Assembly: GCF_003815535.1 (NCBI RefSeq)
Contig: NZ_RPFZ01000001.1
Location: 434,001-498,000, forward strand
DNA from: Aurantiacibacter spongiae
GTDB lineage: Bacteria > Pseudomonadota > Alphaproteobacteria > Sphingomonadales > Sphingomonadaceae
Direction: 5' to 3'
DNA length: 64,000 bases
Each line of letters starts with the position of its first letter. Position 1 is the stretch's first letter. A program made the translations under genes and the position numbers. The notes beneath the pieces were generated by a model that was not told where the DNA came from, ran no database searches, and saw only the letters and a program-made list of their open reading frames with translations. Below, piece by piece: positions 1 to 64,000 of the stretch.

Positions 1-284
1 TAATCGCGCGCGGCGTAGTAACTGAAGGCGCTCATCAACTGCGCGCGGCGCGCCCACGGGGAATACGGGTGCTGGCGCTCGACTTCGTCGAACAGGGCGG
101 CCGCGACCTTGAGATCACCCTTGTCGAGCCTGTCCTTGGCCGCGGTGTAGAGCGATTCCACGTCCCGCGCGACATAGGCGACGTCGGCATTCGCACTAGG
201 TCGACTACCCCCGCCGCATCCGGCGAGGAGGGCCGCGGAAACCGCGCAGCCAAGCGCGGCACGAAGGGCTTTGTTCGTGATCAT
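1..284 (-). CDS. bamD: BamD outer-membrane assembly lipoprotein, 5' part (cut by window edge)
   Basis: The minus strand reads an open frame from an ATG at 284 to the window edge (94 codons). It opens with a lipoprotein signal ending in the lipobox 'LLAGC' (Cys at residue 23) and continues with a TPR-like segment ('YTAAKDRLDKGDLKVAA', then 'EVERQHPYSPWARRAQL'), the pattern of BamD/YfiO. BamD is a lipoprotein of the Bam complex that folds beta-barrel proteins into the outer membrane. The rest of the gene lies outside the window. The fit of lipobox plus TPR is good, but only about a third of the protein is visible. Confidence 0.85.
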   Translation of the reverse strand, partial: MITNKALRAALGCAVSAALLAGCGGGSRPSANADVAYVARDVESLYTAAKDRLDKGDLKVAAALFDEVERQHPYSPWARRAQLMSAFSYYAARD

Positions 285-529
285 GGGTCAGCGCTATAGC
301 TACGCGTGCGCTGAACGCCAAGTGAAGTGCGCAGCGATCCACCGCGCGATCCACGCGGGCTGTCCGCGCCCCTGTCGGGTGGCGCCGCGACACTGATCGA
401 CGTGCATGATCCCCTCGCAGATGGAGGTTACCGCCTGCCGATCGGCGACTGCCTTTAATCGACTGGCATGCTCACCCACTGCTCTATCAAGGTAATACAG
501 TGGTGGGACGAGAAGGACGGAGAAAGACC

Positions 530-865
530 ATGACCCGCAGCCTGATTGCCACCGCCACTCTTGCCGCCCTGCTCTGCGTCGGCACCTCGCCGGCCGTTGC
601 GCGCGCGAACGAGACCGGATTGCGCAGCGTCGCGGTCTATACCGCGGATCTCGATATTGGCACCGCGAAAGATCAGCGGCGCCTGAGGCAACGTGTCGCA
701 CGCACTGCCCGCGACGTGTGCGGAATGAACGTCCAGGTGCCTGGCACGACCCTGCCGACGGCGCAGGCCAGGCGCTGCTACTTCGATAACCTGCGCAAGG
801 TCGACCGGCACATCGCGCAGGGCGCGGAGCGACGGGCGCAGTTCGCCTCGTCCAGACGCGACTGA
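530..865 (+). CDS. UrcA family secreted protein
   Basis: A protein of 111 aa starting at ATG 530, preceded by the purine-rich 'aaggacggagaaag'. A GTG at 500 is in frame but would add a charged tail before the signal peptide. Residues 1-25 form a Sec signal peptide ('SLIATATLAALLCVGTSP'). The mature part has the UrcA pattern: 'AVYTADLDIGTAKDQRRL' followed by 'RQRVARTARDVCG' and a second Cys in 'RRCYFDN'. UrcA-family proteins are common in sphingomonads and caulobacters and have no established function. The two cysteines could form a disulfide in the periplasm. It stands alone between bamD and the oxygenase operon. Confidence 0.75.
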   Translation: MTRSLIATATLAALLCVGTSPAVARANETGLRSVAVYTADLDIGTAKDQRRLRQRVARTARDVCGMNVQVPGTTLPTAQARRCYFDNLRKVDRHIAQGAERRAQFASSRRD

Positions 866-960
866 TCGATCCGGCGGGCCGGGCGCGCCTCCGATCAGCG
901 GGAGCGTCCGGCCGGCCGGCCACTGGTGCCAGCGGCCCGGTTTTCCTATAGGCGTGTGCG

Positions 961-1698
961 ATGACCAGATCGCTGTTTCGCCTCAACCCCGATCTCGACC
1001 GGGAAACGCTGGCCCGGGACTTCGCCCGCGACCGGCGGCTGCAGATCTCCGATATCCTTACCGACGAGACTGCACGAGAACTCAGAGCCATCATGATGGA
1101 GGCAACGCCCTGGGGGATCGCCGTCCAGGCCGGCGCCGATGCAGAACCCCGCTCATGGCCGGCCGACCAGCTGCGCGATCGCGCGGTCGGCAACGAGGTT
1201 GTCGAAATGGTCAGGCGGACCGACAAGGCCGCGGCGGAGCGCGATTACGCCTTCCGCTCCCACCGGTATTCGCTGGTCGAGGCGGTACAGAAGGGATGGG
1301 ATCCGGGGGGGCCCTACGAAATCCTTCTTGAGCATCTCAACGCGCCCGATTTCCTCGGGCTGATGCGCGAGGTGACGGGTATCGCAGAGCTGGCGAAGGC
1401 GGATGGCAATGCCAGTTGCTTCGGCCCCCAGCACTTCCTCGGACGGCATCAGGACAGTCACGTCGGTGAAGGCTGGCGCATCGCCTACGTCCTCAACATG
1501 ACGATCGACGACTGGTATCCGGACTGGGGCGGCTACCTCGTCTTCTTCGACGACAACGGCGATATGAAGAAGGGTTACATGCCCTGTTTCAACACGCTGA
1601 ACCTGTTTGCCGTGCCGCAGGCCCACGCGGTCACCTATGTCCCGCCTTTCGCGCCGAGAGGGCGGTACGCGATCAGCGGCTGGTTGCGCGACCGGTGA
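961..1698 (+). CDS. 2OG-Fe(II) oxygenase (prolyl 4-hydroxylase-like)
   Basis: A protein of 245 aa with the double-stranded beta-helix signature of 2-oxoglutarate/Fe(II) dioxygenases: proximal metal triad 'GRHQDSH' (His163, Asp165), distal His222 in 'QAHAVTYV', and the 2OG-binding Arg235 in 'GRYAISGW'. Such enzymes hydroxylate a C-H bond while decarboxylating 2-oxoglutarate. The substrate cannot be read from sequence. There is no signal peptide, so it is cytoplasmic. Its TGA overlaps the GTG of the next gene, making it the first member of a three-gene operon with a second 2OG oxygenase and a methyltransferase. Confidence 0.85.
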   Translation: MTRSLFRLNPDLDRETLARDFARDRRLQISDILTDETARELRAIMMEATPWGIAVQAGADAEPRSWPADQLRDRAVGNEVVEMVRRTDKAAAERDYAFRSHRYSLVEAVQKGWDPGGPYEILLEHLNAPDFLGLMREVTGIAELAKADGNASCFGPQHFLGRHQDSHVGEGWRIAYVLNMTIDDWYPDWGGYLVFFDDNGDMKKGYMPCFNTLNLFAVPQAHAVTYVPPFAPRGRYAISGWLRDR

Positions 1699-3383
1699 CG
1701 ACTGCCCCCGACGACTACCGCGTTCGCGCGCAGCGTCTGGCGCAGGCGGGGGATCGGCACGGCGCGCTCGAGGTGATGGCGCGGGGCGTTCAACAGCACC
1801 CCCGAGACGCCGCGATGGCCAACAGCGCGGGAAATGCAGCCATGCGGGCCGGGGCGTTCGAACGGGCGGAAGGCTTCTTCGCTCGCGCGTGCGATCTTGC
1901 TCGCGGCCATGTCGAATATGCGGTCAACCGGGCGATTGCGCTTGGTCGGCTGGAGCGGAACCGCGAAGCGCTGACCATTCTTTCTGCGATCGAAGGGCAC
2001 GCCGCCAGGGATGCCCGCTATTGTTCAACGCGGGCGACCGCGGCGCGCGGGGTGGGCGATCTGGCGCAGGCGGCTGCCTGGTACGATCGCAGCATCGCGC
2101 TCGCGCCGACCGGTGCGCGGGCGCTGCATGGCCGCGCGCGCATTGCCGTCGAGCGGGGCGAGGATGATGCCGTCGCCCGTTTCGAACGCGCTCTCGAGGT
2201 CAATGCTGGCGATGCGGAGGCATGGCTGGGACTGGCCGAAGCGCTGGATGCCGAGGGCAATTCCGCCCGCGCCGCGGACATCGCGGAACAGCTCGCCGCG
2301 CAGGCGCCGGGCTGGATACCGGCGCTGCGCTTCGCGGCGCAGTTGCGCCTGGCGCGGGGCGAGGACGACTTCGATCGCCCTTTCTCCCAGGCATCGATGG
2401 CCCGGCCGGACGATCCGGAAATCGCCGCAGAACATATCGCCGTTCTCGAACGACACGAGAAGTTCTCGGAAGCCCTCGAAAAAGCCGAGACCGCCTACCG
2501 GCGCTTTCCCGACGATCCACGCTTCGCGCTCCTGGCTGCTGACGCCGCCAGTACTGCGGGCAAGACCTGCCGGGCGGATGACCTGTTCGACCGGGTGCCG
2601 CCCGAAACGCCGGGACGCCGGCTTCTGGAGGCACGCCATCACCTTCGGCAAGGCCGGCCCGGGAAGACCGATGGCGTGCTGGAGCGTCTTCTTCGGGAGG
2701 AGCCCGACAATATCGGAGCCTGGGCCGTCCGCGACCTGGCCTGGCGGATGATGGATGACGACAGGGCCGAATGGCTGCACGGACAGGACGGTCTCGTCCA
2801 GATGGTCGAGCTACCCGCGGCCGACCTCGTTCTGGCCGGCACCGTTCCCCTGCTGCACGACCTGCACGACCACGCGGCGTTTCCGCTGGGTCAATCGCTT
2901 CGGGGTGGAACGCAGACGCGCGGCCGGCTGTTCGACCGGACCGAGCCGGCTTTGACACGGCTGCACGCTGCCCTTTGCGATGCACTCGTTGACTTCAGGA
3001 ACCGCCTTCCCCCGGCCGATCCCGATCACCCGCTGCTGCGCCACCGCGACGCGGGCTGGGTCATCGCGCGGGCCTGGTCGGTGCGCTTGTCGGGCGGCGG
3101 GGATCGTCATGCGGGCCATATCCACCCCGAGGGCATCGTTTCCTCCGCGCTTTACTGCGACCTTCCGGAACACGGCGACCCTTCGTCGCAAGACGGCTGG
3201 ATCGAACTTGGACGCCCGCCCCGCCATCTCGTCGACCTGCCGCCGCTCCGGACGCTCGAACCACGCAAGGGTAGGCTCGCTTTGTTTCCCAGCACGCTCT
3301 ACCACGGCACCCGCCCCTTTCCCTCCGGATGGCGAATGACGGTCGCGTTCGATGTCGCTCCGGCCAGCGAGGGCGAACCATGA
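1695..3383 (+). CDS. TPR-repeat protein fused to a C-terminal 2OG-Fe(II) oxygenase domain
   Basis: A protein of 562 aa from GTG 1695, overlapping the previous stop by four bases (GTGA). Residues 1 to about 330 are TPR-like helical repeats ('AQAAAWYDRSIALAPTGARA', 'AVARFERALEVNAGDAEAWL'). The C-terminal ~200 residues match the 2OG-Fe(II)_5 type (PF13759): 'HAGHIHP' at 472-478, 'SSALYCDLPE', distal His537 in 'LYHGTRPF', then 'WRMTVAFDV'. A TPR arm on an oxygenase suggests the substrate is a protein or peptide held by the repeats, which is inference. It is translationally coupled on both sides. Confidence 0.85.
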   Translation: MTTAPDDYRVRAQRLAQAGDRHGALEVMARGVQQHPRDAAMANSAGNAAMRAGAFERAEGFFARACDLARGHVEYAVNRAIALGRLERNREALTILSAIEGHAARDARYCSTRATAARGVGDLAQAAAWYDRSIALAPTGARALHGRARIAVERGEDDAVARFERALEVNAGDAEAWLGLAEALDAEGNSARAADIAEQLAAQAPGWIPALRFAAQLRLARGEDDFDRPFSQASMARPDDPEIAAEHIAVLERHEKFSEALEKAETAYRRFPDDPRFALLAADAASTAGKTCRADDLFDRVPPETPGRRLLEARHHLRQGRPGKTDGVLERLLREEPDNIGAWAVRDLAWRMMDDDRAEWLHGQDGLVQMVELPAADLVLAGTVPLLHDLHDHAAFPLGQSLRGGTQTRGRLFDRTEPALTRLHAALCDALVDFRNRLPPADPDHPLLRHRDAGWVIARAWSVRLSGGGDRHAGHIHPEGIVSSALYCDLPEHGDPSSQDGWIELGRPPRHLVDLPPLRTLEPRKGRLALFPSTLYHGTRPFPSGWRMTVAFDVAPASEGEP

Positions 3384-4297
3384 CCTCGAATGTTCATGAC
3401 GCCTGGACCACGTTCTGGGAGCGCGACGCCCTGCACAGAAAAAGCGGCCGCAGACGCGATCCGGAGGGATGGAAGGGCATCGGTGCGGTTCAGACTGGCG
3501 TCTGGCAGACCTTCGCACGGCGCCTAGACAAGGGCGTCAGGGTGCTCGACATCGCAACCGGTGACGGGCGGGTGCTGGGCGATATTCAGAGCGCCCGCCG
3601 CGATCTGAAGCTGGTCGGCACGGACCGCGCCGCCGCCCTTCCCGAAGGCCCGCGCGGGGTAAGGTTGCGCGGCGGGGTACGGATGGAAAAGCTGCCCTTC
3701 CCCGACACGCGCTTCGCCGCCGTCACCAGCCAGTTCGGCTTCGAATATGGTGACATGCCGGTTATCGCGAAGGAGATCGCCCGCGTGCTGCGCCCCGGGG
3801 GCACGGTCGCGATCATGTCGCATCGGCTCGACGGGCCGATTGTCGCGCATAACCGCGCGCGTCTGGCTCAGATCGCCTGGGCGATCGAGGAACAGGATCT
3901 GCCCGAGATTGCCCGCAGGAACCAGCGCTTGCGAGAGATGGGCGTTGCGGCCCTGCCGCCCGAGATCGCCAGCGCTCCCGAACGCGGGGCGCAGGCGTTC
4001 GGACCGCAATCGGCGGCTTGGGAGATCGCCGAGGCCATTCGCCAAAGCATCGTCATGGGCCGCCAGGACGCGCCGCAAAACGTCATCGCCCTGATCGACG
4101 ACATCGTCGCCCAGGCGATGAACGAGCGCGGTCGCATTGCTTCGCTCGAAATTGCTGCCAGGGCTGCCGATAATGGTGAAGGCGTGGTCAGGGCGCTAAT
4201 GCAGGCCGGACTGACCATAGGACAGCGCGAGCAACTGCGTGATCCGCATAGCGGGCAATTCTTCGCCGATTTCATTAAGGCGACGCTCCCCAAATAG
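3380..4297 (+). CDS. Class I SAM-dependent methyltransferase
   Basis: A protein of 305 aa from ATG 3380, overlapping the previous stop TGA (ATGA). The open frame extends upstream, but the coupled ATG is the natural start. Motif I 'VLDIATGDGRVL' (residues 55-66), an acidic residue in 'LVGTDRA', and the post-I 'EIARVLRPGGTVAIMSH' identify a Rossmann-fold class I methyltransferase of the Methyltransf_11/25 kind. The C-terminal ~130 residues are helical and have no recognised motif. The substrate is unknown. The overlap with the two oxygenase genes suggests one modification pathway. Confidence 0.85.
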   Translation: MTSNVHDAWTTFWERDALHRKSGRRRDPEGWKGIGAVQTGVWQTFARRLDKGVRVLDIATGDGRVLGDIQSARRDLKLVGTDRAAALPEGPRGVRLRGGVRMEKLPFPDTRFAAVTSQFGFEYGDMPVIAKEIARVLRPGGTVAIMSHRLDGPIVAHNRARLAQIAWAIEEQDLPEIARRNQRLREMGVAALPPEIASAPERGAQAFGPQSAAWEIAEAIRQSIVMGRQDAPQNVIALIDDIVAQAMNERGRIASLEIAARAADNGEGVVRALMQAGLTIGQREQLRDPHSGQFFADFIKATLPK

Positions 4298-4366
4298 GTG
4301 CTGACGCCCCGCCAGACAGAGACTTCAAGGGTGACGCACTCCCCGCGCGATCGCCGACCTCCCTAC

Positions 4367-4407
4367 GAAAAGGGGCGGGAGACCCGGAGGTCCCCCGCCC
4401 TTTCTTT
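4367..4407. terminator. Bidirectional intrinsic terminator between convergent genes
   Basis: The arms 'aaaaggggcgggagacc' and 'ggtcccccgcccttt' pair almost fully (one bulge) around a short 'cgga' loop. They are flanked by A residues on one side and 'tttctttc' on the other. It lies between the end of the methyltransferase (4297) and the end of the TonB receptor (4433), so it can stop transcription from both directions. Confidence 0.75.
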
Positions 4408-4432
4408 CGGACTATCGCCCGGCCGGTTCAGC

Positions 4433-7336
4433 TTAGAAGCGGAACAGGACCGATGCGAAGAAGTCGCGGCCCAGCACGTCGTAGACGGTCGGCCAGGTAT
4501 TGGCCTGCTCGGCATTGTTGCGGTCGCCCAGCAGCAGCGAGTTGGTGTTGTTGGTCACCACCCCGTTGGCATCGAACACCGGCGTGGACGGCAGCGTGTC
4601 GAAGATGTTCAGCACACCGGCCGTCAGGCGGACGTTCTCGTTGAAGTCGAACGACAGCGTCAGGTCGAGCAGGTCGTAGGCGCTGATCCGTTCCACGAAG
4701 TAATCCGTGGCGGGATCGTCGTCGTTGACTGCCGACAGGTGGCGCCAGCGGAACGAGGTCGTCAGCGGCCCGTCGGTGAACGTCGCGCGCGAGGTCCACT
4801 TGAACGACGGGGTCGGCGCACCGCAGGTCACGCCGAACTTGCCGGCGCAGCGGATGACGTTGTCCGGATCGTTCTGATCGGGGGCGGTGTCCGCCTTCTC
4901 GAACCAGGTGCCGAGGAACGACAGCTCGAGATCCTGCTCGCCGGTATCGGTGAACAGCGAGAACGGGATCGGCATCGAATACGCCATCTGCAGGTCGATG
5001 CCCGAGGTGGCGAGTTCGGCGACGTTCGCACCGCCAAGCTGCGGCGAGTTCGTCCGGCTGAACGAACCGTCCGGGTTACGCGTGTTGACGAAGCCGGCAC
5101 ACCGCGGATCGTTGAGGTCCCCCGCGGTGAGATAGCACAGGTCCAGCGACGTCTGCAGACCGATGGTCTGAATGGCGTCGTCGACGGTGATGTCGAAATA
5201 GTCCGCCGTCAGCGTGAAGCCCGGGACGAAGCGCGGCTGCAGCACGACACCGAAGGTGTAGCTGTCCGACGTTTCTTCCTGGAGGTTCGGGTTGCCGCCG
5301 ACCTGCACCTGAATCTGCGAGTCGGGCTGGATGCCGGGGGTGCCGACACTGCCGGCCGGAACGCCGTTCGCGATGCACAGGTCACGCAGAGCGCCGGAGG
5401 TGGCCGCCGAGGTGGAGCACGGATCCGTCGCCTGCGGGAAGTTCACGAACGAACCGGCGAACAATTCCGCCACGTTCGGGGCGCGAACCGCACGCTGGTA
5501 CTGACCACGGAAGGTGATGTCCGGGGTCGGGGCGATCTCGATACCGCCGGCATAGGTCCACACGCCGCCGACCGCGTCGAGCGAATAGTCGGAATACCGA
5601 CCGGCGCCCGACAGTTCCACACGGAAACCGCTCTCGGTCTCGAACGGGACGTTCAGCTCGCCGAACACCTCCTTGACGTTGTAGCCGCCCTGGGTCGGTT
5701 CACCGGCGTTGAAGCCGGCGACGTCGCCCGAGGCGAGGAACGTGTCGGGGATGAAGCGCGAGGCGACCTCACGGTATTCGGTACCCAGCGCGAAGCCGAC
5801 CGCCTCGGCCGTACCCAGACGGAAGTCGCCGAACGTGCCCGACACTGCGGCGGAAGCCACCTGCAGTTCGGACTCGTCGCCGTTCTGGGCCTGGATGATG
5901 AACGAATCCACCTGGTCCTGCGTCAGCGAGTTCAGGCCGAACACGTTGATCGGAATTCCGCCATTGGCGACGGCGGTGCCGTCGAGGCCGGCGATGAACT
6001 TCGACAGCGAGGCGTTGCCCTGCTGGATGTTCGCATTCCGGGTGCGCGCATACAGGTAGTAGGCGTCGTAGCTCAGGTAGTTGCCGATCGGGCCGCGGAT
6101 ACCGCCGACCACGCGGAAGGCGTTACGCTCGTCCTGGTTAAGGCGCGGACCGGCCTCGAGCAGGCGACGGTTGACCTGGAACAGGACGGCGCCGTCATTC
6201 GCCTGATCGCCGGTTTCGGTCGCATCGATCTGGCGAAGGTCGGCGACCACGCTCGGATCGAGGAACTGCGACAGCGAATCGATGTCGAGGTTCGCGTTGA
6301 CCTGGATCGGGGTCGGCGCCAGCGCCGCGTTCACCTGGTTGTTGACGTAGCTGACCTCGGTGTAGGCCTCGAGGAACGGGAACACCTCGTAGCTGGCATA
6401 GCCGCCGAGCAGGTAGCGGTCCTGCGGCAGCTGCAGGTAGTTGACCGGGGCGAAGTTGTAGGCATCGGCACCGGTGTAGGGGCGCGCGCTGCCGGCCGGA
6501 TCGAACAGGAAGTTGCCGCCGCCCGCGAACTGCGTGCCGGCGAGCGAACCGTTGCCCTGATAGTTGACGCGCGATTCCGGAATGAAGGACGAACCGCCCT
6601 GCACCAGCGGGTCGCCGCCCAGGTTGAAGGCCGAGAACTCGCGGTCGGCCTGGAAGACCGGCTTGCGGTTGTAGTACTCGCCGTAGACGGTGACGTTACC
6701 GCGGCCATCGGCGAAGTCGCTGCCGATCGCGCCAGTGATCTCGTACCGGTCGCCATCGCCGCGGTCGGTGATCGAGTACTGACCGCCGAATTCGATGCCG
6801 TTCACTTCCTTCAGGCGGAAGTTGACGACGCCGGCCAGAGCGTCCGAACCGTAGACGGCCGACGCACCGCCCGTCACCACGTCGACGCTGTCGATGAGGA
6901 AGGACGGGATGGTGTTGAGATCGACGATCTGGTTGGTATCGTAGAACATCCAGCGGCGACCGTTGACGAGCACGAGGGTGCGCTCCTCGCCCAGACCGCG
7001 CAGGTTCAGCGATGCGGTGCCGTTGCCGGGGTTGTTCGAGTTGGAGGTGATGCCAGGAACGACCTGCGGCAGGGTGTTGACGACGTTCTCGACGTTCACC
7101 GTGCCCGACAGTTCGAATTCCTCGTCCTGCACGACGGCGACCGGGGCGGCGGTCTCGACGTTGCGGCGCTGAATGCGCGAACCGGTGACGACGATCGCCT
7201 CCCCGGGGGTGGACGCGCCCGGCTCGGTCGCCGGTTCGGTCATGCCGTCATCCTGCGCGTAGACCGGGGCGGAAAGCATGGCGGTCGCCATGATCGTGCC
7301 GGTCAGCAGGGAGACCTTTTTCCTGATAATCTGCAT
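4433..7336 (-). CDS. TonB-dependent outer-membrane receptor
   Basis: A protein of 967 aa. The start is ATG 7336, with 'aggag' eight bases upstream; a TTG one codon earlier is less likely. Features are a signal peptide ending 'SAPVYAQ', a TonB-box-like 'GEAIVVTGSRI' near residue 47, a plug domain ('TLVLVNGRRW', 'VDVVTGGASAVYGSDAL', 'GVVNFRL'), a 22-strand barrel region with 'AVRAPNVAELFAG' and 'NLQEETSDSYTFG', and a terminal Phe ('FASVLFRF') typical of BAM substrates. It should import a ligand across the outer membrane using TonB energy. The ligand is unknown. It belongs to the large sphingomonad receptor type often tied to plant- or peptide-derived substrates. Confidence 0.92.
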   Translation of the reverse strand: MQIIRKKVSLLTGTIMATAMLSAPVYAQDDGMTEPATEPGASTPGEAIVVTGSRIQRRNVETAAPVAVVQDEEFELSGTVNVENVVNTLPQVVPGITSNSNNPGNGTASLNLRGLGEERTLVLVNGRRWMFYDTNQIVDLNTIPSFLIDSVDVVTGGASAVYGSDALAGVVNFRLKEVNGIEFGGQYSITDRGDGDRYEITGAIGSDFADGRGNVTVYGEYYNRKPVFQADREFSAFNLGGDPLVQGGSSFIPESRVNYQGNGSLAGTQFAGGGNFLFDPAGSARPYTGADAYNFAPVNYLQLPQDRYLLGGYASYEVFPFLEAYTEVSYVNNQVNAALAPTPIQVNANLDIDSLSQFLDPSVVADLRQIDATETGDQANDGAVLFQVNRRLLEAGPRLNQDERNAFRVVGGIRGPIGNYLSYDAYYLYARTRNANIQQGNASLSKFIAGLDGTAVANGGIPINVFGLNSLTQDQVDSFIIQAQNGDESELQVASAAVSGTFGDFRLGTAEAVGFALGTEYREVASRFIPDTFLASGDVAGFNAGEPTQGGYNVKEVFGELNVPFETESGFRVELSGAGRYSDYSLDAVGGVWTYAGGIEIAPTPDITFRGQYQRAVRAPNVAELFAGSFVNFPQATDPCSTSAATSGALRDLCIANGVPAGSVGTPGIQPDSQIQVQVGGNPNLQEETSDSYTFGVVLQPRFVPGFTLTADYFDITVDDAIQTIGLQTSLDLCYLTAGDLNDPRCAGFVNTRNPDGSFSRTNSPQLGGANVAELATSGIDLQMAYSMPIPFSLFTDTGEQDLELSFLGTWFEKADTAPDQNDPDNVIRCAGKFGVTCGAPTPSFKWTSRATFTDGPLTTSFRWRHLSAVNDDDPATDYFVERISAYDLLDLTLSFDFNENVRLTAGVLNIFDTLPSTPVFDANGVVTNNTNSLLLGDRNNAEQANTWPTVYDVLGRDFFASVLFRF

Positions 7337-7583
7337 CAATTAGCTCCTGGTAAGAGGGCAAACTTGCCGAAAGGGCGGGCGCCCGACGTGTCGCGTGTCG
7401 TGCGATGGCCGTGCCTGTCGTCCGGCCCCACCTTTCTGATTGCGCCAAAAGCACAAACACGACGCACTGCACAATCGTCGATCACCCGGCGGCCTCACGT
7501 CGACAAATGCTGTGACATTTTTGAAACAATGCGCCGTTCATGCGAATGACGGAAACCGGACGGCCCGCGCTCGATACCGGGAA

Positions 7584-7591
7584 TTAACCAT
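7584..7591 (+). promoter_or_regulatory. Candidate CtrA half-site upstream of Flp pilin 1
   Basis: 'ttaaccat' matches the 8-mer half-site reported for CtrA in alphaproteobacteria. It lies 39 bases upstream of the first Flp pilin ATG. CtrA control of pilin genes is established in Caulobacter, but binding here is inference from an 8-mer. Confidence 0.4.
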
Positions 7592-7629
7592 TCGCGGCCT
7601 AGGCTCGCGCCATTCGAGGGAGACTGCGA

Positions 7630-7815
7630 ATGATAACGGCAAGACCAACAAGCGCGATCTGGCACGACGAGACGGGCGCAACCGCTATCGAGTACGGCCT
7701 GATCGCCGCCCTCATCGCTGTAGCCCTGGCCGGCGTGATGATGTCACTCGGCGACAAGGTGGAGACGCAATATGAAGGCGTCGGCGACAAGTACAGCGAA
7801 GCGGCGAACAACTGA
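7630..7815 (+). CDS. Flp family type IVb pilin (copy 1)
   Basis: A protein of 61 aa starting at ATG 7630 with 'gagggag' upstream. It has a short cytoplasmic leader, then the prepilin peptidase site and hydrophobic helix 'GATAIEYGLIAALIAVAL' (cleavage expected after Gly16, with conserved Glu+5 and Tyr+6), and a short polar tail. Flp pilins are the major subunit of Tad/Flp pili used in adhesion. No tad/cpa assembly genes are in the window. It pairs with a second pilin 127 bases downstream with the same core. Confidence 0.93.
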   Translation: MITARPTSAIWHDETGATAIEYGLIAALIAVALAGVMMSLGDKVETQYEGVGDKYSEAANN

Positions 7816-7843
7816 ACGGCGCGCTGACGCGATCACGCGGGCG

Positions 7844-7851
7844 TTAACCAG
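7844..7851 (+). promoter_or_regulatory. Candidate CtrA half-site upstream of Flp pilin 2
   Basis: 'ttaaccag' differs from the CtrA 8-mer by one base. It lies 91 bases before the second pilin ATG, in an otherwise featureless intergenic stretch. The parallel with the site before pilin 1 is the main support. Confidence 0.28.
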
Positions 7852-7942
7852 TTTTCTCAGGAGCGAATTCACCAGCACCGGGTGATGCAGGCGTCATCGG
7901 TCCCCGGGGGATCGTCCCGATCACAGCGAAGGAAGCACAGTC

Positions 7943-8128
7943 ATGTTCGCCATCTTTCACGACCTCGCTCGAGACGAGCAGGGCGCGACCGCCATCGAAT
8001 ACGGCCTGATCGCCGCCCTGATCGCCGTTGCCGCGATTACCGCCCTGCAATCGCTGGGCAACGAATTGTCGGCCACGTTCAACAATGTCGACACCGAACT
8101 GCAGACCGCCAACCAGACGAATCAGTAG
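7943..8128 (+). CDS. Flp family type IVb pilin (copy 2)
   Basis: A protein of 61 aa from ATG 7943. Leader 'MFAIFHDLARDEQG' is followed by 'ATAIEYGLIAALIAVAAI', the same processed N-terminus as copy 1. The mature tails differ ('SLGNELSATFNNVDTEL' here). This suggests two pilins that share one secretion and processing machine but expose different surfaces, or a pilin and a minor pilin. Intergenic spacing allows separate transcription from copy 1. Confidence 0.93.
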   Translation: MFAIFHDLARDEQGATAIEYGLIAALIAVAAITALQSLGNELSATFNNVDTELQTANQTNQ

Positions 8129-8299
8129 GTCGCCACACGATATTGCGGCTTGCCGGCCGGCCAATCTTTAGGCTTAGGAAAGTCCCGCTCACGGCCGCGA
8201 TGGCGACTATTTGGTATAGCTTCGAAGTCCTGCGTGATCTTGCGAATTGACCCGCGATGGGTTTCGCAGGATCACCGGGCTCGAAGTGGAACCAGAACA

Positions 8300-8551
8300 A
8301 TGACCGATCGAATTTCCGGCGAGATCGCAAACCTCAAGAGCGATCGTCGCGCGTTTCTTGCTGCCTGCGGCAAATATTCCGCCACGGTGCCTCCGGTGAT
8401 GACGGCGCTGCTTTCGACCTCCCTGTCCTCGCCAGCCATCGCCAAGTCGGGCGGCGGCGATACCGGTATCAAGGGCGGCGCCGACATCGGCGCGAAGGGT
8501 GCCGACGGGGGGAAGAAGGGCGCCGACGGCGGCAAGACAGGCGGCCACTAG
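8300..8551 (+). CDS. Small Tat/leader-like peptide with Gly-rich tail (copy 1)
   Basis: A protein of 83 aa from ATG 8300. Residues 14-53 are a core shared almost exactly with the gene at 8714: 'SDRRAFLAACGKYSATVPP', then 'MT.LLSTSLSSPAIAKSGGG'. 'DRRAFL' resembles a twin-arginine signal (RRxFL), the stretch up to 'PAIA' could be a weak h-region, and AIA (46-48) could be a signal peptidase site. The tail (about 30 aa) is almost only Gly, Ala, Asp, Lys with repeats of 'GADGGK'/'GAKGADGGK'. Either it is a Tat-exported Gly-rich peptide or a RiPP-type precursor with leader plus core; context (PqqD-like/kinase and nucleotidyltransferase genes downstream) favours a modified peptide. Function unknown. 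Confidence 0.7.
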   Translation: MTDRISGEIANLKSDRRAFLAACGKYSATVPPVMTALLSTSLSSPAIAKSGGGDTGIKGGADIGAKGADGGKKGADGGKTGGH

Positions 8552-8713
8552 GCCTCCTGTCAGACCCCCTTTTCGCGCGTCCGTGCGCAGCGTCGTTTAA
8601 GTCTTAAGGATCACTCGCGCCTATCAAACAGGGTTAACGCATCGTACCGATTGCCGAATTGACGGCGCGGTTCCCGACGGCGAAACTGGCTCGAACCGAA
8701 CGGAGCAGCTATC

Positions 8714-9004
8714 ATGGAAAGCGAAGAATCCCGGACTGGCCTCAGGAGCGATCGACGCTCTTTCCTCGCGGCTTGCGGCAAGTATTCGGCGACCGTTCCA
8801 CCTGCCATGACGATCCTGCTGTCGACCTCGCTCTCCTCTCCGGCCATCGCCAAATCCGGCGGGGGCAACAACGGCAAGGGTCATGGCACGAAGGGCAATA
8901 ACGGTGTCGGTAACGGGATCGACCCCGCGCCCCCGGGCAACCCTCCGATGAATGACGGCCCCGGAAGCTCTCCTGGCAATCCGGGGCGTGGACGGGTAAA
9001 GTAG
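8714..9004 (+). CDS. Small Tat/leader-like peptide with Gly/Asn/Pro-rich tail (copy 2)
   Basis: A protein of 96 aa from ATG 8714. Residues 12-51 repeat the copy 1 core with three changes out of 40 (Ser for Ala after RR, Ala for Val, Ile for Ala). The tail is different: 'GGGNNGKGHGTKGNNGVGNG' then 'PAPPGNPPMNDGPGSSPG', so Gly/Asn then Pro/Gly-rich, ending basic ('GRGRVK'). The conserved N-terminus with a free tail is what a leader or export signal would look like. The tail offers Thr and two Ser as possible acceptors for the kinase-like protein encoded next. No known function. Confidence 0.7.
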   Translation: MESEESRTGLRSDRRSFLAACGKYSATVPPAMTILLSTSLSSPAIAKSGGGNNGKGHGTKGNNGVGNGIDPAPPGNPPMNDGPGSSPGNPGRGRVK

Positions 9005-9098
9005 TCATCTCGCGTTAACAGTCCTGCACCCGGCATCAGACCTCGACGCGGGCGACGAGCGGGAATCGTCTGCACCGGGCGACGGCATCGACCAGACC

Positions 9099-10187
9099 GT
9101 GTCGATAGGCCTGTCGCAAACTTCCCTGCCATTCGCGCTCGAGGGATCGGCCGCGCTGTTCTCCGAAGAACGGCAGGAAATCTACGATCTGGACGGCAGC
9201 GCCGCCGCCGTCGTGGCGGATCTGGTCGAGCCACAACCTCTTGCCGGACTGTATGACAAGTTCGATACCGGCATGCGAAACGGCACCGGGTGGCTCGATG
9301 CCTTCCTGTGCGATCTTTCGGATAAGGGTTTGCTGTCTATCAAGATGGAAACGCGCGGCGCGCATCCCGGCCGGGCGCTGCGTTCGATCCTCCCGTTCGA
9401 TCGGAGCGCGATAAGCCTCGAAGCTTCGCCGGATTGCAGCGCATGGTTTTCCGCCTGGTCGCATCTGCCTCGATCAGCAGGCGCCCCGCTTCGCGCCGTC
9501 GCCGCGCCATGGAGGAAACTCGGAATCGTCACCGTTACCGGGCTTCCAGGCAGGCTCGTTCCCGCCGATCTGTTGCCGGCGGCCTTTCGCTTCCGGGTCG
9601 TCGAGGCGGTGCTCGCGACCAGTTCATCGATCGCACTGCATTGCGCCTCGCTCATAATGGGAAACACGCTCGTCCTGCTGCTGGGCGAACCGGGCGCGGG
9701 TAAATCGACGCTTGCAATGTGCGCCGCGCGAAGGGAAATGCGCCTCGCGGGGGACGATATCGCGCTGATCGACACCGCGCAGGGCGTAATCCGCCCCCTG
9801 CCCCTCCCCCCGACGCTGAAGGAGGGAAGCTGGGATCGCTTCGGCGATGACGCTGGCCCTGCCATCGCCATGCACCGAACCACCCGGCAGGACGGTGTCG
9901 AGGTCGGATACCTTCCCCTGCCCGGATACAGCGCGCCGCCTGAAATCGAACGTTGCGTCTTTGTCGCAATCCAGCGCCGACACGAAGGGGCCGCTGCATT
10001 GCGGGCTGGCCGCAAGCAGGACTTCCTTCGCAGGTTGTGCGCGGATTCCCGCTCGTCTTCGGGACGTGCTTCGGTGGAAGACATGGACGCCATGATCGCC
10101 CTGTTGCAGAAGGGCGACGTGGCTGACCTGACCTATTCCGACGCCAGCGACGCGGCCGACCTGCTGGCCGAACGCCTTGTCCGATAG
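9099..10187 (+). CDS. PqqD-like N-terminus fused to an HprK-like P-loop kinase
   Basis: A protein of 362 aa. The start is GTG 9099; no ATG is available in frame between the previous gene and the conserved region. Residues ~10-82 resemble the PqqD/RRE fold ('EIYDLDGSAAAVVADLV' and 'WLDAFLCDLSDKGLL'). Residues ~165-330 are HPr kinase-like: 'HCASLI', Walker A 'GEPGAGKST' (196-204), and 'LAGDDIALID' (216-225) matching the HprK Asp-Asp motif. There is no PTS gene nearby, so classical HPr phosphorylation is unlikely. HprK homologues in lasso-peptide clusters phosphorylate the peptide (paeninodin type). Here the likely substrates are the two small peptides encoded upstream, which is inference. Confidence 0.72.
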   Translation: MSIGLSQTSLPFALEGSAALFSEERQEIYDLDGSAAAVVADLVEPQPLAGLYDKFDTGMRNGTGWLDAFLCDLSDKGLLSIKMETRGAHPGRALRSILPFDRSAISLEASPDCSAWFSAWSHLPRSAGAPLRAVAAPWRKLGIVTVTGLPGRLVPADLLPAAFRFRVVEAVLATSSSIALHCASLIMGNTLVLLLGEPGAGKSTLAMCAARREMRLAGDDIALIDTAQGVIRPLPLPPTLKEGSWDRFGDDAGPAIAMHRTTRQDGVEVGYLPLPGYSAPPEIERCVFVAIQRRHEGAAALRAGRKQDFLRRLCADSRSSSGRASVEDMDAMIALLQKGDVADLTYSDASDAADLLAERLVR

Positions 10188-11199
10188 CGGCGGAAGATTG
10201 CTGCTGCTGTGCGCCGCCCTGGCGGGCGAACGACCGGCCGACGACGATTGGCCCGCACTCCTGCCGTTGGCGAACCGACTTCTCGTCACCCCCGCCCTCG
10301 CCGCGCTGTTCGACGGCGACAGTCGCATTCCGAGAGACGTGAGGCAGTTCCTAGGGGTCATCGGATCGCGAACGCTCGCCCGCAACACGATGATGCGGGC
10401 GCAGCTCGAAGAGGCGGTTGCCGCCCTTCACGCCCGCGGCATCGTACCCCTGCTGTTCAAGGGGGCCGCCGGCCTCGCGGAGGCCGCCCAGCCGGTCGCC
10501 GGCCGGCTGTTCTGCGATCTCGACCTGCTGATCGCGGACAACGCCGGGGACGATGCCCGTGGGGCCTTGCAGGACTTAGGCTATTGCGTGCTCAATTCCG
10601 CCGGTGGGGAGGCGACATTCTACCGGGAGCGCGATGCCGGGGGGATCGACCTTCATTGCCGCGTTCGCTCGCTGGGCGGGCGACAGCGTTACGCCGACTT
10701 CGAAACGCTCAGCACCGAAAGGCAGCTGGGCGCTGGCGTCGTCCGCCTTCCCCTGCCGCTGCTGCAAGCCGCGCTCGTCATCGGACATGACCAGATACAG
10801 GAACGCGATTACTGGCGCGGACTGGTCGATCTGCGACACCTGCTCGACCTTCGGACCGTCGTGACCGAAACCGGTGCGCTCGACTACGCGGCGCTGGCGA
10901 GGCTGTTCCCCGGCACGACCGCACGCCGCGCACTCGATTGCCAGTTGCTGACGTTGCGCGACCTGTTCGGCGTGCCCCTTCCCGCAGGGTGCGCCCCCGG
11001 GCCGGTCGCGCGGCTGCAATCTCGCCGACGCCTCTGGCAAATGGAGCGTCCGCTGTCGCGGGTGCCGCTGACGGCGATCTCGCTGCTCGTGGATCCGCCC
11101 GTCGGGGCGGTGGCGCGGGCACAGCGCGGATTGCCACCGCGCAAACGGGCGCAATATGTGCGCCGGATGTTCGCCGCCCAGAAGCCCAACAAGGCCTGA
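10177..11199 (+). CDS. Nucleotidyltransferase family protein (NTP_transf_5)
   Basis: A protein of 340 aa, with TTG 10177 as the probable start, overlapping the kinase gene by 11 bases. Motifs of PF14907 are visible: 'VPLLFKGAAGL' (90-100), 'RLFCDLDLLIA' (110-120, the Asp-x-Asp metal site) and 'GIDLHCRV' (156-163). The rest is helical. Members of this family sit in RiPP and exopolysaccharide clusters beside HprK-like and PqqD-like genes, and their reaction is unproven. The overlap says it works with the kinase-like protein. It ends 15 bases before the convergent lepA stop with no obvious terminator. Confidence 0.78.
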   Translation: MSDSGGRLLLLCAALAGERPADDDWPALLPLANRLLVTPALAALFDGDSRIPRDVRQFLGVIGSRTLARNTMMRAQLEEAVAALHARGIVPLLFKGAAGLAEAAQPVAGRLFCDLDLLIADNAGDDARGALQDLGYCVLNSAGGEATFYRERDAGGIDLHCRVRSLGGRQRYADFETLSTERQLGAGVVRLPLPLLQAALVIGHDQIQERDYWRGLVDLRHLLDLRTVVTETGALDYAALARLFPGTTARRALDCQLLTLRDLFGVPLPAGCAPGPVARLQSRRRLWQMERPLSRVPLTAISLLVDPPVGAVARAQRGLPPRKRAQYVRRMFAAQKPNKA

Positions 11200-11214
11200 C
11201 GACGCGGCGGCGCG

Positions 11215-13035
<1,821 letters not shown>

Positions 13036-13041
13036 GCGCCG

Positions 13042-13070
13042 CCATTAGCGGGCCGGATTGCCCCTGTCAG
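13042..13070 (-). promoter_or_regulatory. Candidate lepA promoter immediately upstream of the start codon
   Basis: On the minus strand 'ctgaca', 17 bases, 'taatgg' give a good sigma-70-like pair. The -10 ends six bases before the ATG, so transcription would begin at or next to the A of the start codon. Confidence 0.45.
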
Positions 13071-13083
13071 CAGGATTAGCGGC

Positions 13084-15306
13084 TCAATTGGCCCGCTGCG
13101 AGCTGGAGGTGACATCGACCTGCATGAAGCGCGGCGGGCGCTGGGGACCGTGCCGGTCGCTCTGGATCGAGTAATTGCCCGCCGGCAGCGCGGCCAGCGG
13201 CATTCCCGCAGCCGCGAGCGCGTAAGGCGAAATGCGGTGGCGCGTGCACAGGCCGTCCGCGCCGTCGCTGACCAGCGGAGTCTCGAACGACAGTCCCTGC
13301 GTCGCATCCTGCGAACGGCGCACCTGGCCGACGACGAGCTGCCCCTGCCCCAGATCGAGAACGAGGTCGGTGCCGACGGGAACGTCCAGCAGTCCCTCGA
13401 TCATCGCCCCGGTGCGCGAAAGGTTGCGCAGCAGCGCCTCGTAGTGATGATCCTCGTGGATGACGCCGATGCGCCGGAACACGGAACGGCGCTCCGACCG
13501 GTGCTTGGACGGACCGACGGGTTCGTAGGTGAAATTGCCGTCCTGCAGCTTTTCCATCAGCGTGGCCTGCGGCACCGCGCGCGAGAAGATGAAGCCCTGG
13601 ACGAGCTTCGCGCCGAGGTTCGCGACCAGCTTGAGCTCGTCCATCGCTTCCACCCCCTCGGCGGTCGTGTCCATGCCGGTCGCCTGGGCGAGGCTGACGA
13701 TGGCGGTTATGATCGCGGCGTTGGAATTGCTGTCCTCGGTACAGCCGCGCACGAAGCTCTGGTCGATCTTGATCTTGTCGAACGGCGCCTTTTTCAGATA
13801 GCCGAGCGAGGAATAGCCGGTGCCGAAATCGTCCAGCGCCAGACGCACGCCGATCTTCTTGAGTTCGCCGAACATCTTCTCGACCGCGTAGGTGTCGCCC
13901 ATGAACACGCTCTCGGTCACCTCGAGTTCGAGCCGCGCGGGATCGAGACCGGACGCGGCGAGCGCGTTCGACACCGTGCGGGGCAGCTCGTCCGAACTGA
14001 ACTGCTGCGCCGATACGTTGACGGCGACACCTATGGTATCGGGCCATTCGGCCGCATCCCGGCACGCCTGCTTCATCGCCCATTCGCCGATGGCGACGAT
14101 GAGGTTGCTGTCTTCGGCGATGGGGATGAAGGTTGCCGGGCTGATATAGCCGCGTTCCGGGTGGTTCCAGCGCATCAGCGCCTCGAATCCGCGAACCTTG
14201 TAGGTCTTCGCATCGACGCAGGGCTGGTAATGCATTTCCAGATCACCGCGGGCGAGCGCGTCGCGCAGCTCCTCCTCGATTTCCCGCCGGTCCTGCGCCG
14301 AATCCTTGAGGTCGTTCGAATAGAAGCGGTACTGGCCCCTGCCGCCGCCCTTCGCCGCATACAGGGCAAGGTCCGCCGCCTTCACCAGTTCGTCCGGCTC
14401 GATCCCGTCATACGGGGCGACGGCGATCCCCACCGACGTTCCGATGATCGCCCGCGACCCTTCGATCGAATAGGGCTGGGAAATCATCTGAATGGTGCGC
14501 AGGGCGATATCGCCCAGCTTCCCGCGGTCGTCGACATCGGGCAGGATCAGCTGGAATTCGTCGCCGCCCAGCCGGCCGATCTCGGTTCCCTCGGGCACCA
14601 CGCGCTCGAGCCGCTGCGAAACCTGTCGCAGCAGCTCATCGCCCGCCGGGTGGCCGAGCGTGTCGTTGACCTGCTTGAAGCGGTCGAGATCCAGCATCAT
14701 GATCGCGCAGGATCGCTGTTCCACCCGGTATGCGTTGAGCGTCGCGGCCAGCCGCTTGCTCATACGGTGGCGGTTGGAAAGACCGGTGAGCGAATCGTAT
14801 TCGGCAAGGCGCGAGGACGTGACCTGCTCTTCGTAGGAAGCCGTGATGTCCTTCACGCTTCCTCGATAGCCCAGGAAGTTCTGTTCGCCGTCATAGGCAG
14901 GCTTGCCCGAAAGCGCCCACCACACATCCTTGCCCCCGGCGCCGATGAGGCGAACCCGCAGATCGGAAAACTTCGTGCGCGCGCTGATGAGGAAGGAAAA
15001 CGGCCGAGTCTGTCCTTCGGAATCCTCGTCTGGCCGCGTCTCCACGAGCGTGCCGATCTGTTCGCCGATCACACGGCGGTCCTCGCCGAAACAGGCAATG
15101 GCGGAAGGGGAGAGATAAATGAGGCGGTTGTGGGGATCGGTCGCCCACAGCCAGACGGTGCCGGATTGCTCGAAACTGTCGATGATCGACAGCCGCTCGC
15201 TGTCGGACAGCGACGTAAGCCCGGCCGCGGTCGCCTCCGCATCGGGCACGCGAACCGGATCGGTGCGCTGCGCGCCGAATGTCCTGAACATGCCGCGAAC
15301 GTCCAT
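13084..15306 (-). CDS. Soluble PAS-GGDEF-EAL-PilZ cyclic-di-GMP protein
   Basis: A protein of 740 aa. Order: PAS (about 40-155), GGDEF (165-330, 'RLGGDEF' at 245-251), EAL (345-590, 'GFEALMRW' at 373-380, with 'NVSAQQF', 'ELEVTES', 'LDDFGTG', 'KIDQSF' and 'AEGVE' all intact), PilZ-like (625-735, 'RNLSRTGAMIEG'). Both catalytic centres look active, so it could make and break c-di-GMP. The I-site 'RxxD' before GGDEF is absent ('PEGTEIGR'), so product inhibition through that site is unlikely, and the C-terminal PilZ may sense instead. No membrane segment is seen. It is paralogous to the next gene upstream. Confidence 0.92.
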   Translation of the reverse strand: MDVRGMFRTFGAQRTDPVRVPDAEATAAGLTSLSDSERLSIIDSFEQSGTVWLWATDPHNRLIYLSPSAIACFGEDRRVIGEQIGTLVETRPDEDSEGQTRPFSFLISARTKFSDLRVRLIGAGGKDVWWALSGKPAYDGEQNFLGYRGSVKDITASYEEQVTSSRLAEYDSLTGLSNRHRMSKRLAATLNAYRVEQRSCAIMMLDLDRFKQVNDTLGHPAGDELLRQVSQRLERVVPEGTEIGRLGGDEFQLILPDVDDRGKLGDIALRTIQMISQPYSIEGSRAIIGTSVGIAVAPYDGIEPDELVKAADLALYAAKGGGRGQYRFYSNDLKDSAQDRREIEEELRDALARGDLEMHYQPCVDAKTYKVRGFEALMRWNHPERGYISPATFIPIAEDSNLIVAIGEWAMKQACRDAAEWPDTIGVAVNVSAQQFSSDELPRTVSNALAASGLDPARLELEVTESVFMGDTYAVEKMFGELKKIGVRLALDDFGTGYSSLGYLKKAPFDKIKIDQSFVRGCTEDSNSNAAIITAIVSLAQATGMDTTAEGVEAMDELKLVANLGAKLVQGFIFSRAVPQATLMEKLQDGNFTYEPVGPSKHRSERRSVFRRIGVIHEDHHYEALLRNLSRTGAMIEGLLDVPVGTDLVLDLGQGQLVVGQVRRSQDATQGLSFETPLVSDGADGLCTRHRISPYALAAAGMPLAALPAGNYSIQSDRHGPQRPPRFMQVDVTSSSQRAN

Positions 15307-15418
15307 GGGGTTTACCGTCGTCCTTCACCGCCGGGCCGGCGCGCCGGGGCGGCGGGCCAATTCCAGCGATTTCCTAACGATACAGCCTTACCAAACCCTA
15401 AAGACTCCCCTCTCGCGC

Positions 15419-18196
15419 TCATGCCTGCGCGCGGGCCGGCTCCACGTTTTGCGCCTGTGCCTGGAGGGCGGCCGGAAGCTGGATCGCGGCGATGCCGCCC
15501 TTGTGGTCCCGCGACAGGGGAACAGCGAACTCCACGCCCATCCGATCGTCCTCGCTCCAGCGGGCCGTGCAGGTAACGGCATGTTCCTGGGAGATATGGA
15601 CTTTGAAGATGGTCCCCTTGGGCACGTTCCAAAGCCCTTCGATCAGCGCGCCGGTGACGGAAAGGTTGCGGATGGTGCCGTTGTAGAGTTGCCCCTGGTG
15701 GTCGAGCACCACCTTGCGCAGCATCGTGTTGCGCGGCGCCCGCGAGGATTGTGGTCCGCGCGCCACGGCGGCGAGACCCGAGGAAAGCAACTCGCTGGCC
15801 TTGTCGAAACTCAGCGGTCGTTCGTAGATGAAGCCCTGCACGTGACTGCATCCGTGCATCCGCACCAGATCCAGCTCGTCCAGCGTCTCCACGCCCTCCG
15901 CCGTCGTATCCATGCCCAGGGCATGGGCCAGGCTGGTGATCGAGGCGATGATGGCGCGGTTGCGGCTGCCCTCCTCCGTCGCCCCGCGCACGAAGCTCTG
16001 GTCGATCTTGATCTTGTCGAACGGCGCCTTCTTCAGATAGCCGAGCGAGGAATATCCGGTACCGAAATCGTCGAGCGCCAGACGCACGCCGATGCCCTTC
16101 AGCGCTGCGAACATCGCGTCGGTGCCCGCATCGTCGTTCAGGAACACGCTCTCGGTAATTTCCAGCTCCAGCCGCGATGGATCGATCCCCGCGCGCGATA
16201 CGGCGCCGGTGACGATGGCCGGCAATTGCGGGTTCGAAAACTGGATGGGCGATACGTTCACCGCCACGCGCACGCTTTCGGGCCAGTTGGCGACATCTTC
16301 GCAGGCCTGCCGCAACGCCCAGTCGCCCATCTGCTGGATCAGGCCAGTTTCTTCGGCGCTTTCGATGAACAGGTTCGGCGGGATCCACCCCTTTACCGGA
16401 TGATGCCAGCGCATCAGCGCCTCGAACCCGGCGATCTGCTCGCTCGCGCTGGCGACCACGGGTTGATAGAACAGTTGCAATTCACCCTTGGCGATGGCGT
16501 CGCGCAGATCGCCTTCCATCTCGGCTCGCGCCTCGGCATCGGCGTGCAGGTCGGTGGCGTAGAAATGGTATCGCCCGCGCCCGCCGTCCTTTGCCGCGTA
16601 AAGGGCGAGGTCGGCGTTGCGGATCAGTTCCTCGCTCGTGGTGCCGTGATCGGGCGACAGGGCGATGCCGACGCTCGCGCCGATGGTCACGCGGTTGCCG
16701 TCGATCGAATAGGGCTGCGACAGGGAGTGGATGATCTCCTGGCCCAGTTCCGCCAGAACCTTGCGTCCCACGCGGGTGGGCACGATGACCTTGAATTCGT
16801 CCCCGCCGAGTCGGCCGACCTGCCCGCGCTTGGCCACCGCGCGTTCGAGTCGCTGCGCGACCTGCTTGAGAAGTTCGTCGCCAACCGGGTGGCCCAGCGT
16901 ATCGTTGACCTGCTTGAACCGGTCGAGATCCAGCAGCATCACCGCGCACGCACGATTGGCTTCCTGTGGCGCCCCGAGGATGGTTTCGAGGCTGCGTGAC
17001 ATGTGGAAACGGTTGGCGAGGCCGGTGAGCGAATCGTAATGCGCCAGCCGGCTGGCGTTTTCCTGGCTGCGCTTGCGTTCGGTGAGATCGGTGCCCGACC
17101 CGCGGAAACCGACGAAATTGTCGAACCGGTCATAGATCGGCCGACCCGAGACCGACCACCAGCGTTCCTCGTCGGCGATGGCGGCGCGCACCGCCAGTTC
17201 GGAGAAGGCGGAGCGGGCGGACAGGTGGAACATCAGCGTGCGCTCCCCCTCGCGGCCCGTATCGCCCATGTCGAACAGCGCCGTCAGCGGCCTGCCGATC
17301 GTCTCGTCTTGTGCCGCCCCGATGGCATCGGCAACCGCCGGCGAAACATAGGTCAGTTGCGAGCGACGGTCGGTTTCCCAGAACCAGCCTTGTCCCGTTT
17401 CCTCGTAATCGGCGAGAATGTCCTGCGCGCGGGTGCGGATGCGTTCCTGGGCGTCGCGCCAGGCATTCTCGCGCTCTTCCTGCGCCAGTTCCTCCCGGCT
17501 GACCAGCACGGCGGCAATCAGCCCGACAAGCATCGCGACGATCCCGACAAGCGATGCGTGCGAAATGCCGGCCGCGCTCCAGATGGCGATGAAGGCGGCG
17601 AACATGACCCCCGGCTGGCGGCGCAGATAGACCGCCGCGAGACCCGACACGCAGACCATCGCCGCCAGGGCGATGTCCCACTCCAGCCCGGCCCGGTGCG
17701 CCCAGCGCGTCATGGCGACGCCGAACAGGAACAACGGCAGGACGATCGCGAGCGCCGTGGCCATGCTCTTGCCCAGGGCCGTGCGGTCCATCGCTTCGTC
17801 GTGAACCCGGCGCAGGCACGAAACGCCTCCGATCGACAGGACGAACATCGCCACGGTCGGCCATGACGGAGCTCTTGTCGCGACCGCCAGGGCGGCCCCG
17901 ATCGACGCGAGCATCGCCAGGATCAGATACGGCCAGCGCGCCGGGAACCACTGCCCCTTCACGAAGGGCGCATCGTCCGGTTCGAGAGATCGCTCGCCGG
18001 CGGAATCGCGGCGTTGCTTCTGTCGCCTGTCGGCACGCAGCGGCCGCTTCGCGCGGACCCGTGGCGATGCGGCCATGTCACCGGGCGGGGAGGCACCGCC
18101 GGGCACCTCGCGCGGCGGGTCGGCATCGCCGGAAGGCGCGCGGATACGTGTCGACTGGTCCACTTCTCCGGTGGGTGTGTCACGGGCCGCCTTCAT
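15419..18196 (-). CDS. Membrane-bound PAS-GGDEF-EAL-PilZ cyclic-di-GMP protein
   Basis: A protein of 925 aa from ATG 18196; a TTG six codons earlier is also in frame. After a basic, disordered N-terminus (~70 aa), six or seven hydrophobic segments fill residues ~75-225. Then come PAS, GGDEF ('RLGGDEFKVIV'), EAL ('GFEALMRWHHP', 'NVSPIQF', 'ELEITES', 'LDDFGTG', 'KIDQSF', 'AEGVE', all intact) and a PilZ-like tail ('RNLSVTGALIEG'). As in the paralogue, the I-site is missing ('AKRGQVGR'). The identical stretch 'GYLKKAPFDKIKIDQSFVRG' in both proteins points to duplication. The two genes are on the same strand, 112 bases apart. Confidence 0.92.
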   Translation of the reverse strand: MKAARDTPTGEVDQSTRIRAPSGDADPPREVPGGASPPGDMAASPRVRAKRPLRADRRQKQRRDSAGERSLEPDDAPFVKGQWFPARWPYLILAMLASIGAALAVATRAPSWPTVAMFVLSIGGVSCLRRVHDEAMDRTALGKSMATALAIVLPLFLFGVAMTRWAHRAGLEWDIALAAMVCVSGLAAVYLRRQPGVMFAAFIAIWSAAGISHASLVGIVAMLVGLIAAVLVSREELAQEERENAWRDAQERIRTRAQDILADYEETGQGWFWETDRRSQLTYVSPAVADAIGAAQDETIGRPLTALFDMGDTGREGERTLMFHLSARSAFSELAVRAAIADEERWWSVSGRPIYDRFDNFVGFRGSGTDLTERKRSQENASRLAHYDSLTGLANRFHMSRSLETILGAPQEANRACAVMLLDLDRFKQVNDTLGHPVGDELLKQVAQRLERAVAKRGQVGRLGGDEFKVIVPTRVGRKVLAELGQEIIHSLSQPYSIDGNRVTIGASVGIALSPDHGTTSEELIRNADLALYAAKDGGRGRYHFYATDLHADAEARAEMEGDLRDAIAKGELQLFYQPVVASASEQIAGFEALMRWHHPVKGWIPPNLFIESAEETGLIQQMGDWALRQACEDVANWPESVRVAVNVSPIQFSNPQLPAIVTGAVSRAGIDPSRLELEITESVFLNDDAGTDAMFAALKGIGVRLALDDFGTGYSSLGYLKKAPFDKIKIDQSFVRGATEEGSRNRAIIASITSLAHALGMDTTAEGVETLDELDLVRMHGCSHVQGFIYERPLSFDKASELLSSGLAAVARGPQSSRAPRNTMLRKVVLDHQGQLYNGTIRNLSVTGALIEGLWNVPKGTIFKVHISQEHAVTCTARWSEDDRMGVEFAVPLSRDHKGGIAAIQLPAALQAQAQNVEPARAQA

Positions 18197-18324
18197 GATC
18201 CGCCCATGCCCCAATCGCGTTTGAAAAACCGTTAATCGCCAAGCCGTTCGCCGTAATATGGGACAGGCATGTTGCCGCGACCCCGCATTTCTCTACAACC
18301 CAGAGCCAGGAGGGGAGCGAGCCT

Positions 18325-19641
18325 GTGCGACACATTGCCATCATCGGATCAGGGCCGGCAGGCTATTACACGGCGGAAGCGGCGCAAAAGGCGTTCGCTA
18401 ACGACGTGCGCATCGACATTTTCGATACGCTTCCCGTCCCCTATGGCCTGATCCGCACCGGCGTCGCGCCCGATCACCAGTCGATCAAGGGTGTCGCTCG
18501 CCGATACGAGAAAGTGGCGCTGACGGACAATGTCCGCTTCGTCGGCAATCTCACCATCGGGAAGGATATCTCGATCGAGGAGTTGCGCGAGCTTTACGAC
18601 GCGGTGGTCCTCGCAACCGGCGCGCCGAAGGACAGGTCGCTCGATATCCCCGGAAGCGATCTCGCCAACGTGTTCGGCAGCGCGGCCTTCGTGGGCTGGT
18701 ACAACGGCCATCCGCAATTCGCCGGCCTCGACCCCGATCTCTCGGGCGATACCGCGGTGGTGATCGGAATGGGCAACGTCGCCCTCGACGTCGCGCGCAT
18801 TCTCGCCAAGACCACGCGCGAGTTCGAGGGAAGCGACATCGTCGGACATGCCTGGGACGCGCTGAAGGCCTCGCGGATCAAGCGCATCGTGATCCTCGGG
18901 CGGCGCGGGCCGCACCAGATCAGCATGACGCCCAAGGAACTGGGCGAGCTGGGGGAGCTGGAGCGTGCCGTTCCTCGGGTCGATCCGGCAGACCTCCCGG
19001 CAGACGAGGAGGATGCGCTGCTCGAACCCGGTCTGCGCAAGTCGGTCGCTCTCGTCCGCCAGTTCGCCGACATTGCCGAACACGTTCGCGCGCAAAAGCG
19101 TATCGTTATCGAGTTCGCCTTCTTCGCCCAGCCGAAGGCGTTCGAAGGCGAGAACCGGATCGAGGCGATCGAGGTCGAACGCACCGTCATCGAGAAGGGG
19201 CGAGCCATCGGAACAGGGCAGACCAAGCGCATTCCGGCGCAACTCGCCGTTACCTGCATCGGCTATCGCACCGCGCCGATACCGGGTGTTCCGTTCGACG
19301 AGCGGCAGGGCCGCTTTGCCAACGAGGACGGACGCATCCTGCCCGGCCTCTACTGCGTCGGCTGGGCCCGGCGCGGACCGTCGGGCACCATCGGCACCAA
19401 CCGCCCGGACGGATATGCGCTGGTCGACAAGATCGCCGAGGACATGGAGGCAGGCGCATTCGGTCCGGCCCGTCGCAAGGGGCGCGAAGGCTTCGATGCG
19501 CTGGCAGCCGAACGCGGTCTCGACATCGTGACCTTCCGCGACTGGAAGCGGATCGAGGAAGCGGAGGAGGCCGCCGCGCGCGAGGGCGCCCCGCGCGAGA
19601 AGTTCGTCGATATCGAGGCGATGATCCGGGCGCGCGACTAG
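18325..19641 (+). CDS. Ferredoxin-NADP+ reductase, adrenodoxin reductase type
   Basis: A protein of 438 aa from GTG 18325 with a strong 'aggagggga' before it. FAD-binding 'IIGSGPAGYY' (6-15), 'LPVPYGLIRTGVAPDH', and the NADP site 'VVIGMGNVALDVARIL' mark the adrenodoxin reductase/FprA family. The last ~60 residues include the conserved 'GWARRGPSGTIGTN'. It passes electrons between NADPH and ferredoxin in the cytoplasm. It is monocistronic and convergent with dnaN. Confidence 0.9.
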   Translation: MRHIAIIGSGPAGYYTAEAAQKAFANDVRIDIFDTLPVPYGLIRTGVAPDHQSIKGVARRYEKVALTDNVRFVGNLTIGKDISIEELRELYDAVVLATGAPKDRSLDIPGSDLANVFGSAAFVGWYNGHPQFAGLDPDLSGDTAVVIGMGNVALDVARILAKTTREFEGSDIVGHAWDALKASRIKRIVILGRRGPHQISMTPKELGELGELERAVPRVDPADLPADEEDALLEPGLRKSVALVRQFADIAEHVRAQKRIVIEFAFFAQPKAFEGENRIEAIEVERTVIEKGRAIGTGQTKRIPAQLAVTCIGYRTAPIPGVPFDERQGRFANEDGRILPGLYCVGWARRGPSGTIGTNRPDGYALVDKIAEDMEAGAFGPARRKGREGFDALAAERGLDIVTFRDWKRIEEAEEAAAREGAPREKFVDIEAMIRARD

Positions 19642-19657
19642 ATACGCGCCTTTCGCG

Positions 19658-20785
19658 TCACACCCGCATCGGCATCAGCACGTAGAGCGCCGGGCTGGAT
19701 TCATCCTTGCGGATCAGCGTTGGCGCGCCCGCGTCGGCGAAGTGGAGTTCCACCGTATCGCTGTCGATCTGGTGAAGGATGTCCTTCAGATAGCTGGCGT
19801 TGAAGCCGATCTCCAGCGCTTCGGCGCTGTATTCGCCGGGCACTTCCTCGGTCGCGTTGCCGTTGTCGGGGCTGGTGACGGTCAGCGTCACCCTGTCGCT
19901 ATCCAGCCCCATCTTGACCGCGCGCGTCTTTTCCGTGGCAATGGTCGCCACGCGGTCCACGCCGGCGAAGAAGGTCTTGGGATCGACCTTCAGCAACTTG
20001 TCGTTGCCCGTCGGGATGACGCGGCTGTAATCGGGAAAGGTTCCGTCGATCAGCTTGCTGGTGAGGACGACGCCGCCCTCCCCGCCAAGCGTGAAGCGGA
20101 TCTTGGAGGGCGACAGGTCGATGGCGACATTGCCCTCCATCGCTTCTTCCAGCAGCTTGCGCAGTTCCCCCACCGCCTTTCGCGGCACGATCACGTCGGG
20201 CATTCCGTCGGCCCCCGCGGGCCGGTCGAGCGTGAAGCGGGCGAGGCGATGCCCGTCGGTCGCCGCGGCCTTCAGCACCGGCTTGTCGTCTTCCGCCACG
20301 TGCAGGAAGATGCCGTTCAGATAGTAGCGCGTTTCCTCGGTGGAGATGGCGAAGCGGGTGCGGTCGATCAGTTCGGCGAGCGTCGCGGCCGGCAGTTCGA
20401 AACTCGTCGGCAGATCGCCTTCGACGATCACCGGGAAATCATCGCGCGGCAGGGTCGGCAATTGGAAGCGACTGCGACCGGCCTTGACCACCATGCGGTT
20501 CTCGCTCGTTTCGAGAGCGATCTCGCTGCCATCGGGGAGCTTGCGGGCAATGTCGAACAACAGGTGCGCCGATACGGTGATGGCGCCCGCATCCCCGACC
20601 GTGTTTGCTTCGAGGCTTTCCACGACCTGCAGATCGAGATCGGTCGCCATCACCTTGATCCGCCCGCTCTCGTCCGCCTCGATCAGGACGTTGGAAAGGA
20701 TGGGGATGGTGTTGCGGCGCTCCACCACCGACTGAACGTGGGACAGGCAACGCAGCAGCTTGGCGCGTTCGATGGTGGCCTTCAT
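19658..20785 (-). CDS. dnaN: DNA polymerase III beta sliding clamp
   Basis: A protein of 375 aa, normal length. It starts 'MKATIERAKLLRCLSHVQSV' and contains 'RRNTIPILSNVLIEA', with three repeating clamp folds, and ends 'ALYVLMPMRV', the canonical DnaN C-terminus. It encircles DNA to give the replicase processivity. It is not next to dnaA here, as is common in sphingomonads. A candidate promoter lies 82-109 bases upstream. Confidence 0.97.
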   Translation of the reverse strand: MKATIERAKLLRCLSHVQSVVERRNTIPILSNVLIEADESGRIKVMATDLDLQVVESLEANTVGDAGAITVSAHLLFDIARKLPDGSEIALETSENRMVVKAGRSRFQLPTLPRDDFPVIVEGDLPTSFELPAATLAELIDRTRFAISTEETRYYLNGIFLHVAEDDKPVLKAAATDGHRLARFTLDRPAGADGMPDVIVPRKAVGELRKLLEEAMEGNVAIDLSPSKIRFTLGGEGGVVLTSKLIDGTFPDYSRVIPTGNDKLLKVDPKTFFAGVDRVATIATEKTRAVKMGLDSDRVTLTVTSPDNGNATEEVPGEYSAEALEIGFNASYLKDILHQIDSDTVELHFADAGAPTLIRKDESSPALYVLMPMRV

Positions 20786-20866
20786 GGCAAATCTTCCCCT
20801 TTCGCGCGCCGCAGCGGACCGGGAACCCCCGGAATCGCCCGCCGGCGCCGGTCAATTGCCCGATCA

Positions 20867-20894
20867 CCCTTAGCAAGGGGCGGCTTGCGGGCAA
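20867..20894 (-). promoter_or_regulatory. Candidate dnaN promoter
   Basis: Minus-strand 'ttgccc', 16 bases, 'taaggg', about 82 bases before the dnaN ATG. The same -10-like 'taaggg' occurs at the atpI promoter candidate in this window, which gives some support. Confidence 0.35.
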
Positions 20895-20964
20895 GGATTC
20901 GGAAGGGCACAGCCCGATTCCTTGGGGAAAAGTTAGGAAAAACCGGCGAGGGCGCCGCCCGCCC

Positions 20965-21720
20965 CTACCCCAGCATCGCCATGCCGCCGTTCACGTGAAG
21001 CACCTGCCCGGTCACGTAGCCCGCTTCCTTCGATGCAAGGTAGGTCACCGCCGCGCCGATATCGTCGCCATCGCCCATGCGGCCCATCGGGATGCGGGCG
21101 TTGATGGTGTCCTTCTGCCGATCGTCGAGATCGTGCGTCATGGCGGAACGAATGAAGCCCGGAGCGACGCAGTTCACGGTGATCCCGCGCGCGGCGAGTT
21201 CCTGAGCCATCGAGCGCGACATGCCGACGAGGCCGGCCTTCGCGGCGGTGTAGTTCATCTGTCCGGGATTGCCGGTGGCGCCCACTACGCTGGTGATGTT
21301 GATGACGCGACCGAAGCGGGCCTTCATCATCGGCCGCGCGCTGGCGCGCATCAGGCGGAAGGCCGCCTCGAGATTGACCTTGATGACATCGTCCCACTCC
21401 TCGTCCTTCATCCGCATCAGCAGGTTGTCGCGGGTGATGCCGGCATTGTTGACGAGGATATCGAGCCCGCCCAGCGTATCGATCGCGGCGGGCACCAGTT
21501 CCTCGACCTGCGTGGTGTTCGACAGGTCGCAGGTGATTTCCACATGGTCGCCGCCGACCTCCTCGATCAGTTCCTCGCGAAAGGAACGCAGCTTGCCCGG
21601 GTTGGAACCGGACAGGGCCAGCCGCGCGCCCTGCCCCGCCAGCGCTCTGGCGATGGAGGAGCCGATGCCGCCGCTGGCACCCGTCACCAGCGCGGTCATT
21701 CCGGAAAGGTCGAACATCAT
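20965..21720 (-). CDS. fabG: 3-oxoacyl-[ACP] reductase
   Basis: A protein of 251 aa. The start is ATG 21720 ('aaagga' spaced correctly upstream); ATG 21726 and 21717 are alternatives. NADPH-binding 'TGASGGIGSS' (13-22), 'NNAGITRDNLL', the catalytic 'YTAAKAG' (Tyr/Lys) and the tail 'TGQVLHVNGGMAMLG' are typical of FabG. It reduces beta-ketoacyl-ACP in fatty-acid synthesis. It is cotranscribed behind fabD and an unknown secreted protein on the minus strand. Confidence 0.95.
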   Translation of the reverse strand: MMFDLSGMTALVTGASGGIGSSIARALAGQGARLALSGSNPGKLRSFREELIEEVGGDHVEITCDLSNTTQVEELVPAAIDTLGGLDILVNNAGITRDNLLMRMKDEEWDDVIKVNLEAAFRLMRASARPMMKARFGRVINITSVVGATGNPGQMNYTAAKAGLVGMSRSMAQELAARGITVNCVAPGFIRSAMTHDLDDRQKDTINARIPMGRMGDGDDIGAAVTYLASKEAGYVTGQVLHVNGGMAMLG

Positions 21721-21785
21721 GCGCATCCTTTTCGTGTTATCGCAGAACCGGCCCGCTGTTGCGCGGGGCGGACAGGGGCGTCAAC

Positions 21786-22388
21786 TCACTCGCCCTGCAA
21801 TCCCTGGAATTCCCGGCGGCCCAGCCGTTGCAACGCCATGAAGCCCAGCAGCACGCCGACCTTTTCCGCCGTCGCCTCGTCCGAACCGATGCCGGTGCCG
21901 GTAACGAAGGCGCCAAGCGTCATCGCGTCCCCGCCCGAAATGCCGGAATTGCCGTCGCCCGACGCCATGCCGTTCATCAGGCCGCGCTCGATGATGCCCC
22001 ACAGGCGGGAACGGTCACCCTTGGCCAGCGCCTCGTCGACATTGCCGAGCTGCGCCTCGCTCAGTTCGCCCGAATTGCGGTAGGCGGCCTCGCTCACGCG
22101 GCCCAGTTCGTAGAAGGCGGCGTACATCGCCTCCTCCTGCGTCCAGCCGTTTCCGTCGACGCACGATTCGACCGCCTGCATCACGATGCCGGCCAGTTCG
22201 CCGTCGGCCTCGTCGCTCTCGCCCGCGAAGCCTGCCTCGTCCGCCAACGCGTCGAGGCGGGCGTCCTGTTCCCCGGTATAGGCGCCGGCCATGCAGCCCA
22301 GCGCCTTGCCCTGCGCCGCCACGGGTGCGCTCGCGGGGGGCATGGCCATCGCCAGCAGCGTCACGCCGGCAAGCGCGGCCCCGCGCAT
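21786..22388 (-). CDS. Unknown secreted protein between fabD and fabG
   Basis: A protein of 200 aa whose ATG (22388) overlaps the fabD stop (TAATG). It has a clear signal peptide ('GVTLLAMAMPPASAPVAAQ') followed by a helical, acidic domain with two Cys ('GCMAGAY', 'VESCVDGNGW'). I recognise no family. Translational coupling to fabD is striking for a presumed periplasmic protein. A role in envelope lipid homeostasis is possible but only from context. Confidence 0.72.
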   Translation of the reverse strand: MRGAALAGVTLLAMAMPPASAPVAAQGKALGCMAGAYTGEQDARLDALADEAGFAGESDEADGELAGIVMQAVESCVDGNGWTQEEAMYAAFYELGRVSEAAYRNSGELSEAQLGNVDEALAKGDRSRLWGIIERGLMNGMASGDGNSGISGGDAMTLGAFVTGTGIGSDEATAEKVGVLLGFMALQRLGRREFQGLQGE

Positions 22389-23323
22389 TACCCGATGTCC
22401 TTGGCGAGCGTTTCGATGTCCTCCATGCCGACGACGCTGGTGACGGTCACTTCGGGCACGATCTTGCGGATCATCGGACCAAGCACCTTGCCGCCCAGTT
22501 CGACGAAGTGGTCGATGCCGGCCTGGTGCATCTCCAGCACGCTCTCGCGCCAGCGCACGCGGCCGGTGATCTGCTGGATCAGCAGATCCTTCTCCGTCGC
22601 GGCATCGGTCACGGCCCTTGCCGTGACATTGGCATAGACCGGCAGGCGGAAGGCGTTGGGCGGCGTATCGTTCAGCGCGAATTGCATGCGCTGGGCGGCG
22701 GGCTGCATCAGCGTGCAGTGGAAGGGGGCGGAAACCGGCAGCTTCACCGCCTTCTTGACGCCGAACTCCTTTGCCATCTCCACCGCGCGGTTGATCGCTT
22801 CCATGTGGCCGGAGAGCACGACCTGGCCGGGATCGTTGTCATTGGCGACCTCGCATACCTGCCCTTCCGCGGCCGCCTCGGCCAGCGCCTGCGCCTTTTC
22901 GAGATCGGCTCCGAGCAACGCGCACATCGCGCCCAGGCCGATGGGGACCGCGTCCTGCATGGCGATGCCGCGCGTGCGCAGCAGCTTGGCGGTATCGGTG
23001 AGGCTGAAGGCGCCGACGCTGGCGAGCGCGCTGTATTCGCCCAGCGAGTGACCGGCGACCGCTTCCCCCTTCTGTGCGATGTCGACGCCGCCGTCCTCCA
23101 GCACGCGCACGACCGCCATCGAATTGGCCATGATGGCGGGCTGGGCGTTGGTCGTCATCGTCAGCTCGGATTCGGGCCCCTCTGCCATGAGCTGTCCCAG
23201 CTTCTGCGACAGGGCATCGTCGACTTCGGCGAAGACGTCGCGCGCGACGTTGCTGGCTTCGGCGAGTTCGGTGCCCATGCCGACTTTCTGGCTGCCCTGT
23301 CCGGGAAAAACGAATCCGATCAT
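22388..23323 (-). CDS. fabD: Malonyl-CoA:ACP transacylase
   Basis: A protein of 311 aa. The start is ATG 23323 ('ggag' upstream), not the longer upstream frame. 'FVFPGQGSQ' near the N-terminus, nucleophile Ser93 in 'GHSLGEYSAL', and 'PVSAPFHC' with the catalytic His identify FabD. It loads malonyl onto acyl carrier protein in fatty-acid synthesis. It is the first gene of a fabD-unknown-fabG unit. Confidence 0.96.
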   Translation of the reverse strand: MIGFVFPGQGSQKVGMGTELAEASNVARDVFAEVDDALSQKLGQLMAEGPESELTMTTNAQPAIMANSMAVVRVLEDGGVDIAQKGEAVAGHSLGEYSALASVGAFSLTDTAKLLRTRGIAMQDAVPIGLGAMCALLGADLEKAQALAEAAAEGQVCEVANDNDPGQVVLSGHMEAINRAVEMAKEFGVKKAVKLPVSAPFHCTLMQPAAQRMQFALNDTPPNAFRLPVYANVTARAVTDAATEKDLLIQQITGRVRWRESVLEMHQAGIDHFVELGGKVLGPMIRKIVPEVTVTSVVGMEDIETLAKDIG

Positions 23324-23386
23324 GAAAATCTCCAGTTGCAACCCGAGCGCCGGGATTGGCGCTGCAAGGGCATGTCGCCCTACGAC

Positions 23387-24229
23387 CTATGCCTCCGATG
23401 CCCCCTCCGCAACCGCCGACGCCCTGCCGAAGGGGACGAGCGCATTGGCCGCATCGTGCCCGATATCGGCCCGGCCGAGATAGGGAATGCCCGCTTTCGC
23501 GCACCAGTGCCGGGCGATTTCATCCGCTTCCATGCCGAAGGGCCGGTCGTTTTCCGGCACGGCGGTGATGCGGCCAAGGCGAAGGCCGGCCACCCCGGAC
23601 AGATGCTGGGTCACATGGAAGAACAGGCGGTCCACCGCGTAGAGATGCTCGGCCACCTCTTCCACCAGCACGACGTGCCCGGCGAGGTCGGGCATCAGGT
23701 CGGTGCCGACGAGCATGGCGAGGGTCATCAGGTTGAACGCCGCCGCGGGCCGCTCGTCCAGGCCGGCCTCTAGCGGCACCGCCGCGCCGGTGAGAAGGCG
23801 CAGCACCCGGCGCATCGCATCCGCGCCGCCCTCGCGCTTGATATCGCCGAGCAGCGGGCCGTGGACGGGGCGGCCGATACCGTGGCGGTAGAGCGCGCCG
23901 AGCATGGTGCCCGCATCGGAATAGCCGACATAGACCTTCTCCCGCGCTGCCTCGCCGAGCCGGGTCATGGCCTCCGCTGCGATGCGGCAAGCGCCATATC
24001 CGCCCATTCCGAACCACACCGCGTCGTTGGCGGGATCGTTGGCGAGATCGACGAAGGCATCGCGGCGCGTCGCATCGTCGCCCGCGAAATGACCGGTCTC
24101 AAGGAAGCATTGCGGATGGAAGACGAGCTCTGCGGCGGGGAACTCCGCCGCCGCCAGCTCCTCGACACGCTCCGCCCGGGCGCGGCGAAGCGGTTTTCCG
24201 GGGCAGCAGATGGCGATGCGGGTGGTCAT
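23387..24229 (-). CDS. LD-carboxypeptidase (peptidase family S66)
   Basis: A protein of 280 aa from ATG 24229; the open frame continues far upstream only as an antisense artefact over the Mur ligase. The nucleophile motif 'GYSDAGTML' (Ser104), 'HVVLVEEVAEHLY' (Glu), and the C-terminal 'IGHDAANALVPFG' (His) match the Ser-Glu-His triad of LdcA. It removes the terminal D-Ala from murein tetrapeptides in the cytoplasm during wall recycling. It is divergent from a Mur ligase 60 bases away that would use the tripeptide product. Confidence 0.85.
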   Translation of the reverse strand: MTTRIAICCPGKPLRRARAERVEELAAAEFPAAELVFHPQCFLETGHFAGDDATRRDAFVDLANDPANDAVWFGMGGYGACRIAAEAMTRLGEAAREKVYVGYSDAGTMLGALYRHGIGRPVHGPLLGDIKREGGADAMRRVLRLLTGAAVPLEAGLDERPAAAFNLMTLAMLVGTDLMPDLAGHVVLVEEVAEHLYAVDRLFFHVTQHLSGVAGLRLGRITAVPENDRPFGMEADEIARHWCAKAGIPYLGRADIGHDAANALVPFGRASAVAEGASEA

Positions 24230-24289
24230 GCGGCCAGTGCGATAGCCAAGCGCTTCACAAAGCGCCACCGGCGGCATAGGTCCGTCCCC

Positions 24290-25720
24290 ATGAGCAAGCG
24301 CAACACCGTGACCGCCCATCCCTATTTCTTCTGCGGCATCGGCGGATCGGGGATGCTCCCCCTCGCCACGATCGTGAAGGGGCTGGGGGGCGAGGTCGCC
24401 GGATCGGATCGCAGTTTCGATCAGGGGCGCACGCCGGAAAAATTCGCCTGGCTGGAGCGCGCCGGGTTCGATCTCTACCCGCAGGACGGCAGCGGAATCA
24501 CCTCGGGCGAGCAGGTGCTGATCGCCAGTGCCGCGATCGAGGACAGCGTGCCCGAGGTCGCCCGCGCGAAGGAACTGGGCTGCGAGCGCCTGACCCGCGC
24601 CGAACTGCTCGCCCGCCTGTTCAACGCCGCGCCGCATTCCGTCGCCGTGGGCGGAACCAGCGGCAAATCGACCACGACCGCCATGCTTGGCTGGATCATG
24701 CAGCGCGCCGGACGTGCGCCGACAATCATGAACGGTGCCGTCATGAAGAATTTCGTGACCGACGATCAGCCCTTCGCCAGCGCGGTCGTGGGCGGCGGCG
24801 ACACCTTCGTCAGCGAGGTTGACGAAAGCGACGGTTCGATCGCTCTCTACCGGCCCGAAGTCGCCCTGCTGCTCAATGTCAGTCTCGACCACAAGAGCAT
24901 GCACGAACTACGCGGCCTGTTCGGCGATTTCCTTGGGGCGGCGAAGCGCGCCGTGGTCAATTTCGACGATAGCGAAGCGCGTGACCTGGCGGCGCGCTGC
25001 GACAGCGTGACAGGGTTCGGGATCGATCATCCGGACGCGGCCCTCGGCGTGGAGCCGGGCACCATCGAGGATGACCGCGACGGCATAGGCGCGCTGCTGG
25101 TGGACCGGCGCGACGGGGTCGGCCATTCGCTGCGTCTCCCCATGCCCGGACGCCACAACCTGTCGAACGCTCTCGCCGCCATCGCGGCCGCGAATGCCGC
25201 CAGAGTGGCGGTGCACGACGCCGCGATGGCTCTAGCCAGCTTCGCCGGCCTGGCCCGCCGGTTCGATGTCGTCGGAACGAGCGAGAACGGCATCACCGTG
25301 ATCGACGATTTCGGTCACAACCCCGAAAAGGCCCGCGCGACGCTCAGGACGCTCAAGGCGCACGAAGGCCGGGTCGTCGCCTTCTTCCAGCCCCACGGTT
25401 ACGGTCCGTTGCGACAGATGGGCGAGGAACTGGCCGAAACCATCGCCGCGGAACTGGACGCGCGCGACGTCGCCATACTGTGCGATCCAGTCTATTTCGG
25501 CGGGACGGTCGATCGTTCCCAGGGTTCCGAGCGGATCGTTCACCTTATCCGGCAAGCTGGCGGACACGCCGAATATATCGCCGAGCGCGAGGCGGTGGCC
25601 GATCGTATCGCAACCTTCGCCCGGCCCGGAGATCGCGTCGTGGTGATGGGCGCGCGCGACGATACGCTGACGACTTTCGCGCGAAATCTGCTGGAGCGCC
25701 TCCGAAACGAGGCGGACTAA
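24290..25720 (+). CDS. mpl: Mur ligase, probably murein-peptide ligase Mpl
   Basis: A protein of 476 aa from ATG 24290. The N-terminal 'FFCGIGGSGMLPLA' is the UDP-MurNAc-binding domain, P-loop 'GGTSGKSTTT' is at 121-130, and the central ligase domain ('FVSEVDESDGS') and C-terminal Mur ligase domain ('DDFGHNPEKARATLRTLK') follow. MurC and Mpl are similar. The P-loop with Ser-Thr, the neighbour LdcA, and absence of dcw genes favour Mpl, which joins recycled L-Ala-D-Glu-mDAP to UDP-MurNAc. MurC-type activity is not excluded. Confidence 0.7.
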   Translation: MSKRNTVTAHPYFFCGIGGSGMLPLATIVKGLGGEVAGSDRSFDQGRTPEKFAWLERAGFDLYPQDGSGITSGEQVLIASAAIEDSVPEVARAKELGCERLTRAELLARLFNAAPHSVAVGGTSGKSTTTAMLGWIMQRAGRAPTIMNGAVMKNFVTDDQPFASAVVGGGDTFVSEVDESDGSIALYRPEVALLLNVSLDHKSMHELRGLFGDFLGAAKRAVVNFDDSEARDLAARCDSVTGFGIDHPDAALGVEPGTIEDDRDGIGALLVDRRDGVGHSLRLPMPGRHNLSNALAAIAAANAARVAVHDAAMALASFAGLARRFDVVGTSENGITVIDDFGHNPEKARATLRTLKAHEGRVVAFFQPHGYGPLRQMGEELAETIAAELDARDVAILCDPVYFGGTVDRSQGSERIVHLIRQAGGHAEYIAEREAVADRIATFARPGDRVVVMGARDDTLTTFARNLLERLRNEAD

Positions 25721-25786
25721 GCCTTTGGCAACATTCTCCCGCTATGCCTTGCGCCCATCCGATCGTCGCAGAGCCGGGAGCCAGTC

Positions 25787-26086
25787 TTGCAGAAATCGTA
25801 CCGCACCGGCGGCGTGGGAATGCTGCCCGCCGCGCCGGGCACCTACCTGGTCCATGCCTATTTCGACGATAACCAGGTCGATCTCGTGAAGATCGTCGTG
25901 GTCGGCTGGCAGGTTTCGCCGGATAGGCGACTTGTTCCGCTGGTGATCGATCCGCGCGCCACTGACGAGGAACCGTGGTTCGTCATTCACCCCTGCGGCC
26001 GCGTCGAATCCCATGACGGGCGCGGATGGGTCGACGTGGACGACTGGATCGACGAGGAAAAGCGCAACCGGCGCGAAGCCGCCTGA
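25787..26086 (+). CDS. Conserved hypothetical protein
   Basis: A protein of 99 aa, start TTG 25787 with 'gggag' seven bases upstream; ATG 25820 is an alternative that gives 88 aa. It has a beta-rich pattern ('GTYLVHAYFDDNQVDLVKIV', 'LVPLVIDPRATDEEPWFVIH') and a charged C-terminus ('DDWIDEEKRNRREAA'). There is no signal peptide or membrane segment. I do not recognise the family. It stands alone between the Mur ligase gene and a convergent DUF808 gene. Confidence 0.6.
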   Translation: MQKSYRTGGVGMLPAAPGTYLVHAYFDDNQVDLVKIVVVGWQVSPDRRLVPLVIDPRATDEEPWFVIHPCGRVESHDGRGWVDVDDWIDEEKRNRREAA

Positions 26087-26098
26087 CACGCGGGCAAG

Positions 26099-27058
26099 CT
26101 AGTGCGCGGCCTCCGCCTCGCCCGCCTCGTCGCCGTGGCCCAGCCCCAGCACCTTGTGGATCACGAACACCAGCAGCGCGCCCAGCGTCAGCCCGACCAC
26201 GGCGGAGCTCGCCGCATAGGTCGCCCAGCCCAGGATGCCTCCCGCCGCTTCCTCGACCGAATGTTCCAGGTCGTGCGCGACATGCGTCAGCGCGCCGATG
26301 CCGAGCTCTTCCAGCCCGTGCAGGATGATGCCGCCGCCCACCCACAGCATCGCGATGGTGCCGATGAAGGACAGCGCCGTCAGCAGTTTCGGCATGGCGG
26401 CCAGCAGGAAGCGGCCGAAGCCCCGCGCCGCGCTCGAGGATTTCTTCGACAGGTGCAGGCCGATATCATCCATCTTCACGATGATCCCCACCGCACCGTA
26501 AACGAACACCGTCACCGCCGCACCCACCAGCGCCAGAACGATGGCGCGGGTCAGCAGCGTCTCCGTGGCGACCTCGCTGAGCGTGATGGCCATGATCTCG
26601 GCCGACAGGATCAGGTCGGTGCGAATGGCGCCCGCGGTACGCTCCTTCTCGAACTGTTCGGGATCGTCGATCGTATCCTCGACCGTCTTGCCGTGCTTGG
26701 CCCCGCCCAGCTTCTCGATCACCTTTTCCGCCCCTTCGTAGGAAAGGTAAGCGCCTCCGCACATCAGGATGGGGATGATCGCCCAGGGCAGGAACTCGCT
26801 CAGTAGCAGCGCGCCGGGCAGCAATATCAGCAACTTGTTCTTCAGGCTGCCCTTGGTGATGTTCCAGATCAGCGGCAATTCGCGCGCCGGCGAAAGGCCG
26901 GTGACGTAGCTGGGCGTCACTGCCGCATCGTCGATCACCACGCCCGCCGTCTTCGATCCGGCGCGGCTGGCAGCGACGCCCACATCGTCGAGCGAGGAGG
27001 ATGCCGCGCGCGCGATAACGGCCACGTCGTCCAGCAGAGCGGTCAATCCGGCGGGCAT
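26099..27058 (-). CDS. DUF808 (YedI-like) integral membrane protein
   Basis: A protein of 319 aa from ATG 27058 with 'aggagg' upstream. The start 'MPAGLTALLDDVAVIARAAS', then 'TPSYVTGLSPARELPLIW' and 'GGAYLSYEGAEKV' are characteristic of DUF808. About six hydrophobic segments lie between residues 90 and 310. The function of the family is unknown. It is a single gene, convergent with the hypothetical gene on its left and divergent from rpsF. Confidence 0.85.
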   Translation of the reverse strand: MPAGLTALLDDVAVIARAASSSLDDVGVAASRAGSKTAGVVIDDAAVTPSYVTGLSPARELPLIWNITKGSLKNKLLILLPGALLLSEFLPWAIIPILMCGGAYLSYEGAEKVIEKLGGAKHGKTVEDTIDDPEQFEKERTAGAIRTDLILSAEIMAITLSEVATETLLTRAIVLALVGAAVTVFVYGAVGIIVKMDDIGLHLSKKSSSAARGFGRFLLAAMPKLLTALSFIGTIAMLWVGGGIILHGLEELGIGALTHVAHDLEHSVEEAAGGILGWATYAASSAVVGLTLGALLVFVIHKVLGLGHGDEAGEAEAAH

Positions 27059-27139
27059 GGGTCGGTATCCTCCTGTCCGACAAGGCGTTAGGGCCATGAC
27101 CGCGACGGTGGCAAGTCCTCTCCCGCCCGCCATCCCCGC

Positions 27140-27167
27140 TTGCAATCCGCGCGCACCGCGCTATGTG
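27140..27167 (+). promoter_or_regulatory. Candidate promoter of the rpsF-rpsR-rplI operon
   Basis: 'ttgcaa', 16 bases, 'tatgtg' (within 'gctatgtgc', close to the Caulobacter-type -10). The pair lies about 115 bases before rpsF. Moderate match only. Confidence 0.35.
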
Positions 27168-27282
27168 CGCCCCTTCCCCGCCGGCGGCCCAGCCCGCACG
27201 GGGAAACCCGAGAAAGCCGGAGGGGCCCCCGCGATCCGCGCGGACAAGCCAGCGATCGGCATGAACATGGAAGGAAATGCAC

Positions 27283-27648
27283 ATGGCTCTGTACGAGCAT
27301 GTCTTCCTCGCGCGTCAGGATCTGAGCCAGGCTCAGGTCGATGCGCTTGCCGCTGCCGCCACGGACATCGTGGAAGCGAATGACGGCAAGGTCGTCAAGA
27401 CCGAGACCTGGGGCCTGAAGAGCCTCGCCTACAAGATCGACCGCAACCGCAAGGCGCACTTCGTCATGCTCAACATCGAGGGGCCCGGCTCCCTGGTGGC
27501 CGAGCTGGAGCGCCAGAACGCCATCAACGAGGACGTGATCCGCTGGCTCACCATTGCCGTGGAAGAGCACGAGGATGGTCCGTCCGCCATGATGCGCAAG
27601 AACGACCGCGACAAGAAGCGTCGCTCCGACCGCGAGGATCGTAACTGA
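27283..27648 (+). CDS. rpsF: 30S ribosomal protein S6
   Basis: A protein of 121 aa. ATG 27283 is preferred over ATG 27277 because 'aagga' is spaced correctly and the protein then begins '[14 protein letters not shown]'. The S6 fold is recognisable ('[18 protein letters not shown]'), with a charged C-terminal extension rich in Lys/Arg/Asp. It binds 16S rRNA together with S18, whose gene overlaps (TGATG). Confidence 0.97.
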
Positions 27649-27872
27649 TGGCCCGTCCGTTCTATCGCCGCCGCAAGTCCTGCCCGTTCTCCGGCCCGGA
27701 CGCCCCCACGATCGATTACAAGGACGTGCGCCTGTTGCAGGGCTTCATGTCCGAACGCGGCAAGATCGTGCCCAGCCGCATCACCGCCGTTTCCGCCAAG
27801 AAGCAGCGTGAACTGGCCAAGGCCATCAAGCGCGCCCGTCACCTGGGCCTGCTGCCCTACCTCGTGAAGTAA
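27648..27872 (+). CDS. rpsR: 30S ribosomal protein S18
   Basis: A protein of 74 aa starting '[16 protein letters not shown]' and ending '[13 protein letters not shown]', the standard S18 ends. The ATG overlaps the rpsF stop. It is a partner of S6 in the 30S platform and is followed by rplI after 14 bases. Confidence 0.97.
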
Positions 27873-27886
27873 GGGAGGACGAAGTC

Positions 27887-28561
27887 ATGGATATCATCCT
27901 CCTCGAACGTATCGAGAAGCTCGGCACCATCGGCGACGTCGTCGCCGTGAAGGACGGCTATGCCCGCAACTTCCTGCTGCCGCAGAAGAAGGCGCTGCGC
28001 GCCAACGAGGCGAACCGCAAGGTGTTCGAAGCCAATCGCGAGCGGCTGGAAGCGGAAAACGCCGAACGCCGGGCCGAGGCCGAGAAGGCCGGCGGGAAGG
28101 TCGACGGCGAACAGATCGTGCTGATCCGCGCCGCCTCCAACACCGGCCAGCTCTACGGTTCGGTGAACGTGCGCGACGTTGCCGCCGCGCTCGCCGACAA
28201 GGGCCACGACATCGACAAGAAGCAGGTCATCATGGGCGCGCCCATCAAGACGATCGGCATGTTCGACGTGACCGTCGCGCTGCACCCGGAGGTTCACGTC
28301 ACGGTGAAGGCGAACGTCGCCCGTTCCGAGGACGAGGCCGAACTGCAGAGCCAGGGCGTCGACGTCATCGCGCAGATGAACGAGGAAGAGGCCGCCGAAA
28401 CCGGGGGCTTCACCGAGGAACTCGATCCCAATCGCGAACTCGGGGAACTGCCCCCGGTCCAGCCGATCGACGCGGACGGCAATCCGATCGAGACCCCCGC
28501 CGACGGGCAGGAGGCCAGCGACATGCAGGCCGTCGCCGAAGACGGGGACGCGAACGGCTAG
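27887..28561 (+). CDS. rplI: 50S ribosomal protein L9 with acidic C-terminal extension
   Basis: A protein of 224 aa, about 70 longer than typical L9. 'MDIILLERIEKLGTIGDVV' and 'VKDGYARNFLLPQKKA' form the N-domain, a charged helix links to the C-domain ('HVTVKANVARSEDEAEL'). After about residue 150 an acidic, low-complexity tail follows ('EEEAAETGGFTEELDP', 'EASDMQAVAEDGDANG'). Such extensions occur in sphingomonad L9. It is the last gene before a strong terminator. Confidence 0.96.
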   Translation: MDIILLERIEKLGTIGDVVAVKDGYARNFLLPQKKALRANEANRKVFEANRERLEAENAERRAEAEKAGGKVDGEQIVLIRAASNTGQLYGSVNVRDVAAALADKGHDIDKKQVIMGAPIKTIGMFDVTVALHPEVHVTVKANVARSEDEAELQSQGVDVIAQMNEEEAAETGGFTEELDPNRELGELPPVQPIDADGNPIETPADGQEASDMQAVAEDGDANG

Positions 28562-28588
28562 AACCGGACGCTTCCGTGAAACGCCGAA

Positions 28589-28619
28589 GGGCGCCGCCGG
28601 CGACGGCGGCGCCCTTTTT
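28589..28619 (+). terminator. Intrinsic terminator of the rpsF operon
   Basis: A perfect 10-bp stem 'gggcgccgcc'/'ggcggcgccc' with a six-base loop is followed by five T. It begins 28 bases after the rplI stop. Confidence 0.9.
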
Positions 28620-28673
28620 CGCGCGCGCGTGGCGGGGAAGGCGCCGTTTCACCGATTGTTCTCACCTGACTGG

Positions 28674-29258
28674 TCAGTCGCGTTCCGTGAAGGTGCCCTC
28701 GATGGTCGCCGCGTCCTGTTCCTCGCCGGGTCGTGTCCGGCCACCGAAAAGGCGGCGCTGCATGTCCGCCCCGGCCGATGCAGCGAGGCGGGTGGCGAGA
28801 AGGCGGCAGGCCCATGCAGCCAGCGCCAGCACCCCGAACAGCGCAAGCGTATTCCATGCGCCCGTCAGCAGCGCCGCCAGCGTGGCGACCGGAACGATAC
28901 CCACGCCAAGCAGCACCAGACCGACGATCACCGCCAGCAGCCCCCACTCGTCATAGGTGAAGGCGAGCGACCAGACCCACAGGATCGCGCCGAACATGAA
29001 GGACGCCAGCACCGCGCCTGCCGCGCCGTAGCCGCGCCAGTGCTTCACCAGCGCGGTCGGCACCAGCACGGCCCCCGCGAGCGCCAGTGCGCCAAGCGTG
29101 ATCACCGGCATGTGGGCCAGCGCCATCACGCTTAGTTCCGCCACGCCGAACAGCAGCAGCACCGGCACCGCGACCAGCACGCCCAGTACCAGCGTGCCGC
29201 AGGCGAGCGCGCCGTACCCCGTCATGCGCAAATCGATCCGGACCGGTCCGCGCGTCAT
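28674..29258 (-). CDS. Small integral membrane protein, unknown
   Basis: A protein of 194 aa from ATG 29258; the upstream frame has no other start and overlaps the next gene in antisense-like sequence. It has four or five hydrophobic helices ('GYGALACGTLVLGVLVAVPV', 'VITLGALALAGAVLVPTALV', 'WGLLAVIVGLVLLGVG', 'LALFGVLALAAWACRLLAT') and a polar C-terminus. I recognise no family. It lies 70 bases behind an alpha/beta hydrolase gene on the same strand. Confidence 0.65.
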   Translation of the reverse strand: MTRGPVRIDLRMTGYGALACGTLVLGVLVAVPVLLLFGVAELSVMALAHMPVITLGALALAGAVLVPTALVKHWRGYGAAGAVLASFMFGAILWVWSLAFTYDEWGLLAVIVGLVLLGVGIVPVATLAALLTGAWNTLALFGVLALAAWACRLLATRLAASAGADMQRRLFGGRTRPGEEQDAATIEGTFTERD

Positions 29259-29328
29259 CGGACGCCCGCCGCCGCGACGCGGGCCCGGCGGGCCAGGCGC
29301 ACGGGCGGATGGAGGAGCATCACCGCCC

Positions 29329-30090
29329 TTATCGCTCCAGCAGGAAGTCGCGGATCGCCCGGCCGAGCTGCGGTTTGGTAACGCAGCCCATATGAGTTCC
29401 GGGCACCTCCTCCATCCGCGCATCGGGCAGCGCGGCGGTCAGCTCTTCGGGCGAGCCGTTGTCGCGGTCCTCCTCGCCGATCAGAACGAGCGTCGGCATG
29501 GTCAGCTTCGCCAGGTCGGCAAGGTCGATGCCCTCCACGCCCCGCGTCAGCAGCAGCCGCGCGGCGGTGCGGTCTATGCCGCTGGTCTTGAGGAAGCTTC
29601 TTGCGAAATAGGCCGGATCGCCGCGCCCGATCGTGTCGAAGCGGTCGATCATGTCGACGAAGAAGGCGGCGCGGCTGTCCCAGTTGCTCAGCCCCTCTAT
29701 GCCCATGCCGCCCAGCACCAGCCTGCGCGGGGCCAGACCCTCGACCACCGCGCTGAGCGCCGTTCGCGCGCCGAGCGAAAAGCCCACGAGGTCGAACTCC
29801 GCAAGGCCCAGTGCGGAAACGATGTGCCGCGCATCGCGCACCAGTACGCCGGGAGAGTAGGCCGCGGGGTCCGTCGGTGCGTCGCTCTCCCCATGAACGC
29901 GCCAGTCGGGCATGATCGCCGCGAACCCCGCCTCGACCAGCAGGGCGGCATGGCCGTAGCGTATCCAGTTCGTCTCGGCGCTGGAAAACAGCCCATGCAG
30001 CATCAGGACCGGGCGGCCCTCCCCCAACCGGTGCACGGCGATCCGCGCACCGTCCGGCGCGGTGACGAATTGGGTCCGCGTCTCGCCCAT
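29329..30090 (-). CDS. Alpha/beta-fold hydrolase
   Basis: A protein of 253 aa from ATG 30090. 'LMLHGLFSS' is the oxyanion region, 'GFSLGART' (Ser105) the nucleophile elbow, 'LVLIGEEDRDNG' carries the acid, and 'PGTHMGCV' the catalytic His. It is cytoplasmic. The substrate is unknown; the closest feel is epoxide hydrolase/haloperoxidase-type or esterase. It is 13 bases downstream of a lipoprotein gene, so probably cotranscribed. Confidence 0.85.
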   Translation of the reverse strand: MGETRTQFVTAPDGARIAVHRLGEGRPVLMLHGLFSSAETNWIRYGHAALLVEAGFAAIMPDWRVHGESDAPTDPAAYSPGVLVRDARHIVSALGLAEFDLVGFSLGARTALSAVVEGLAPRRLVLGGMGIEGLSNWDSRAAFFVDMIDRFDTIGRGDPAYFARSFLKTSGIDRTAARLLLTRGVEGIDLADLAKLTMPTLVLIGEEDRDNGSPEELTAALPDARMEEVPGTHMGCVTKPQLGRAIRDFLLER

Positions 30091-30103
30091 CGCAGCGGCC
30101 GCC

Positions 30104-30667
30104 CTAACGGAAGTTGCAGACCGTGCCGGCCCACAGCGTCTCGACGCGGGCATCGTCGCCCTCGCCCGAGAACAGGCCGGAGATCAGCGGCCCCCCTTCC
30201 TGGCCGATGGTGAACTCCTCTCCGAGCGTGCTGCCTTCGACCAGCGAAACCCCGGGATCGGCGACCATTTCCGCGCGCGACAATTCGGGCACGTAGGGCT
30301 CGCGCGCGGCGTAGCCGGCGAACTCGCCGTCCTGGAAGTAGAGCGTGATGCCGTCATACTCGGTCGTCGCCAGCGGCCCGGCCGGACAATCGGCGTTGTC
30401 GGCCCGCCCCGTGACCTCGCCCAGCACCGTGGCCAGCGTCGTTTCCGTGGCGTCGCGCAGAGAGCCGAAGGGCGCCGACAACCTTTCGAAACCGCCCTGC
30501 GCGGGCACGACGATGCCGTTCGCCTCCAGATCGAGTGTCGCCTCGTCGGCGGGAACGGTCGGTTCCTCGAAGGCCTGCTGGTTGGCGGTCCCGTCGGGAT
30601 CGGCTTCCTGAGAACAGCCCGCTGCGAGCAGAAGGGCGGGAATGGCGAGAACGAGAGTTGCGCGCAT
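30104..30667 (-). CDS. Hypothetical lipoprotein
   Basis: A protein of 187 aa with signal and lipobox 'ALLLAAGC' (Cys18), then a Glu/Asp/Pro-rich linker and a globular domain with two Cys ('NADCPAGP', 'WAGTVCNFR') that may pair. The pattern 'ITLYFQDGEFAGYAAREPY' suggests a beta-sandwich. The family was not recognised. It is probably anchored in the envelope and lies directly upstream of the hydrolase gene. Confidence 0.75.
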   Translation of the reverse strand: MRATLVLAIPALLLAAGCSQEADPDGTANQQAFEEPTVPADEATLDLEANGIVVPAQGGFERLSAPFGSLRDATETTLATVLGEVTGRADNADCPAGPLATTEYDGITLYFQDGEFAGYAAREPYVPELSRAEMVADPGVSLVEGSTLGEEFTIGQEGGPLISGLFSGEGDDARVETLWAGTVCNFR

Positions 30668-30771
30668 GGTGTTTTGTCTTCCGTCAGATCGTCGCGGCCA
30701 GGCGGCCGCCTCGCCTCCAGCCTATCGCCCCCGGGCCAGGAACGCCACCGGTGGCGGCGGGGCGCGGTCGG

Positions 30772-31797
30772 TCAGCCTTTCCTGAGATGCTTGCGGCCCA
30801 GCAATTCGGCGATCTGGACGGCATTGAGCGCCGCCCCCTTGCGCAGATTGTCGCTCACGCACCACAGCGTCAGCCCGTTTTCCACCGTCGGGTCTTCCCT
30901 TACCCGGCTGATATAGGTGGCCCCGTCGCCCGCGCATTCGACGGGCGTGACGTATCCGCCGTCCTCGCGCTTGTCGACGAGCATGCAGCCGGGCGCCTCG
31001 CGCAGGATATCCATCGCCTCGCTCGCGGAGATCTCCTCCTCGAACTCGATGTTGATGGCCTCGGAATGGCCGACGAACACCGGCACCCGCACGCAGGTCG
31101 CGTTCAGCTTGATCGCCGGATCGAGGATCTTCTTCGTCTCGACCACCATCTTCCATTCTTCCTTGGTGGAGCCGTCATCCATGAACACGTCGATATGCGG
31201 GATGACGTTGAAGGCGATCTGCTTGGAGAACTTCGACGGTTCGACCGGATCGCCGACGAAGATGGCGCGGCTCTGCTCGAACAGCTCGTCCATTCCCGCC
31301 TTGCCGGCGCCCGATACCGACTGGTAGGTCGATACCACGACGCGCTTGATCCGCGCCGCGTCGTGCAGGGGCTTGAGAGCGACGACCAGCTGCGCGGTGG
31401 AGCAATTGGGGTTGGCGATGATGTTGCGCCTGGCGTAGCCATCGATCGCGTCCGGGTTCACCTCGGGCACGATCAGCGGCACGTCCGGGTCCATGCGATA
31501 GAGCGAGCTGTTGTCGATGACGACGCAGCCCGCCTTCGCGGCCTTCGGCGCGTATTCCTTGGCGGGACCGCTGCCCGCGGCGAACAGGGCGATGTCCCAC
31601 CCGGAGAAATCGAAATGCCCGATATTCTTGCATTTCACCATCCGCCCCGAATCGCCGACCTCTATCTCGGTGCCGGTCGAACGGCCGCTGGCGACCGCGG
31701 CGATCTCGTCCATTGGAAATTCCCGCTCCGCCAGGATGGCGAGCATCTCGCGCCCGACATTCCCGGTCGCTCCGACCACGGCCACGCGGTAACCCAT
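30772..31797 (-). CDS. asd: Aspartate-semialdehyde dehydrogenase
   Basis: A protein of 341 aa from ATG 31797 with 'gagg' and 'cagga' upstream; the longer frame is not needed. 'VAVVGATGNVGREML' binds NADP, the catalytic Cys132 is in 'IANPNCSTAQ', and 'STYQSVSGAGKAGMDEL' and 'VPVFVGHSEAI' are conserved. It makes aspartate semialdehyde for lysine/DAP, threonine and methionine synthesis. Confidence 0.96.
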   Translation of the reverse strand: MGYRVAVVGATGNVGREMLAILAEREFPMDEIAAVASGRSTGTEIEVGDSGRMVKCKNIGHFDFSGWDIALFAAGSGPAKEYAPKAAKAGCVVIDNSSLYRMDPDVPLIVPEVNPDAIDGYARRNIIANPNCSTAQLVVALKPLHDAARIKRVVVSTYQSVSGAGKAGMDELFEQSRAIFVGDPVEPSKFSKQIAFNVIPHIDVFMDDGSTKEEWKMVVETKKILDPAIKLNATCVRVPVFVGHSEAINIEFEEEISASEAMDILREAPGCMLVDKREDGGYVTPVECAGDGATYISRVREDPTVENGLTLWCVSDNLRKGAALNAVQIAELLGRKHLRKG

Positions 31798-31884
31798 ATT
31801 CCTGCAACTCCTCGCTCGTTCGGGCGCCGACCTAGGGCGCACTGGCACAGGTCGCAAGCGTTCCCTCGTGCGCGATCCGACCTG

Positions 31885-33069
31885 CTAGACGATCCCGAAG
31901 AAATGGATGACGAGAACGATGGCGGAGGCGACCGCGCCGATCAGCCCCACCAGCGAGACCCAGCGCTGCCCGGCATCCTTGCGGATGGACAGCCAGTTGA
32001 CCAGCGCGAAGATCGCCAGAAAGACGAGGCTGGCCGCCTTCACCAGCGGATCGAGGCCGCCGAACAGGGCGAGAACGCCCGCTATGACCGCGATCAGCAC
32101 GGTGCCGAACCACGGCACGCCCGCATCGGTGGTCTTTCCGAACGTCCCTGGCATCTCGCCCATCTCGGCGGCGCGCATGGTCAGCCGGGCGGTGGAGAAG
32201 ATCGTCGCGTTGACCGCCGATGCGGTGGAGAACAGCGCCGCGATGGCGACGGCGATGAATCCGACCTGCCCCGCGGCGGCGCGCCCGGCGATGGCAAGGG
32301 AAACTTCCTTCTCCGCGATCACCTGGTCCGCGCCGATCAGCATGCCGACGCCGACCGCGACCAGGATATAGACGACGATTACCGCGCCGACCGCCCACAT
32401 CATCCCGCGGCCTATGTCCTGTTGGGGCTTGTGCATCTCGTCGTAATCGTAGGACAGCAGTTGGAACCCCTCATACGCCATGAACACGCTGGCCGCGCCC
32501 ACGATGGCGCCCAGATATGGCGATGTCCCGCCGCCCTCATGCGTCACGCCCAGGGCGCCCGGTGCCCAGTGCGCGACACCGATCGCGGCGAGCGCCAGCA
32601 GGATCAGGAGCTTGGCCCACACGACGAAGATCTCCATCCCGGCGCTTTCCTCGACGCCCATCAGGTTGACCCCCGCGAGAAGCGCGATCGAGGCAATAGC
32701 TGCGGCGGGCTTTATCCAGTCCGGACCGCCCAGGGCATCGGCGAGACACGCCCCGAAGGTATAGGCATATACCGCCACGGTCAGCGTGTAGCCGGCCAGC
32801 AGCACCCATACGGCAACCCGCGCCGCCGCCGCGTGCCCCTCCTGATGGAGGTAGATGAACACTCCGCCCGACTTGTCGTGCAGGCGGGTCAGTTCGGAAT
32901 AGCTATGGGCCGTGGCGAGCGCGATCAGTCCGCCGATGAGGAAGGCGACCGGCGCGAACGCGCCCGCCGTGTCGAACACGACGCCGAGCGTGGCGAAGAT
33001 GCCGGCGCCGATCATGCCGCCAACGGCCATCGACCAGGCGGCGTTCAGGCCAAGCTTCGCCTCTGCCAT
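31885..33069 (-). CDS. APC-family amino-acid permease
   Basis: A protein of 394 aa with about 11-12 hydrophobic helices. The N-terminal 'MAVGGMIGAGIFATLGVVF' is the APC signature on helix 1. 'SYSELTRLHDKSGGVFIYLH' and 'VFMAYEGFQLLSYDYDEM' fit basic or neutral amino-acid/cation symporters. The substrate is unknown. It lies 87 bases upstream of asd on the same strand. Confidence 0.88.
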   Translation of the reverse strand: MAEAKLGLNAAWSMAVGGMIGAGIFATLGVVFDTAGAFAPVAFLIGGLIALATAHSYSELTRLHDKSGGVFIYLHQEGHAAAARVAVWVLLAGYTLTVAVYAYTFGACLADALGGPDWIKPAAAIASIALLAGVNLMGVEESAGMEIFVVWAKLLILLALAAIGVAHWAPGALGVTHEGGGTSPYLGAIVGAASVFMAYEGFQLLSYDYDEMHKPQQDIGRGMMWAVGAVIVVYILVAVGVGMLIGADQVIAEKEVSLAIAGRAAAGQVGFIAVAIAALFSTASAVNATIFSTARLTMRAAEMGEMPGTFGKTTDAGVPWFGTVLIAVIAGVLALFGGLDPLVKAASLVFLAIFALVNWLSIRKDAGQRWVSLVGLIGAVASAIVLVIHFFGIV

Positions 33070-33373
33070 CCTTTGGTGTCTCCGTTAGCGACCCGCGAGA
33101 CCCCAACGTCCCTCTCGCCGAAAGGTTCGCATCCGCTGCCGCGCAACCCGCCTCCCGGCGACCCGGGAAGCGCGGACCGCGCTTCGCCTCGTCGCGCGTC
33201 AGCACCGGGCCGGCTACGCCGTGAGTGGTATGGCTAAGCCGAAATAGTGCGGTTCGAATAATGGTAAAGATGGTATGAACGACTCGTCCCGACCAATGCC
33301 CCCTTTACTGGTCTCGGGCCTGCCGCTTACCCCTCGCGGCTAACAAGAGAGGTGTATTCGAAAGGTATTGCGT
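33070..33373. other. Intergenic region between divergent genes, no gene seen
   Basis: This 304-base gap between the permease (minus) and a small secreted protein (plus) should hold both promoters. The left half is GC-rich. The part from about 33230 to 33300 is more AT-rich ('ttcgaataatggtaaagatg') and is the likely promoter zone. No confident -35/-10 pair, hairpin or RNA was found. Confidence 0.5.
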
Positions 33374-33571
33374 ATGAAAATTCGTAACACGCTTTTGGGC
33401 GCACTCGCTATCGGCAGCCTCGCCATCGTCAGCGTACCTGCCTCCGCCGATACCGGTGCACCGACGCAGGATGTTCGCGACATCGGCCACAAGAAGAAGG
33501 AGCGGCGCGAGACGAACGGTGTGCAGATCCTCTTCAACTGGCTCTACAAGGTCGTTACCGACCAGGGCTGA
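33374..33571 (+). CDS. Small secreted protein, unknown
   Basis: A protein of 65 aa from ATG 33374; a TTG two codons earlier is also in frame. Signal peptide 'TLLGALAIGSLAIVSVPASA' ends at AxA, leaving a mature peptide of about 40 residues: acidic/polar, then 'GHKKKERRETNG' and an amphipathic tail 'VQILFNWLYKVVTDQG'. It has its own intergenic region and a strong terminator, so it is probably a real single gene. I do not recognise it. Confidence 0.7.
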   Translation: MKIRNTLLGALAIGSLAIVSVPASADTGAPTQDVRDIGHKKKERRETNGVQILFNWLYKVVTDQG

Positions 33572-33591
33572 CCCACCTGCCGGACACAACG

Positions 33592-33626
33592 AAACGGGGC
33601 GGTGTCTTCGCGACGCCGCCCCGTTT
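33592..33626. terminator. Bidirectional intrinsic terminator
   Basis: 'aaacggggcggtgtc' pairs with 'gacgccgccccgttt' around a 'ttcgc' loop (one T-G/A mismatch). A and T runs lie on both sides, so it can serve the small secreted protein (plus) and the rplS operon end (minus, 33653). Confidence 0.85.
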
Positions 33627-33652
33627 GTCGTTTTTCGGAAAATGAACGCGCC

Positions 33653-34024
33653 CTACTTGGCGACGTTGTCCCGCCGTTCCGCGATACGCGCGCGCTTGCC
33701 GGTGCGGCCGCGCAGGTAATACAGCTTCGCCCGGCGCACGATACCGCGGCGCACCACGGTGATCTTGTCGATATTGGGCGAATAGAGCGGGAAGACGCGC
33801 TCCACGCCCTCGCCGAAGCTGATCTTGCGAACGGTGAAGTTCGAATTGATCGAACGGTTCGAACGCGCGATCACCACGCCTTCGAAGTTCTGGACGCGCG
33901 TACGCTGGCCCTCGACCACGCGCACGCCGACGCGCACGGTATCGCCGGCGCGGAATTCGGGGATGTCCTTCCCCTGTGCAAGTGCCTCGATGGCTTCGGC
34001 CTCGAGCTCCTGGATCAGACCCAT
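33653..34024 (-). CDS. rplS: 50S ribosomal protein L19
   Basis: A protein of 123 aa. '[20 protein letters not shown]', '[20 protein letters not shown]' and '[20 protein letters not shown]' are the diagnostic L19 blocks. It sits at the 30S-50S interface. It is 12 bases behind trmD, the usual order. Confidence 0.97.
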
Positions 34025-34036
34025 CGGTCTTTCCTC

Positions 34037-34762
34037 CTAGTCTTTTCGCCGCGCGCCAGAGGCAGGCCGGTCCGGAGCACCCCCGTGGCGCTCCCATAGA
34101 TCGGGCCTGCGTGACCGTGTATCGTGTTCCGCGCGGGCTTTCCTCCACGCGGCGATCTTCGCATGATCCCCCGATCGCAGCACTTCGGGGATCGTGCGCC
34201 CTTCCCATTGCTGAGGTCGGGTATATTGCGGGTATTCCAAGAGACCGTCCTCGAACGATTCCTCGTGCCCGCTTGAAGCCGCGCCCATTACGCCGGGAAG
34301 CAGCCGAATGCAAGCGTCGAGTATGGCGAGAGCGGCAGGCTCCCCGCCCGAAAGGACGATGTCGGCAAGGCTCACCTGCTCGATCTGCGGTCGGGCCTCG
34401 AACAGCCGCTCGTCGAACCCCTCGAACCGGCCGCACAGAATGACGATGCCCGGTCCCGCCGCGATCTCGCGAATGCGCGTCTGGGCGATCGGCGTGCCAC
34501 GGGGCGTCATGGCGAGGACGGGGCGCTCGTCCGCCACGCTGTCCACCGCGCGCGCCAGCACGTCCGCCTTCAGCACCATTCCGGCCCCGCCGCCTGCAGG
34601 CGTATCGTCCACCGTGCGGTGCCTGTCGGTGGCAAAGTCGCGGATCTGCACGGTCTCGCACGACCAGTCCCCCCGCTCCAGCGCCCGCCCCGCCAGGGAG
34701 ACGCCGAGCGGGCCGGGAAACATCTCGGGATAGAGGGTGATGATGGTGGCGGCGAAGGTCAC
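34037..34762 (-). CDS. trmD: tRNA (guanine37-N1)-methyltransferase
   Basis: A protein of 241 aa. The start is GTG 34762, which overlaps the stop of the gene before it (GTGA) and gives '[20 protein letters not shown]', the usual TrmD N-terminus. The deep-knot SAM site is visible in '[13 protein letters not shown]' and '[15 protein letters not shown]', and 'GGGAGMVLK' is conserved. It methylates G37 of tRNAs to prevent frameshifting. Confidence 0.96.
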
Positions 34763-35088
34763 TTGGCTAGTCTGCCGCCAAGCAACGCGGGCAACAGGTT
34801 GACGATGAAACAAATGACCGCTGCCAACAAACCCATGACTACCCCGACTATAGCAAACCCACACATATCGAAGCCGCAAGCCTCCGGATTTGCGAATTCC
34901 AGCCATTGAACTCGAATAAATAGTATTATCGCCGCAGTGGCCAGCAGCATTGGGCCGGGCAAACTCGCTACGAGAATTACGCGTCTAGCTGACCATTCTT
35001 GGCGGTTTCGAGTGGCAGCGAAAGCGCTTACGAACGTCACGAGGACATTGACGACAAATGCCAGAATGAGAAATTCGCTATCAAGCAT
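34759..35088 (-). CDS. Small membrane protein coupled to trmD
   Basis: A protein of 109 aa with three hydrophobic helices ('[20 protein letters not shown]', '[20 protein letters not shown]', '[20 protein letters not shown]') and two Cys in '[11 protein letters not shown]'. Its stop overlaps the trmD GTG by four bases, so it is translated with trmD. By my count the gene is about 51% G+C, much lower than its neighbours, which suggests recent acquisition. No family recognised. It is not part of the usual rimM-trmD operon. Confidence 0.65.
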
Positions 35089-35142
35089 CTTCCCGCCTTA
35101 CCGTTCGCGAAACCGCTTTGCCATCCCGCGCATTGTTTCGGG

Positions 35143-36063
35143 ATGGACGAACAAATCGACGACTGCATCATCGTGGGCGGCGGGCCGGCGGGGCTGACGG
35201 CGGCGATCTACCTCGCGCGCTATCACCTTTCCATCCGCCTGTTCGATTGCGGCACCAGTCGCGCCGCGCTGATCCCCTGCACGCGCAACCATGCGGGCTA
35301 TCCTGACGGCATCGCCGGGATCGATCTGGTCGGGCGAATGCTCGAACAGGCGGAGAAATACGGCGTCGTGCACGAGGAGAAGCGCGTCGAACATCTCGCC
35401 CGGACCGGCGAGTTTTTCGTGGTCGGCACCGACGAGGGCACATTCCGCGCCCGCACCGTGCTGCTGGCGACCGGCGTTTTCAACCGCCACCCGCCCGGCA
35501 TGGCGGACGAGTTTCACGACGCGGCCCTCGCCGGCGGGCTGCTGCGCTATTGCCCGGTGTGTGACGGATACGAGGTGACGGACAAGCGGGTCGGCATCAT
35601 CGGCACCGGCAGTCACGGCACGGCGGAGGCGATCTTCCTGCGCGGTTTCACCGCCGATCTCACGCTGATTTCGCCCACCGACGATCACGATCTCGACAGC
35701 GATTGCCTCGGCGAACTGGAAGATGCGGGCATCGTGCGCGTCGACGGGCCGTGCGGTCGCTACGAAATGCGCGGCGGGAAACTGGCGGTCGAGACGGCGG
35801 AGAGATGGATGGAATTCGACAGCGTCTATCCCGCGCTCGGCAGCGATGTGCGCTCGCGTCTGGCGCAGGATTGCGGCGCGAGGGTGACGGAGGAGGGCTG
35901 CATCGTGTGCGACGATCACCAGCGCAGCAGCGTGCCCGGCCTGTTCGCGGCGGGCGACGTGGTGCTCGGACTGGACCAGATCAGTCATGCAATGGGGCAG
36001 GCGGGCGTCGCCGCCACCACCATTCGCAACCATCTGGCTGAGGCCGAACCGTTGCGCCGCTAG
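35143..36063 (+). CDS. Thioredoxin reductase-like FAD oxidoreductase
   Basis: A protein of 306 aa from ATG 35143. The FAD site 'CIIVGGGPAGLTAAIYLARY' is near the N-terminus, a CxxC pair in 'RYCPVCDGYE' (Cys137/Cys140), second dinucleotide site 'IIGTGSHGTAEA' (152-163), and C-terminal 'GLFAAGDVVLGLDQISHAMG'. The overall build is that of TrxB, but the NADPH-binding HRRxxxR segment is absent ('LTLISPTDDHD' instead), and CPVC replaces CATC. It may use another electron donor such as ferredoxin. It sits opposite in strand inside the rimM-trmD locus. Confidence 0.82.
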   Translation: MDEQIDDCIIVGGGPAGLTAAIYLARYHLSIRLFDCGTSRAALIPCTRNHAGYPDGIAGIDLVGRMLEQAEKYGVVHEEKRVEHLARTGEFFVVGTDEGTFRARTVLLATGVFNRHPPGMADEFHDAALAGGLLRYCPVCDGYEVTDKRVGIIGTGSHGTAEAIFLRGFTADLTLISPTDDHDLDSDCLGELEDAGIVRVDGPCGRYEMRGGKLAVETAERWMEFDSVYPALGSDVRSRLAQDCGARVTEEGCIVCDDHQRSSVPGLFAAGDVVLGLDQISHAMGQAGVAATTIRNHLAEAEPLRR

Positions 36064-36076
36064 GCGACGCTCGGCC

Positions 36077-36793
36077 CTACGCGCAGCGGACGAAGACGAC
36101 CCCGTCGCCGGCGATCCGGTGCCCGGCAAGCGTCACCGTGCGGCCGTCCCCCGGCATCACGGCAAGCCCGTCCGGCCCGCGCGTCTCGATCGGCAGGGCA
36201 GGAAGGCCCTCGTCCCACTGGAACGCCGGGCTCTCGCCCACGTCGACATAGCCGGTGGTCGGCACGCCGTTCACCGAAGTCTCGATGATGGAGCCGCCAT
36301 TGCGGTTCTGCATGATCTGGAAATCGGGCCTGTCGCAATCCGCATTCAGCCCCTTCGCCACCCAGCTGCCGCGCACGTAGTCGCTCGTCACGGCGAGGCC
36401 GCCCGCGCGTGCCGGATCGCGGTCGCGCGCCGGCGGGTCGATCGGATCGATCCGCCGGACCAGCAGCGTTCCTTCGCCAGCCATGCAGATGCTGGCATCC
36501 ATCCGCTCGCCGGTCAGTTCGACATAGTCGCCGGGGCCGAAATCGCTCCCTTCCATGCTCAGCGACCAGCGCCCGCCATCGGGCATGGTCAGCAGCGGGC
36601 ATTCGGCCCCCTCGCCGATGCGCCCTTCGACGGTAACGAGGCGCGGCTGATCGGCGGGCCGGGTACCGGCGGCGGGATCGGCAGAATCGGCCGGTTCCTG
36701 TATGGAAGGCTGCGTGGGGTCCATGCTGTCGTCCGCGCCCGAATTGCAGGCCGCGAGAGCGGCGGCGGTGGCTATCGCAAGAAAAGGTCGCAT
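36077..36793 (-). CDS. Lipoprotein with DUF5818-like domain
   Basis: A protein of 238 aa from ATG 36793. Signal with lipobox 'AAALAAC' (Cys16) is followed by an acidic Pro/Asp-rich linker and a beta domain 'LVTVEGRIGEGAECPLL' with 'GDYVELTGERMDASICMAG', resembling DUF5818. The C-terminal half has two more Cys ('NADCDRP', 'VVFVRCA'). It is likely envelope-anchored; function unknown. It converges with the flavoprotein gene, 13 bases away. Confidence 0.72.
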   Translation of the reverse strand: MRPFLAIATAAALAACNSGADDSMDPTQPSIQEPADSADPAAGTRPADQPRLVTVEGRIGEGAECPLLTMPDGGRWSLSMEGSDFGPGDYVELTGERMDASICMAGEGTLLVRRIDPIDPPARDRDPARAGGLAVTSDYVRGSWVAKGLNADCDRPDFQIMQNRNGGSIIETSVNGVPTTGYVDVGESPAFQWDEGLPALPIETRGPDGLAVMPGDGRTVTLAGHRIAGDGVVFVRCA

Positions 36794-36855
36794 GACAGAC
36801 CAACGATGCGAGAGCGGGAGGTTCCGGCTGGCCGGGGTGCCCGCCCGTGCCGGCG

Positions 36856-37215
36856 TCAACCCTCGGTCAGCAGCTCGCTTTCCCCGTGATCGATCGCCGC
36901 GCGCGGTGCTTTCGGTCCGGCCAGGCGCGATGTCACCCACCAGGCGGGCGGCAGGGCGAACACAGCGAGCAGGACGAGCTGCACGATCACCAGCGAGGCC
37001 AGGCCGAGCGCGAAATCCTCTCCGGTATCTATGTCGCCGCTGAAGAACCCGCCGAACGCCAGCGTCATCGGCGCGCCGCCGGCGATCAAAGATGCGATCA
37101 GCGCGCGTCGCCGTTCGCTCCAGCCCGGCACCAGCAGGTGCATGCCGAGCGCCAGCCCCGCAGCCATAGCCGAAACCAGCGCCACCGCAGCGACGATGTA
37201 GAGCAGCCAGTCCAT
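36856..37215 (-). CDS. Small membrane protein, unknown
   Basis: A protein of 119 aa from ATG 37215 ('gggagg' upstream). There are three hydrophobic helices ('WLLYIVAAVALVSAMAAGLA', 'ALIASLIAGGAPMTLAFGGF', 'LGLASLVIVQLVLLAVFALP') and a polar C-terminus. The family was not recognised. It lies between rimM and the lipoprotein gene on the same strand. Confidence 0.68.
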   Translation of the reverse strand: MDWLLYIVAAVALVSAMAAGLALGMHLLVPGWSERRRALIASLIAGGAPMTLAFGGFFSGDIDTGEDFALGLASLVIVQLVLLAVFALPPAWWVTSRLAGPKAPRAAIDHGESELLTEG

Positions 37216-37279
37216 TGCGTGACCTCCCGTAAACACCCGGGTGTGTTAGCTTGATAGAACGCCGGGTTCAACCCGGCCG

Positions 37280-37777
37280 TCAGTCCTCGTCGAAAAAATC
37301 CGCGTTCAGCACCGCGCGATCCGCGTCCCAGCGCGGCACCGCGACCGGGGTGAACGGCACCATGAAGCGCTTGCCGCCCGCTCGCTCGATCTCGAGGATG
37401 TCCCCGGCGCCGTAATTCACCACATCGCGCACGATGCCGACCTGTTCGCCCGCCTCGGTGGCGACGGCAAGCCCGATCAGGTCGGCGTGATAGTATTCGC
37501 CCTCTTCCAGCGGCGGCAGGGTTGCGCGCGCGACGGTCAGTACGGTGCCGCGCAGCCCCTCTGCCGCGTTGCGATCGGCGATTTCGGCGAAGCGGGCGAT
37601 GGCGCCGCCCTTGTTATCATCGCGCACCTTCGTCAGGGTCAGCGCGCCGCCGTTGAAGGCGCGGTGAGCCTGGAGCGAGGCGATCCCGTCGCCGAACAGC
37701 TTCAGCCGCACCTCCCCCGTCACCCCATGCGCGCCGGTAATCGCGGCCAGAATTATCGGGGAAGACGTCGTCGTCAT
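37280..37777 (-). CDS. rimM: Ribosome maturation factor RimM
   Basis: A protein of 165 aa from ATG 37777; the longer frame adds an unlikely Pro-rich start. 'ILAAITGAHGVTGEVRLKLF' is the N-terminal RimM domain, and 'EYYHADLIGLAV' and 'GAGDILEIE' the PRC-barrel domain, with 'KRFMVPFTPVAV'. It helps 30S head assembly by binding S19. It is downstream of rpsP by about 100 bases. Confidence 0.95.
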   Translation of the reverse strand: MTTTSSPIILAAITGAHGVTGEVRLKLFGDGIASLQAHRAFNGGALTLTKVRDDNKGGAIARFAEIADRNAAEGLRGTVLTVARATLPPLEEGEYYHADLIGLAVATEAGEQVGIVRDVVNYGAGDILEIERAGGKRFMVPFTPVAVPRWDADRAVLNADFFDED

Positions 37778-37881
37778 GATCGCAGGACTGGCTGGCAGTG
37801 GTTCTTGCGAACCAGGAGGGGGGCGACCGCGCATGCGATGCGCCCCCCCTGCGTTCGAACCGAAGTCGAGGCGCGGGGCGA

Positions 37882-38382
37882 TCAGCCCTCCGCCTTGTCC
37901 TCGGCTTTGTCCCCGGCCTCGCCGGCGGTGTCCGCGTTCTCCGCGGCGGCACCTTCCTCGCCAGCGGCGTCCCCGGCGGGGGTGTCTTCCTCGGCCGAAG
38001 CGGCCTTGGCCTCTTCCTCGGCGGCCTTCTTCGCTTCCTCGGCCTCGGCGGCCTTGGCGGCGCGTTCCTCGGCCCGTTCCCTGGCCGCTTCGCCCGGCTC
38101 ACCCTTCTGCGGGTTGTTGCGCGGCGCGCGCTCCTTGATGCCGGCCGCATCGAGGAAGCGCAGGACGCGGTCGGACGGCTGCGCGCCGACGCCGAGCCAG
38201 TAGCGGGCGCGATCCTCGTCCAGCTTCACGCGGTTCTCGTCGTCCTTGGCGAGCAGCGGGTTGTAGGTGCCGATCTGCTCCAGATACTTGCCGTCGCGCG
38301 GGGAACGGCTGTCCGCCGCCACGATGCGGTAATAGGGGCGCTTCTTGGCGCCGCCACGCGAGAGACGAAGTGCAATTGCCAT
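37882..38382 (-). CDS. rpsP: 30S ribosomal protein S16 with long acidic tail
   Basis: A protein of 166 aa, twice the core length. Residues 1-83 are S16 ('[20 protein letters not shown]', '[20 protein letters not shown]'). The remainder is an Ala/Glu/Lys-rich helix-prone tail ending in '[13 protein letters not shown]'. Tails of this kind are known in sphingomonad S16. It lies between ffh and rimM. Confidence 0.96.
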
Positions 38383-38415
38383 GTTACGTTACCTTTCCAA
38401 TTCAAACGTCTGAAA

Positions 38416-39885
38416 TCATTTCTTCTTGAGAAAATCCTGCATGTCGGGGGGAAGCTGGCCCTTGGGCAGTCCGGGCATGGCGGGCGCGCCGCCGGGGCCG
38501 CCCCCGCCGCCACCCATGCCGGGTATCCCGCCGCCCCCACCGAACATCGCGGCGAGACCCTTCAACCCGCCCATCTTGCGGATCTGCTTCATCGCGCGGC
38601 CCATTTCCTGATGCATCTTGAGGATCTTGTTGACCTCCTGCACCGAGGTACCGCTGCCCGCCGCGACGCGCTTCTTGCGCCTGGCGTTGAGCAGCGCGGG
38701 ATTGGCGCGTTCCTTCGCCGTCATCGAACCGATGATGGCGTCCATGTGGACCAGCACCTTGTCGTCCATGCCCGACTGCTGCATCGCCGCCTTGGCCTTC
38801 TTCATGCCGGGCATCATCCCGGCGAGCATTCCGAGGCCGCCCATCTTCTGCATCTGCGAAAGCTGCGTGCGAAGGTCGTTCAGGTCGAACTTGCCCTTCA
38901 TCATCCGCTCGGCGAGCTTTTCCGATTCCTCCCGGTCGATCGTCTCGGCGGCCTTCTCGACCAGCGACACGACATCGCCCATGCCCAGGATCCGGTCGGC
39001 CACGCGCGCAGGGTGGAACCGCTCGATCGCGTCGAGCTTCTCGCCCGTGCCCGCGAACTTGATCGGCTTGCCCGTCACCGCGCGCATGGAGAGCGCCGCG
39101 CCGCCGCGCGCATCGCCGTCCATGCGGGTGAGGACCACGCCCGTCAGCGGCACCTCGTCGGTAAAGGACCGGGCGACGTTCACCGCGTCCTGACCGGTCA
39201 GCGAATCGACCACCAGCAACACTTCGGCAGGGTCGGACGCGCCGGCGACAGCCTTCATCTCCGCCATCAGCGCCTCGTCCACATGCAGGCGGCCGGCGGT
39301 GTCGAGCAGCAGCACGTCGACATTCTGCAACCTTGCCGAGGACAGCGCGCGCCTGGCGATCTCCACCGGCTGCTGACCCGGCACGATGGGCAGCGTGGCG
39401 ACGCCCGCCTGTTCGCCCAGCACCGCCAGCTGCTCCTGCGCCGCCGGACGGTTGACGTCGAGCGAGGCCATCATCGGCTTCTTGCCCTGCTTGTCCTTCA
39501 GCAGCTTGGCGATCTTGGCCGTGCTGGTGGTCTTGCCCGATCCCTGCAGGCCGACCATCATCACCACCGCCGGTGGCCGCACGTCGAGCCGCAGCGGCGC
39601 GGCTTCGCCGTCGTTGTCCTCGCCGCCCAGCATCGCGACCAGCTCGTCATTGACGATCTTGACGACCTGCTGCCCCGGCGTCACCGACCTGAGCACCTGC
39701 TGACCCACGGCCTGCTCGGTCACGCGGTCGATAAACTGGCGCGCGACGGGCAGCGCCACGTCCGCCTCCAGCAGCGCCACGCGCACCTCGCGCATGGCGT
39801 CGCGCACGTCCTGCTCGCCCAGCGCCCCGCGCCCGCGCAGCCGGTCGAACACGGTATTCAGGCGATCGGACAGCGTATCGAACAT
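38416..39885 (-). CDS. ffh: Signal recognition particle protein Ffh
   Basis: A protein of 489 aa from ATG 39885. It has the NG GTPase domain ('VGLQGSGKTTSTAKIA', 'DTAGRLHVDEALM', 'TRMDGDARGGAAL') and a Met-rich M domain ('MGGLGMLAGMMPGMKKAK', 'GRAMKQIRKMGGLKGL'), ending in a Gly-rich tail. It targets nascent membrane proteins to FtsY/SecYEG. Confidence 0.97.
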   Translation of the reverse strand: MFDTLSDRLNTVFDRLRGRGALGEQDVRDAMREVRVALLEADVALPVARQFIDRVTEQAVGQQVLRSVTPGQQVVKIVNDELVAMLGGEDNDGEAAPLRLDVRPPAVVMMVGLQGSGKTTSTAKIAKLLKDKQGKKPMMASLDVNRPAAQEQLAVLGEQAGVATLPIVPGQQPVEIARRALSSARLQNVDVLLLDTAGRLHVDEALMAEMKAVAGASDPAEVLLVVDSLTGQDAVNVARSFTDEVPLTGVVLTRMDGDARGGAALSMRAVTGKPIKFAGTGEKLDAIERFHPARVADRILGMGDVVSLVEKAAETIDREESEKLAERMMKGKFDLNDLRTQLSQMQKMGGLGMLAGMMPGMKKAKAAMQQSGMDDKVLVHMDAIIGSMTAKERANPALLNARRKKRVAAGSGTSVQEVNKILKMHQEMGRAMKQIRKMGGLKGLAAMFGGGGGIPGMGGGGGGPGGAPAMPGLPKGQLPPDMQDFLKKK

Positions 39886-39925
39886 GGCTTTCGGCCCTTC
39901 AGACGCGGGAATTCCCGCCAAACGC

Positions 39926-39962
39926 GAAAAACGCCGGCGGACGAAACCTCGTCGGCCAGCGT
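39926..39962 (-). terminator. Intrinsic terminator of tRNA-Ala
   Basis: On the minus strand 'acgctggccgacg' and 'cgtccgccggcgt' pair over 13 positions (one wobble, one mismatch) and are followed by five T. It sits 34 bases after the tRNA 3' end and before ffh. Confidence 0.75.
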
Positions 39963-39996
39963 GCGAGGCGATGCCCCGACTGATGCAGATATCGAA

Positions 39997-40072
39997 TGGT
40001 GGAGCCTAGCGGGATCGAACCGCTGACCTCAACACTGCCAGTGTTGCGCTCTCCCAGCTGAGCTAAGGCCCC
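39997..40072 (-). tRNA. tRNA-Ala (anticodon GGC)
   Basis: On the minus strand 76 nt fold into a cloverleaf. The acceptor 'ggggcct'/'aggctcc' has a G-T pair, the D-arm is 'gctcagctgggagagc', the anticodon stem 'caaca'/'tgttg' has loop 'ctggcag' (anticodon GGC), and the T-arm is 'agcggttcgatcccgct'. CCA is encoded. It reads GCC/GCU alanine codons. Confidence 0.96.
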
Positions 40073-40179
40073 GTTCCATTCTGTGCGCGCACCCTTAACA
40101 GATGCGCGTTCCCTTCGCCAGAGCGTCGGGAGGCAGCCCTCTATTCAACAGCCGCCCCCGAGGCAAGGGCTAATTCGCC

Positions 40180-40503
40180 CTAGCTTTCCTCTTCGTCGTC
40201 GTCGCTGGTGTTGGCGACGCCCAGATCGTCGTCCCCGCCGAGATCGACGTCGTTGTCGGGCGAATCATCGTCCTCGTCGATGTCTTCCAGATCGTCATCG
40301 TCCAGATCGTCGTCCGAGGATTTGTCGTCCTTCTTCTTCTTGTCGTCGTCGAAGGGGATCGGCTGTTTGGACTTCAGCACCGGTTCGGGGGTCCATTCGT
40401 TGCCGCATTCGATGCAGGTGACCGGATCGTCCTCGCCCAGGTCGTAGAAGCGTTCACCGCATTTGGGGCAGGTGCGCTTGGTGCCCCATTCTGGCTTTAC
40501 CAT
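40180..40503 (-). CDS. TIGR02300 (FYDLN-acid) protein
   Basis: A protein of 107 aa from ATG 40503. The N-terminus has two CxxC pairs ('CPKCGERFYDLGEDD', 'VTCIECGNEW') forming a zinc ribbon with the FYDL motif. The last ~55 residues are nearly all Asp/Lys/Glu/Ser. The family is restricted mostly to alphaproteobacteria and lacks a known function. It often lies beside aroA, as here (divergent). Confidence 0.88.
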   Translation of the reverse strand: MVKPEWGTKRTCPKCGERFYDLGEDDPVTCIECGNEWTPEPVLKSKQPIPFDDDKKKKDDKSSDDDLDDDDLEDIDEDDDSPDNDVDLGGDDDLGVANTSDDDEEES

Positions 40504-40664
40504 CGGATCGTCCTTAGTCTCGTCCGGTCCGCGAAGGCGGCCGGGAAAATTCGTGAAGGCGCGTGCCGGCCTCGGTGCCGGAATCGCGAGCGGGGCGCGC
40601 CTTGCCACACGGCCTTGGCGGTGTCAAAGCGGCGCGCCATTACTTCGCCCAGATAGGCAGCCGT

Positions 40665-42002
40665 GTGAGCCATTCCAACCCGCCCTCCCCCCGGCGCTTC
40701 GCCGCCACCGGTCCGCTGAGCGGACGCATCGCGGTGCCGGGCGACAAGTCGATCAGCCACCGCGCGATCATGCTCGGCGCCCTCGCCGTGGGGGAAACGC
40801 GCGTGACCGGCTTGCTGGAAGGGGAGGACGTGCTCGCCACCGCCGCCGCCATGCGCGCGATGGGCGCGAGCGTGGAGCGCGGGGCCGACGGCACCTGGAG
40901 CATTCACGGTGTGGGCGTCGGCTCGCTGCTCCAGCCCGGGGCCGCGCTCGACATGGGCAATTCGGGCACCAGCACGCGGCTGCTGATGGGTCTGATCGCC
41001 AGCCATCCCATCCGCGCCGTGTTCACCGGCGATGCCAGCCTTTCGCGGCGTCCGATGGGCCGGGTGATGGCCCCCCTGTCGCGGATGGGCGCGGCGTTCG
41101 AGGCCAGCCCCGGCGACACCCTGCCGCTGATGCTGCGCGGGATCAGCCCCGCGGTGCCGATTTCCTATCGCCTGCCCGTCGCCTCCGCCCAGGTGAAGAG
41201 CGCGGTGCTGCTGGCCGGTCTCAACACCGCCGGTCTCACCCGGGTGATCGAACCGGTCCCCACGCGCGACCATTCCGAGCGTATGCTGCGCGGCTTCGGC
41301 GCGGCCATCGCCGTGGGCGAGGAAGACGGCGCGCGGGTGATCGAGCTGACCGGGGAAGCGGACCTGACGCCGCAGACCATCGCAGTACCCGGCGATCCGT
41401 CCAGCGCCGCCTTTTTCGCCGTGGCCGCCCTGCTCGTGCCGGGCAGCGACCTGACGATCGAGAATGTCGGTCTCAACCCGACGCGCGCCGCGCTGTACGA
41501 CGTGCTGCGAGAGATGGGCGCACGGATCGAGGAACACGACCCGCGCGAGGTCGGCGGGGAGCCGGTCGCGGATCTGCGCGTACGGCACTCGCAGCTGACC
41601 GGCGTGGCGGTCGACCCGGCCCTCGCCCCCGCCATGATCGATGAGTTTCCGGTCCTGTTCGTTGCCGCCGCGCTGGCCGCGGGAACGACCACCACCACCG
41701 GTCTGGAGGAACTGCGGGTGAAGGAAAGCGACCGGCTCGCCGCGATGGCCGCCGCGCTGACGCTGGCGGGTGCGCGGGTCGAGGAGCGGGCGGATGGCCT
41801 GGTGATCGAGGGCAGCGGCGGCGATCCGCTGCGCGGCACGCCCGCGGGCGGGCAGGTCGCCACCCATCTCGACCACCGCATCGCGATGGCGATGGCGGTT
41901 GCCGGTCTCGCCAGCCGCGACGGGATCGAGATCGACGACACCGCCCCTGTCGCCACCAGCTTCCCGGCGTTCGAGACCTTGCTGGGGGAGGCGCAGGCAT
42001 GA
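40665..42002 (+). CDS. aroA: 3-phosphoshikimate 1-carboxyvinyltransferase (EPSP synthase)
   Basis: A protein of 445 aa. GTG 40665 gives the usual length; the frame is open upstream but without family match. 'GDKSISHRAIMLG', 'NSGTSTRLLMG', 'SQVKSAVLLAGL' type sequence ('SAQVKSAVLLAGL') and 'LRVKESDRLAAMA' are canonical. It catalyses the sixth step of the shikimate pathway. Its stop overlaps the ATG of the next gene. Confidence 0.96.
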   Translation: MSHSNPPSPRRFAATGPLSGRIAVPGDKSISHRAIMLGALAVGETRVTGLLEGEDVLATAAAMRAMGASVERGADGTWSIHGVGVGSLLQPGAALDMGNSGTSTRLLMGLIASHPIRAVFTGDASLSRRPMGRVMAPLSRMGAAFEASPGDTLPLMLRGISPAVPISYRLPVASAQVKSAVLLAGLNTAGLTRVIEPVPTRDHSERMLRGFGAAIAVGEEDGARVIELTGEADLTPQTIAVPGDPSSAAFFAVAALLVPGSDLTIENVGLNPTRAALYDVLREMGARIEEHDPREVGGEPVADLRVRHSQLTGVAVDPALAPAMIDEFPVLFVAAALAAGTTTTTGLEELRVKESDRLAAMAAALTLAGARVEERADGLVIEGSGGDPLRGTPAGGQVATHLDHRIAMAMAVAGLASRDGIEIDDTAPVATSFPAFETLLGEAQA

Positions 42003-42277
42003 GCGAGACACTCGATATCTACAGCCTCGTCGGCTTCCTCGGCACGGCCTGCATCATCGGCGCGTATTTCTACCTTACCGCGGTGGAAAGGCCCAATCCC
42101 TGGGTGCTGCACGGCACGAACCTGTTGGGAGCGGCCTTCCTCACCATATCGCTGCTGGTCCACACCAACTGGCCGAGCCTCATCCTCGAAGGGTTCTGGG
42201 CGGCTATCGCGCTGTGGGGTCTGGCCAAGGCGTGGCGGGGGAAACGGCGCACGCATGACGAGGCGCGCGAGGCATGA
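41999..42277 (+). CDS. Small membrane protein, CBU_0592-like
   Basis: A protein of 92 aa starting with an ATGA overlap on aroA. Three hydrophobic helices ('LVGFLGTACIIGAYFYLTAV', 'LHGTNLLGAAFLTISLLVH', 'GFWAAIALWGLAKAW') match the CBU_0592-like domain. Function is unknown. Its stop overlaps cmk, so it is cotranslated between two core enzymes. Confidence 0.78.
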   Translation: MSETLDIYSLVGFLGTACIIGAYFYLTAVERPNPWVLHGTNLLGAAFLTISLLVHTNWPSLILEGFWAAIALWGLAKAWRGKRRTHDEAREA

Positions 42278-42909
42278 TCGTCGCCGTCGACGGACCCACG
42301 GCCTCGGGAAAAGGCACGATCGCCAAGGCCCTTGCCGCGCATTTCGCGTTGCCGCATCTCGACACGGGCCTGCTCTACCGGGCGGTCGGGCGGCAGGTGG
42401 CGCTGGCCGGGGGCGACCCCGATTGCGAGGCTGACGCGCTTGCCGCCTGCGCCTTTCCCGACGCCCTGCTGCGCGACCCCGAACTTCGTTCCGAGGCGAG
42501 CGGCGGACTGGCCAGCCGAGTTTCCGTCCACCCGACGGTGCGCGCCGCGCTGTTCGAACGCCAGCGCGCCTTCGCGACGCAGCCGGGCGGCGCGGTGCTG
42601 GACGGACGCGACATCGGCACGGTCATCGCGCCGGAGGCCGAGGTCAAGCTGTTCGTCACCGCCAGCACGCGCGCGCGCGCCGAGCGCCGCTTCGCCGAAA
42701 TGCGGGCCGCCGCCCGCGACGTGACGCTGGAGGACATCCTCGCCCAGCTGGAAGCGCGCGACGCGCGCGACCGCGATCGCTCCGCCGCACCGCTCGAAGT
42801 CGCTGACGACGCCAACGTCCTCGATACGACCGCGCTCGGCAGGGAGGAGGCCATCGCCGCCGCGATCGCGGTGGCCGAGGAGGTTCGCGCGCGGCTGGCG
42901 GACGGATGA
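42274..42909 (+). CDS. cmk: Cytidylate kinase
   Basis: A protein of 211 aa. P-loop 'VDGPTASGKGTIAKALA', then 'LDTGLLYRAVG', 'LDGRDIGTVIAPEA' and 'RDRDRSAAPL' are diagnostic. It phosphorylates (d)CMP. It overlaps both neighbours by four bases and precedes rpsA by one operon unit, as in many proteobacteria. Confidence 0.96.
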   Translation: MIVAVDGPTASGKGTIAKALAAHFALPHLDTGLLYRAVGRQVALAGGDPDCEADALAACAFPDALLRDPELRSEASGGLASRVSVHPTVRAALFERQRAFATQPGGAVLDGRDIGTVIAPEAEVKLFVTASTRARAERRFAEMRAAARDVTLEDILAQLEARDARDRDRSAAPLEVADDANVLDTTALGREEAIAAAIAVAEEVRARLADG

Positions 42910-43526
42910 CGGCCGCCCGGCGCAACCGGCTGATCGCGCTGAGCGTCGTCTGGATGCTCGCGCTGATCGGGTCGGGCTGGCAGCCTTACGACCGCGCGAC
43001 CTGGTGGATGGAGGTCGCGCCGGTTCTGATCGCGCTGCCGGTGCTGTGGCTGACCGCCGTTCGCTTTCCTCTCACCGCGCTGTCGCTGGCGCTGATCGGT
43101 CTGCACGGCCTCGTCCTGATCCTCGGCGGCGCCTATACCTACGCCCGCGTTCCCGCAGGTTTCGCGGTGCAGGACTGGCTGGACCTGGCGCGCAATCCCT
43201 ACGACCGGTTCGGCCATTTCGTGCAAGGGTTCACCCCCGCCATCGTGCTGCGCGAATTGCTGGTGCGACTGTCTGCGCTGAAACCCGGCGCGTTGCTGGC
43301 GGTGCTGGTGCTGGCCTGCTGCCTCGCGGTCAGCGCGGCTTACGAACTGATCGAGTTCGGGGCGGCCATGGCACTCGGTCAGGGGGCCGACGAATTCCTC
43401 GGCACGCAGGGCGACGTATGGGATACGCAGTGGGACATGCTGATGTGTCTGGTCGGCGCGGGCGCGGCCCTGCTGCTGCTGTCACGCCGGCACGACCGGC
43501 AGATCGCCATGCTCGACCGGACCTAG
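42906..43526 (+). CDS. DUF2238 (YjdF-like) membrane protein
   Basis: A protein of 206 aa starting inside the cmk stop (ATGA). Six hydrophobic helices and the family motif 'NPYDRFGHFVQGFTPA' with 'AAYELIEFGAAM' and 'GTQGDVWDTQWDM' place it in DUF2238. Function is unknown. Its TAG shares a CTAG with the stop of the convergent gene. Confidence 0.85.
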   Translation: MTAARRNRLIALSVVWMLALIGSGWQPYDRATWWMEVAPVLIALPVLWLTAVRFPLTALSLALIGLHGLVLILGGAYTYARVPAGFAVQDWLDLARNPYDRFGHFVQGFTPAIVLRELLVRLSALKPGALLAVLVLACCLAVSAAYELIEFGAAMALGQGADEFLGTQGDVWDTQWDMLMCLVGAGAALLLLSRRHDRQIAMLDRT

Positions 43527-44011
43527 GCGGCGCGCACGACCTCGTCGTGCAGGTCGCGTCGCAGCCCCAGCGCGAAGGCCAGTTCCGCCAGCATGAACAG
43601 CGGGCCGACCATCAGGCTTTCCAGATCGTCGATGAAGGCGGGCTTGCGGCCCTCGTATTTGTGGCCGACCACCTGAAACGCCCAGCCGATCACGAACAGG
43701 CCGATACCGGCGGTGAGCCATACGCGGGTCGACTGCGCGCCGATCCACAGGCCGATGGCCGCGAACGCCGCGAGGATCGCGGTCAGAACCAGGCCGAAGC
43801 GCAGGTCGAGCCGCAGGTAATACACGGCCGACAAGGCGCTGAACACCATCGCCGGGCTGATCGTCGCGCCTGCGAAGGCCATCTGCGGGCGGGACAGCAG
43901 GATCTCCACCGCCAGAACGATCATCGGCACGCCGAGCGCATGGGTCGCCACGTTGCGGCGATCGAGGTGGTAGGCACGGTATTTCGCCAGCGTGGTCGCG
44001 ATGGTGCTCAT
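43523..44011 (-). CDS. Mpo1-like (DUF962) membrane protein
   Basis: A protein of 162 aa from ATG 44011 ('agagg' upstream). 'KYRAYHLDRRNVATHALGVP' carries the conserved His/Asn residues of the YGL010w/Mpo1 family, followed by four hydrophobic helices and 'VGHKYEGRKPAFIDDL'. In yeast Mpo1 is an Fe(II)-dependent dioxygenase acting on 2-hydroxy fatty acids. In bacteria the role is unproven, though sphingolipid-rich sphingomonads make it plausible. Confidence 0.82.
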   Translation of the reverse strand: MSTIATTLAKYRAYHLDRRNVATHALGVPMIVLAVEILLSRPQMAFAGATISPAMVFSALSAVYYLRLDLRFGLVLTAILAAFAAIGLWIGAQSTRVWLTAGIGLFVIGWAFQVVGHKYEGRKPAFIDDLESLMVGPLFMLAELAFALGLRRDLHDEVVRAA

Positions 44012-44403
44012 TCGCCTCTCCGTTGCGCGCTTTCCTACAGCATACGCCATTCGGCACACGATTGCCATGCTGCCCGTGACCCGCATTCCCGTCCGCGGGA
44101 CCCATATCGAAAGCCGGCGATCGATCCGCCCGCCGTTTCGCTTCTGGACCCTGTCACACCTGTCACACCATGCCCCCGGCCCGGCGCGCCAGGCCCCATT
44201 TCGCTTGCCTTTCGCGCAGGTTTGGCATAGGCGCGCGCCCGTTCTCGCAATCAGACCCGATTGAGGAACCCGCGCGCGGCATCCGGCCCCGCGCGGCGAC
44301 GGCCCTCTTGCCCCGTACGGCTCGCAATGGTGCGATACCGACGGGAAAAGACCCCGGTAGAACCGGTGGCCGGTAGCAAAACGAAGACAGGAATACTGAC
44401 CTT
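44012..44403. other. Intergenic region before rpsA, no gene seen
   Basis: This 392-base gap between a minus-strand gene and rpsA holds a perfect tandem 9-mer 'tgtcacacc' at 44152-44169. No confident promoter pair was found. The last 60 bases before rpsA are A-rich and unstructured and hold 'gacagga' as a weak ribosome site. The rpsA promoter must lie here. Confidence 0.5.
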
Positions 44404-46143
44404 ATGGCAACTTCTGCCAATCCCAGCCGCGACGATTTCGCGGCTCTCCTCGACGAACAGCTCGGCGGCGCCGAGGGCGGCTTCGAAGGCCGCGTCGTCA
44501 AGGGCACCGTGACCGGTATCGAGAACGGCATGGCCATCGTCGATGTCGGCCTCAAGAGCGAAGGCCGCATCGACCTCAAGGAATTCATGCGCGTCGATGA
44601 CGAGCACGGCCTCGAAGTCGGCAGCGAAGTCGAGGTGTTCGTCGACCGCGTCGAGAACGCCGATGGCGAAGCGATGCTGTCGCGCGACCGCGCCCGCCGC
44701 GAAGCCGCGTGGGACAAGCTGGAAAGCGAGTTCGGCGAAGGCAAGCGCGTCGAGGGCCGCATCTTCGGCCGCGTCAAGGGCGGCTTCACCGTCGATCTCG
44801 ACGGCGCCGTGGCGTTCCTGCCCGGTTCGCAGGTCGACATCCGCCCGGTGCGCGACGTGACCCCGCTGATGGACATGCCGCAGCCCTTCCAGATCCTCAA
44901 GATGGACCGGCGTCGCGGCAACATCGTCGTGTCGCGCCGCGCCGTGCTGGAAGAGACACGCGCCGAACAGCGCAGCGAGCTGATCGACAAGCTGGCGGAA
45001 GGCCAGGTGATCGACGGCGTGGTGAAGAACATCACCGATTACGGCGCCTTCGTGGACCTGGGCGGGATCGACGGCCTGCTCCACGTCACCGACATGAGCT
45101 ACAAGCGCGTCAACCACCCGAGCGAGGTCATCAATATCGGTGATACCGTGACCGTGCAGATCATCCGCATCAACGCCGACACCCAGCGCATCAGCCTCGG
45201 CATGAAGCAGCTGGAAAGCGATCCGTGGGAAGGCGTCGGCGCCAAGTACCCGGTCGGCATGAAGGTGACGGGTACCGTTACCAACATCACCGAATACGGC
45301 GCCTTCGTGGAGCTGGAGCCGGGGATCGAGGGCCTCGTCCACGTCTCCGAGATGAGCTGGACGAAGAAGAACGTGCACCCCGGCAAGATCGTCTCCACCT
45401 CGCAGGAGGTAGAGGTGATGGTGCTGGAAGTGGATGCCGAGAAGCGCCGCATCTCGCTCGGCCTGAAGCAGGCCCAGCGCAATCCGTGGGAAGAGTTCGC
45501 CGAAGCGCATCCGATCGGCTCGACCGTATCGGGCGAAGTCAAGAACGCGACCGAGTTCGGCCTGTTCGTCGGTCTGCCCGGCGACGTGGACGGCATGGTG
45601 CACATGTCCGACATCGCCTGGGGCATATCGGGCGAGGACGCGCTGGCCCTGCACCGCAAGGGCGAGGAGGTCGAAGCGGTCGTTCTGGACATCGACGTCG
45701 ACAAGGAACGCATCAGTCTCGGCATGAAGCAGCTCGAGAAGGGTGCGCCCGCCGAAGGCGGCGTCGGCGGCACGCTGCGCCGCGGCGAGGTCGTTACCGT
45801 GACCGTGCTCGAAGTGCGCGATGGCGGACTGGAAGTGCAGGTCGGGGAAGACGGCGCAACCGGCTTCATCAAGCGTTCCGACCTTGGCCGCGACCGCGAC
45901 GAGCAGCGCCCCGACCGGTTCCAGGCGGGTGCCAAGTTCGATGCGATGGTGACCGGCTTCGACCGGTCCAAGAAGCCGAACTTCTCCATCAAGGCGCGCC
46001 AGATCGCCGAAGAGAAGGAAGCGGTGGCGCAGTTCGGCTCGTCCGATTCGGGTGCCTCGCTCGGCGACATCCTGGGTGCGGCCCTGAAGCAGGACAGCTC
46101 CAGGAAGGATGCCAAGGACGAGGCGGAGGAAGAGGACAAGTAA
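44404..46143 (+). CDS. rpsA: 30S ribosomal protein S1
   Basis: A protein of 579 aa, with six S1 OB-fold repeats visible from the recurring 'V.NITDYGAFVDLGG..GLLH' and 'RISLGMKQLE' patterns (for example 'SLGMKQLESDPWEG', 'SLGLKQAQRNPWEE', 'SLGMKQLEKGAP'). It ends in an acidic tail ('DAKDEAEEEDK'). It recruits mRNA to the ribosome. Confidence 0.97.
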   Translation: MATSANPSRDDFAALLDEQLGGAEGGFEGRVVKGTVTGIENGMAIVDVGLKSEGRIDLKEFMRVDDEHGLEVGSEVEVFVDRVENADGEAMLSRDRARREAAWDKLESEFGEGKRVEGRIFGRVKGGFTVDLDGAVAFLPGSQVDIRPVRDVTPLMDMPQPFQILKMDRRRGNIVVSRRAVLEETRAEQRSELIDKLAEGQVIDGVVKNITDYGAFVDLGGIDGLLHVTDMSYKRVNHPSEVINIGDTVTVQIIRINADTQRISLGMKQLESDPWEGVGAKYPVGMKVTGTVTNITEYGAFVELEPGIEGLVHVSEMSWTKKNVHPGKIVSTSQEVEVMVLEVDAEKRRISLGLKQAQRNPWEEFAEAHPIGSTVSGEVKNATEFGLFVGLPGDVDGMVHMSDIAWGISGEDALALHRKGEEVEAVVLDIDVDKERISLGMKQLEKGAPAEGGVGGTLRRGEVVTVTVLEVRDGGLEVQVGEDGATGFIKRSDLGRDRDEQRPDRFQAGAKFDAMVTGFDRSKKPNFSIKARQIAEEKEAVAQFGSSDSGASLGDILGAALKQDSSRKDAKDEAEEEDK

Positions 46144-46170
46144 GCCTCCCTTCGACGAACCTTAACCAGC

Positions 46171-46207
46171 GAAAGGCCCGCCCGCTCCGTAGAGCAGGCG
46201 GGCCTTT
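46171..46207 (+). terminator. Intrinsic terminator of rpsA
   Basis: 'aaaggcccgcc' pairs perfectly with 'ggcgggccttt', extended by 'gctc'/'gagc' with one mismatch between. It lies 27 bases after the rpsA stop. The T run is short but the stem is very strong. Confidence 0.8.
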
Positions 46208-46241
46208 CCCCTATCGGCACCCCCCTGTAGACTGCCCCGTC

Positions 46242-46646
46242 ATGGAAGCGCGATGCCAGTGCGGCGGCCTGTCCGCCACGATTGCCGACGATGCGCGGGC
46301 GATGACGGTGCTGTGCCACTGCCTCGACTGCCAGCGGCTCAGCGGCTCGGCCTTTGGCGTGATGGCCTATTACCCGCGCGAAGCCGTCGTCCTGCGCGGC
46401 CCCAGCCGCGAATACACGAGAACAACCGATGACGGTAACGGCTTCGCAAGCGGTTTCTGCCCGCATTGCGGCAGCACCGTCTATGCCTTTCCCGGCAAGT
46501 ATCCCGACATGATCGGCATATCGCTCGGCGCGCTGGCCGACCCCGCCTTCCCGCGCCCCGCCCGCTCCGTCTACGAACGCAGCCGGCACGACTGGGTGCA
46601 CCTTCCCGCCGACATGCCCCGCCATCCGATGGGACGCGAAACATGA
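46242..46646 (+). CDS. GFA family protein (CENP-V/GFA zinc fold)
   Basis: A protein of 134 aa from ATG 46242. Zinc-binding Cys are at 5, 7, 25, 27, 30, 73 and 76 ('CQCGGL', 'CHCLDCQRLSGSAFG', 'FCPHCGSTV'), the full GFA pattern. The family was named for glutathione-dependent formaldehyde activation, but most members have unknown substrates. It overlaps the glyoxalase II gene by four bases, consistent with a thiol-conjugate detoxification role. Confidence 0.9.
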   Translation: MEARCQCGGLSATIADDARAMTVLCHCLDCQRLSGSAFGVMAYYPREAVVLRGPSREYTRTTDDGNGFASGFCPHCGSTVYAFPGKYPDMIGISLGALADPAFPRPARSVYERSRHDWVHLPADMPRHPMGRET

Positions 46647-47407
46647 CCGACCTTCACATTCATCAGTTCCCCTGCCTGTCCGACAATTACGGCTTCCTCG
46701 TTCACGATCCGGCGAGCGGGGAGACCACCTGCATCGATACGCCCGATGCGGACGAATATCTGCGCCAGGCGGACGCGAAGGGCTGGCGGATAACGCAGAT
46801 CTGGAACACCCACTGGCATCCCGATCACGCCGGTGGAAACGCGGCGATCAAGACAGCGACGGGTTGCACCATCGCCGCCCCCGCCGGTGAGCGGGAGAAG
46901 ATCGCCGGCGTCGACCGCGCGCTGGACGCCGGGGACGAGCTGATGCTCGGCAATCACCGGGCCACGGTCATCGATGCGGGCGGTCACACCAGCGGCCATA
47001 TCGCCTACCACATGGCCGCCGACACCATCGCCTTCGTCGGTGACGCGCTGTTCGCGCTGGGCTGCGGACGCATGTTCGAGGGGACGCCGGACCAGTTCTG
47101 GGCCAGCCTCGCCCGCCTCAAAGCCCTCCCGCCCGAGACGGTGATGTACTGCGCGCACGAATACACAAAGGCCAACGCGCTGTTCGCCCAGCACGCCGAT
47201 CCCGGGAACGACGCTCTCATGGCCTACGCCCGAGAAGTCAGCGCCGCCCGCAAGCGGGGCGAGGCGACCGTGCCGTTCGTGCTGCAACGCGAACTCGAGA
47301 CCAATCCCTTCCTGCGCGCCGACGATACCGAAATGCAGGCGCGCTGGGGCGGCGAGAGCGCACCCGAAACCTTTGCCGCATTGCGGGCGGCGAAGGACGC
47401 CTTCTAG
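46643..47407 (+). CDS. gloB: Hydroxyacylglutathione hydrolase (glyoxalase II)
   Basis: A protein of 254 aa from ATG 46643, overlapping the GFA stop. Metallo-beta-lactamase metal motif 'NTHWHPDHAGGN', 'AGGHTSGHIAYH', 'FVGDALFALGCGRMFEG' and 'YCAHEYTKAN' are complete, with the C-terminal HAGH domain ('LETNPFLRAD'). It hydrolyses S-lactoylglutathione to lactate in methylglyoxal detoxification. Confidence 0.95.
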   Translation: MTDLHIHQFPCLSDNYGFLVHDPASGETTCIDTPDADEYLRQADAKGWRITQIWNTHWHPDHAGGNAAIKTATGCTIAAPAGEREKIAGVDRALDAGDELMLGNHRATVIDAGGHTSGHIAYHMAADTIAFVGDALFALGCGRMFEGTPDQFWASLARLKALPPETVMYCAHEYTKANALFAQHADPGNDALMAYAREVSAARKRGEATVPFVLQRELETNPFLRADDTEMQARWGGESAPETFAALRAAKDAF

Positions 47408-47472
47408 CGCCATATTCGGAACAAAGGTTCGATCGCCCGGTATTATCCCCTAGAAAACAAGGGGAGAATGCC

Positions 47473-47874
47473 ATGAAGATCGCCGCCATTCCTGCCGCCC
47501 TGGCGCTCGGCGCGCTGTCCGGGTGCATGACTTACGAGGTCGACGAAAGTGGCGTCATCGTGCCCGACGAACAGCTCGAACCCTACGCCGAATGGCCATC
47601 GGAACTGAGCGGTCGAACGGTCCGTGTCGAAACCGACGATGGAACCGTGAACGAAATCAATTTCGCGCCCGACGGAACGATGACGATTCTCGTCGATCCG
47701 GGTGGCCCGACGGTCCAGGGTATCTACGGGATGCGCGATGATAACACGGTGTGCGTGAACTTCGTTCCGCGCGGAGAGGAATGCTGGCCCTATCGCCCGA
47801 TGCAGGTCGGAGAGACGATGATGGTGACGAGCAATCGCGGGCAGGAGCTCCGGGTGACGATGCTCGACAAGTAG
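47473..47874 (+). CDS. Hypothetical lipoprotein
   Basis: A protein of 133 aa starting at ATG 47473 with 'ggggag' upstream. Signal peptide with lipobox 'LGALSGC' (Cys18), then a beta-rich domain ('GRTVRVETDDGTVNEINF', 'TMTILVDPGGPTVQGIYG', 'CVNFVPRGEECWPYRPM'). Two extra Cys (in 'TVCVNF' and 'EECWPY') may pair. It resembles other short sphingomonad lipoproteins of unknown role. Confidence 0.75.
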   Translation: MKIAAIPAALALGALSGCMTYEVDESGVIVPDEQLEPYAEWPSELSGRTVRVETDDGTVNEINFAPDGTMTILVDPGGPTVQGIYGMRDDNTVCVNFVPRGEECWPYRPMQVGETMMVTSNRGQELRVTMLDK

Positions 47875-47969
47875 CGTCGTCCCACGACGATCGGTAGTCC
47901 GGGGTCGAACCGCTATCCGCTGTTCGGCTCCGCTCTTCGTTCGCGACCCCTACACCCGCGAAGTAACAC

Positions 47970-48923
47970 CTATGGCACTGGTCGATCGGCCGGAGCGGGC
48001 AGCAGGTCGCGATCGATCATCCATTCGGTGATGGTTTCCGGCCAGTTCTGCAGGCTGACCAGGTCGGTAGCCTCGCCCATGTTGTAGGCGTGTCCGCCCT
48101 CCTGATAGGCGTGGAGTTCGACCGGTGCCCCGGCGGCGCGATAATCCAGGAACAGTTCGATCGTGGGATCGGCACAACATTCGTCGTCCATCGCCACCGA
48201 CAGGAGCGCTGGCGGGGCGCCAGGTCCGATCGTCTCCCCATCGGCGTGAAGCGGGCCGGGAAAGACGAGGATCCCGAAGTCCGGCCGCGCGTCGAGAGCA
48301 TCCACCGCGTCGGGCGTGCCCGGCGGCGCGACGGGTGGGCTGAGCATGGTCATGCGCGCCAGTTCCCCGCCCGCCGAGAAACCGATCACGCCGATACGCC
48401 CCGGATCGATGCCCGACGCTTCTGCCCTCGCGCGGATCGTGCGCATGGCCCGCTCTCCATCCTGCCGCGCATTCTCGACGGTCCAGGGGGAGCCGGCTTC
48501 GCGAAAGAGGCGGTAGTAGAGCACGAAGGCGTCGACCCCCTGTTCCGCGAACCAGCGCGCCACCGCGACGCCCTCGGTGGTCGTGACCAGGTTCTCGTGC
48601 CCGCCGCCCGGCATGACGAGCACCGCGGTTCCGGTGCGTTTCCATTCGGGCGGGGCGAAATGCCAGATCGCGGGATCGTTGATATTGCGCGTCCACCACT
48701 CGTCGCTGACCTCGGGAATGTCGCGCCGATCCTCGAACCCGGGGACGCCGCCCTCCCACAGGGGAATGCGGGTCGCCCCGGTCGTATCGGTCTGTGCGGC
48801 GAGCGGCATGGCAACGAACGCGGCGATGAAAGCCGCCAGGAGGCGAACGAGCGCTGCGGTGACGGCACGCGCCCCGCCCCCGTTACCCTCGCGCCGGCCT
48901 TTGCAACGGTGAATGTCGGTCAT
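47970..48923 (-). CDS. Secreted alpha/beta hydrolase (acetyl-esterase/xylanase-like)
   Basis: A protein of 317 aa. A signal peptide follows a basic N-terminus ('LLAAFIAAFVAMPLAAQ'). 'VLVMPGGGHENL' is the oxyanion loop, 'IGFSAGGELA' the nucleophile elbow (Ser183) and 'EGGHAYNMG' the catalytic His. This is the BD-FAE/acetyl-xylan-esterase-like (Aes) pattern. It is probably periplasmic and deacetylates a sugar or lipid. Confidence 0.85.
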   Translation of the reverse strand: MTDIHRCKGRREGNGGGARAVTAALVRLLAAFIAAFVAMPLAAQTDTTGATRIPLWEGGVPGFEDRRDIPEVSDEWWTRNINDPAIWHFAPPEWKRTGTAVLVMPGGGHENLVTTTEGVAVARWFAEQGVDAFVLYYRLFREAGSPWTVENARQDGERAMRTIRARAEASGIDPGRIGVIGFSAGGELARMTMLSPPVAPPGTPDAVDALDARPDFGILVFPGPLHADGETIGPGAPPALLSVAMDDECCADPTIELFLDYRAAGAPVELHAYQEGGHAYNMGEATDLVSLQNWPETITEWMIDRDLLPAPADRPVP

Positions 48924-48979
48924 CGCACGCCCCCTGTCGTCTCATCCTCGAACCTCAAAGCCGATCTAGCGCACACCGG

Positions 48980-49588
48980 TCAACCCGGATACGGCTTGTC
49001 CTTGAGCAGTCCCGAAAGATGCGCGGCGTTGCCGGCGACCATCGCCGCCGTTGTCCTGATCTTGTCGGGGGTGCTGTCCAGTTCCTTGAAGTCGGTCGAC
49101 CCCATCGCCTCGCCCACCCAGTAACAGGCGGCCACGGCAGGGATAGTCCAGCCGGTATCGTTGAGTGACTGGAACAGCTGCGCGCTCGACCAGTGGGCGC
49201 CGTCCTCGTTACCGACGATGGCGGCCACGGCAACCTTGGAATAGCTCGGCATCCGGCCCTCGTCGTCCGTCTCGCTCGTGAAGGCATCCATGCGTTCCAG
49301 CACGCGCTTGGCGATGGACCCGATCTGGCCCATCCAGATGGGGCCGCCGAAGATCAGGATGTCGTGGGCGAGGATCTTTTCGCGCAGTTGCGGCCAGTCG
49401 TCGCCTTCGCCCTCGTCCGAAGTCACACCCGGCAGGACGGTATAGTCGGCGATGCGCAGCGTTTCCGCCACCGCGATATCATGCTCCCCGAACGCGTCGG
49501 CGAGGACGTGGATCATGGCGTCGGTGGAACTGGCTTCGTCGTCGCTCGACTTGAGCGAGCAGTTTATGGCGATGGCCGATAGCGGCAT
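48980..49588 (-). CDS. Flavodoxin-like NAD(P)H-dependent oxidoreductase
   Basis: A protein of 202 aa from ATG 49588 ('aaggag' upstream). 'SAIAINCSLKSSDDEAS' is the FMN-phosphate loop, then 'ILIFGGPIWMGQIGS' and 'AAIVGNEDGAHWSS' give the flavodoxin-fold isoalloxazine sites. It is in the NADPH-dependent FMN reductase/flavodoxin_2 class. The substrate (quinone or other) is unknown. Confidence 0.83.
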   Translation of the reverse strand: MPLSAIAINCSLKSSDDEASSTDAMIHVLADAFGEHDIAVAETLRIADYTVLPGVTSDEGEGDDWPQLREKILAHDILIFGGPIWMGQIGSIAKRVLERMDAFTSETDDEGRMPSYSKVAVAAIVGNEDGAHWSSAQLFQSLNDTGWTIPAVAACYWVGEAMGSTDFKELDSTPDKIRTTAAMVAGNAAHLSGLLKDKPYPG

Positions 49589-49702
49589 GGGTCGTGTCTC
49601 CTTGCGGTTGCAAGAAAACAAGCGCCGGGAAGCACAACCTTCCCCGCCACCGGGGCGGCCGGTGCCAGGCGCGCGACCGGAGCCGTCACCGCCTGCGTAG
49701 AC

Positions 49703-50281
49703 TCAGATGCTGGCGATCGCCTCGTCGGCCAGCGCCCGATCGGCGGCCTCGGTGTGGTTCTGCCGGATCAGCCTGGCCGCGGCGGCGGTCGAGGCGTCGG
49801 CGGCCTTCGCCCGAAGTTCGGCGACGGCCTGCCGTTCGGCGGAGGCGATCTTGTCCTGCGCCATGCGCTCGCGGCGGGCGATCATGGCGGTCGTATCGTC
49901 CTCCGCCTTTGCCACGATCGAGTCCGCCTCGCGCCGGGCGTTGTCGAGCATGGCTTCGGCATCCTTCTCGGCGTCGGCGATCTTGCCCGCGTACTCCTCG
50001 CGCAGCGCCTCGGCCTCGGCGCGAAGGGCCTTCGCTTCGTCGAGGTTCTCCCGGATCGCGGCAATGCGCGCGTCCAGCCCGCCGGCCAGCGAGCGATGCA
50101 CCTTGGCATAGACAAACGCGATCAGCAGCAGCACCGCCATGGCGACCGAAACCCACTGGAACGGCGCGTAGCCGAGCAATTCGGGCTCCGCATGGACGGG
50201 TGCCCCGCCATGCCCTTCCTCGACATAGGCCTGCGCCGGTTCGGACGCGAGGACTTCGGGAGTTTGCGCTGCGTCAGCCAT
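49703..50281 (-). CDS. atpF: F0F1 ATP synthase subunit b
   Basis: A protein of 192 aa. One membrane helix ('WVSVAMAVLLLIAFVYAKV', about 43-61) is followed by a long charged coiled coil rich in Ala, Glu, Arg. Its start overlaps the b' stop by eight bases. It forms the peripheral stalk. Alphaproteobacteria carry b and b' as separate genes; which is which is judged by order and the longer N-terminus here. Confidence 0.9.
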   Translation of the reverse strand: MADAAQTPEVLASEPAQAYVEEGHGGAPVHAEPELLGYAPFQWVSVAMAVLLLIAFVYAKVHRSLAGGLDARIAAIRENLDEAKALRAEAEALREEYAGKIADAEKDAEAMLDNARREADSIVAKAEDDTTAMIARRERMAQDKIASAERQAVAELRAKAADASTAAAARLIRQNHTEAADRALADEAIASI

Positions 50282-50768
50282 GGGTCATCGTCTCCTGCAC
50301 GGCGGACCGGGCCGCGGCCTCGCTCACGCTGACATCGGCGAGGCGGCTGGCGATGTCCTGCGCCGCCTCGGCGGCGACCGCCTCGATTTCCGCAGCGGCT
50401 TCGGCGCGAGCGGCGGCGATCCGATGCTCCGCCTCGTCCAGCCTTGCGTCGATGCCGGTCTGCGCCTCCGCCACGCGGGCTTCGGTCGCGGCCTGGGCCT
50501 TCGACTTCGCCTCGGCCACCACGGCCTGCGCGCGTTCGCGATTGGCGTTTTCGCGCTTGCGCCAGGTTTCCTCCGCCGCATCGGCATCGTCGCGCGCCTT
50601 CTGCGCAGCGGCGAGATCGTCGGCGATCTGCTTGTCGCGCAGGCCCACCGTCTCCATGACCTTGGGGACCATGCCCCGGCCGATCACGAAGTAGATGAAG
50701 CCGAAGATCACCAGCAGCCAGAAGATCTGGCTGGCGAAGGTTTCGGCCAATTGGGCTATCTGGGGCAT
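50274..50768 (-). CDS. atpG: F0F1 ATP synthase subunit b'
   Basis: A protein of 164 aa. The N-terminal helix 'TFASQIFWLLVIFGFIYFVI' and 'GRGMVPKVMETVGLRDKQIA' are typical of b'. The coiled coil follows. It pairs with b to hold F1. It lies between atpE and the b gene. Confidence 0.9.
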   Translation of the reverse strand: MPQIAQLAETFASQIFWLLVIFGFIYFVIGRGMVPKVMETVGLRDKQIADDLAAAQKARDDADAAEETWRKRENANRERAQAVVAEAKSKAQAATEARVAEAQTGIDARLDEAEHRIAAARAEAAAEIEAVAAEAAQDIASRLADVSVSEAAARSAVQETMTHG

Positions 50769-50844
50769 GGACGGATTCCGTCTGTCGGCACAGGTTGCTG
50801 TGGCGCCACCGGCCGGGACTCGGCCCGGCCGGCAGCGAAGTGTC

Positions 50845-51075
50845 TTAGACGTCGACGAAGATCAGGATCATCGCCACGACGAAGGCCAGCAGGCCCAGGA
50901 GTTCCGCCGCGGCGAAACCGATGAACAGGCGACCCTGCTGGCCATCGGCGGCACCCGGATTGCGCAGCGCGCTTTCCAGGAACGAGCCGAATACGTTGCC
51001 CACGCCGATGGCCGCCATGCCGGCACCGATCGCCGCGAAACCGGCACCAAGGAGCTTGGCTGCTTCGAGATCCAT
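50845..51075 (-). CDS. atpE: F0F1 ATP synthase subunit c
   Basis: A protein of 76 aa hairpin of two helices: 'LGAGFAAIGAGMAAIGVGNV' and 'FIGFAAAELLGLLAFVVAMI', with the proton-binding Glu in 'AAAELLGL'. It forms the rotor ring. Confidence 0.97.
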   Translation of the reverse strand: MDLEAAKLLGAGFAAIGAGMAAIGVGNVFGSFLESALRNPGAADGQQGRLFIGFAAAELLGLLAFVVAMILIFVDV

Positions 51076-51115
51076 GAGAATTTCCTTTCGTTGAACTTGT
51101 TCGAATTCGGAGGTC

Positions 51116-51904
51116 TTAGTGAAGGTTTTCCGCGTCGTTGATATACAGCGACGAGAGAAGCGCGAAGACGTAGGCCTGGATGGCGGCCACGAGGATTTCC
51201 AGCGCGCAGATGGCGATCATAAGCAGGAAGGCCGGAATGCCGACCAGCACGCCGTAGCCCGCGCCCGCGTTCCAGCCGTCGATGACGAAGCTCGACAGCA
51301 CTTCCAGCAGGACGTGGCCGGCCATCATCGCCACGAACAGCCGCAGGCCGAGACTGAAGGGGCGGAAGAGGAAGCTGACCAGCTCGATCGGGAAGATGAT
51401 GATCGCCATCGGCAACGGCGTGCCCGAAGGGATGAACAGGCTGAAGAAGTGCAGCCCGTGCTTCCAGAACCCCACGATGAGCACGATTCCGAACGAGATG
51501 ATCGCCAGCACGCCGGTAATGGTGAAATGGCTGGTGAAGGTGAAAGGGTGCAGGCCGATCACGCCCAGCGGCAGCAGGCCGAGCAGGTTGGCGAACAGGA
51601 TGAACATGAACAGGCTGAAGATGTAAGGTACGTATTTACGCCCGTTCTTGCCGACATTGGCTTCCAGCATGTCGTCGACGAAACCGGTGAAGCTTTCCAC
51701 CATCATCTGCCAGCGGCCGGGCACAAGCTCGCGCTTCATGCCGCCGATCATGAACACCCACAGCGCGACGGCCGTGATGGCCATCCACAGCGCCGAATTG
51801 GTGAACGCGATGTTGTAGCCCGCAAGGTCCAGGTTCCCCGAGCCGAACAGCGGCTCGATGGTGAACTGGTGCATGGGATCGACCTTGGCCGTCTCTGCTG
51901 CCAC
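51116..51904 (-). CDS. atpB: F0F1 ATP synthase subunit a
   Basis: A protein of 262 aa with five or six membrane helices. The essential Arg is in 'SLGLRLFVAMMAGHVLLEVL'. 'FTNSALWMAITAVALWVFMI' and the terminal 'ILVAAIQAYVFALLSSLYIN' are standard. It forms the proton half-channels. Confidence 0.97.
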   Translation of the reverse strand: MAAETAKVDPMHQFTIEPLFGSGNLDLAGYNIAFTNSALWMAITAVALWVFMIGGMKRELVPGRWQMMVESFTGFVDDMLEANVGKNGRKYVPYIFSLFMFILFANLLGLLPLGVIGLHPFTFTSHFTITGVLAIISFGIVLIVGFWKHGLHFFSLFIPSGTPLPMAIIIFPIELVSFLFRPFSLGLRLFVAMMAGHVLLEVLSSFVIDGWNAGAGYGVLVGIPAFLLMIAICALEILVAAIQAYVFALLSSLYINDAENLH

Positions 51905-51949
51905 GTCTGAAAAGCCCCTACTTCAAGCGTCTGATACAGGCACGGCGCC

Positions 51950-52267
51950 CTATTCGGGGCGCCGGCTCGAAATCCGGATGATGTTCCTGAAGCCGACGAC
52001 TATTCCGAGGAACAGCATCACCAACAGACCCCAGGGCGACGTATCGGCGAAACGGTCGATGACCCAGCCGATCAGTGCACCGCCGAGAATCCCGCCAAGA
52101 AGGTAGCTGAGCACGCGATTGCCGAGCTTCTCGCTCTCGCCCGCTCCCTTCATTCTCGGTGCGTTGCGCTGTTCTTCGCGCTCTCGTACGGCTTTCAGCC
52201 GCCCTTCGAGCGCATCGATCCGCGCGTCTTCACCGATGGGTTCCCGTGCGGGCTTGTCCTCGCTCAT
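51950..52267 (-). CDS. atpI: ATP synthase protein I (AtpI)
   Basis: A protein of 105 aa from ATG 52267. A charged N-terminus is followed by two helices ('VLSYLLGGILGGALIGWVID', 'PWGLLVMLFLGIVVGFRNII'), the AtpI/F0F1-ATPase_gene1 pattern. It helps assemble the c-ring. It is the first gene of the F0 operon. Confidence 0.9.
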   Translation of the reverse strand: MSEDKPAREPIGEDARIDALEGRLKAVREREEQRNAPRMKGAGESEKLGNRVLSYLLGGILGGALIGWVIDRFADTSPWGLLVMLFLGIVVGFRNIIRISSRRPE

Positions 52268-52640
52268 GCAGCGACCCCTACCGAAGGTTGCCCGCACATG
52301 CAAAGACCCGCCCGCCAAGAGCGCCGCCCCCTTAGTAAGGGGGGTGTGGCGAGTCAACTGGTGCGGAGGGGTTGTGGTACCGCATCGATCACGCTCGCAT
52401 CGCCCCCGGCACGGTTGACCGCGGACAAGGCCATCCGCGTTCGCCAATCCGGGCGTGCATCCCGGGCACCATTCCCACCGCTGCGCCGGGGGTCATCTGC
52501 GGGCGGCCGGTCGGCCTTGCGCCGCGTTGCCGCGCGCCGAACAGTTCCGGCCTCGCACCCGTCGCGCCGACCGGCCTTTCAATCGAGCGACGAAACCCAC
52601 GGGGAGGACGACCCCGCGGATGCCGCGGCACCGTGCGAAT
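52268..52640. other. Intergenic region upstream of atpI
   Basis: This 373-base gap separates atpI from the end of ydbL (same strand). It carries the atpI promoter candidate and a palindrome (separate entries). Open frames across the rest show no family pattern, and I see no gene. Confidence 0.5.
52327..52357 (-). promoter_or_regulatory. Candidate atp operon promoter overlapped by a palindrome
   Basis: Minus strand 'ttgact', 17 bases, 'taaggg', about 60-90 bases before atpI. The -10 lies inside the perfect palindrome 'cccccttagtaaggggg' (52327-52343, 8-bp arms), a possible operator. Confidence 0.45.
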
Positions 52641-53039
52641 CTACGGGCACCGCGGATCGCGCTGCGCGGGGCCGCTGCCCCGCTCGACCCAGCTGCCATT
52701 GGGTGCCTGGTACATCTCGCCCGGCGACGTCCGGCTGATGGCGAGGCACCCGGCGGTGAAGGCGTATTCCTCCAGCGTGGCATTGTTCGCCTGCGCCTGC
52801 TGGGCATAGACCGCGCGGCGACGGATGTTGATGTCGTCGACGATGCGGCGCAGCTCGGGCGTGGCGGCGCCGACGATGCCGAGATAGCCGTCCATCTTTT
52901 CGCCCACCTTCCCCTGGGCGCGGGCCGACTGGTAGGCCGGGTCGCGCTGGGCGCTGGCGGGCGCCGCTGCCAGAGCCAGCCCCAGCAGGGCGACGCCGGC
53001 GGCGAGGGCGGTTCGTATTACGGACTTGCTGCGCATCAT
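52641..53039 (-). CDS. ydbL: YdbL family protein (DUF1318)
   Basis: A protein of 132 aa; ATG 53039 is chosen, ATG 53048 is equally possible. The signal peptide 'AAGVALLGLALAAAPASAQ' precedes 'DPAYQSARAQGKVGEKMDGY' and 'DDINIRRRAVYAQQAQANN', the YdbL core. In E. coli YdbL is a periplasmic partner of the YdbH-YnbE lipid bridge. It follows ynbE by about 20 bases. Confidence 0.87.
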   Translation of the reverse strand: MMRSKSVIRTALAAGVALLGLALAAAPASAQRDPAYQSARAQGKVGEKMDGYLGIVGAATPELRRIVDDINIRRRAVYAQQAQANNATLEEYAFTAGCLAISRTSPGEMYQAPNGSWVERGSGPAQRDPRCP

Positions 53040-53058
53040 GGACTCCATTCCGCCGCGA

Positions 53059-53304
53059 TCAGAAGATCTCGGCATTCTCGTCGATCGTGTTGCCGGCATC
53101 TTCTGCCAGCCGGTACACGACTTCCTGCGTGATGTTGATGTTGAGTTCGATCACAATCGGCTCGTCCGGTGCCTCCAGCGTGATGCACCCGGCCAGCGGG
53201 ATCGCTCCCAGCATCGCCATCGCCGACCGCTGCCTCGCCCGCCATCGCCGCATCGGGCGGTTGTGATAGGCATGAATACCGGTCGTCAATCTGGCACAGT
53301 TCAT
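53059..53304 (-). CDS. ynbE: YnbE family lipoprotein
   Basis: A protein of 81 aa if started at ATG 53304, which overlaps the ydbH stop (ATGA); ATG 53253 is an alternative giving a shorter signal. Lipobox 'GAIPLAGC' precedes 'EPIVIELNINITQEVVYRLA', the conserved YnbE beta hairpin. In E. coli YnbE oligomerises and joins YdbH to the outer membrane. Confidence 0.87.
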   Translation of the reverse strand: MNCARLTTGIHAYHNRPMRRWRARQRSAMAMLGAIPLAGCITLEAPDEPIVIELNINITQEVVYRLAEDAGNTIDENAEIF

Positions 53305-56300
53305 CGCATGATCTCGCTTTCCGGGGGCTGAACGCCCGTGTCTTCGCCGGCGGGGGCGGGCCTTTTCTCGGCCGGTTCGCCGAGGGATTCGCGCAATTGT
53401 CGCTCGGCCTCGGCTTCGGCGGCCTCGTCCTGTTCGTCCACCGTCTGCTGGTCCACGCTGTCGCGCAGGCGGCGCCCGTCCGCGCCCACCAGCCCGAGGT
53501 CGCGCGGCGAGCGGACCGCGGCAGGATCCTGGATCGAGCGCAGCGAATTGATCAGCCCGTAGAACGGCGCGCGGATGTTGATGCGCAGCTCGATCGGCAG
53601 GTCGGCCAGAACGCGGGTGACGATGTTGCGCTCCGCCTCCGGCCCCTGGCGGATGCCGGCGAAGCGCACCTGCGTCACCAGCTCGCCCGTCAGCGGGCCG
53701 TTCATGCCGATCTCCATCCGGTCGTATTGCAGATCGCGCAGGGCGGAAAAGGCGTAGTTCGCGTAGATGCTCATGTCCGCGTAGGTGAGGTCGCCGACAT
53801 AGGCGATGTGACCGCCGGGCGGCCGAGAGACGAGGCGACCATTCTCCAGCCGCCCGTCACCGGTGATATCGAACACGATGGGAATGACGCCGTCGAACGT
53901 GCCCGTCGCGGCGATGTTGGCGATGCCCGTGCGTTCGATGAACCGCGCGGCCTCCAGCCCCACGATCTCCATCGTGTAGGTGCGGGTTTCCTCGGCCCCC
54001 AGGGTGATGTCGACCGGTCGCATGATGAGCGTGCCGCCCATGAACGGCCAGCGCCCGCCCTCGATGGCAAGCACTTCGCCGCCGCGTAGCTGGAAGGCCA
54101 CGGTGCCGTCATAGACCTCGATGCCCGGGTTGACCGAAGCGACCGCCAGCGTCTGCCCCGGCGCAGTGGAGAGGCCGAGCAGGTCGGTGAAGACCACCGT
54201 GCCGCTCGCCCCCTGCACGGGGCCGAAAGCGGCGGCGAAGTCGAGCGAATCGCTCCCGAACCTGCCGCTGCTCGTCAGCCCCTGCGCGGTCCAGTCGATA
54301 CGCCCCTCGCCCGATACGGTGCCACGCACATTGGCGATGACCCCCAGCGCCAGGTGCGTCAGGTCGAGCGGCTGGAGATTCGCGTCGAACGCGACCCCGT
54401 CCACCGTCAGGTCGGCGTGACCGGTGCCGGTGCCAAGATCGTGGACGACGGCGGCGCGGGCGATCGCGGCGTCCGTCTCCGGCTCCCGCAGCAGCGCGTC
54501 GGCCGCGATGACGTTGCCCGCCAGCGTCAGCGCCGCGTCGCGGGCGACGAGCGGTTCGAAACGCGCATCCTCCTGCCGGTCCGCCAGCGTGAAGGCCGCC
54601 TGCGATAGGCCGAGGCGGTCGTCGGCGTAGGACCACGTTCCCCGCGCCCCCGTCACGTCCAGCGGGACCGATGCGAGGAACACGTCGGTGCCGGAAAACT
54701 CCCCGCCGAGCCGGGGCGCGGAGAGATTGGCGGTGAGGTCGGCTATGGCGAACCCCTGCGCGGTGGCCGGCGGGCCGAGAGCGACGTCGAGATCGCGCGC
54801 AACCAGCGCACCGGGCCAGGCGAAACCGACCGCCCCGCTCCTGAGCGCGATCGGCGTTTCCGCCAGTCGTCCGCGCAGGTCGAGCGAGGTCGCACCCGCC
54901 GCCAGTTGCAGACCGTTGGCGCCATAACGCAGGATGGGCACGCCGGGCTGAGGGCACAGCGTCAGCGACTGGCGTTCCAGCGTCAGGTTGGAAAAGGCCA
55001 GCCGGTCGAAGCGGACATCGCGGCATCCGTCCCACAGGGCGAGCCTGCCGTCCGCAGCGATGCGTCCGTCAACCGGCAATACCAGACCCCGCACCGCGCC
55101 GCCCGGGAGCGGACCGCTCGCCAGGATCTCGCCATCCAGCGTCACCCCGCCGCCGGCGTCCTGCTTCAGCGACAGGCGCGGAATGGCGAGGCGTGACCGG
55201 CCGGAAGCGTATTCGCGCATCGCAAGGTTCATGGTCAGCGCGCCGCCCGCCGCCCGTTCCATGCGCCCGGTGATGCGCGGCAGCCCGTCACCGCCGGTCG
55301 CGAAATTGCCGGCCAGGCGCGGCGCGCCCGCCGCGCCCGGCGCGATCTGCCCGCGCGACAGGGCCAGTACCGTGTCCCCGCTCGCTCCGCGCAGCCGCGC
55401 CTCGGGAATGGCGATCGCGGTGGCGCCGTCCATCCGCCGCAGGGTATAGCGGGCGGTGACGGAGCTGCCCCCGCGCAATTCGCGTGCGAGGTTGAGGCCG
55501 GTGCGGTCGAGCAGCGGGGCGAGCAGCGTCCCGCGCGTCGCTTCCGCCACGTCGCCGAGCGTGCGGTCGAGGTCGAGGCCCATCGCCACGCCCGTTCCCC
55601 GCAGATCGCCGTCCGTCTCCATCCGGGCGAAATCGTCCGAAGCGCGCAGCCGCCCCTCCAGCGCCAGCGCGTCCATCCGCGCCGGCGGCGTTGCCACTGC
55701 GCCCAGTTCGAGATCGTAGCGGGCGGTAAGCACCCCGTCGCGCCACGACGCCTCGCCGCCGCCGGTCAGACCGTTCGCCCGCGCGCTCGCCAGTTCCACC
55801 CCGCCCGTTCGTGCGGCGAAATCGGCGGCGACGTGGGTGAGCCGGGCATCCGCCGTGAGATCGAGCTGCACCGCCGCGTCGCGCATCGCGATCTGGCTGT
55901 CCGGACAGGCGAACCGGTCGAACCGCAGGGGGCCGGTGAAATGCGGGCGCTCGCTGTCGACGGAAACGGTCCCGTAAAGCGTCGTGCGCTCCGCCGCGCA
56001 TTCGCCGGCCGCAAGCGCATCGCTCACCGCCGCCAGTTCGCCGGTAAAACCGTCGCGCAGCCGCCCCTCCCCCGACAGCGAGAGGCCGATCCGCCCATAG
56101 TCGCTGGCGATCAGCGCGCGTCCATCGGCGAGCGCCAGGTTGACGTCGGGCAGGCGGAACGGCTTGTCTTCTCCTGTAAAGAGCAGCGGGTCGAGCGCGC
56201 CGAAACTCAGCTGTCCGCCCCGCCAGCTGCCGTAGAGGCGCGCCCCGCTTACGCGCAGCTGGCGAATGTCGGGCAGGCCGAAGCGTGGCGTCGTCAGCAG

Positions 56301-56585
56301 CTCCAGCCGCTCCACCGTCAGGTCGGGCTGCGCGGGATCACCCACCACGATATTCGCGACCACCTGCCGACCGGGGGAAATGCTCTCGATATCGTAGGTG
56401 GCGCGCACGCCGGCGTCGCGAAAGGCATCGGCGATCAGGTCGTCGGCGATGCGGTAGCGGGCGAACCACGCCAGCAGCACCGCTACGGCCAGCAGCGCCA
56501 CGACCACGCGAAAGGCGTTGCGCACGATGCGGCGCTTGCGACCCTGTGGCCGGTTTTCCTGTGCCGCGTCGGCTTCCTGCGCCAT
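53301..56585 (-). CDS. ydbH: YdbH-like AsmA-family intermembrane lipid transporter
   Basis: A protein of 1094 aa from ATG 56585. One N-terminal membrane helix ('VVVALLAVAVLLAWFARYRI') anchors it in the inner membrane. The rest is a long repeating beta structure typical of bridge-like lipid transfer proteins, with the C-terminal 'GVIPIVFDITGDGRLENGRL' block of YdbH. It should carry phospholipids across the periplasm with YnbE. It heads the ydbH-ynbE-ydbL operon. Confidence 0.88.
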   Translation of the reverse strand: MAQEADAAQENRPQGRKRRIVRNAFRVVVALLAVAVLLAWFARYRIADDLIADAFRDAGVRATYDIESISPGRQVVANIVVGDPAQPDLTVERLELLTTPRFGLPDIRQLRVSGARLYGSWRGGQLSFGALDPLLFTGEDKPFRLPDVNLALADGRALIASDYGRIGLSLSGEGRLRDGFTGELAAVSDALAAGECAAERTTLYGTVSVDSERPHFTGPLRFDRFACPDSQIAMRDAAVQLDLTADARLTHVAADFAARTGGVELASARANGLTGGGEASWRDGVLTARYDLELGAVATPPARMDALALEGRLRASDDFARMETDGDLRGTGVAMGLDLDRTLGDVAEATRGTLLAPLLDRTGLNLARELRGGSSVTARYTLRRMDGATAIAIPEARLRGASGDTVLALSRGQIAPGAAGAPRLAGNFATGGDGLPRITGRMERAAGGALTMNLAMREYASGRSRLAIPRLSLKQDAGGGVTLDGEILASGPLPGGAVRGLVLPVDGRIAADGRLALWDGCRDVRFDRLAFSNLTLERQSLTLCPQPGVPILRYGANGLQLAAGATSLDLRGRLAETPIALRSGAVGFAWPGALVARDLDVALGPPATAQGFAIADLTANLSAPRLGGEFSGTDVFLASVPLDVTGARGTWSYADDRLGLSQAAFTLADRQEDARFEPLVARDAALTLAGNVIAADALLREPETDAAIARAAVVHDLGTGTGHADLTVDGVAFDANLQPLDLTHLALGVIANVRGTVSGEGRIDWTAQGLTSSGRFGSDSLDFAAAFGPVQGASGTVVFTDLLGLSTAPGQTLAVASVNPGIEVYDGTVAFQLRGGEVLAIEGGRWPFMGGTLIMRPVDITLGAEETRTYTMEIVGLEAARFIERTGIANIAATGTFDGVIPIVFDITGDGRLENGRLVSRPPGGHIAYVGDLTYADMSIYANYAFSALRDLQYDRMEIGMNGPLTGELVTQVRFAGIRQGPEAERNIVTRVLADLPIELRINIRAPFYGLINSLRSIQDPAAVRSPRDLGLVGADGRRLRDSVDQQTVDEQDEAAEAEAERQLRESLGEPAEKRPAPAGEDTGVQPPESEIMR

Positions 56586-56653
56586 CTTGCGCGAACACTT
56601 GCGCGAGAGCGCGGGCAAAGGCAATGCGGCTGATGAGGGAGGTCGCATCGAAC

Positions 56654-57397
56654 GTGGCGCACGATGATCGCAGATCGGACAGTTCGCTCCCGCTCGACCT
56701 GCCCGAGACGAGCGCCGGCAAGATGCCTGCCAAGGCCGCCGGCCATCGCGCCCGGCTGCGCGAAAAGCTGCTCAATGGGGGGCCGGAAGCGCTGGCCGAT
56801 TACGAGGTGCTCGAATACCTGCTGTTCGGCGCGCTCGCCCGCGGCGACACCAAGCCGCTCGCCAAGCGGTTGCTGGAACGCTTCGGCTCGCTGTCGGCGG
56901 TACTCAACGCCGAAGCCGCTGCGCTCAAGCAGGTGAAAGGCGTGAGCGAGGCGACGGTCGGCCAGCTGAAGATCGCCGCGCTCGTCGCCCGGCGCATGGC
57001 GCGCAGCGAGGTGCAGGACAAACCCGTGCTCGGCAGCTGGCAGGCGTTGCTCGATTACCTCGCCATCGACATGGCACACCTGACCGTGGAACGGGTGCGC
57101 GTGCTCTACCTCAATGCCCGCAACCGCCTGCTGCTCGATCATCTGGTGGGTGACGGCACGATAGACGAGGCGGCGATCCATGTGCGCGAGGTCATCCGGC
57201 GCGGGCTGGATATCGGCGCATCGGCGCTGATCCTCGTGCACAACCATCCCAGCGGCAGCCCCGAACCCAGCCGCGCCGATATCCAGATCACGCGCCAGAT
57301 CGCCGAGGCGGGGCGCCCGCTCGGGCTGACCGTCCACGATCACGTGATCGTCGGGCGCGAGGGGCACGTCTCGTTAAGGGCCAAGGGGCTGATCTAG
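56654..57397 (+). CDS. radC: RadC family JAB-domain protein
   Basis: A protein of 247 aa from GTG 56654 ('gagggagg' upstream); ATG 56633 and ATG 56723 are alternatives. It has an N-terminal helix-hairpin-helix region ('SLSAVLNAEAAALKQVKGVS') and the JAMM metal motif 'HNHPSGSPEPSRAD'. The DNA-repair role once assigned to RadC is not proven. It shares a CTAG stop overlap with the convergent luxR-type gene. Confidence 0.9.
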   Translation: MAHDDRRSDSSLPLDLPETSAGKMPAKAAGHRARLREKLLNGGPEALADYEVLEYLLFGALARGDTKPLAKRLLERFGSLSAVLNAEAAALKQVKGVSEATVGQLKIAALVARRMARSEVQDKPVLGSWQALLDYLAIDMAHLTVERVRVLYLNARNRLLLDHLVGDGTIDEAAIHVREVIRRGLDIGASALILVHNHPSGSPEPSRADIQITRQIAEAGRPLGLTVHDHVIVGREGHVSLRAKGLI

Positions 57398-58494
57398 CTT
57401 TCCGCCCCGGAGATGGCGACTATCCGGCGCACGCGCGACAGCGCCTCGCCCAGCCCCTCGCACCCCATCTTCGCCGTGGCGGCGCGATATTGCGTGCGCA
57501 CCGTCTCCACCGACACGCCGCGCTCCTGCGCCAGTTCGGGAGCGGACGCCCCTTCCGCCAGCCGCGCCATCACCGCCGCCTCCGCAGGCGACAGGGCGAA
57601 GGCCGCGATCAGGAGCGCGCGGGCCGCCTCGCCGATGCGGGCCGGCGGCTCCCCCATCAGCACGATGCGCCTGCCGCCGCCGGGATTGGGCGCGGCAAGG
57701 ACATGGAAGCGCTCCGACCGCCCGCCCGGCGAGGCGGCGATGACCAGCGGCGTAGCCTCTATGCCGATCGAGGCGCGGAGCAGCGCATCGGCCAGCCGGG
57801 CCTGCGTCGCCGGGTGGCTGGCGAAGAAAGCCCCGCGCGAAGCGAAGAAGGGCGCGCGGCGTTCCAGCATGCGTTCGCCCGCCCGGTTCGTCTCTAGCAG
57901 CCGGCCGTTCACGGTGAGCACGAACACCGCGCCGGCGAAGCGGTCCACCAGCATCCGCCAGCTCGCCGCCTGCGCGCTGCGCCCGGCGAGCAGCGCTTTC
58001 AGCGCGAGCACGCGGCCCAGCGCTTCGGCGTCCTCGTTCAGCGTCATCACGCGCGCACGGTCGAAATCGCTCTGCCGGCGACCACGGTAGAAGGTAATGC
58101 CGCACAATCCGCCCTGCATCGGGCCGACGAGCGCGGCCGCGCGGAAGCTGTCGTCGCCGTTGGCGCGCAGCAGATCGTTGTAGAGTGCGCTGTCGCCGAA
58201 TTCGTGATCCGAAACGTAATCCGACGTCAGCAGGAATTCGGCATCGGCCCCCTCCCCACTGGCCAGCATCGCCCGCGTCCACGGATCGTTCGCGGCGTAG
58301 CGTTCGTGATACTCGCCCAGCATCGCGTCAGACCAGTCATTGCGGAACACCATGATCTCGTCGACGGCGAAGCCACCGCTCCATCCGGCGGCGTAGCCCT
58401 TGGCGCCGATGCGCGCGGCATAGCTGTCGAACAACGCGACGAGCGCCTCGTCGTCCATCACGGCATCGAACGCCGCTTCCAGTGCGAGTGCCAT
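57394..58494 (-). CDS. LuxR-type transcriptional regulator
   Basis: A protein of 366 aa from ATG 58494 ('gggagg' upstream). The C-terminal ~60 residues are a GerE/LuxR helix-turn-helix ('LSPAEAAVMARLAEGASAPE', 'LAQERGVSVETVRTQYRAA'). The N-terminal ~290 residues hold a PAS-like sensing part ('GAVFVLTVNGRLLETNRAGE') without autoinducer-binding motifs that I can recognise. It faces away from the repeat-rich gap before purB and could regulate there or itself. Confidence 0.85.
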   Translation of the reverse strand: MALALEAAFDAVMDDEALVALFDSYAARIGAKGYAAGWSGGFAVDEIMVFRNDWSDAMLGEYHERYAANDPWTRAMLASGEGADAEFLLTSDYVSDHEFGDSALYNDLLRANGDDSFRAAALVGPMQGGLCGITFYRGRRQSDFDRARVMTLNEDAEALGRVLALKALLAGRSAQAASWRMLVDRFAGAVFVLTVNGRLLETNRAGERMLERRAPFFASRGAFFASHPATQARLADALLRASIGIEATPLVIAASPGGRSERFHVLAAPNPGGGRRIVLMGEPPARIGEAARALLIAAFALSPAEAAVMARLAEGASAPELAQERGVSVETVRTQYRAATAKMGCEGLGEALSRVRRIVAISGAES

Positions 58495-59165
58495 CGACCC
58501 TCCCGTTTCAGAGAGAGGCGATGCGCCGATTTTCCCACCTTGGCAAGCACTTGGCGGGGCGGGACGCGGAGCGAGTGAGGGACCGGCACGATGACCGGCC
58601 CCTCTCCCGGGTGGCCCGTAACGGGTCGCAAGCGAACCGGCCCGGGACTTCGCGCCGGTGCCCCCCCGCACCGGTTGCATGACTGCGCGGCGACGGACGA
58701 TCGCGGCGCAAACTGGGTGGACCGGGCGGGGTGGCGCGCCATGCCGGCGGGAATTGCCGGACGGCCGCTCATCCGCCCGACCCGTCATCTGAATGGCACC
58801 GCCGCCGCGCCGGCGGCATCCCCACAATTGGGGATGGGGGAATTTTTGTCCGCGGCATGCCCCTGTGGCTTTCCTATCTGTCCGACCCCGTGCAGCACGC
58901 TGCGCGAAGCGGGACACGGGGCCTTTGCGCAATTTTTTTCCCAGCACGGCAAAGTGTCAACTTCGCGAGGATAGAACGTCATAAATCATTGGTATTTCGA
59001 TCAAAAGACCCCGGAAGCGAAGTTGACGCGAGTGTAAACTTCGTCAACCTCGCAAATCCTTCACAAGCGGGCCGCAGAGCGCGTCCGCCGGCGCAACCGC
59101 TTGCCTCGCCCCGCCCCAGCCCCTACCCGCTCGCCATCGACTCCCCTCAAGCCGAAAGTGCCCCG
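58495..59165. other. Large intergenic region with repeats and hairpins
   Basis: This 671-base gap lies between the LuxR-type gene and purB. No family-matching protein was found. It contains a small hairpin ('atcccc'/'ggggat', 58818-58835), a larger stem ('ccccgtg'/'cacgggg', followed by a T run ending at 58939), and a cluster of 'gtcaacttcg'-type repeats (58953-59048). It is AT-richer from about 58920 to 59060, probably the promoter zone. Confidence 0.6.
58953..59048. repeat. Cluster of gtcaacttcg repeats, candidate operator
   Basis: Near-identical 13-mers 'agtgtcaacttcg' (58953-58965) and 'agtgtaaacttcg' (59031-59043). 'gtcaacttcgc' (58956-58966) has its perfect 11-bp inverted copy 'gcgaagttgac' at 59017-59027. 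'gttgacg'/'cgtcaac' (59022-59048) form a dyad with 13-base spacer. This resembles several binding sites for one dimeric regulator. Confidence 0.6.
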
Positions 59166-60482
<1,317 letters not shown>

Positions 60483-60556
60483 CGGCCCTTCCCAAAACCG
60501 TCGCCCTTGCCTAGCGTCAACGCAGCGAATTCGGAAAAAGACAAGGGGAAGCAGCA

Positions 60557-61009
60557 ATGTCGATCGTCAGAACCATCGTCTGGGTGCTGCTGCTGGTAGC
60601 GCTGCTGCTGTTCTCTTTCGCCAACTGGGATCCGACCGTTACCGTCCGCATCTGGGAGGGGATCGTCGTCGACACGAAGATCCCGGCGATCGTGATCGTA
60701 TCCTTCCTGATCGGCTTCGTGCCGATGTGGCTCTATCACCGCGCCGCCATGTGGCGGATGCGGCGCAAGGTCGCCAGCCTCGAAAACGCCGCGCGCACCG
60801 CTGCCGCCACCCCGGTAGCGACGAGCCATTCCGACGCAACGACCACAACCGGAACCACCGCTGGCCGCGCGCCCGTCACTTCTGACGAGACGGAAACGGC
60901 GGTGACCCGCAGCGATGTCGACGGGGATGGCGATACCGATACCGTGCACCGCGAAACCCGGCATCGCGACGACGACGTGCCCGGCACCTATCGCTCGCCC
61001 GGATCGTGA
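60557..61009 (+). CDS. LapA domain membrane protein
   Basis: A protein of 150 aa from ATG 60557 ('aagggga' upstream). Two helices ('TIVWVLLLVALLLFSFANWD', 'IPAIVIVSFLIGFVPMWLYH') and the short coiled part after them match LapA/DUF1049, linked in E. coli to LPS control. The C-terminal half is a Thr/Ala/Asp-rich, disordered tail. Its stop overlaps the pyrF GTG. Confidence 0.85.
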   Translation: MSIVRTIVWVLLLVALLLFSFANWDPTVTVRIWEGIVVDTKIPAIVIVSFLIGFVPMWLYHRAAMWRMRRKVASLENAARTAAATPVATSHSDATTTTGTTAGRAPVTSDETETAVTRSDVDGDGDTDTVHRETRHRDDDVPGTYRSPGS

Positions 61010-61680
61010 GCAATCCGGTCTATCTGGCGCTCGACCTGCCGCAACTGGCGGGCGCGAAGGCGCTGGCCGAAAAGGTGCGCGGCCATGTCGGCGGGCTGAA
61101 ACTCGGCCTCGAATTCTTCTGCGCCCACGGCGCGCACGGCGTTCACGAGATCCGGGAGCTCGGCCTGCCGGTCTTTCTCGACCTGAAGCTGCACGACATC
61201 CCCAATACCGTCGCCGGCGCGATGCAGGCGCTGCACGTCCTCGAACCTGCCATCGTCACCGTCCATGCCGGCGGCGGGCGGGCCATGATGGAAGATGCGA
61301 AGGCCGCCGCGGGGGAGAATTGCAAGGTCGTCGCCGTGACGCTGCTCACCAGCATGGACGGGCGCGACCTCGAACGCACCGGCGTTGCCGGCACCGCGCA
61401 CGATCAGGTGATGCGACTGGCCGGGCTGGCACAGGATGCCGGGCTCGACGGGATCGTGTGTTCCGGGCACGAGGTGAAGGCGGTTCACGACAGCTGGCGC
61501 GACGGCTTCTTCGTCGTCCCCGGCCTGCGCCCCGGCGGGAAGCCGACCGCCGATCAGAAGCGGGTCGTCACCCCGCGCCAGGCCCGCGACGACGGCGCAT
61601 CGGTGCTGGTGATCGGCCGGCCTATCAGCCGTGCCGATGATCCGCTGGCGGCGGCGCGGGAGATCGAGGCGACGCTGTGA
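61006..61680 (+). CDS. pyrF: Orotidine 5'-phosphate decarboxylase
   Basis: A protein of 224 aa from GTG 61006 (GTGA overlap). 'VFLDLKLHDIPNTVAGAMQA' holds the catalytic Asp-Lys array, and 'VVPGLRPGG' and 'VIGRPISRADDP' bind phosphate. It makes UMP. It is followed by trpF after 59 bases. Confidence 0.96.
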   Translation: MSNPVYLALDLPQLAGAKALAEKVRGHVGGLKLGLEFFCAHGAHGVHEIRELGLPVFLDLKLHDIPNTVAGAMQALHVLEPAIVTVHAGGGRAMMEDAKAAAGENCKVVAVTLLTSMDGRDLERTGVAGTAHDQVMRLAGLAQDAGLDGIVCSGHEVKAVHDSWRDGFFVVPGLRPGGKPTADQKRVVTPRQARDDGASVLVIGRPISRADDPLAAAREIEATL

Positions 61681-61739
61681 CGTGAACCGGCCTCCCCGCC
61701 CACTTTCACTACCCCATCAATTCGCCTAGACGAGCCACC

Positions 61740-62390
61740 ATGCCGGAACAGTTGATCAAGATCTGTGGGCTGACCACGCCCGAAACCGTCGATGCCGCCG
61801 TTGATGCGGGGGCGACGCATATCGGCCTCGTCCACTTCGAGAAAAGCCCGCGCCATCTCCCGCTGGAGGATGCGGCAAAACTGCGCACCCGAGTGCCGCC
61901 GCATGTCAAGGTCGTGCTGCTTACGGTCAACATGCAACCTAAGGACACGGCGGAGGCGCTGCAGGAAATACAGCCCGACGTGCTGCAACTGCACGGCCGC
62001 GAGAACCCCGAATGGCTGGCGCTCATCAAGAACAATTCCAAGCTGGAAGTATGGAAGGCCATCGGCGTGAAGGACGCCGCCGCGCTGGAGAAATCGGACC
62101 GCTTTGCCGACGTCGCGCATCGCCTGATCTACGATGCCGCCGCCGGCGCGTTGCCGGGCGGCAACGGGCTGGCGCTGGACTGGCGGCTATTGCTCAATCA
62201 TCGACACAAGCTTCCCTGGGGTCTGGCTGGCGGGCTCGGACCGTCGAACGTGGGCGATGCCATCCGCTATACCGATGCGCCGCTGGTGGATGCCTCCTCC
62301 GGCCTGGAAAGCGCACCCGGGGTGAAGGATACCGGGAAAATCCGCGCCTTCTGCGACGCCGCGCGTGAAGCGCGCCGCGCGATGGCCTGA
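61740..62390 (+). CDS. trpF: Phosphoribosylanthranilate isomerase
   Basis: A protein of 216 aa. '[20 protein letters not shown]' holds the catalytic Cys, '[13 protein letters not shown]' is conserved, and '[15 protein letters not shown]' and '[16 protein letters not shown]' form the phosphate site. It acts in tryptophan synthesis. trpB starts 17 bases later. Confidence 0.96.
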
Positions 62391-62406
62391 GAACGAGAGA
62401 CAGCGC

Positions 62407-63678
62407 ATGACCGGAACGCAACCCAATTCCTCCCGCACCCAGCCCCCCGTGAAGGCGAACAGCTTTCGCCAAATGCCGGATTCGCACGGGCATTTCGGCG
62501 CGTTCGGCGGTCGCTACGTCGCCGAAACGCTGATGCCGCTGATCCTCGATCTGGAAAGGGAATACCGCGCAGCGAAGGCTGACGATGCCTTCCAGTCAGA
62601 GTTCGACGACCTGCTCGAACATTATGTCGGCCGTCCCAGTCCGCTCTATCACGCCGAGCGGCTGACGGAGCGCCTGCGCGCCGATGCGCCCGAGGGCAAG
62701 GGCGCGCAGATCTGGTTCAAGCGCGACGAACTGAACCACACCGGCGCGCACAAGATCAACAATTGCATCGGGCAGATCCTGCTGGCGATCCGCATGGGCA
62801 AGACGCGTATCATCGCCGAGACCGGCGCGGGGCAGCACGGCGTCGCCACCGCCACGGTCTGCGCGCGCTTCGGCCTGCCCTGCGTGGTCTACATGGGCGC
62901 GACCGACGTGAAGCGGCAGCAGCCCAACGTGTTCCGCATGAAGCTGCTCGGCGCCGAGGTCGTCCCCGTCACCAGCGGACGCGCCACGCTGAAGGACGCC
63001 ATGAACGAAGCGCTGCGCGACTGGGTCGCGAATGTGGAGGACACCTTCTACATCATCGGCACCGCCGCCGGCCCGCATCCCTACCCCGAGCTGGTTCGCG
63101 ATTTTCAGAGCGTGATCGGCCGCGAGGCGCGCGAACAGATGCTGGCCCGCACCGGCAGGCTGCCCGACATGCTGGTGGCCGCGATCGGCGGCGGCAGCAA
63201 CGCCATCGGCCTGTTTCACCCCTTCCTCGACGATCCCGAAGTCAAGATGCTCGGCGTTGAGGCGGCCGGGCACGGACTCGACGGAAACGAGCACGCCGCC
63301 AGCCTCGCAGGCGGTTTTCCCGGCATCCTCCACGGCAACAAGACCTATCTGTTGCAGGACGAGGACGGCCAGATCACCGAGGGACACTCGATCAGCGCGG
63401 GTCTCGACTATCCGGGCATCGGGCCGGAGCACGCATGGCTGAAGGAAACGGGCCGCGTCGAATACACCTCCGCCACCGACGAGGAGGCACTGGACGCCTT
63501 CCAGCTATTGTGCCGCACCGAGGGCATCATTCCCGCGCTCGAACCCAGCCACGCTATCGCCGCCATCGTCAAGCGCGCCCGCGAAATGCCGCGCGGCAGC
63601 GTGATCCTCGCCAACCTCTGCGGCCGCGGCGACAAAGACATCTTCACCGTCGCCGAGGCGCTGGGAGTGGAGATGTGA
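62407..63678 (+). CDS. trpB: Tryptophan synthase beta chain
   Basis: A protein of 423 aa from ATG 62407. '[14 protein letters not shown]', PLP-lysine motif '[14 protein letters not shown]', '[20 protein letters not shown]' and '[13 protein letters not shown]' are complete. It condenses indole with serine. Its TGA overlaps the next small gene (GTGA). Confidence 0.97.
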
Positions 63679-63854
63679 GTGATCGATCTTCCAAGGGCTT
63701 AAGAATCGCTTTGGCAGGCACTTTCGGCGTTTGGATCGGTGGTCTCCTCTCCGAACCGTGGCACGATTCATGGCTGGCGCATTTGGCGTTTTCTGCGCTG
63801 GTAGGCTTAATTTTATTCGTTCTCTTTCGCTTCACTCCGTTGATGGGCAAATGA
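63675..63854 (+). CDS. Tiny membrane protein between trpB and trpA
   Basis: A protein of 59 aa from GTG 63675 (overlaps the trpB stop); its TGA overlaps the trpA ATG. Two hydrophobic helices ('[20 protein letters not shown]', '[20 protein letters not shown]'). By my count the gene is about 51% G+C, unlike trpB and trpA. The perfect four-base overlaps on both sides support translation. No family recognised. Confidence 0.65.
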
Positions 63855-64000
63855 CCAACCGCCTCTCCTCCGCCTTCGCCAAGCCCCACCCGGCCCTCGT
63901 CTGCTTCCTCACCGCGGGCGACGGGGACACCTCGGCCAATCTCGACGCGCTGGTCGAGGGCGGCGCGGACGTGATCGAGCTGGGCATGCCGTTCACCGAT
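63851..64000 (+). CDS. trpA: Tryptophan synthase alpha chain, 5' part (cut by window edge)
   Basis: Fifty codons from ATG 63851: '[20 protein letters not shown]', then 'TAGDGDTSANLDALVEGG' and 'DVIELGMPFTD', the TrpA N-terminus with the catalytic Glu in 'VIELGMPF'. It makes indole for TrpB. The gene continues past the window. Confidence 0.95.
   Translation, partial: MTNRLSSAFAKPHPALVCFLTAGDGDTSANLDALVEGGADVIELGMPFTD

Follow-up and report, generated by a model that had tools for sequence, protein, structure and literature searches.

Four open reading frames on the positive strand of a 64,000-nucleotide stretch of Aurantiacibacter spongiae DNA (the window, meaning the whole stretch analysed) encode, in this order, two short peptides, a kinase and an NTP_transf_5 protein, and to judge from sequence this cassette looks like an unnamed peptide-modification system. 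The favoured reading, to which we assign a probability of about 0.55, is that modification is guided by a leader: the kinase would bind the leader of the peptides and phosphorylate them, the nucleotidyltransferase would decorate them further, and the products would be exported. The features of the cassette are as follows:

8300..8551, + strand: peptide 1 (ORF), 83 aa, conserved leader and a Gly/Lys/Asp tail of the DTGIKGGAD type
8339..8458, + strand: 40-residue conserved core of peptide 1 (RR motif, VPPxMTxLLSTSLSSP, AIA-KS; core match G000:C1:442339-442458)
8447..8449, + strand: Ser50 of peptide 1, putative phospho-acceptor, the near-invariant Ser two residues past AIA
8714..9004, + strand: peptide 2 (ORF with relatives elsewhere), 96 aa, leader as in peptide 1 and tail KGNNGVGNGIDPAPPGNPPMNDGPGSSPGNPG
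8747..8866, + strand: 40-residue conserved core of peptide 2 (core search)
8855..8857, + strand: Ser48 of peptide 2, putative phospho-acceptor (conserved Ser column)
9099..10187, + strand: PqqD/RRE-like and HprK-like kinase fusion, 362 aa, GTG start (profile, alignment, model)
9099..9374, + strand: PqqD-like (RRE-like) N-terminal domain of the kinase, about residues 1-92 (profile match to TfuB1/TbiB1; PF05402 in relatives; model)
9624..10169, + strand: HprK-like kinase domain, about residues 176-357 (invariant residues in 18 relatives)
10177..11199, + strand: NTP_transf_5 (PF14907) nucleotidyltransferase, 340 aa, TTG start (PF14907 above gathering score)

The initial annotation had described a PqqD-like/HprK-like fusion whose gene overlaps that of an NTP_transf_5 protein, and this is borne out by the open reading frames, an 11-nt overlap, the PF14907 match and the kinase profile match. 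It had also recognised the front core common to the two small genes, DRRxFLAACGKYSATVPPxMTxLLSTSLSSPAIAKSGGG (40 residues), in which the peptides differ at 3 residues. The 27 nucleotide differences between the two cores fall 2, 2 and 23 times on codon positions 1, 2 and 3, with 20 codons changed silently and 3 by replacement, and are thus mostly silent. The Gly-rich tails, described as unrelated, do differ between the two peptides but are not one-offs: the peptide 2 tail type is found again in further families of the class, and DTGIK/DSGVK tails resembling that of peptide 1 were seen by eye in loci L034 and L032. As a general motif the peptide 2-type tail was set aside, its profile (A6) matching the window's own genome only among 195 class genomes. 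A promoter scan returned 0 promoters, and a terminator scan 2 terminators against 2.9 expected.

Across relatives (alignment of 68 peptides) the leader is constant and the tail variable, often being rich in Gly or Asn, and an encoded precursor with a conserved leader and a variable core is what characterizes a RiPP in the broad sense. None of the 8 peptides tested belongs to an accepted Pfam or NCBIfam family, and among the plasmid matches listed (20 of 81 records) the peptide is unannotated or called "hypothetical". A Ser occupies the AIAxS column in 64 of the 68 peptides, with one of the four exceptions carrying a shifted Ser, and 14 peptides, one of them a truncated frame, have at most one Ser/Thr beyond it. 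This Ser adjoins the presumed cleavage site, and its conservation may serve cleavage instead.

Several features of the leader resemble those of Tat substrates. An RR motif is present in all 68 peptides retained, four matches without it having been dropped from the set; an AxA-like site is found in 61 of 67 leaders; the supposed hydrophobic stretch is uncharged except in 13 of the 67; and the genome encodes TatC. The peptides are therefore probably exported by Tat or Sec. The lipobox-like LAAC was considered as a lipoprotein signal and rejected because the Cys is kept at that column in only 52 of the 68 peptides. The Tat-like features also lend themselves to a different explanation, in which the leader is only a Tat/Sec signal of small secreted proteins and the two enzymes act on a carbohydrate, a nucleotide or HPr, being neighbours because both serve one surface process, for instance the control of exopolysaccharide. 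Eight polysaccharide or surface-protein queries do find relatives close to the kinase in 13 of the 50 loci (23 matches in 629 kb, self-hits included), but this association is weak because the queries were drawn from kinase and peptide neighbourhoods and the control was small (109 kb, 2 matches); a link to exopolysaccharide was thus not established. Moreover, in a like-for-like comparison of 22 loci, mean pairwise identity is 0.63 for the leader against 0.29 for the kinase and 0.35 for the nucleotidyltransferase, which exceeds expectation for a bare signal peptide, although the leader value is inflated because the loci were mostly picked by leader similarity. The kinase further carries an RRE-like domain, typical of peptide substrates, and the leader is kept in peptides encoded far from the kinase. 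We therefore regard a role as signal peptide alone as rather unlikely.

Searched by itself, the window kinase scores below the cut-offs of TIGR04352 (46.6 bits, cut-off 200) and Hpr_kinase_C (17.5 bits, cut-off 33.3), and single-sequence family searches gave no match for its PqqD part. An 18-row kinase profile, in turn, matches the lasso proteins TfuB1 (E 4.5e-7, positions 9-90) and TbiB1 (E 2.3e-6, positions 11-92), as well as HPr kinase downstream of this PqqD-like part, and PF05402 is found in 7 of 18 kinase relatives. The structure model is confident for the N-terminal domain and mostly so over the region of about 1-92, and its Foldseek matches include PEPCK (E 3.3e-7) and HPr kinase (E 4.6e-4). 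Residues H181, G199, G201, K202, D219 and D220 are invariant in the alignment of 18 relatives; the kinase thus combines an HprK-like fold with the His-Lys-Asp-Asp set reported for lasso-type tailoring kinases (PMC9266682). By homology, the N-terminal domain of the kinase presumably reads the peptide leaders.

The nucleotidyltransferase matches PF14907 well above its gathering score (83.6 versus 31.2 bits), as do all 19 of the nucleotidyltransferases compared, among which K95-G96, D114xD116 and H204 are invariant. Its model shows a nucleotidyltransferase fold, with MenT1 as best Foldseek match (E 5.4e-4). This match, together with two weak defence-library matches to the kinase P-loop (mad8, E 8.9e-5; TRIP13, E 0.007), would fit a module of the toxin-antitoxin or phage-defence kind, in which the nucleotidyltransferase is the toxin and the small genes supply the antitoxins. 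However, the antibiotic nucleotidyltransferases ANT(2'')-Ia and LnuA are matched comparably, suggesting that the fold is matched in a generic way; neither the nucleotidyltransferase nor the peptides have a match in the defence library; peptide 2 is unmatched among phage records; solo peptides lie distant from the nucleotidyltransferase in several genomes; and the peptides look exported. With matches that are weak and generic only, such a module was rejected as hardly plausible.

The cassette spans four alphaproteobacterial orders, being present in named members of each. Absence of the neighbourhood from all relatives had been set out beforehand as grounds for abandoning the proposal; peptide, kinase and nucleotidyltransferase are instead linked in many loci. 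The core peptide occurs in 43 of 50 kinase-bearing loci, a set mostly found via the peptide and in which L040 and L052 are one plasmid. A kinase-first search of plasmids found 27 kinase matches, and all 17 loci examined hold the peptide within about 1.3 kb; 15 of these were fetched by the kinase alone, with a query kinase (L103) that is itself peptide-linked. The peptide frame of L182, one of the 17, is interrupted. Among 385 class genomes, the window's own included, the peptide occurs in 11, the kinase in 10 and both in 7, as detected with a kinase model built partly from peptide-linked genes. In a hand-picked set of 24 peptide-bearing genomes, a kinase is matched at E <= 1e-40 in 20, and in G509, G517, G687 and G727 no match reaches that threshold. 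Weaker kinase matches occur in G517 and G727, G687 is 83% complete, and the peptide match of G727 is weak. In the kinase-positive genomes G474 and G627 the peptide was not found nearby, and none of the 11 further genomes listed for the window's genus has it. Some genomes hold extra peptides far from their single kinase with the leader unchanged. The peptide is found in 65 Sinorhizobium plasmid records, 6 of which match the kinase, as counted with one query at E <= 1e-10 in a plasmid collection without chromosomes.

Taken as a leader-guided modification system, the cassette would work as follows. Each peptide consists of a constant leader of ~40 residues and a variable tail, often Gly/Asn-rich. 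The PqqD/RRE-like domain would bind this leader on neighbouring and distant solo peptides alike, and the HprK-like domain would phosphorylate the peptide; the likeliest site is the near-invariant Ser past AxA (Ser50/Ser48). In analogy to PsmN, a nucleotidyl or sugar group may then be added to the phosphate by the NTP_transf_5 enzyme. The leader would double as a Tat- or Sec-type signal, so that the modified peptide would leave the cell and be cut after AIA, leaving outside the cytoplasm a Gly-rich peptide whose second residue is a modified Ser; a cell-surface role for it is a guess. More tentatively, and with less than even confidence, these peptides might form a new ribosomal class, defined by a phosphorylated Ser, or one with a phospho-glycosyl/nucleotidyl group, in position 2 of Gly/Asn-rich peptides that are exported, in which one kinase reads a leader common to dispersed precursors and that leader is both docking site and Tat signal, giving modify-then-export sorting across Alphaproteobacteria, including legume-symbiont megaplasmids. 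If the modification system is real, a group of kinases related to HprK and of PF14907 nucleotidyltransferases would gain a first assigned substrate, and a name would be given to a family of small exported peptides, among them those on Sinorhizobium megaplasmids. As the cassette consists only of a short peptide, a kinase and a nucleotidyltransferase, docking, site and chemistry are open to simple co-expression.

The closest known systems are lasso peptide clusters of the paeninodin/pseudomycoidin type, whose PadeK, ThcoK and PsmK we take to be HprK-like kinases and whose PsmN is presumably a nucleotidyltransferase of the PF14907 kind. They have in common with the cassette a ribosomal peptide, a kinase with the H-K-D-D set and an annotated nucleotidyltransferase, and PsmN is reported to be required, directly or indirectly, for hexoses on phospho-Ser (PMC9266682). 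The window cassette differs in having PqqD fused to the kinase, no linked cyclase or B2, and a precursor whose leader is Tat-like and whose tail, mostly Gly-rich, lacks a conserved C-terminal Ser. The initial annotation had reported the cyclase, B2 protease and transporter as missing, and no cyclase, B2 protease or ABC transporter was found among the 8 flanking proteins scanned (961-15306); a Pfam scan of the 12 proteins in this interval detected no asparagine-synthase-like cyclase and no B2 (PF13471) leader peptidase, and no cyclase was recognised by eye in recurrent neighbour clusters of other loci (largest 14; some without identification). The last residue is Ser in 2 and Arg in 27 of the 68 peptides, those of the window ending in His and Lys, and no conserved C-terminal Ser serves as phospho-acceptor among them. 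The genome does carry two PF13471 (B2-like) genes, C1:857568 and C1:1605025, each >400 kb from the cassette on C1, and the locus of the former encodes two further proteins, one that matches the lasso cyclase model (E 3.4e-61) and one related to lasso PqqD, each scoring below its cut-off. Cyclase and protease could in principle be supplied in trans from there to make a lasso or other cyclised RiPP. However, an HprK-like protein, the PqqD relative and a very different candidate precursor are all encoded at that locus itself, 15 different terminal residues occur among the 68 peptides, and no recurrent neighbour cluster among those listed looks like a cyclase, making cyclisation in trans very unlikely. 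The lasso assignment was thus rejected, as no cyclase or B2 is linked, no C-terminal Ser is conserved and a separate lasso-like locus lies elsewhere. Of the proposal of an unusual RiPP or modified exported peptide, the leader/variable-tail pattern and the RRE-like kinase domain fit, whereas the lasso type is unsupported.

A likeness to HPr-rel-A systems is also apparent. All 18 kinases aligned match TIGR04352 at E <= 0.01, a nucleotidyltransferase adjoins the kinase in each of the 7 fetched loci whose kinase passes the TIGR04352 cut-off, and a PF14907-type nucleotidyltransferase adjoins the window kinase as well. However, the window kinase falls under that cut-off (46.6 versus 200 bits), and HPr-rel-A systems have a separate PqqD_rel_X gene (TIGR04353) where the window's PqqD-like part is fused to the kinase; membership was rejected on these two grounds. 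TIGR04353 is matched weakly by 2 of 18 kinases. Among nine loci from the TIGR04352 search, a possible relative of the peptide core occurs in L174 only (E 0.019; kinase below cut-off), and L167, L169 and L170 encode different, larger RR-leader proteins upstream.

In PEP-CTERM/exosortase systems, one processing enzyme acts on many dispersed substrates that have a constant sorting signal and variable bodies. Although the cassette peptides have their constant part at the N-terminus, and a kinase and a nucleotidyltransferase take the place of a protease, the cassette is alike in this organization.

The four genes below belong to a peptide-kinase-nucleotidyltransferase (NTase) system that is real, widely spread and undescribed in the literature searched, open-licence papers giving no description of an HprK-related kinase/PqqD/NTase/peptide system or of its sequences; its chemistry, export and role we infer.

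8300-11199, positive strand: the four open reading frames of the cassette
Positive strand, 83 aa: peptide 1
Positive strand, 96 aa: peptide 2
Positive strand, 362 aa: PqqD/HprK-like fusion (kinase)
Positive strand, 340 aa: NTP_transf_5 protein (NTase), 11-nt overlap with the kinase gene

The initial annotation had described two small genes with a common 40-residue core and an overlap of the kinase and NTP_transf_5 genes; both observations are borne out, the cores of peptides 1 and 2 differing by three replacements. The 27 nucleotide differences between these cores fall at third codon positions in 23 cases, and 20 of the 23 changed codons are silent, indicating that the core is translated and constrained. 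Neither peptide has an NCBIfam or Pfam match at E ≤ 1 or a PADLOC match at E ≤ 0.01, and six relatives of the peptides likewise lack NCBIfam matches at E ≤ 0.01; in Pfam none of them passes a cut-off, the one match seen being at chance level (E 0.09). Directly 5′ of the peptides lie two Flp/Fap pilin genes in tandem (7630-8128). Consecutive genes at 961-7339 encode a 2OG-Fe(II) oxygenase, a TPR plus 2OG oxygenase protein, a methyltransferase and a TonB-dependent receptor, a possible separate cluster.

The peptide/kinase/NTase neighbourhood, for which a search across relatives had been proposed, was found, and 22 loci with all three genes were compared. The core peptide is present in 43 of the 50 loci in which a kinase matched, although most were found via the peptide, two (L040 and L052) are one plasmid and several others are closely related. 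Because of this origin of the loci, linkage was also examined starting from the kinase: a plasmid search with the peptide-linked kinase of L103 matched 27 records, and a peptide frame lies within ~1.3 kb in 17/17 plasmid loci examined (17 of the 27 records, including Leisingera and Parasedimentitalea, with ten left out, six of them Leisingera; two of the 17 were first retrieved via the peptide). This frame is broken in L182 and divergent in L140. Among the seven kinase loci lacking the core peptide, L126 has a cut RRKFLKKAG-type peptide at its end (E 0.0024), L129 and L130 have peptides on the same contig at ~50 and ~63 kb, and L131 has one on a different contig; L132 is apparently one part of a kinase divided between two contigs, and the other end, L114, has a peptide; no peptide was found at L127 and L128. 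The class sample holds both genes in seven genomes, the peptide only in four and the kinase only in three. In Sphingomonadales the peptide mostly lies upstream of the kinase and on its strand; in Sinorhizobium/Ensifer a downstream position prevails, and L097, L099, L101, L112 and L114 have it on the opposite strand.

Core matches outnumber kinase matches in G966 (6 vs 1), G951 (4 vs 1) and G753 (3 vs 1), some core matches in multi-peptide genomes being fragments (L106, L105). A kinase match was obtained at E ≤ 1e-40 in 20 and at E ≤ 1e-10 in 22 of 24 peptide-bearing genomes, a hand-picked set that leaves out weak family matches and three weak phylum matches. The simplest reading is that one modifier serves several dispersed substrates. 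Peptide copies in L182, L106 and L105 are broken or shortened (split frame or loss of the RR part), which suggests precursor turnover.

A single-sequence search of 397 family genomes yielded matches in 35 at E ≤ 0.01, nine of these (own genome included) at E ≤ 1e-6, and none of the 11 other same-genus genomes listed in that search matches the peptide. Scanning of genome contigs located 12 peptide loci in Sphingobium, Qipengyuania, Phenylobacterium, Novosphingobium, Sphingomonas and a Hyphomonadaceae bin. Searching with the core alignment (E ≤ 0.001) gave 11/385 class and 10/398 phylum genomes, samples that overlap and whose weakest matches (e.g., G727, G1052, G1056, G1077) may be false. Peptide 2 matches 81 plasmid records, including 65 from Sinorhizobium, and no phage records. 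Peptide and kinase occur together at named loci in Sphingomonadales, Hyphomonadales (L054), Hyphomicrobiales and Rhodobacterales; in Caulobacterales (L045, Phenylobacterium) only the peptide was seen. The retrieved stretches of Sinorhizobium megaplasmid loci L134, L135 and L138 carry the peptide without a kinase; a kinase lies elsewhere on the plasmid of L138 (L178).

For sequence comparison, 77 peptide matches were reduced to 68 by removing those with E > 1e-6, exact duplicates and four without the RR motif. A Ser two residues past AxA is present in 64/68, the exceptions being one shifted Ser, two divergent peptides and one truncated frame. Other hydroxyl columns are the Thr after PPxx (Ser/Thr in 94%), the STS segment (78-84%) and the Ser before xAIA (88%). 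The remaining tail has at most one Ser/Thr in 14/68 peptides (including the truncated frame). By these counts the Ser after AxA is the best phospho-acceptor candidate; alternatively, its conservation could reflect adjacency to a cleavage site. Across the 22 three-gene loci the 40-residue leader has a mean pairwise identity of 0.63, against 0.29 in the kinase and 0.35 in the NTase, a comparison favouring the leader, by which the loci were mostly found. Tails carry NNGxGN in 31/68 peptides and a GWG..NH-like motif in 6/68, others being by eye poly-Gly, Arg/Asp-rich or Lys/Arg-rich; a peptide 2-type tail profile matched none of 195 class genomes besides the own.

The window kinase matches TIGR04352 (HPr-rel-A system kinase) below its cut-off; this family is matched by 18/18 aligned kinases, and Pfam PqqD by 7/18 (E ≤ 0.01). 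The alignment keeps H181, G199, G201, K202, D219, D220, K241, R263 and D265. The first 92 positions of the kinase profile match the lasso proteins TfuB1 and TbiB1 and its C-terminal part HPr kinases; the structural model (pLDDT 87.4, pTM 0.85) has TM-scores < 0.5 to its structural matches, PEP carboxykinase and HPr kinase. The NTase exceeds the cut-off of PF14907, a family matched by 19/19 aligned members, with K95-G96, R110, D114xD116 and H204 invariant, and its AlphaFold model (pLDDT 89.3) has structure matches to MenT1, ANT(2″)-Ia and LnuA. A single 764-residue open frame in L128 (G627:C1:257000-276000) has both profile matches, an apparent natural fusion of kinase and NTase. Polysaccharide/surface-protein relatives occur near the kinase in 13/50 loci (23 matches per 629 kb, self-hits included, vs 2 in 109 kb of control), and this association is only a lead because the queries were drawn from the same neighbourhoods.

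Paeninodin-type lasso clusters, in which, according to PMC9266682, a tailoring kinase phosphorylates a C-terminal Ser and PsmN, an NTase, adds hexoses to the phosphate or allows their addition, are the best available precedent for the proposed cassette chemistry. Membership in the lasso clusters is not supported: the lasso features cyclase, B2 and C-terminal Ser were looked for and the cassette has none of them. The genome has a separate lasso-like locus:

G000:C1:850500-868500 (L184): PF13471 (B2-like leader peptidase family) gene, NTP_transf_5 (NTase), standalone PqqD relative, own HprK-like and lasso-cyclase-like proteins

L184 also holds a sulfotransferase-like ORF (by eye) and a candidate precursor of 48 aa with GGSATS at its C-terminus. 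At L185 (G000:C1:1592000-1611000), a second PF13471 gene and an NTP_transf_5 gene lie ~6 kb apart, alongside ORFs resembling, by eye, dTDP-rhamnose sugar genes and a PqqD-like protein. The HPr-rel-A system is similar in that all seven retrieved loci whose kinase exceeds the TIGR04352 cut-off carry the NTase, but differs in that the cassette peptide occurs in 0/7; in three of them (L167, L169 and L170) a larger RR-leader protein is found upstream and is possibly the equivalent substrate.
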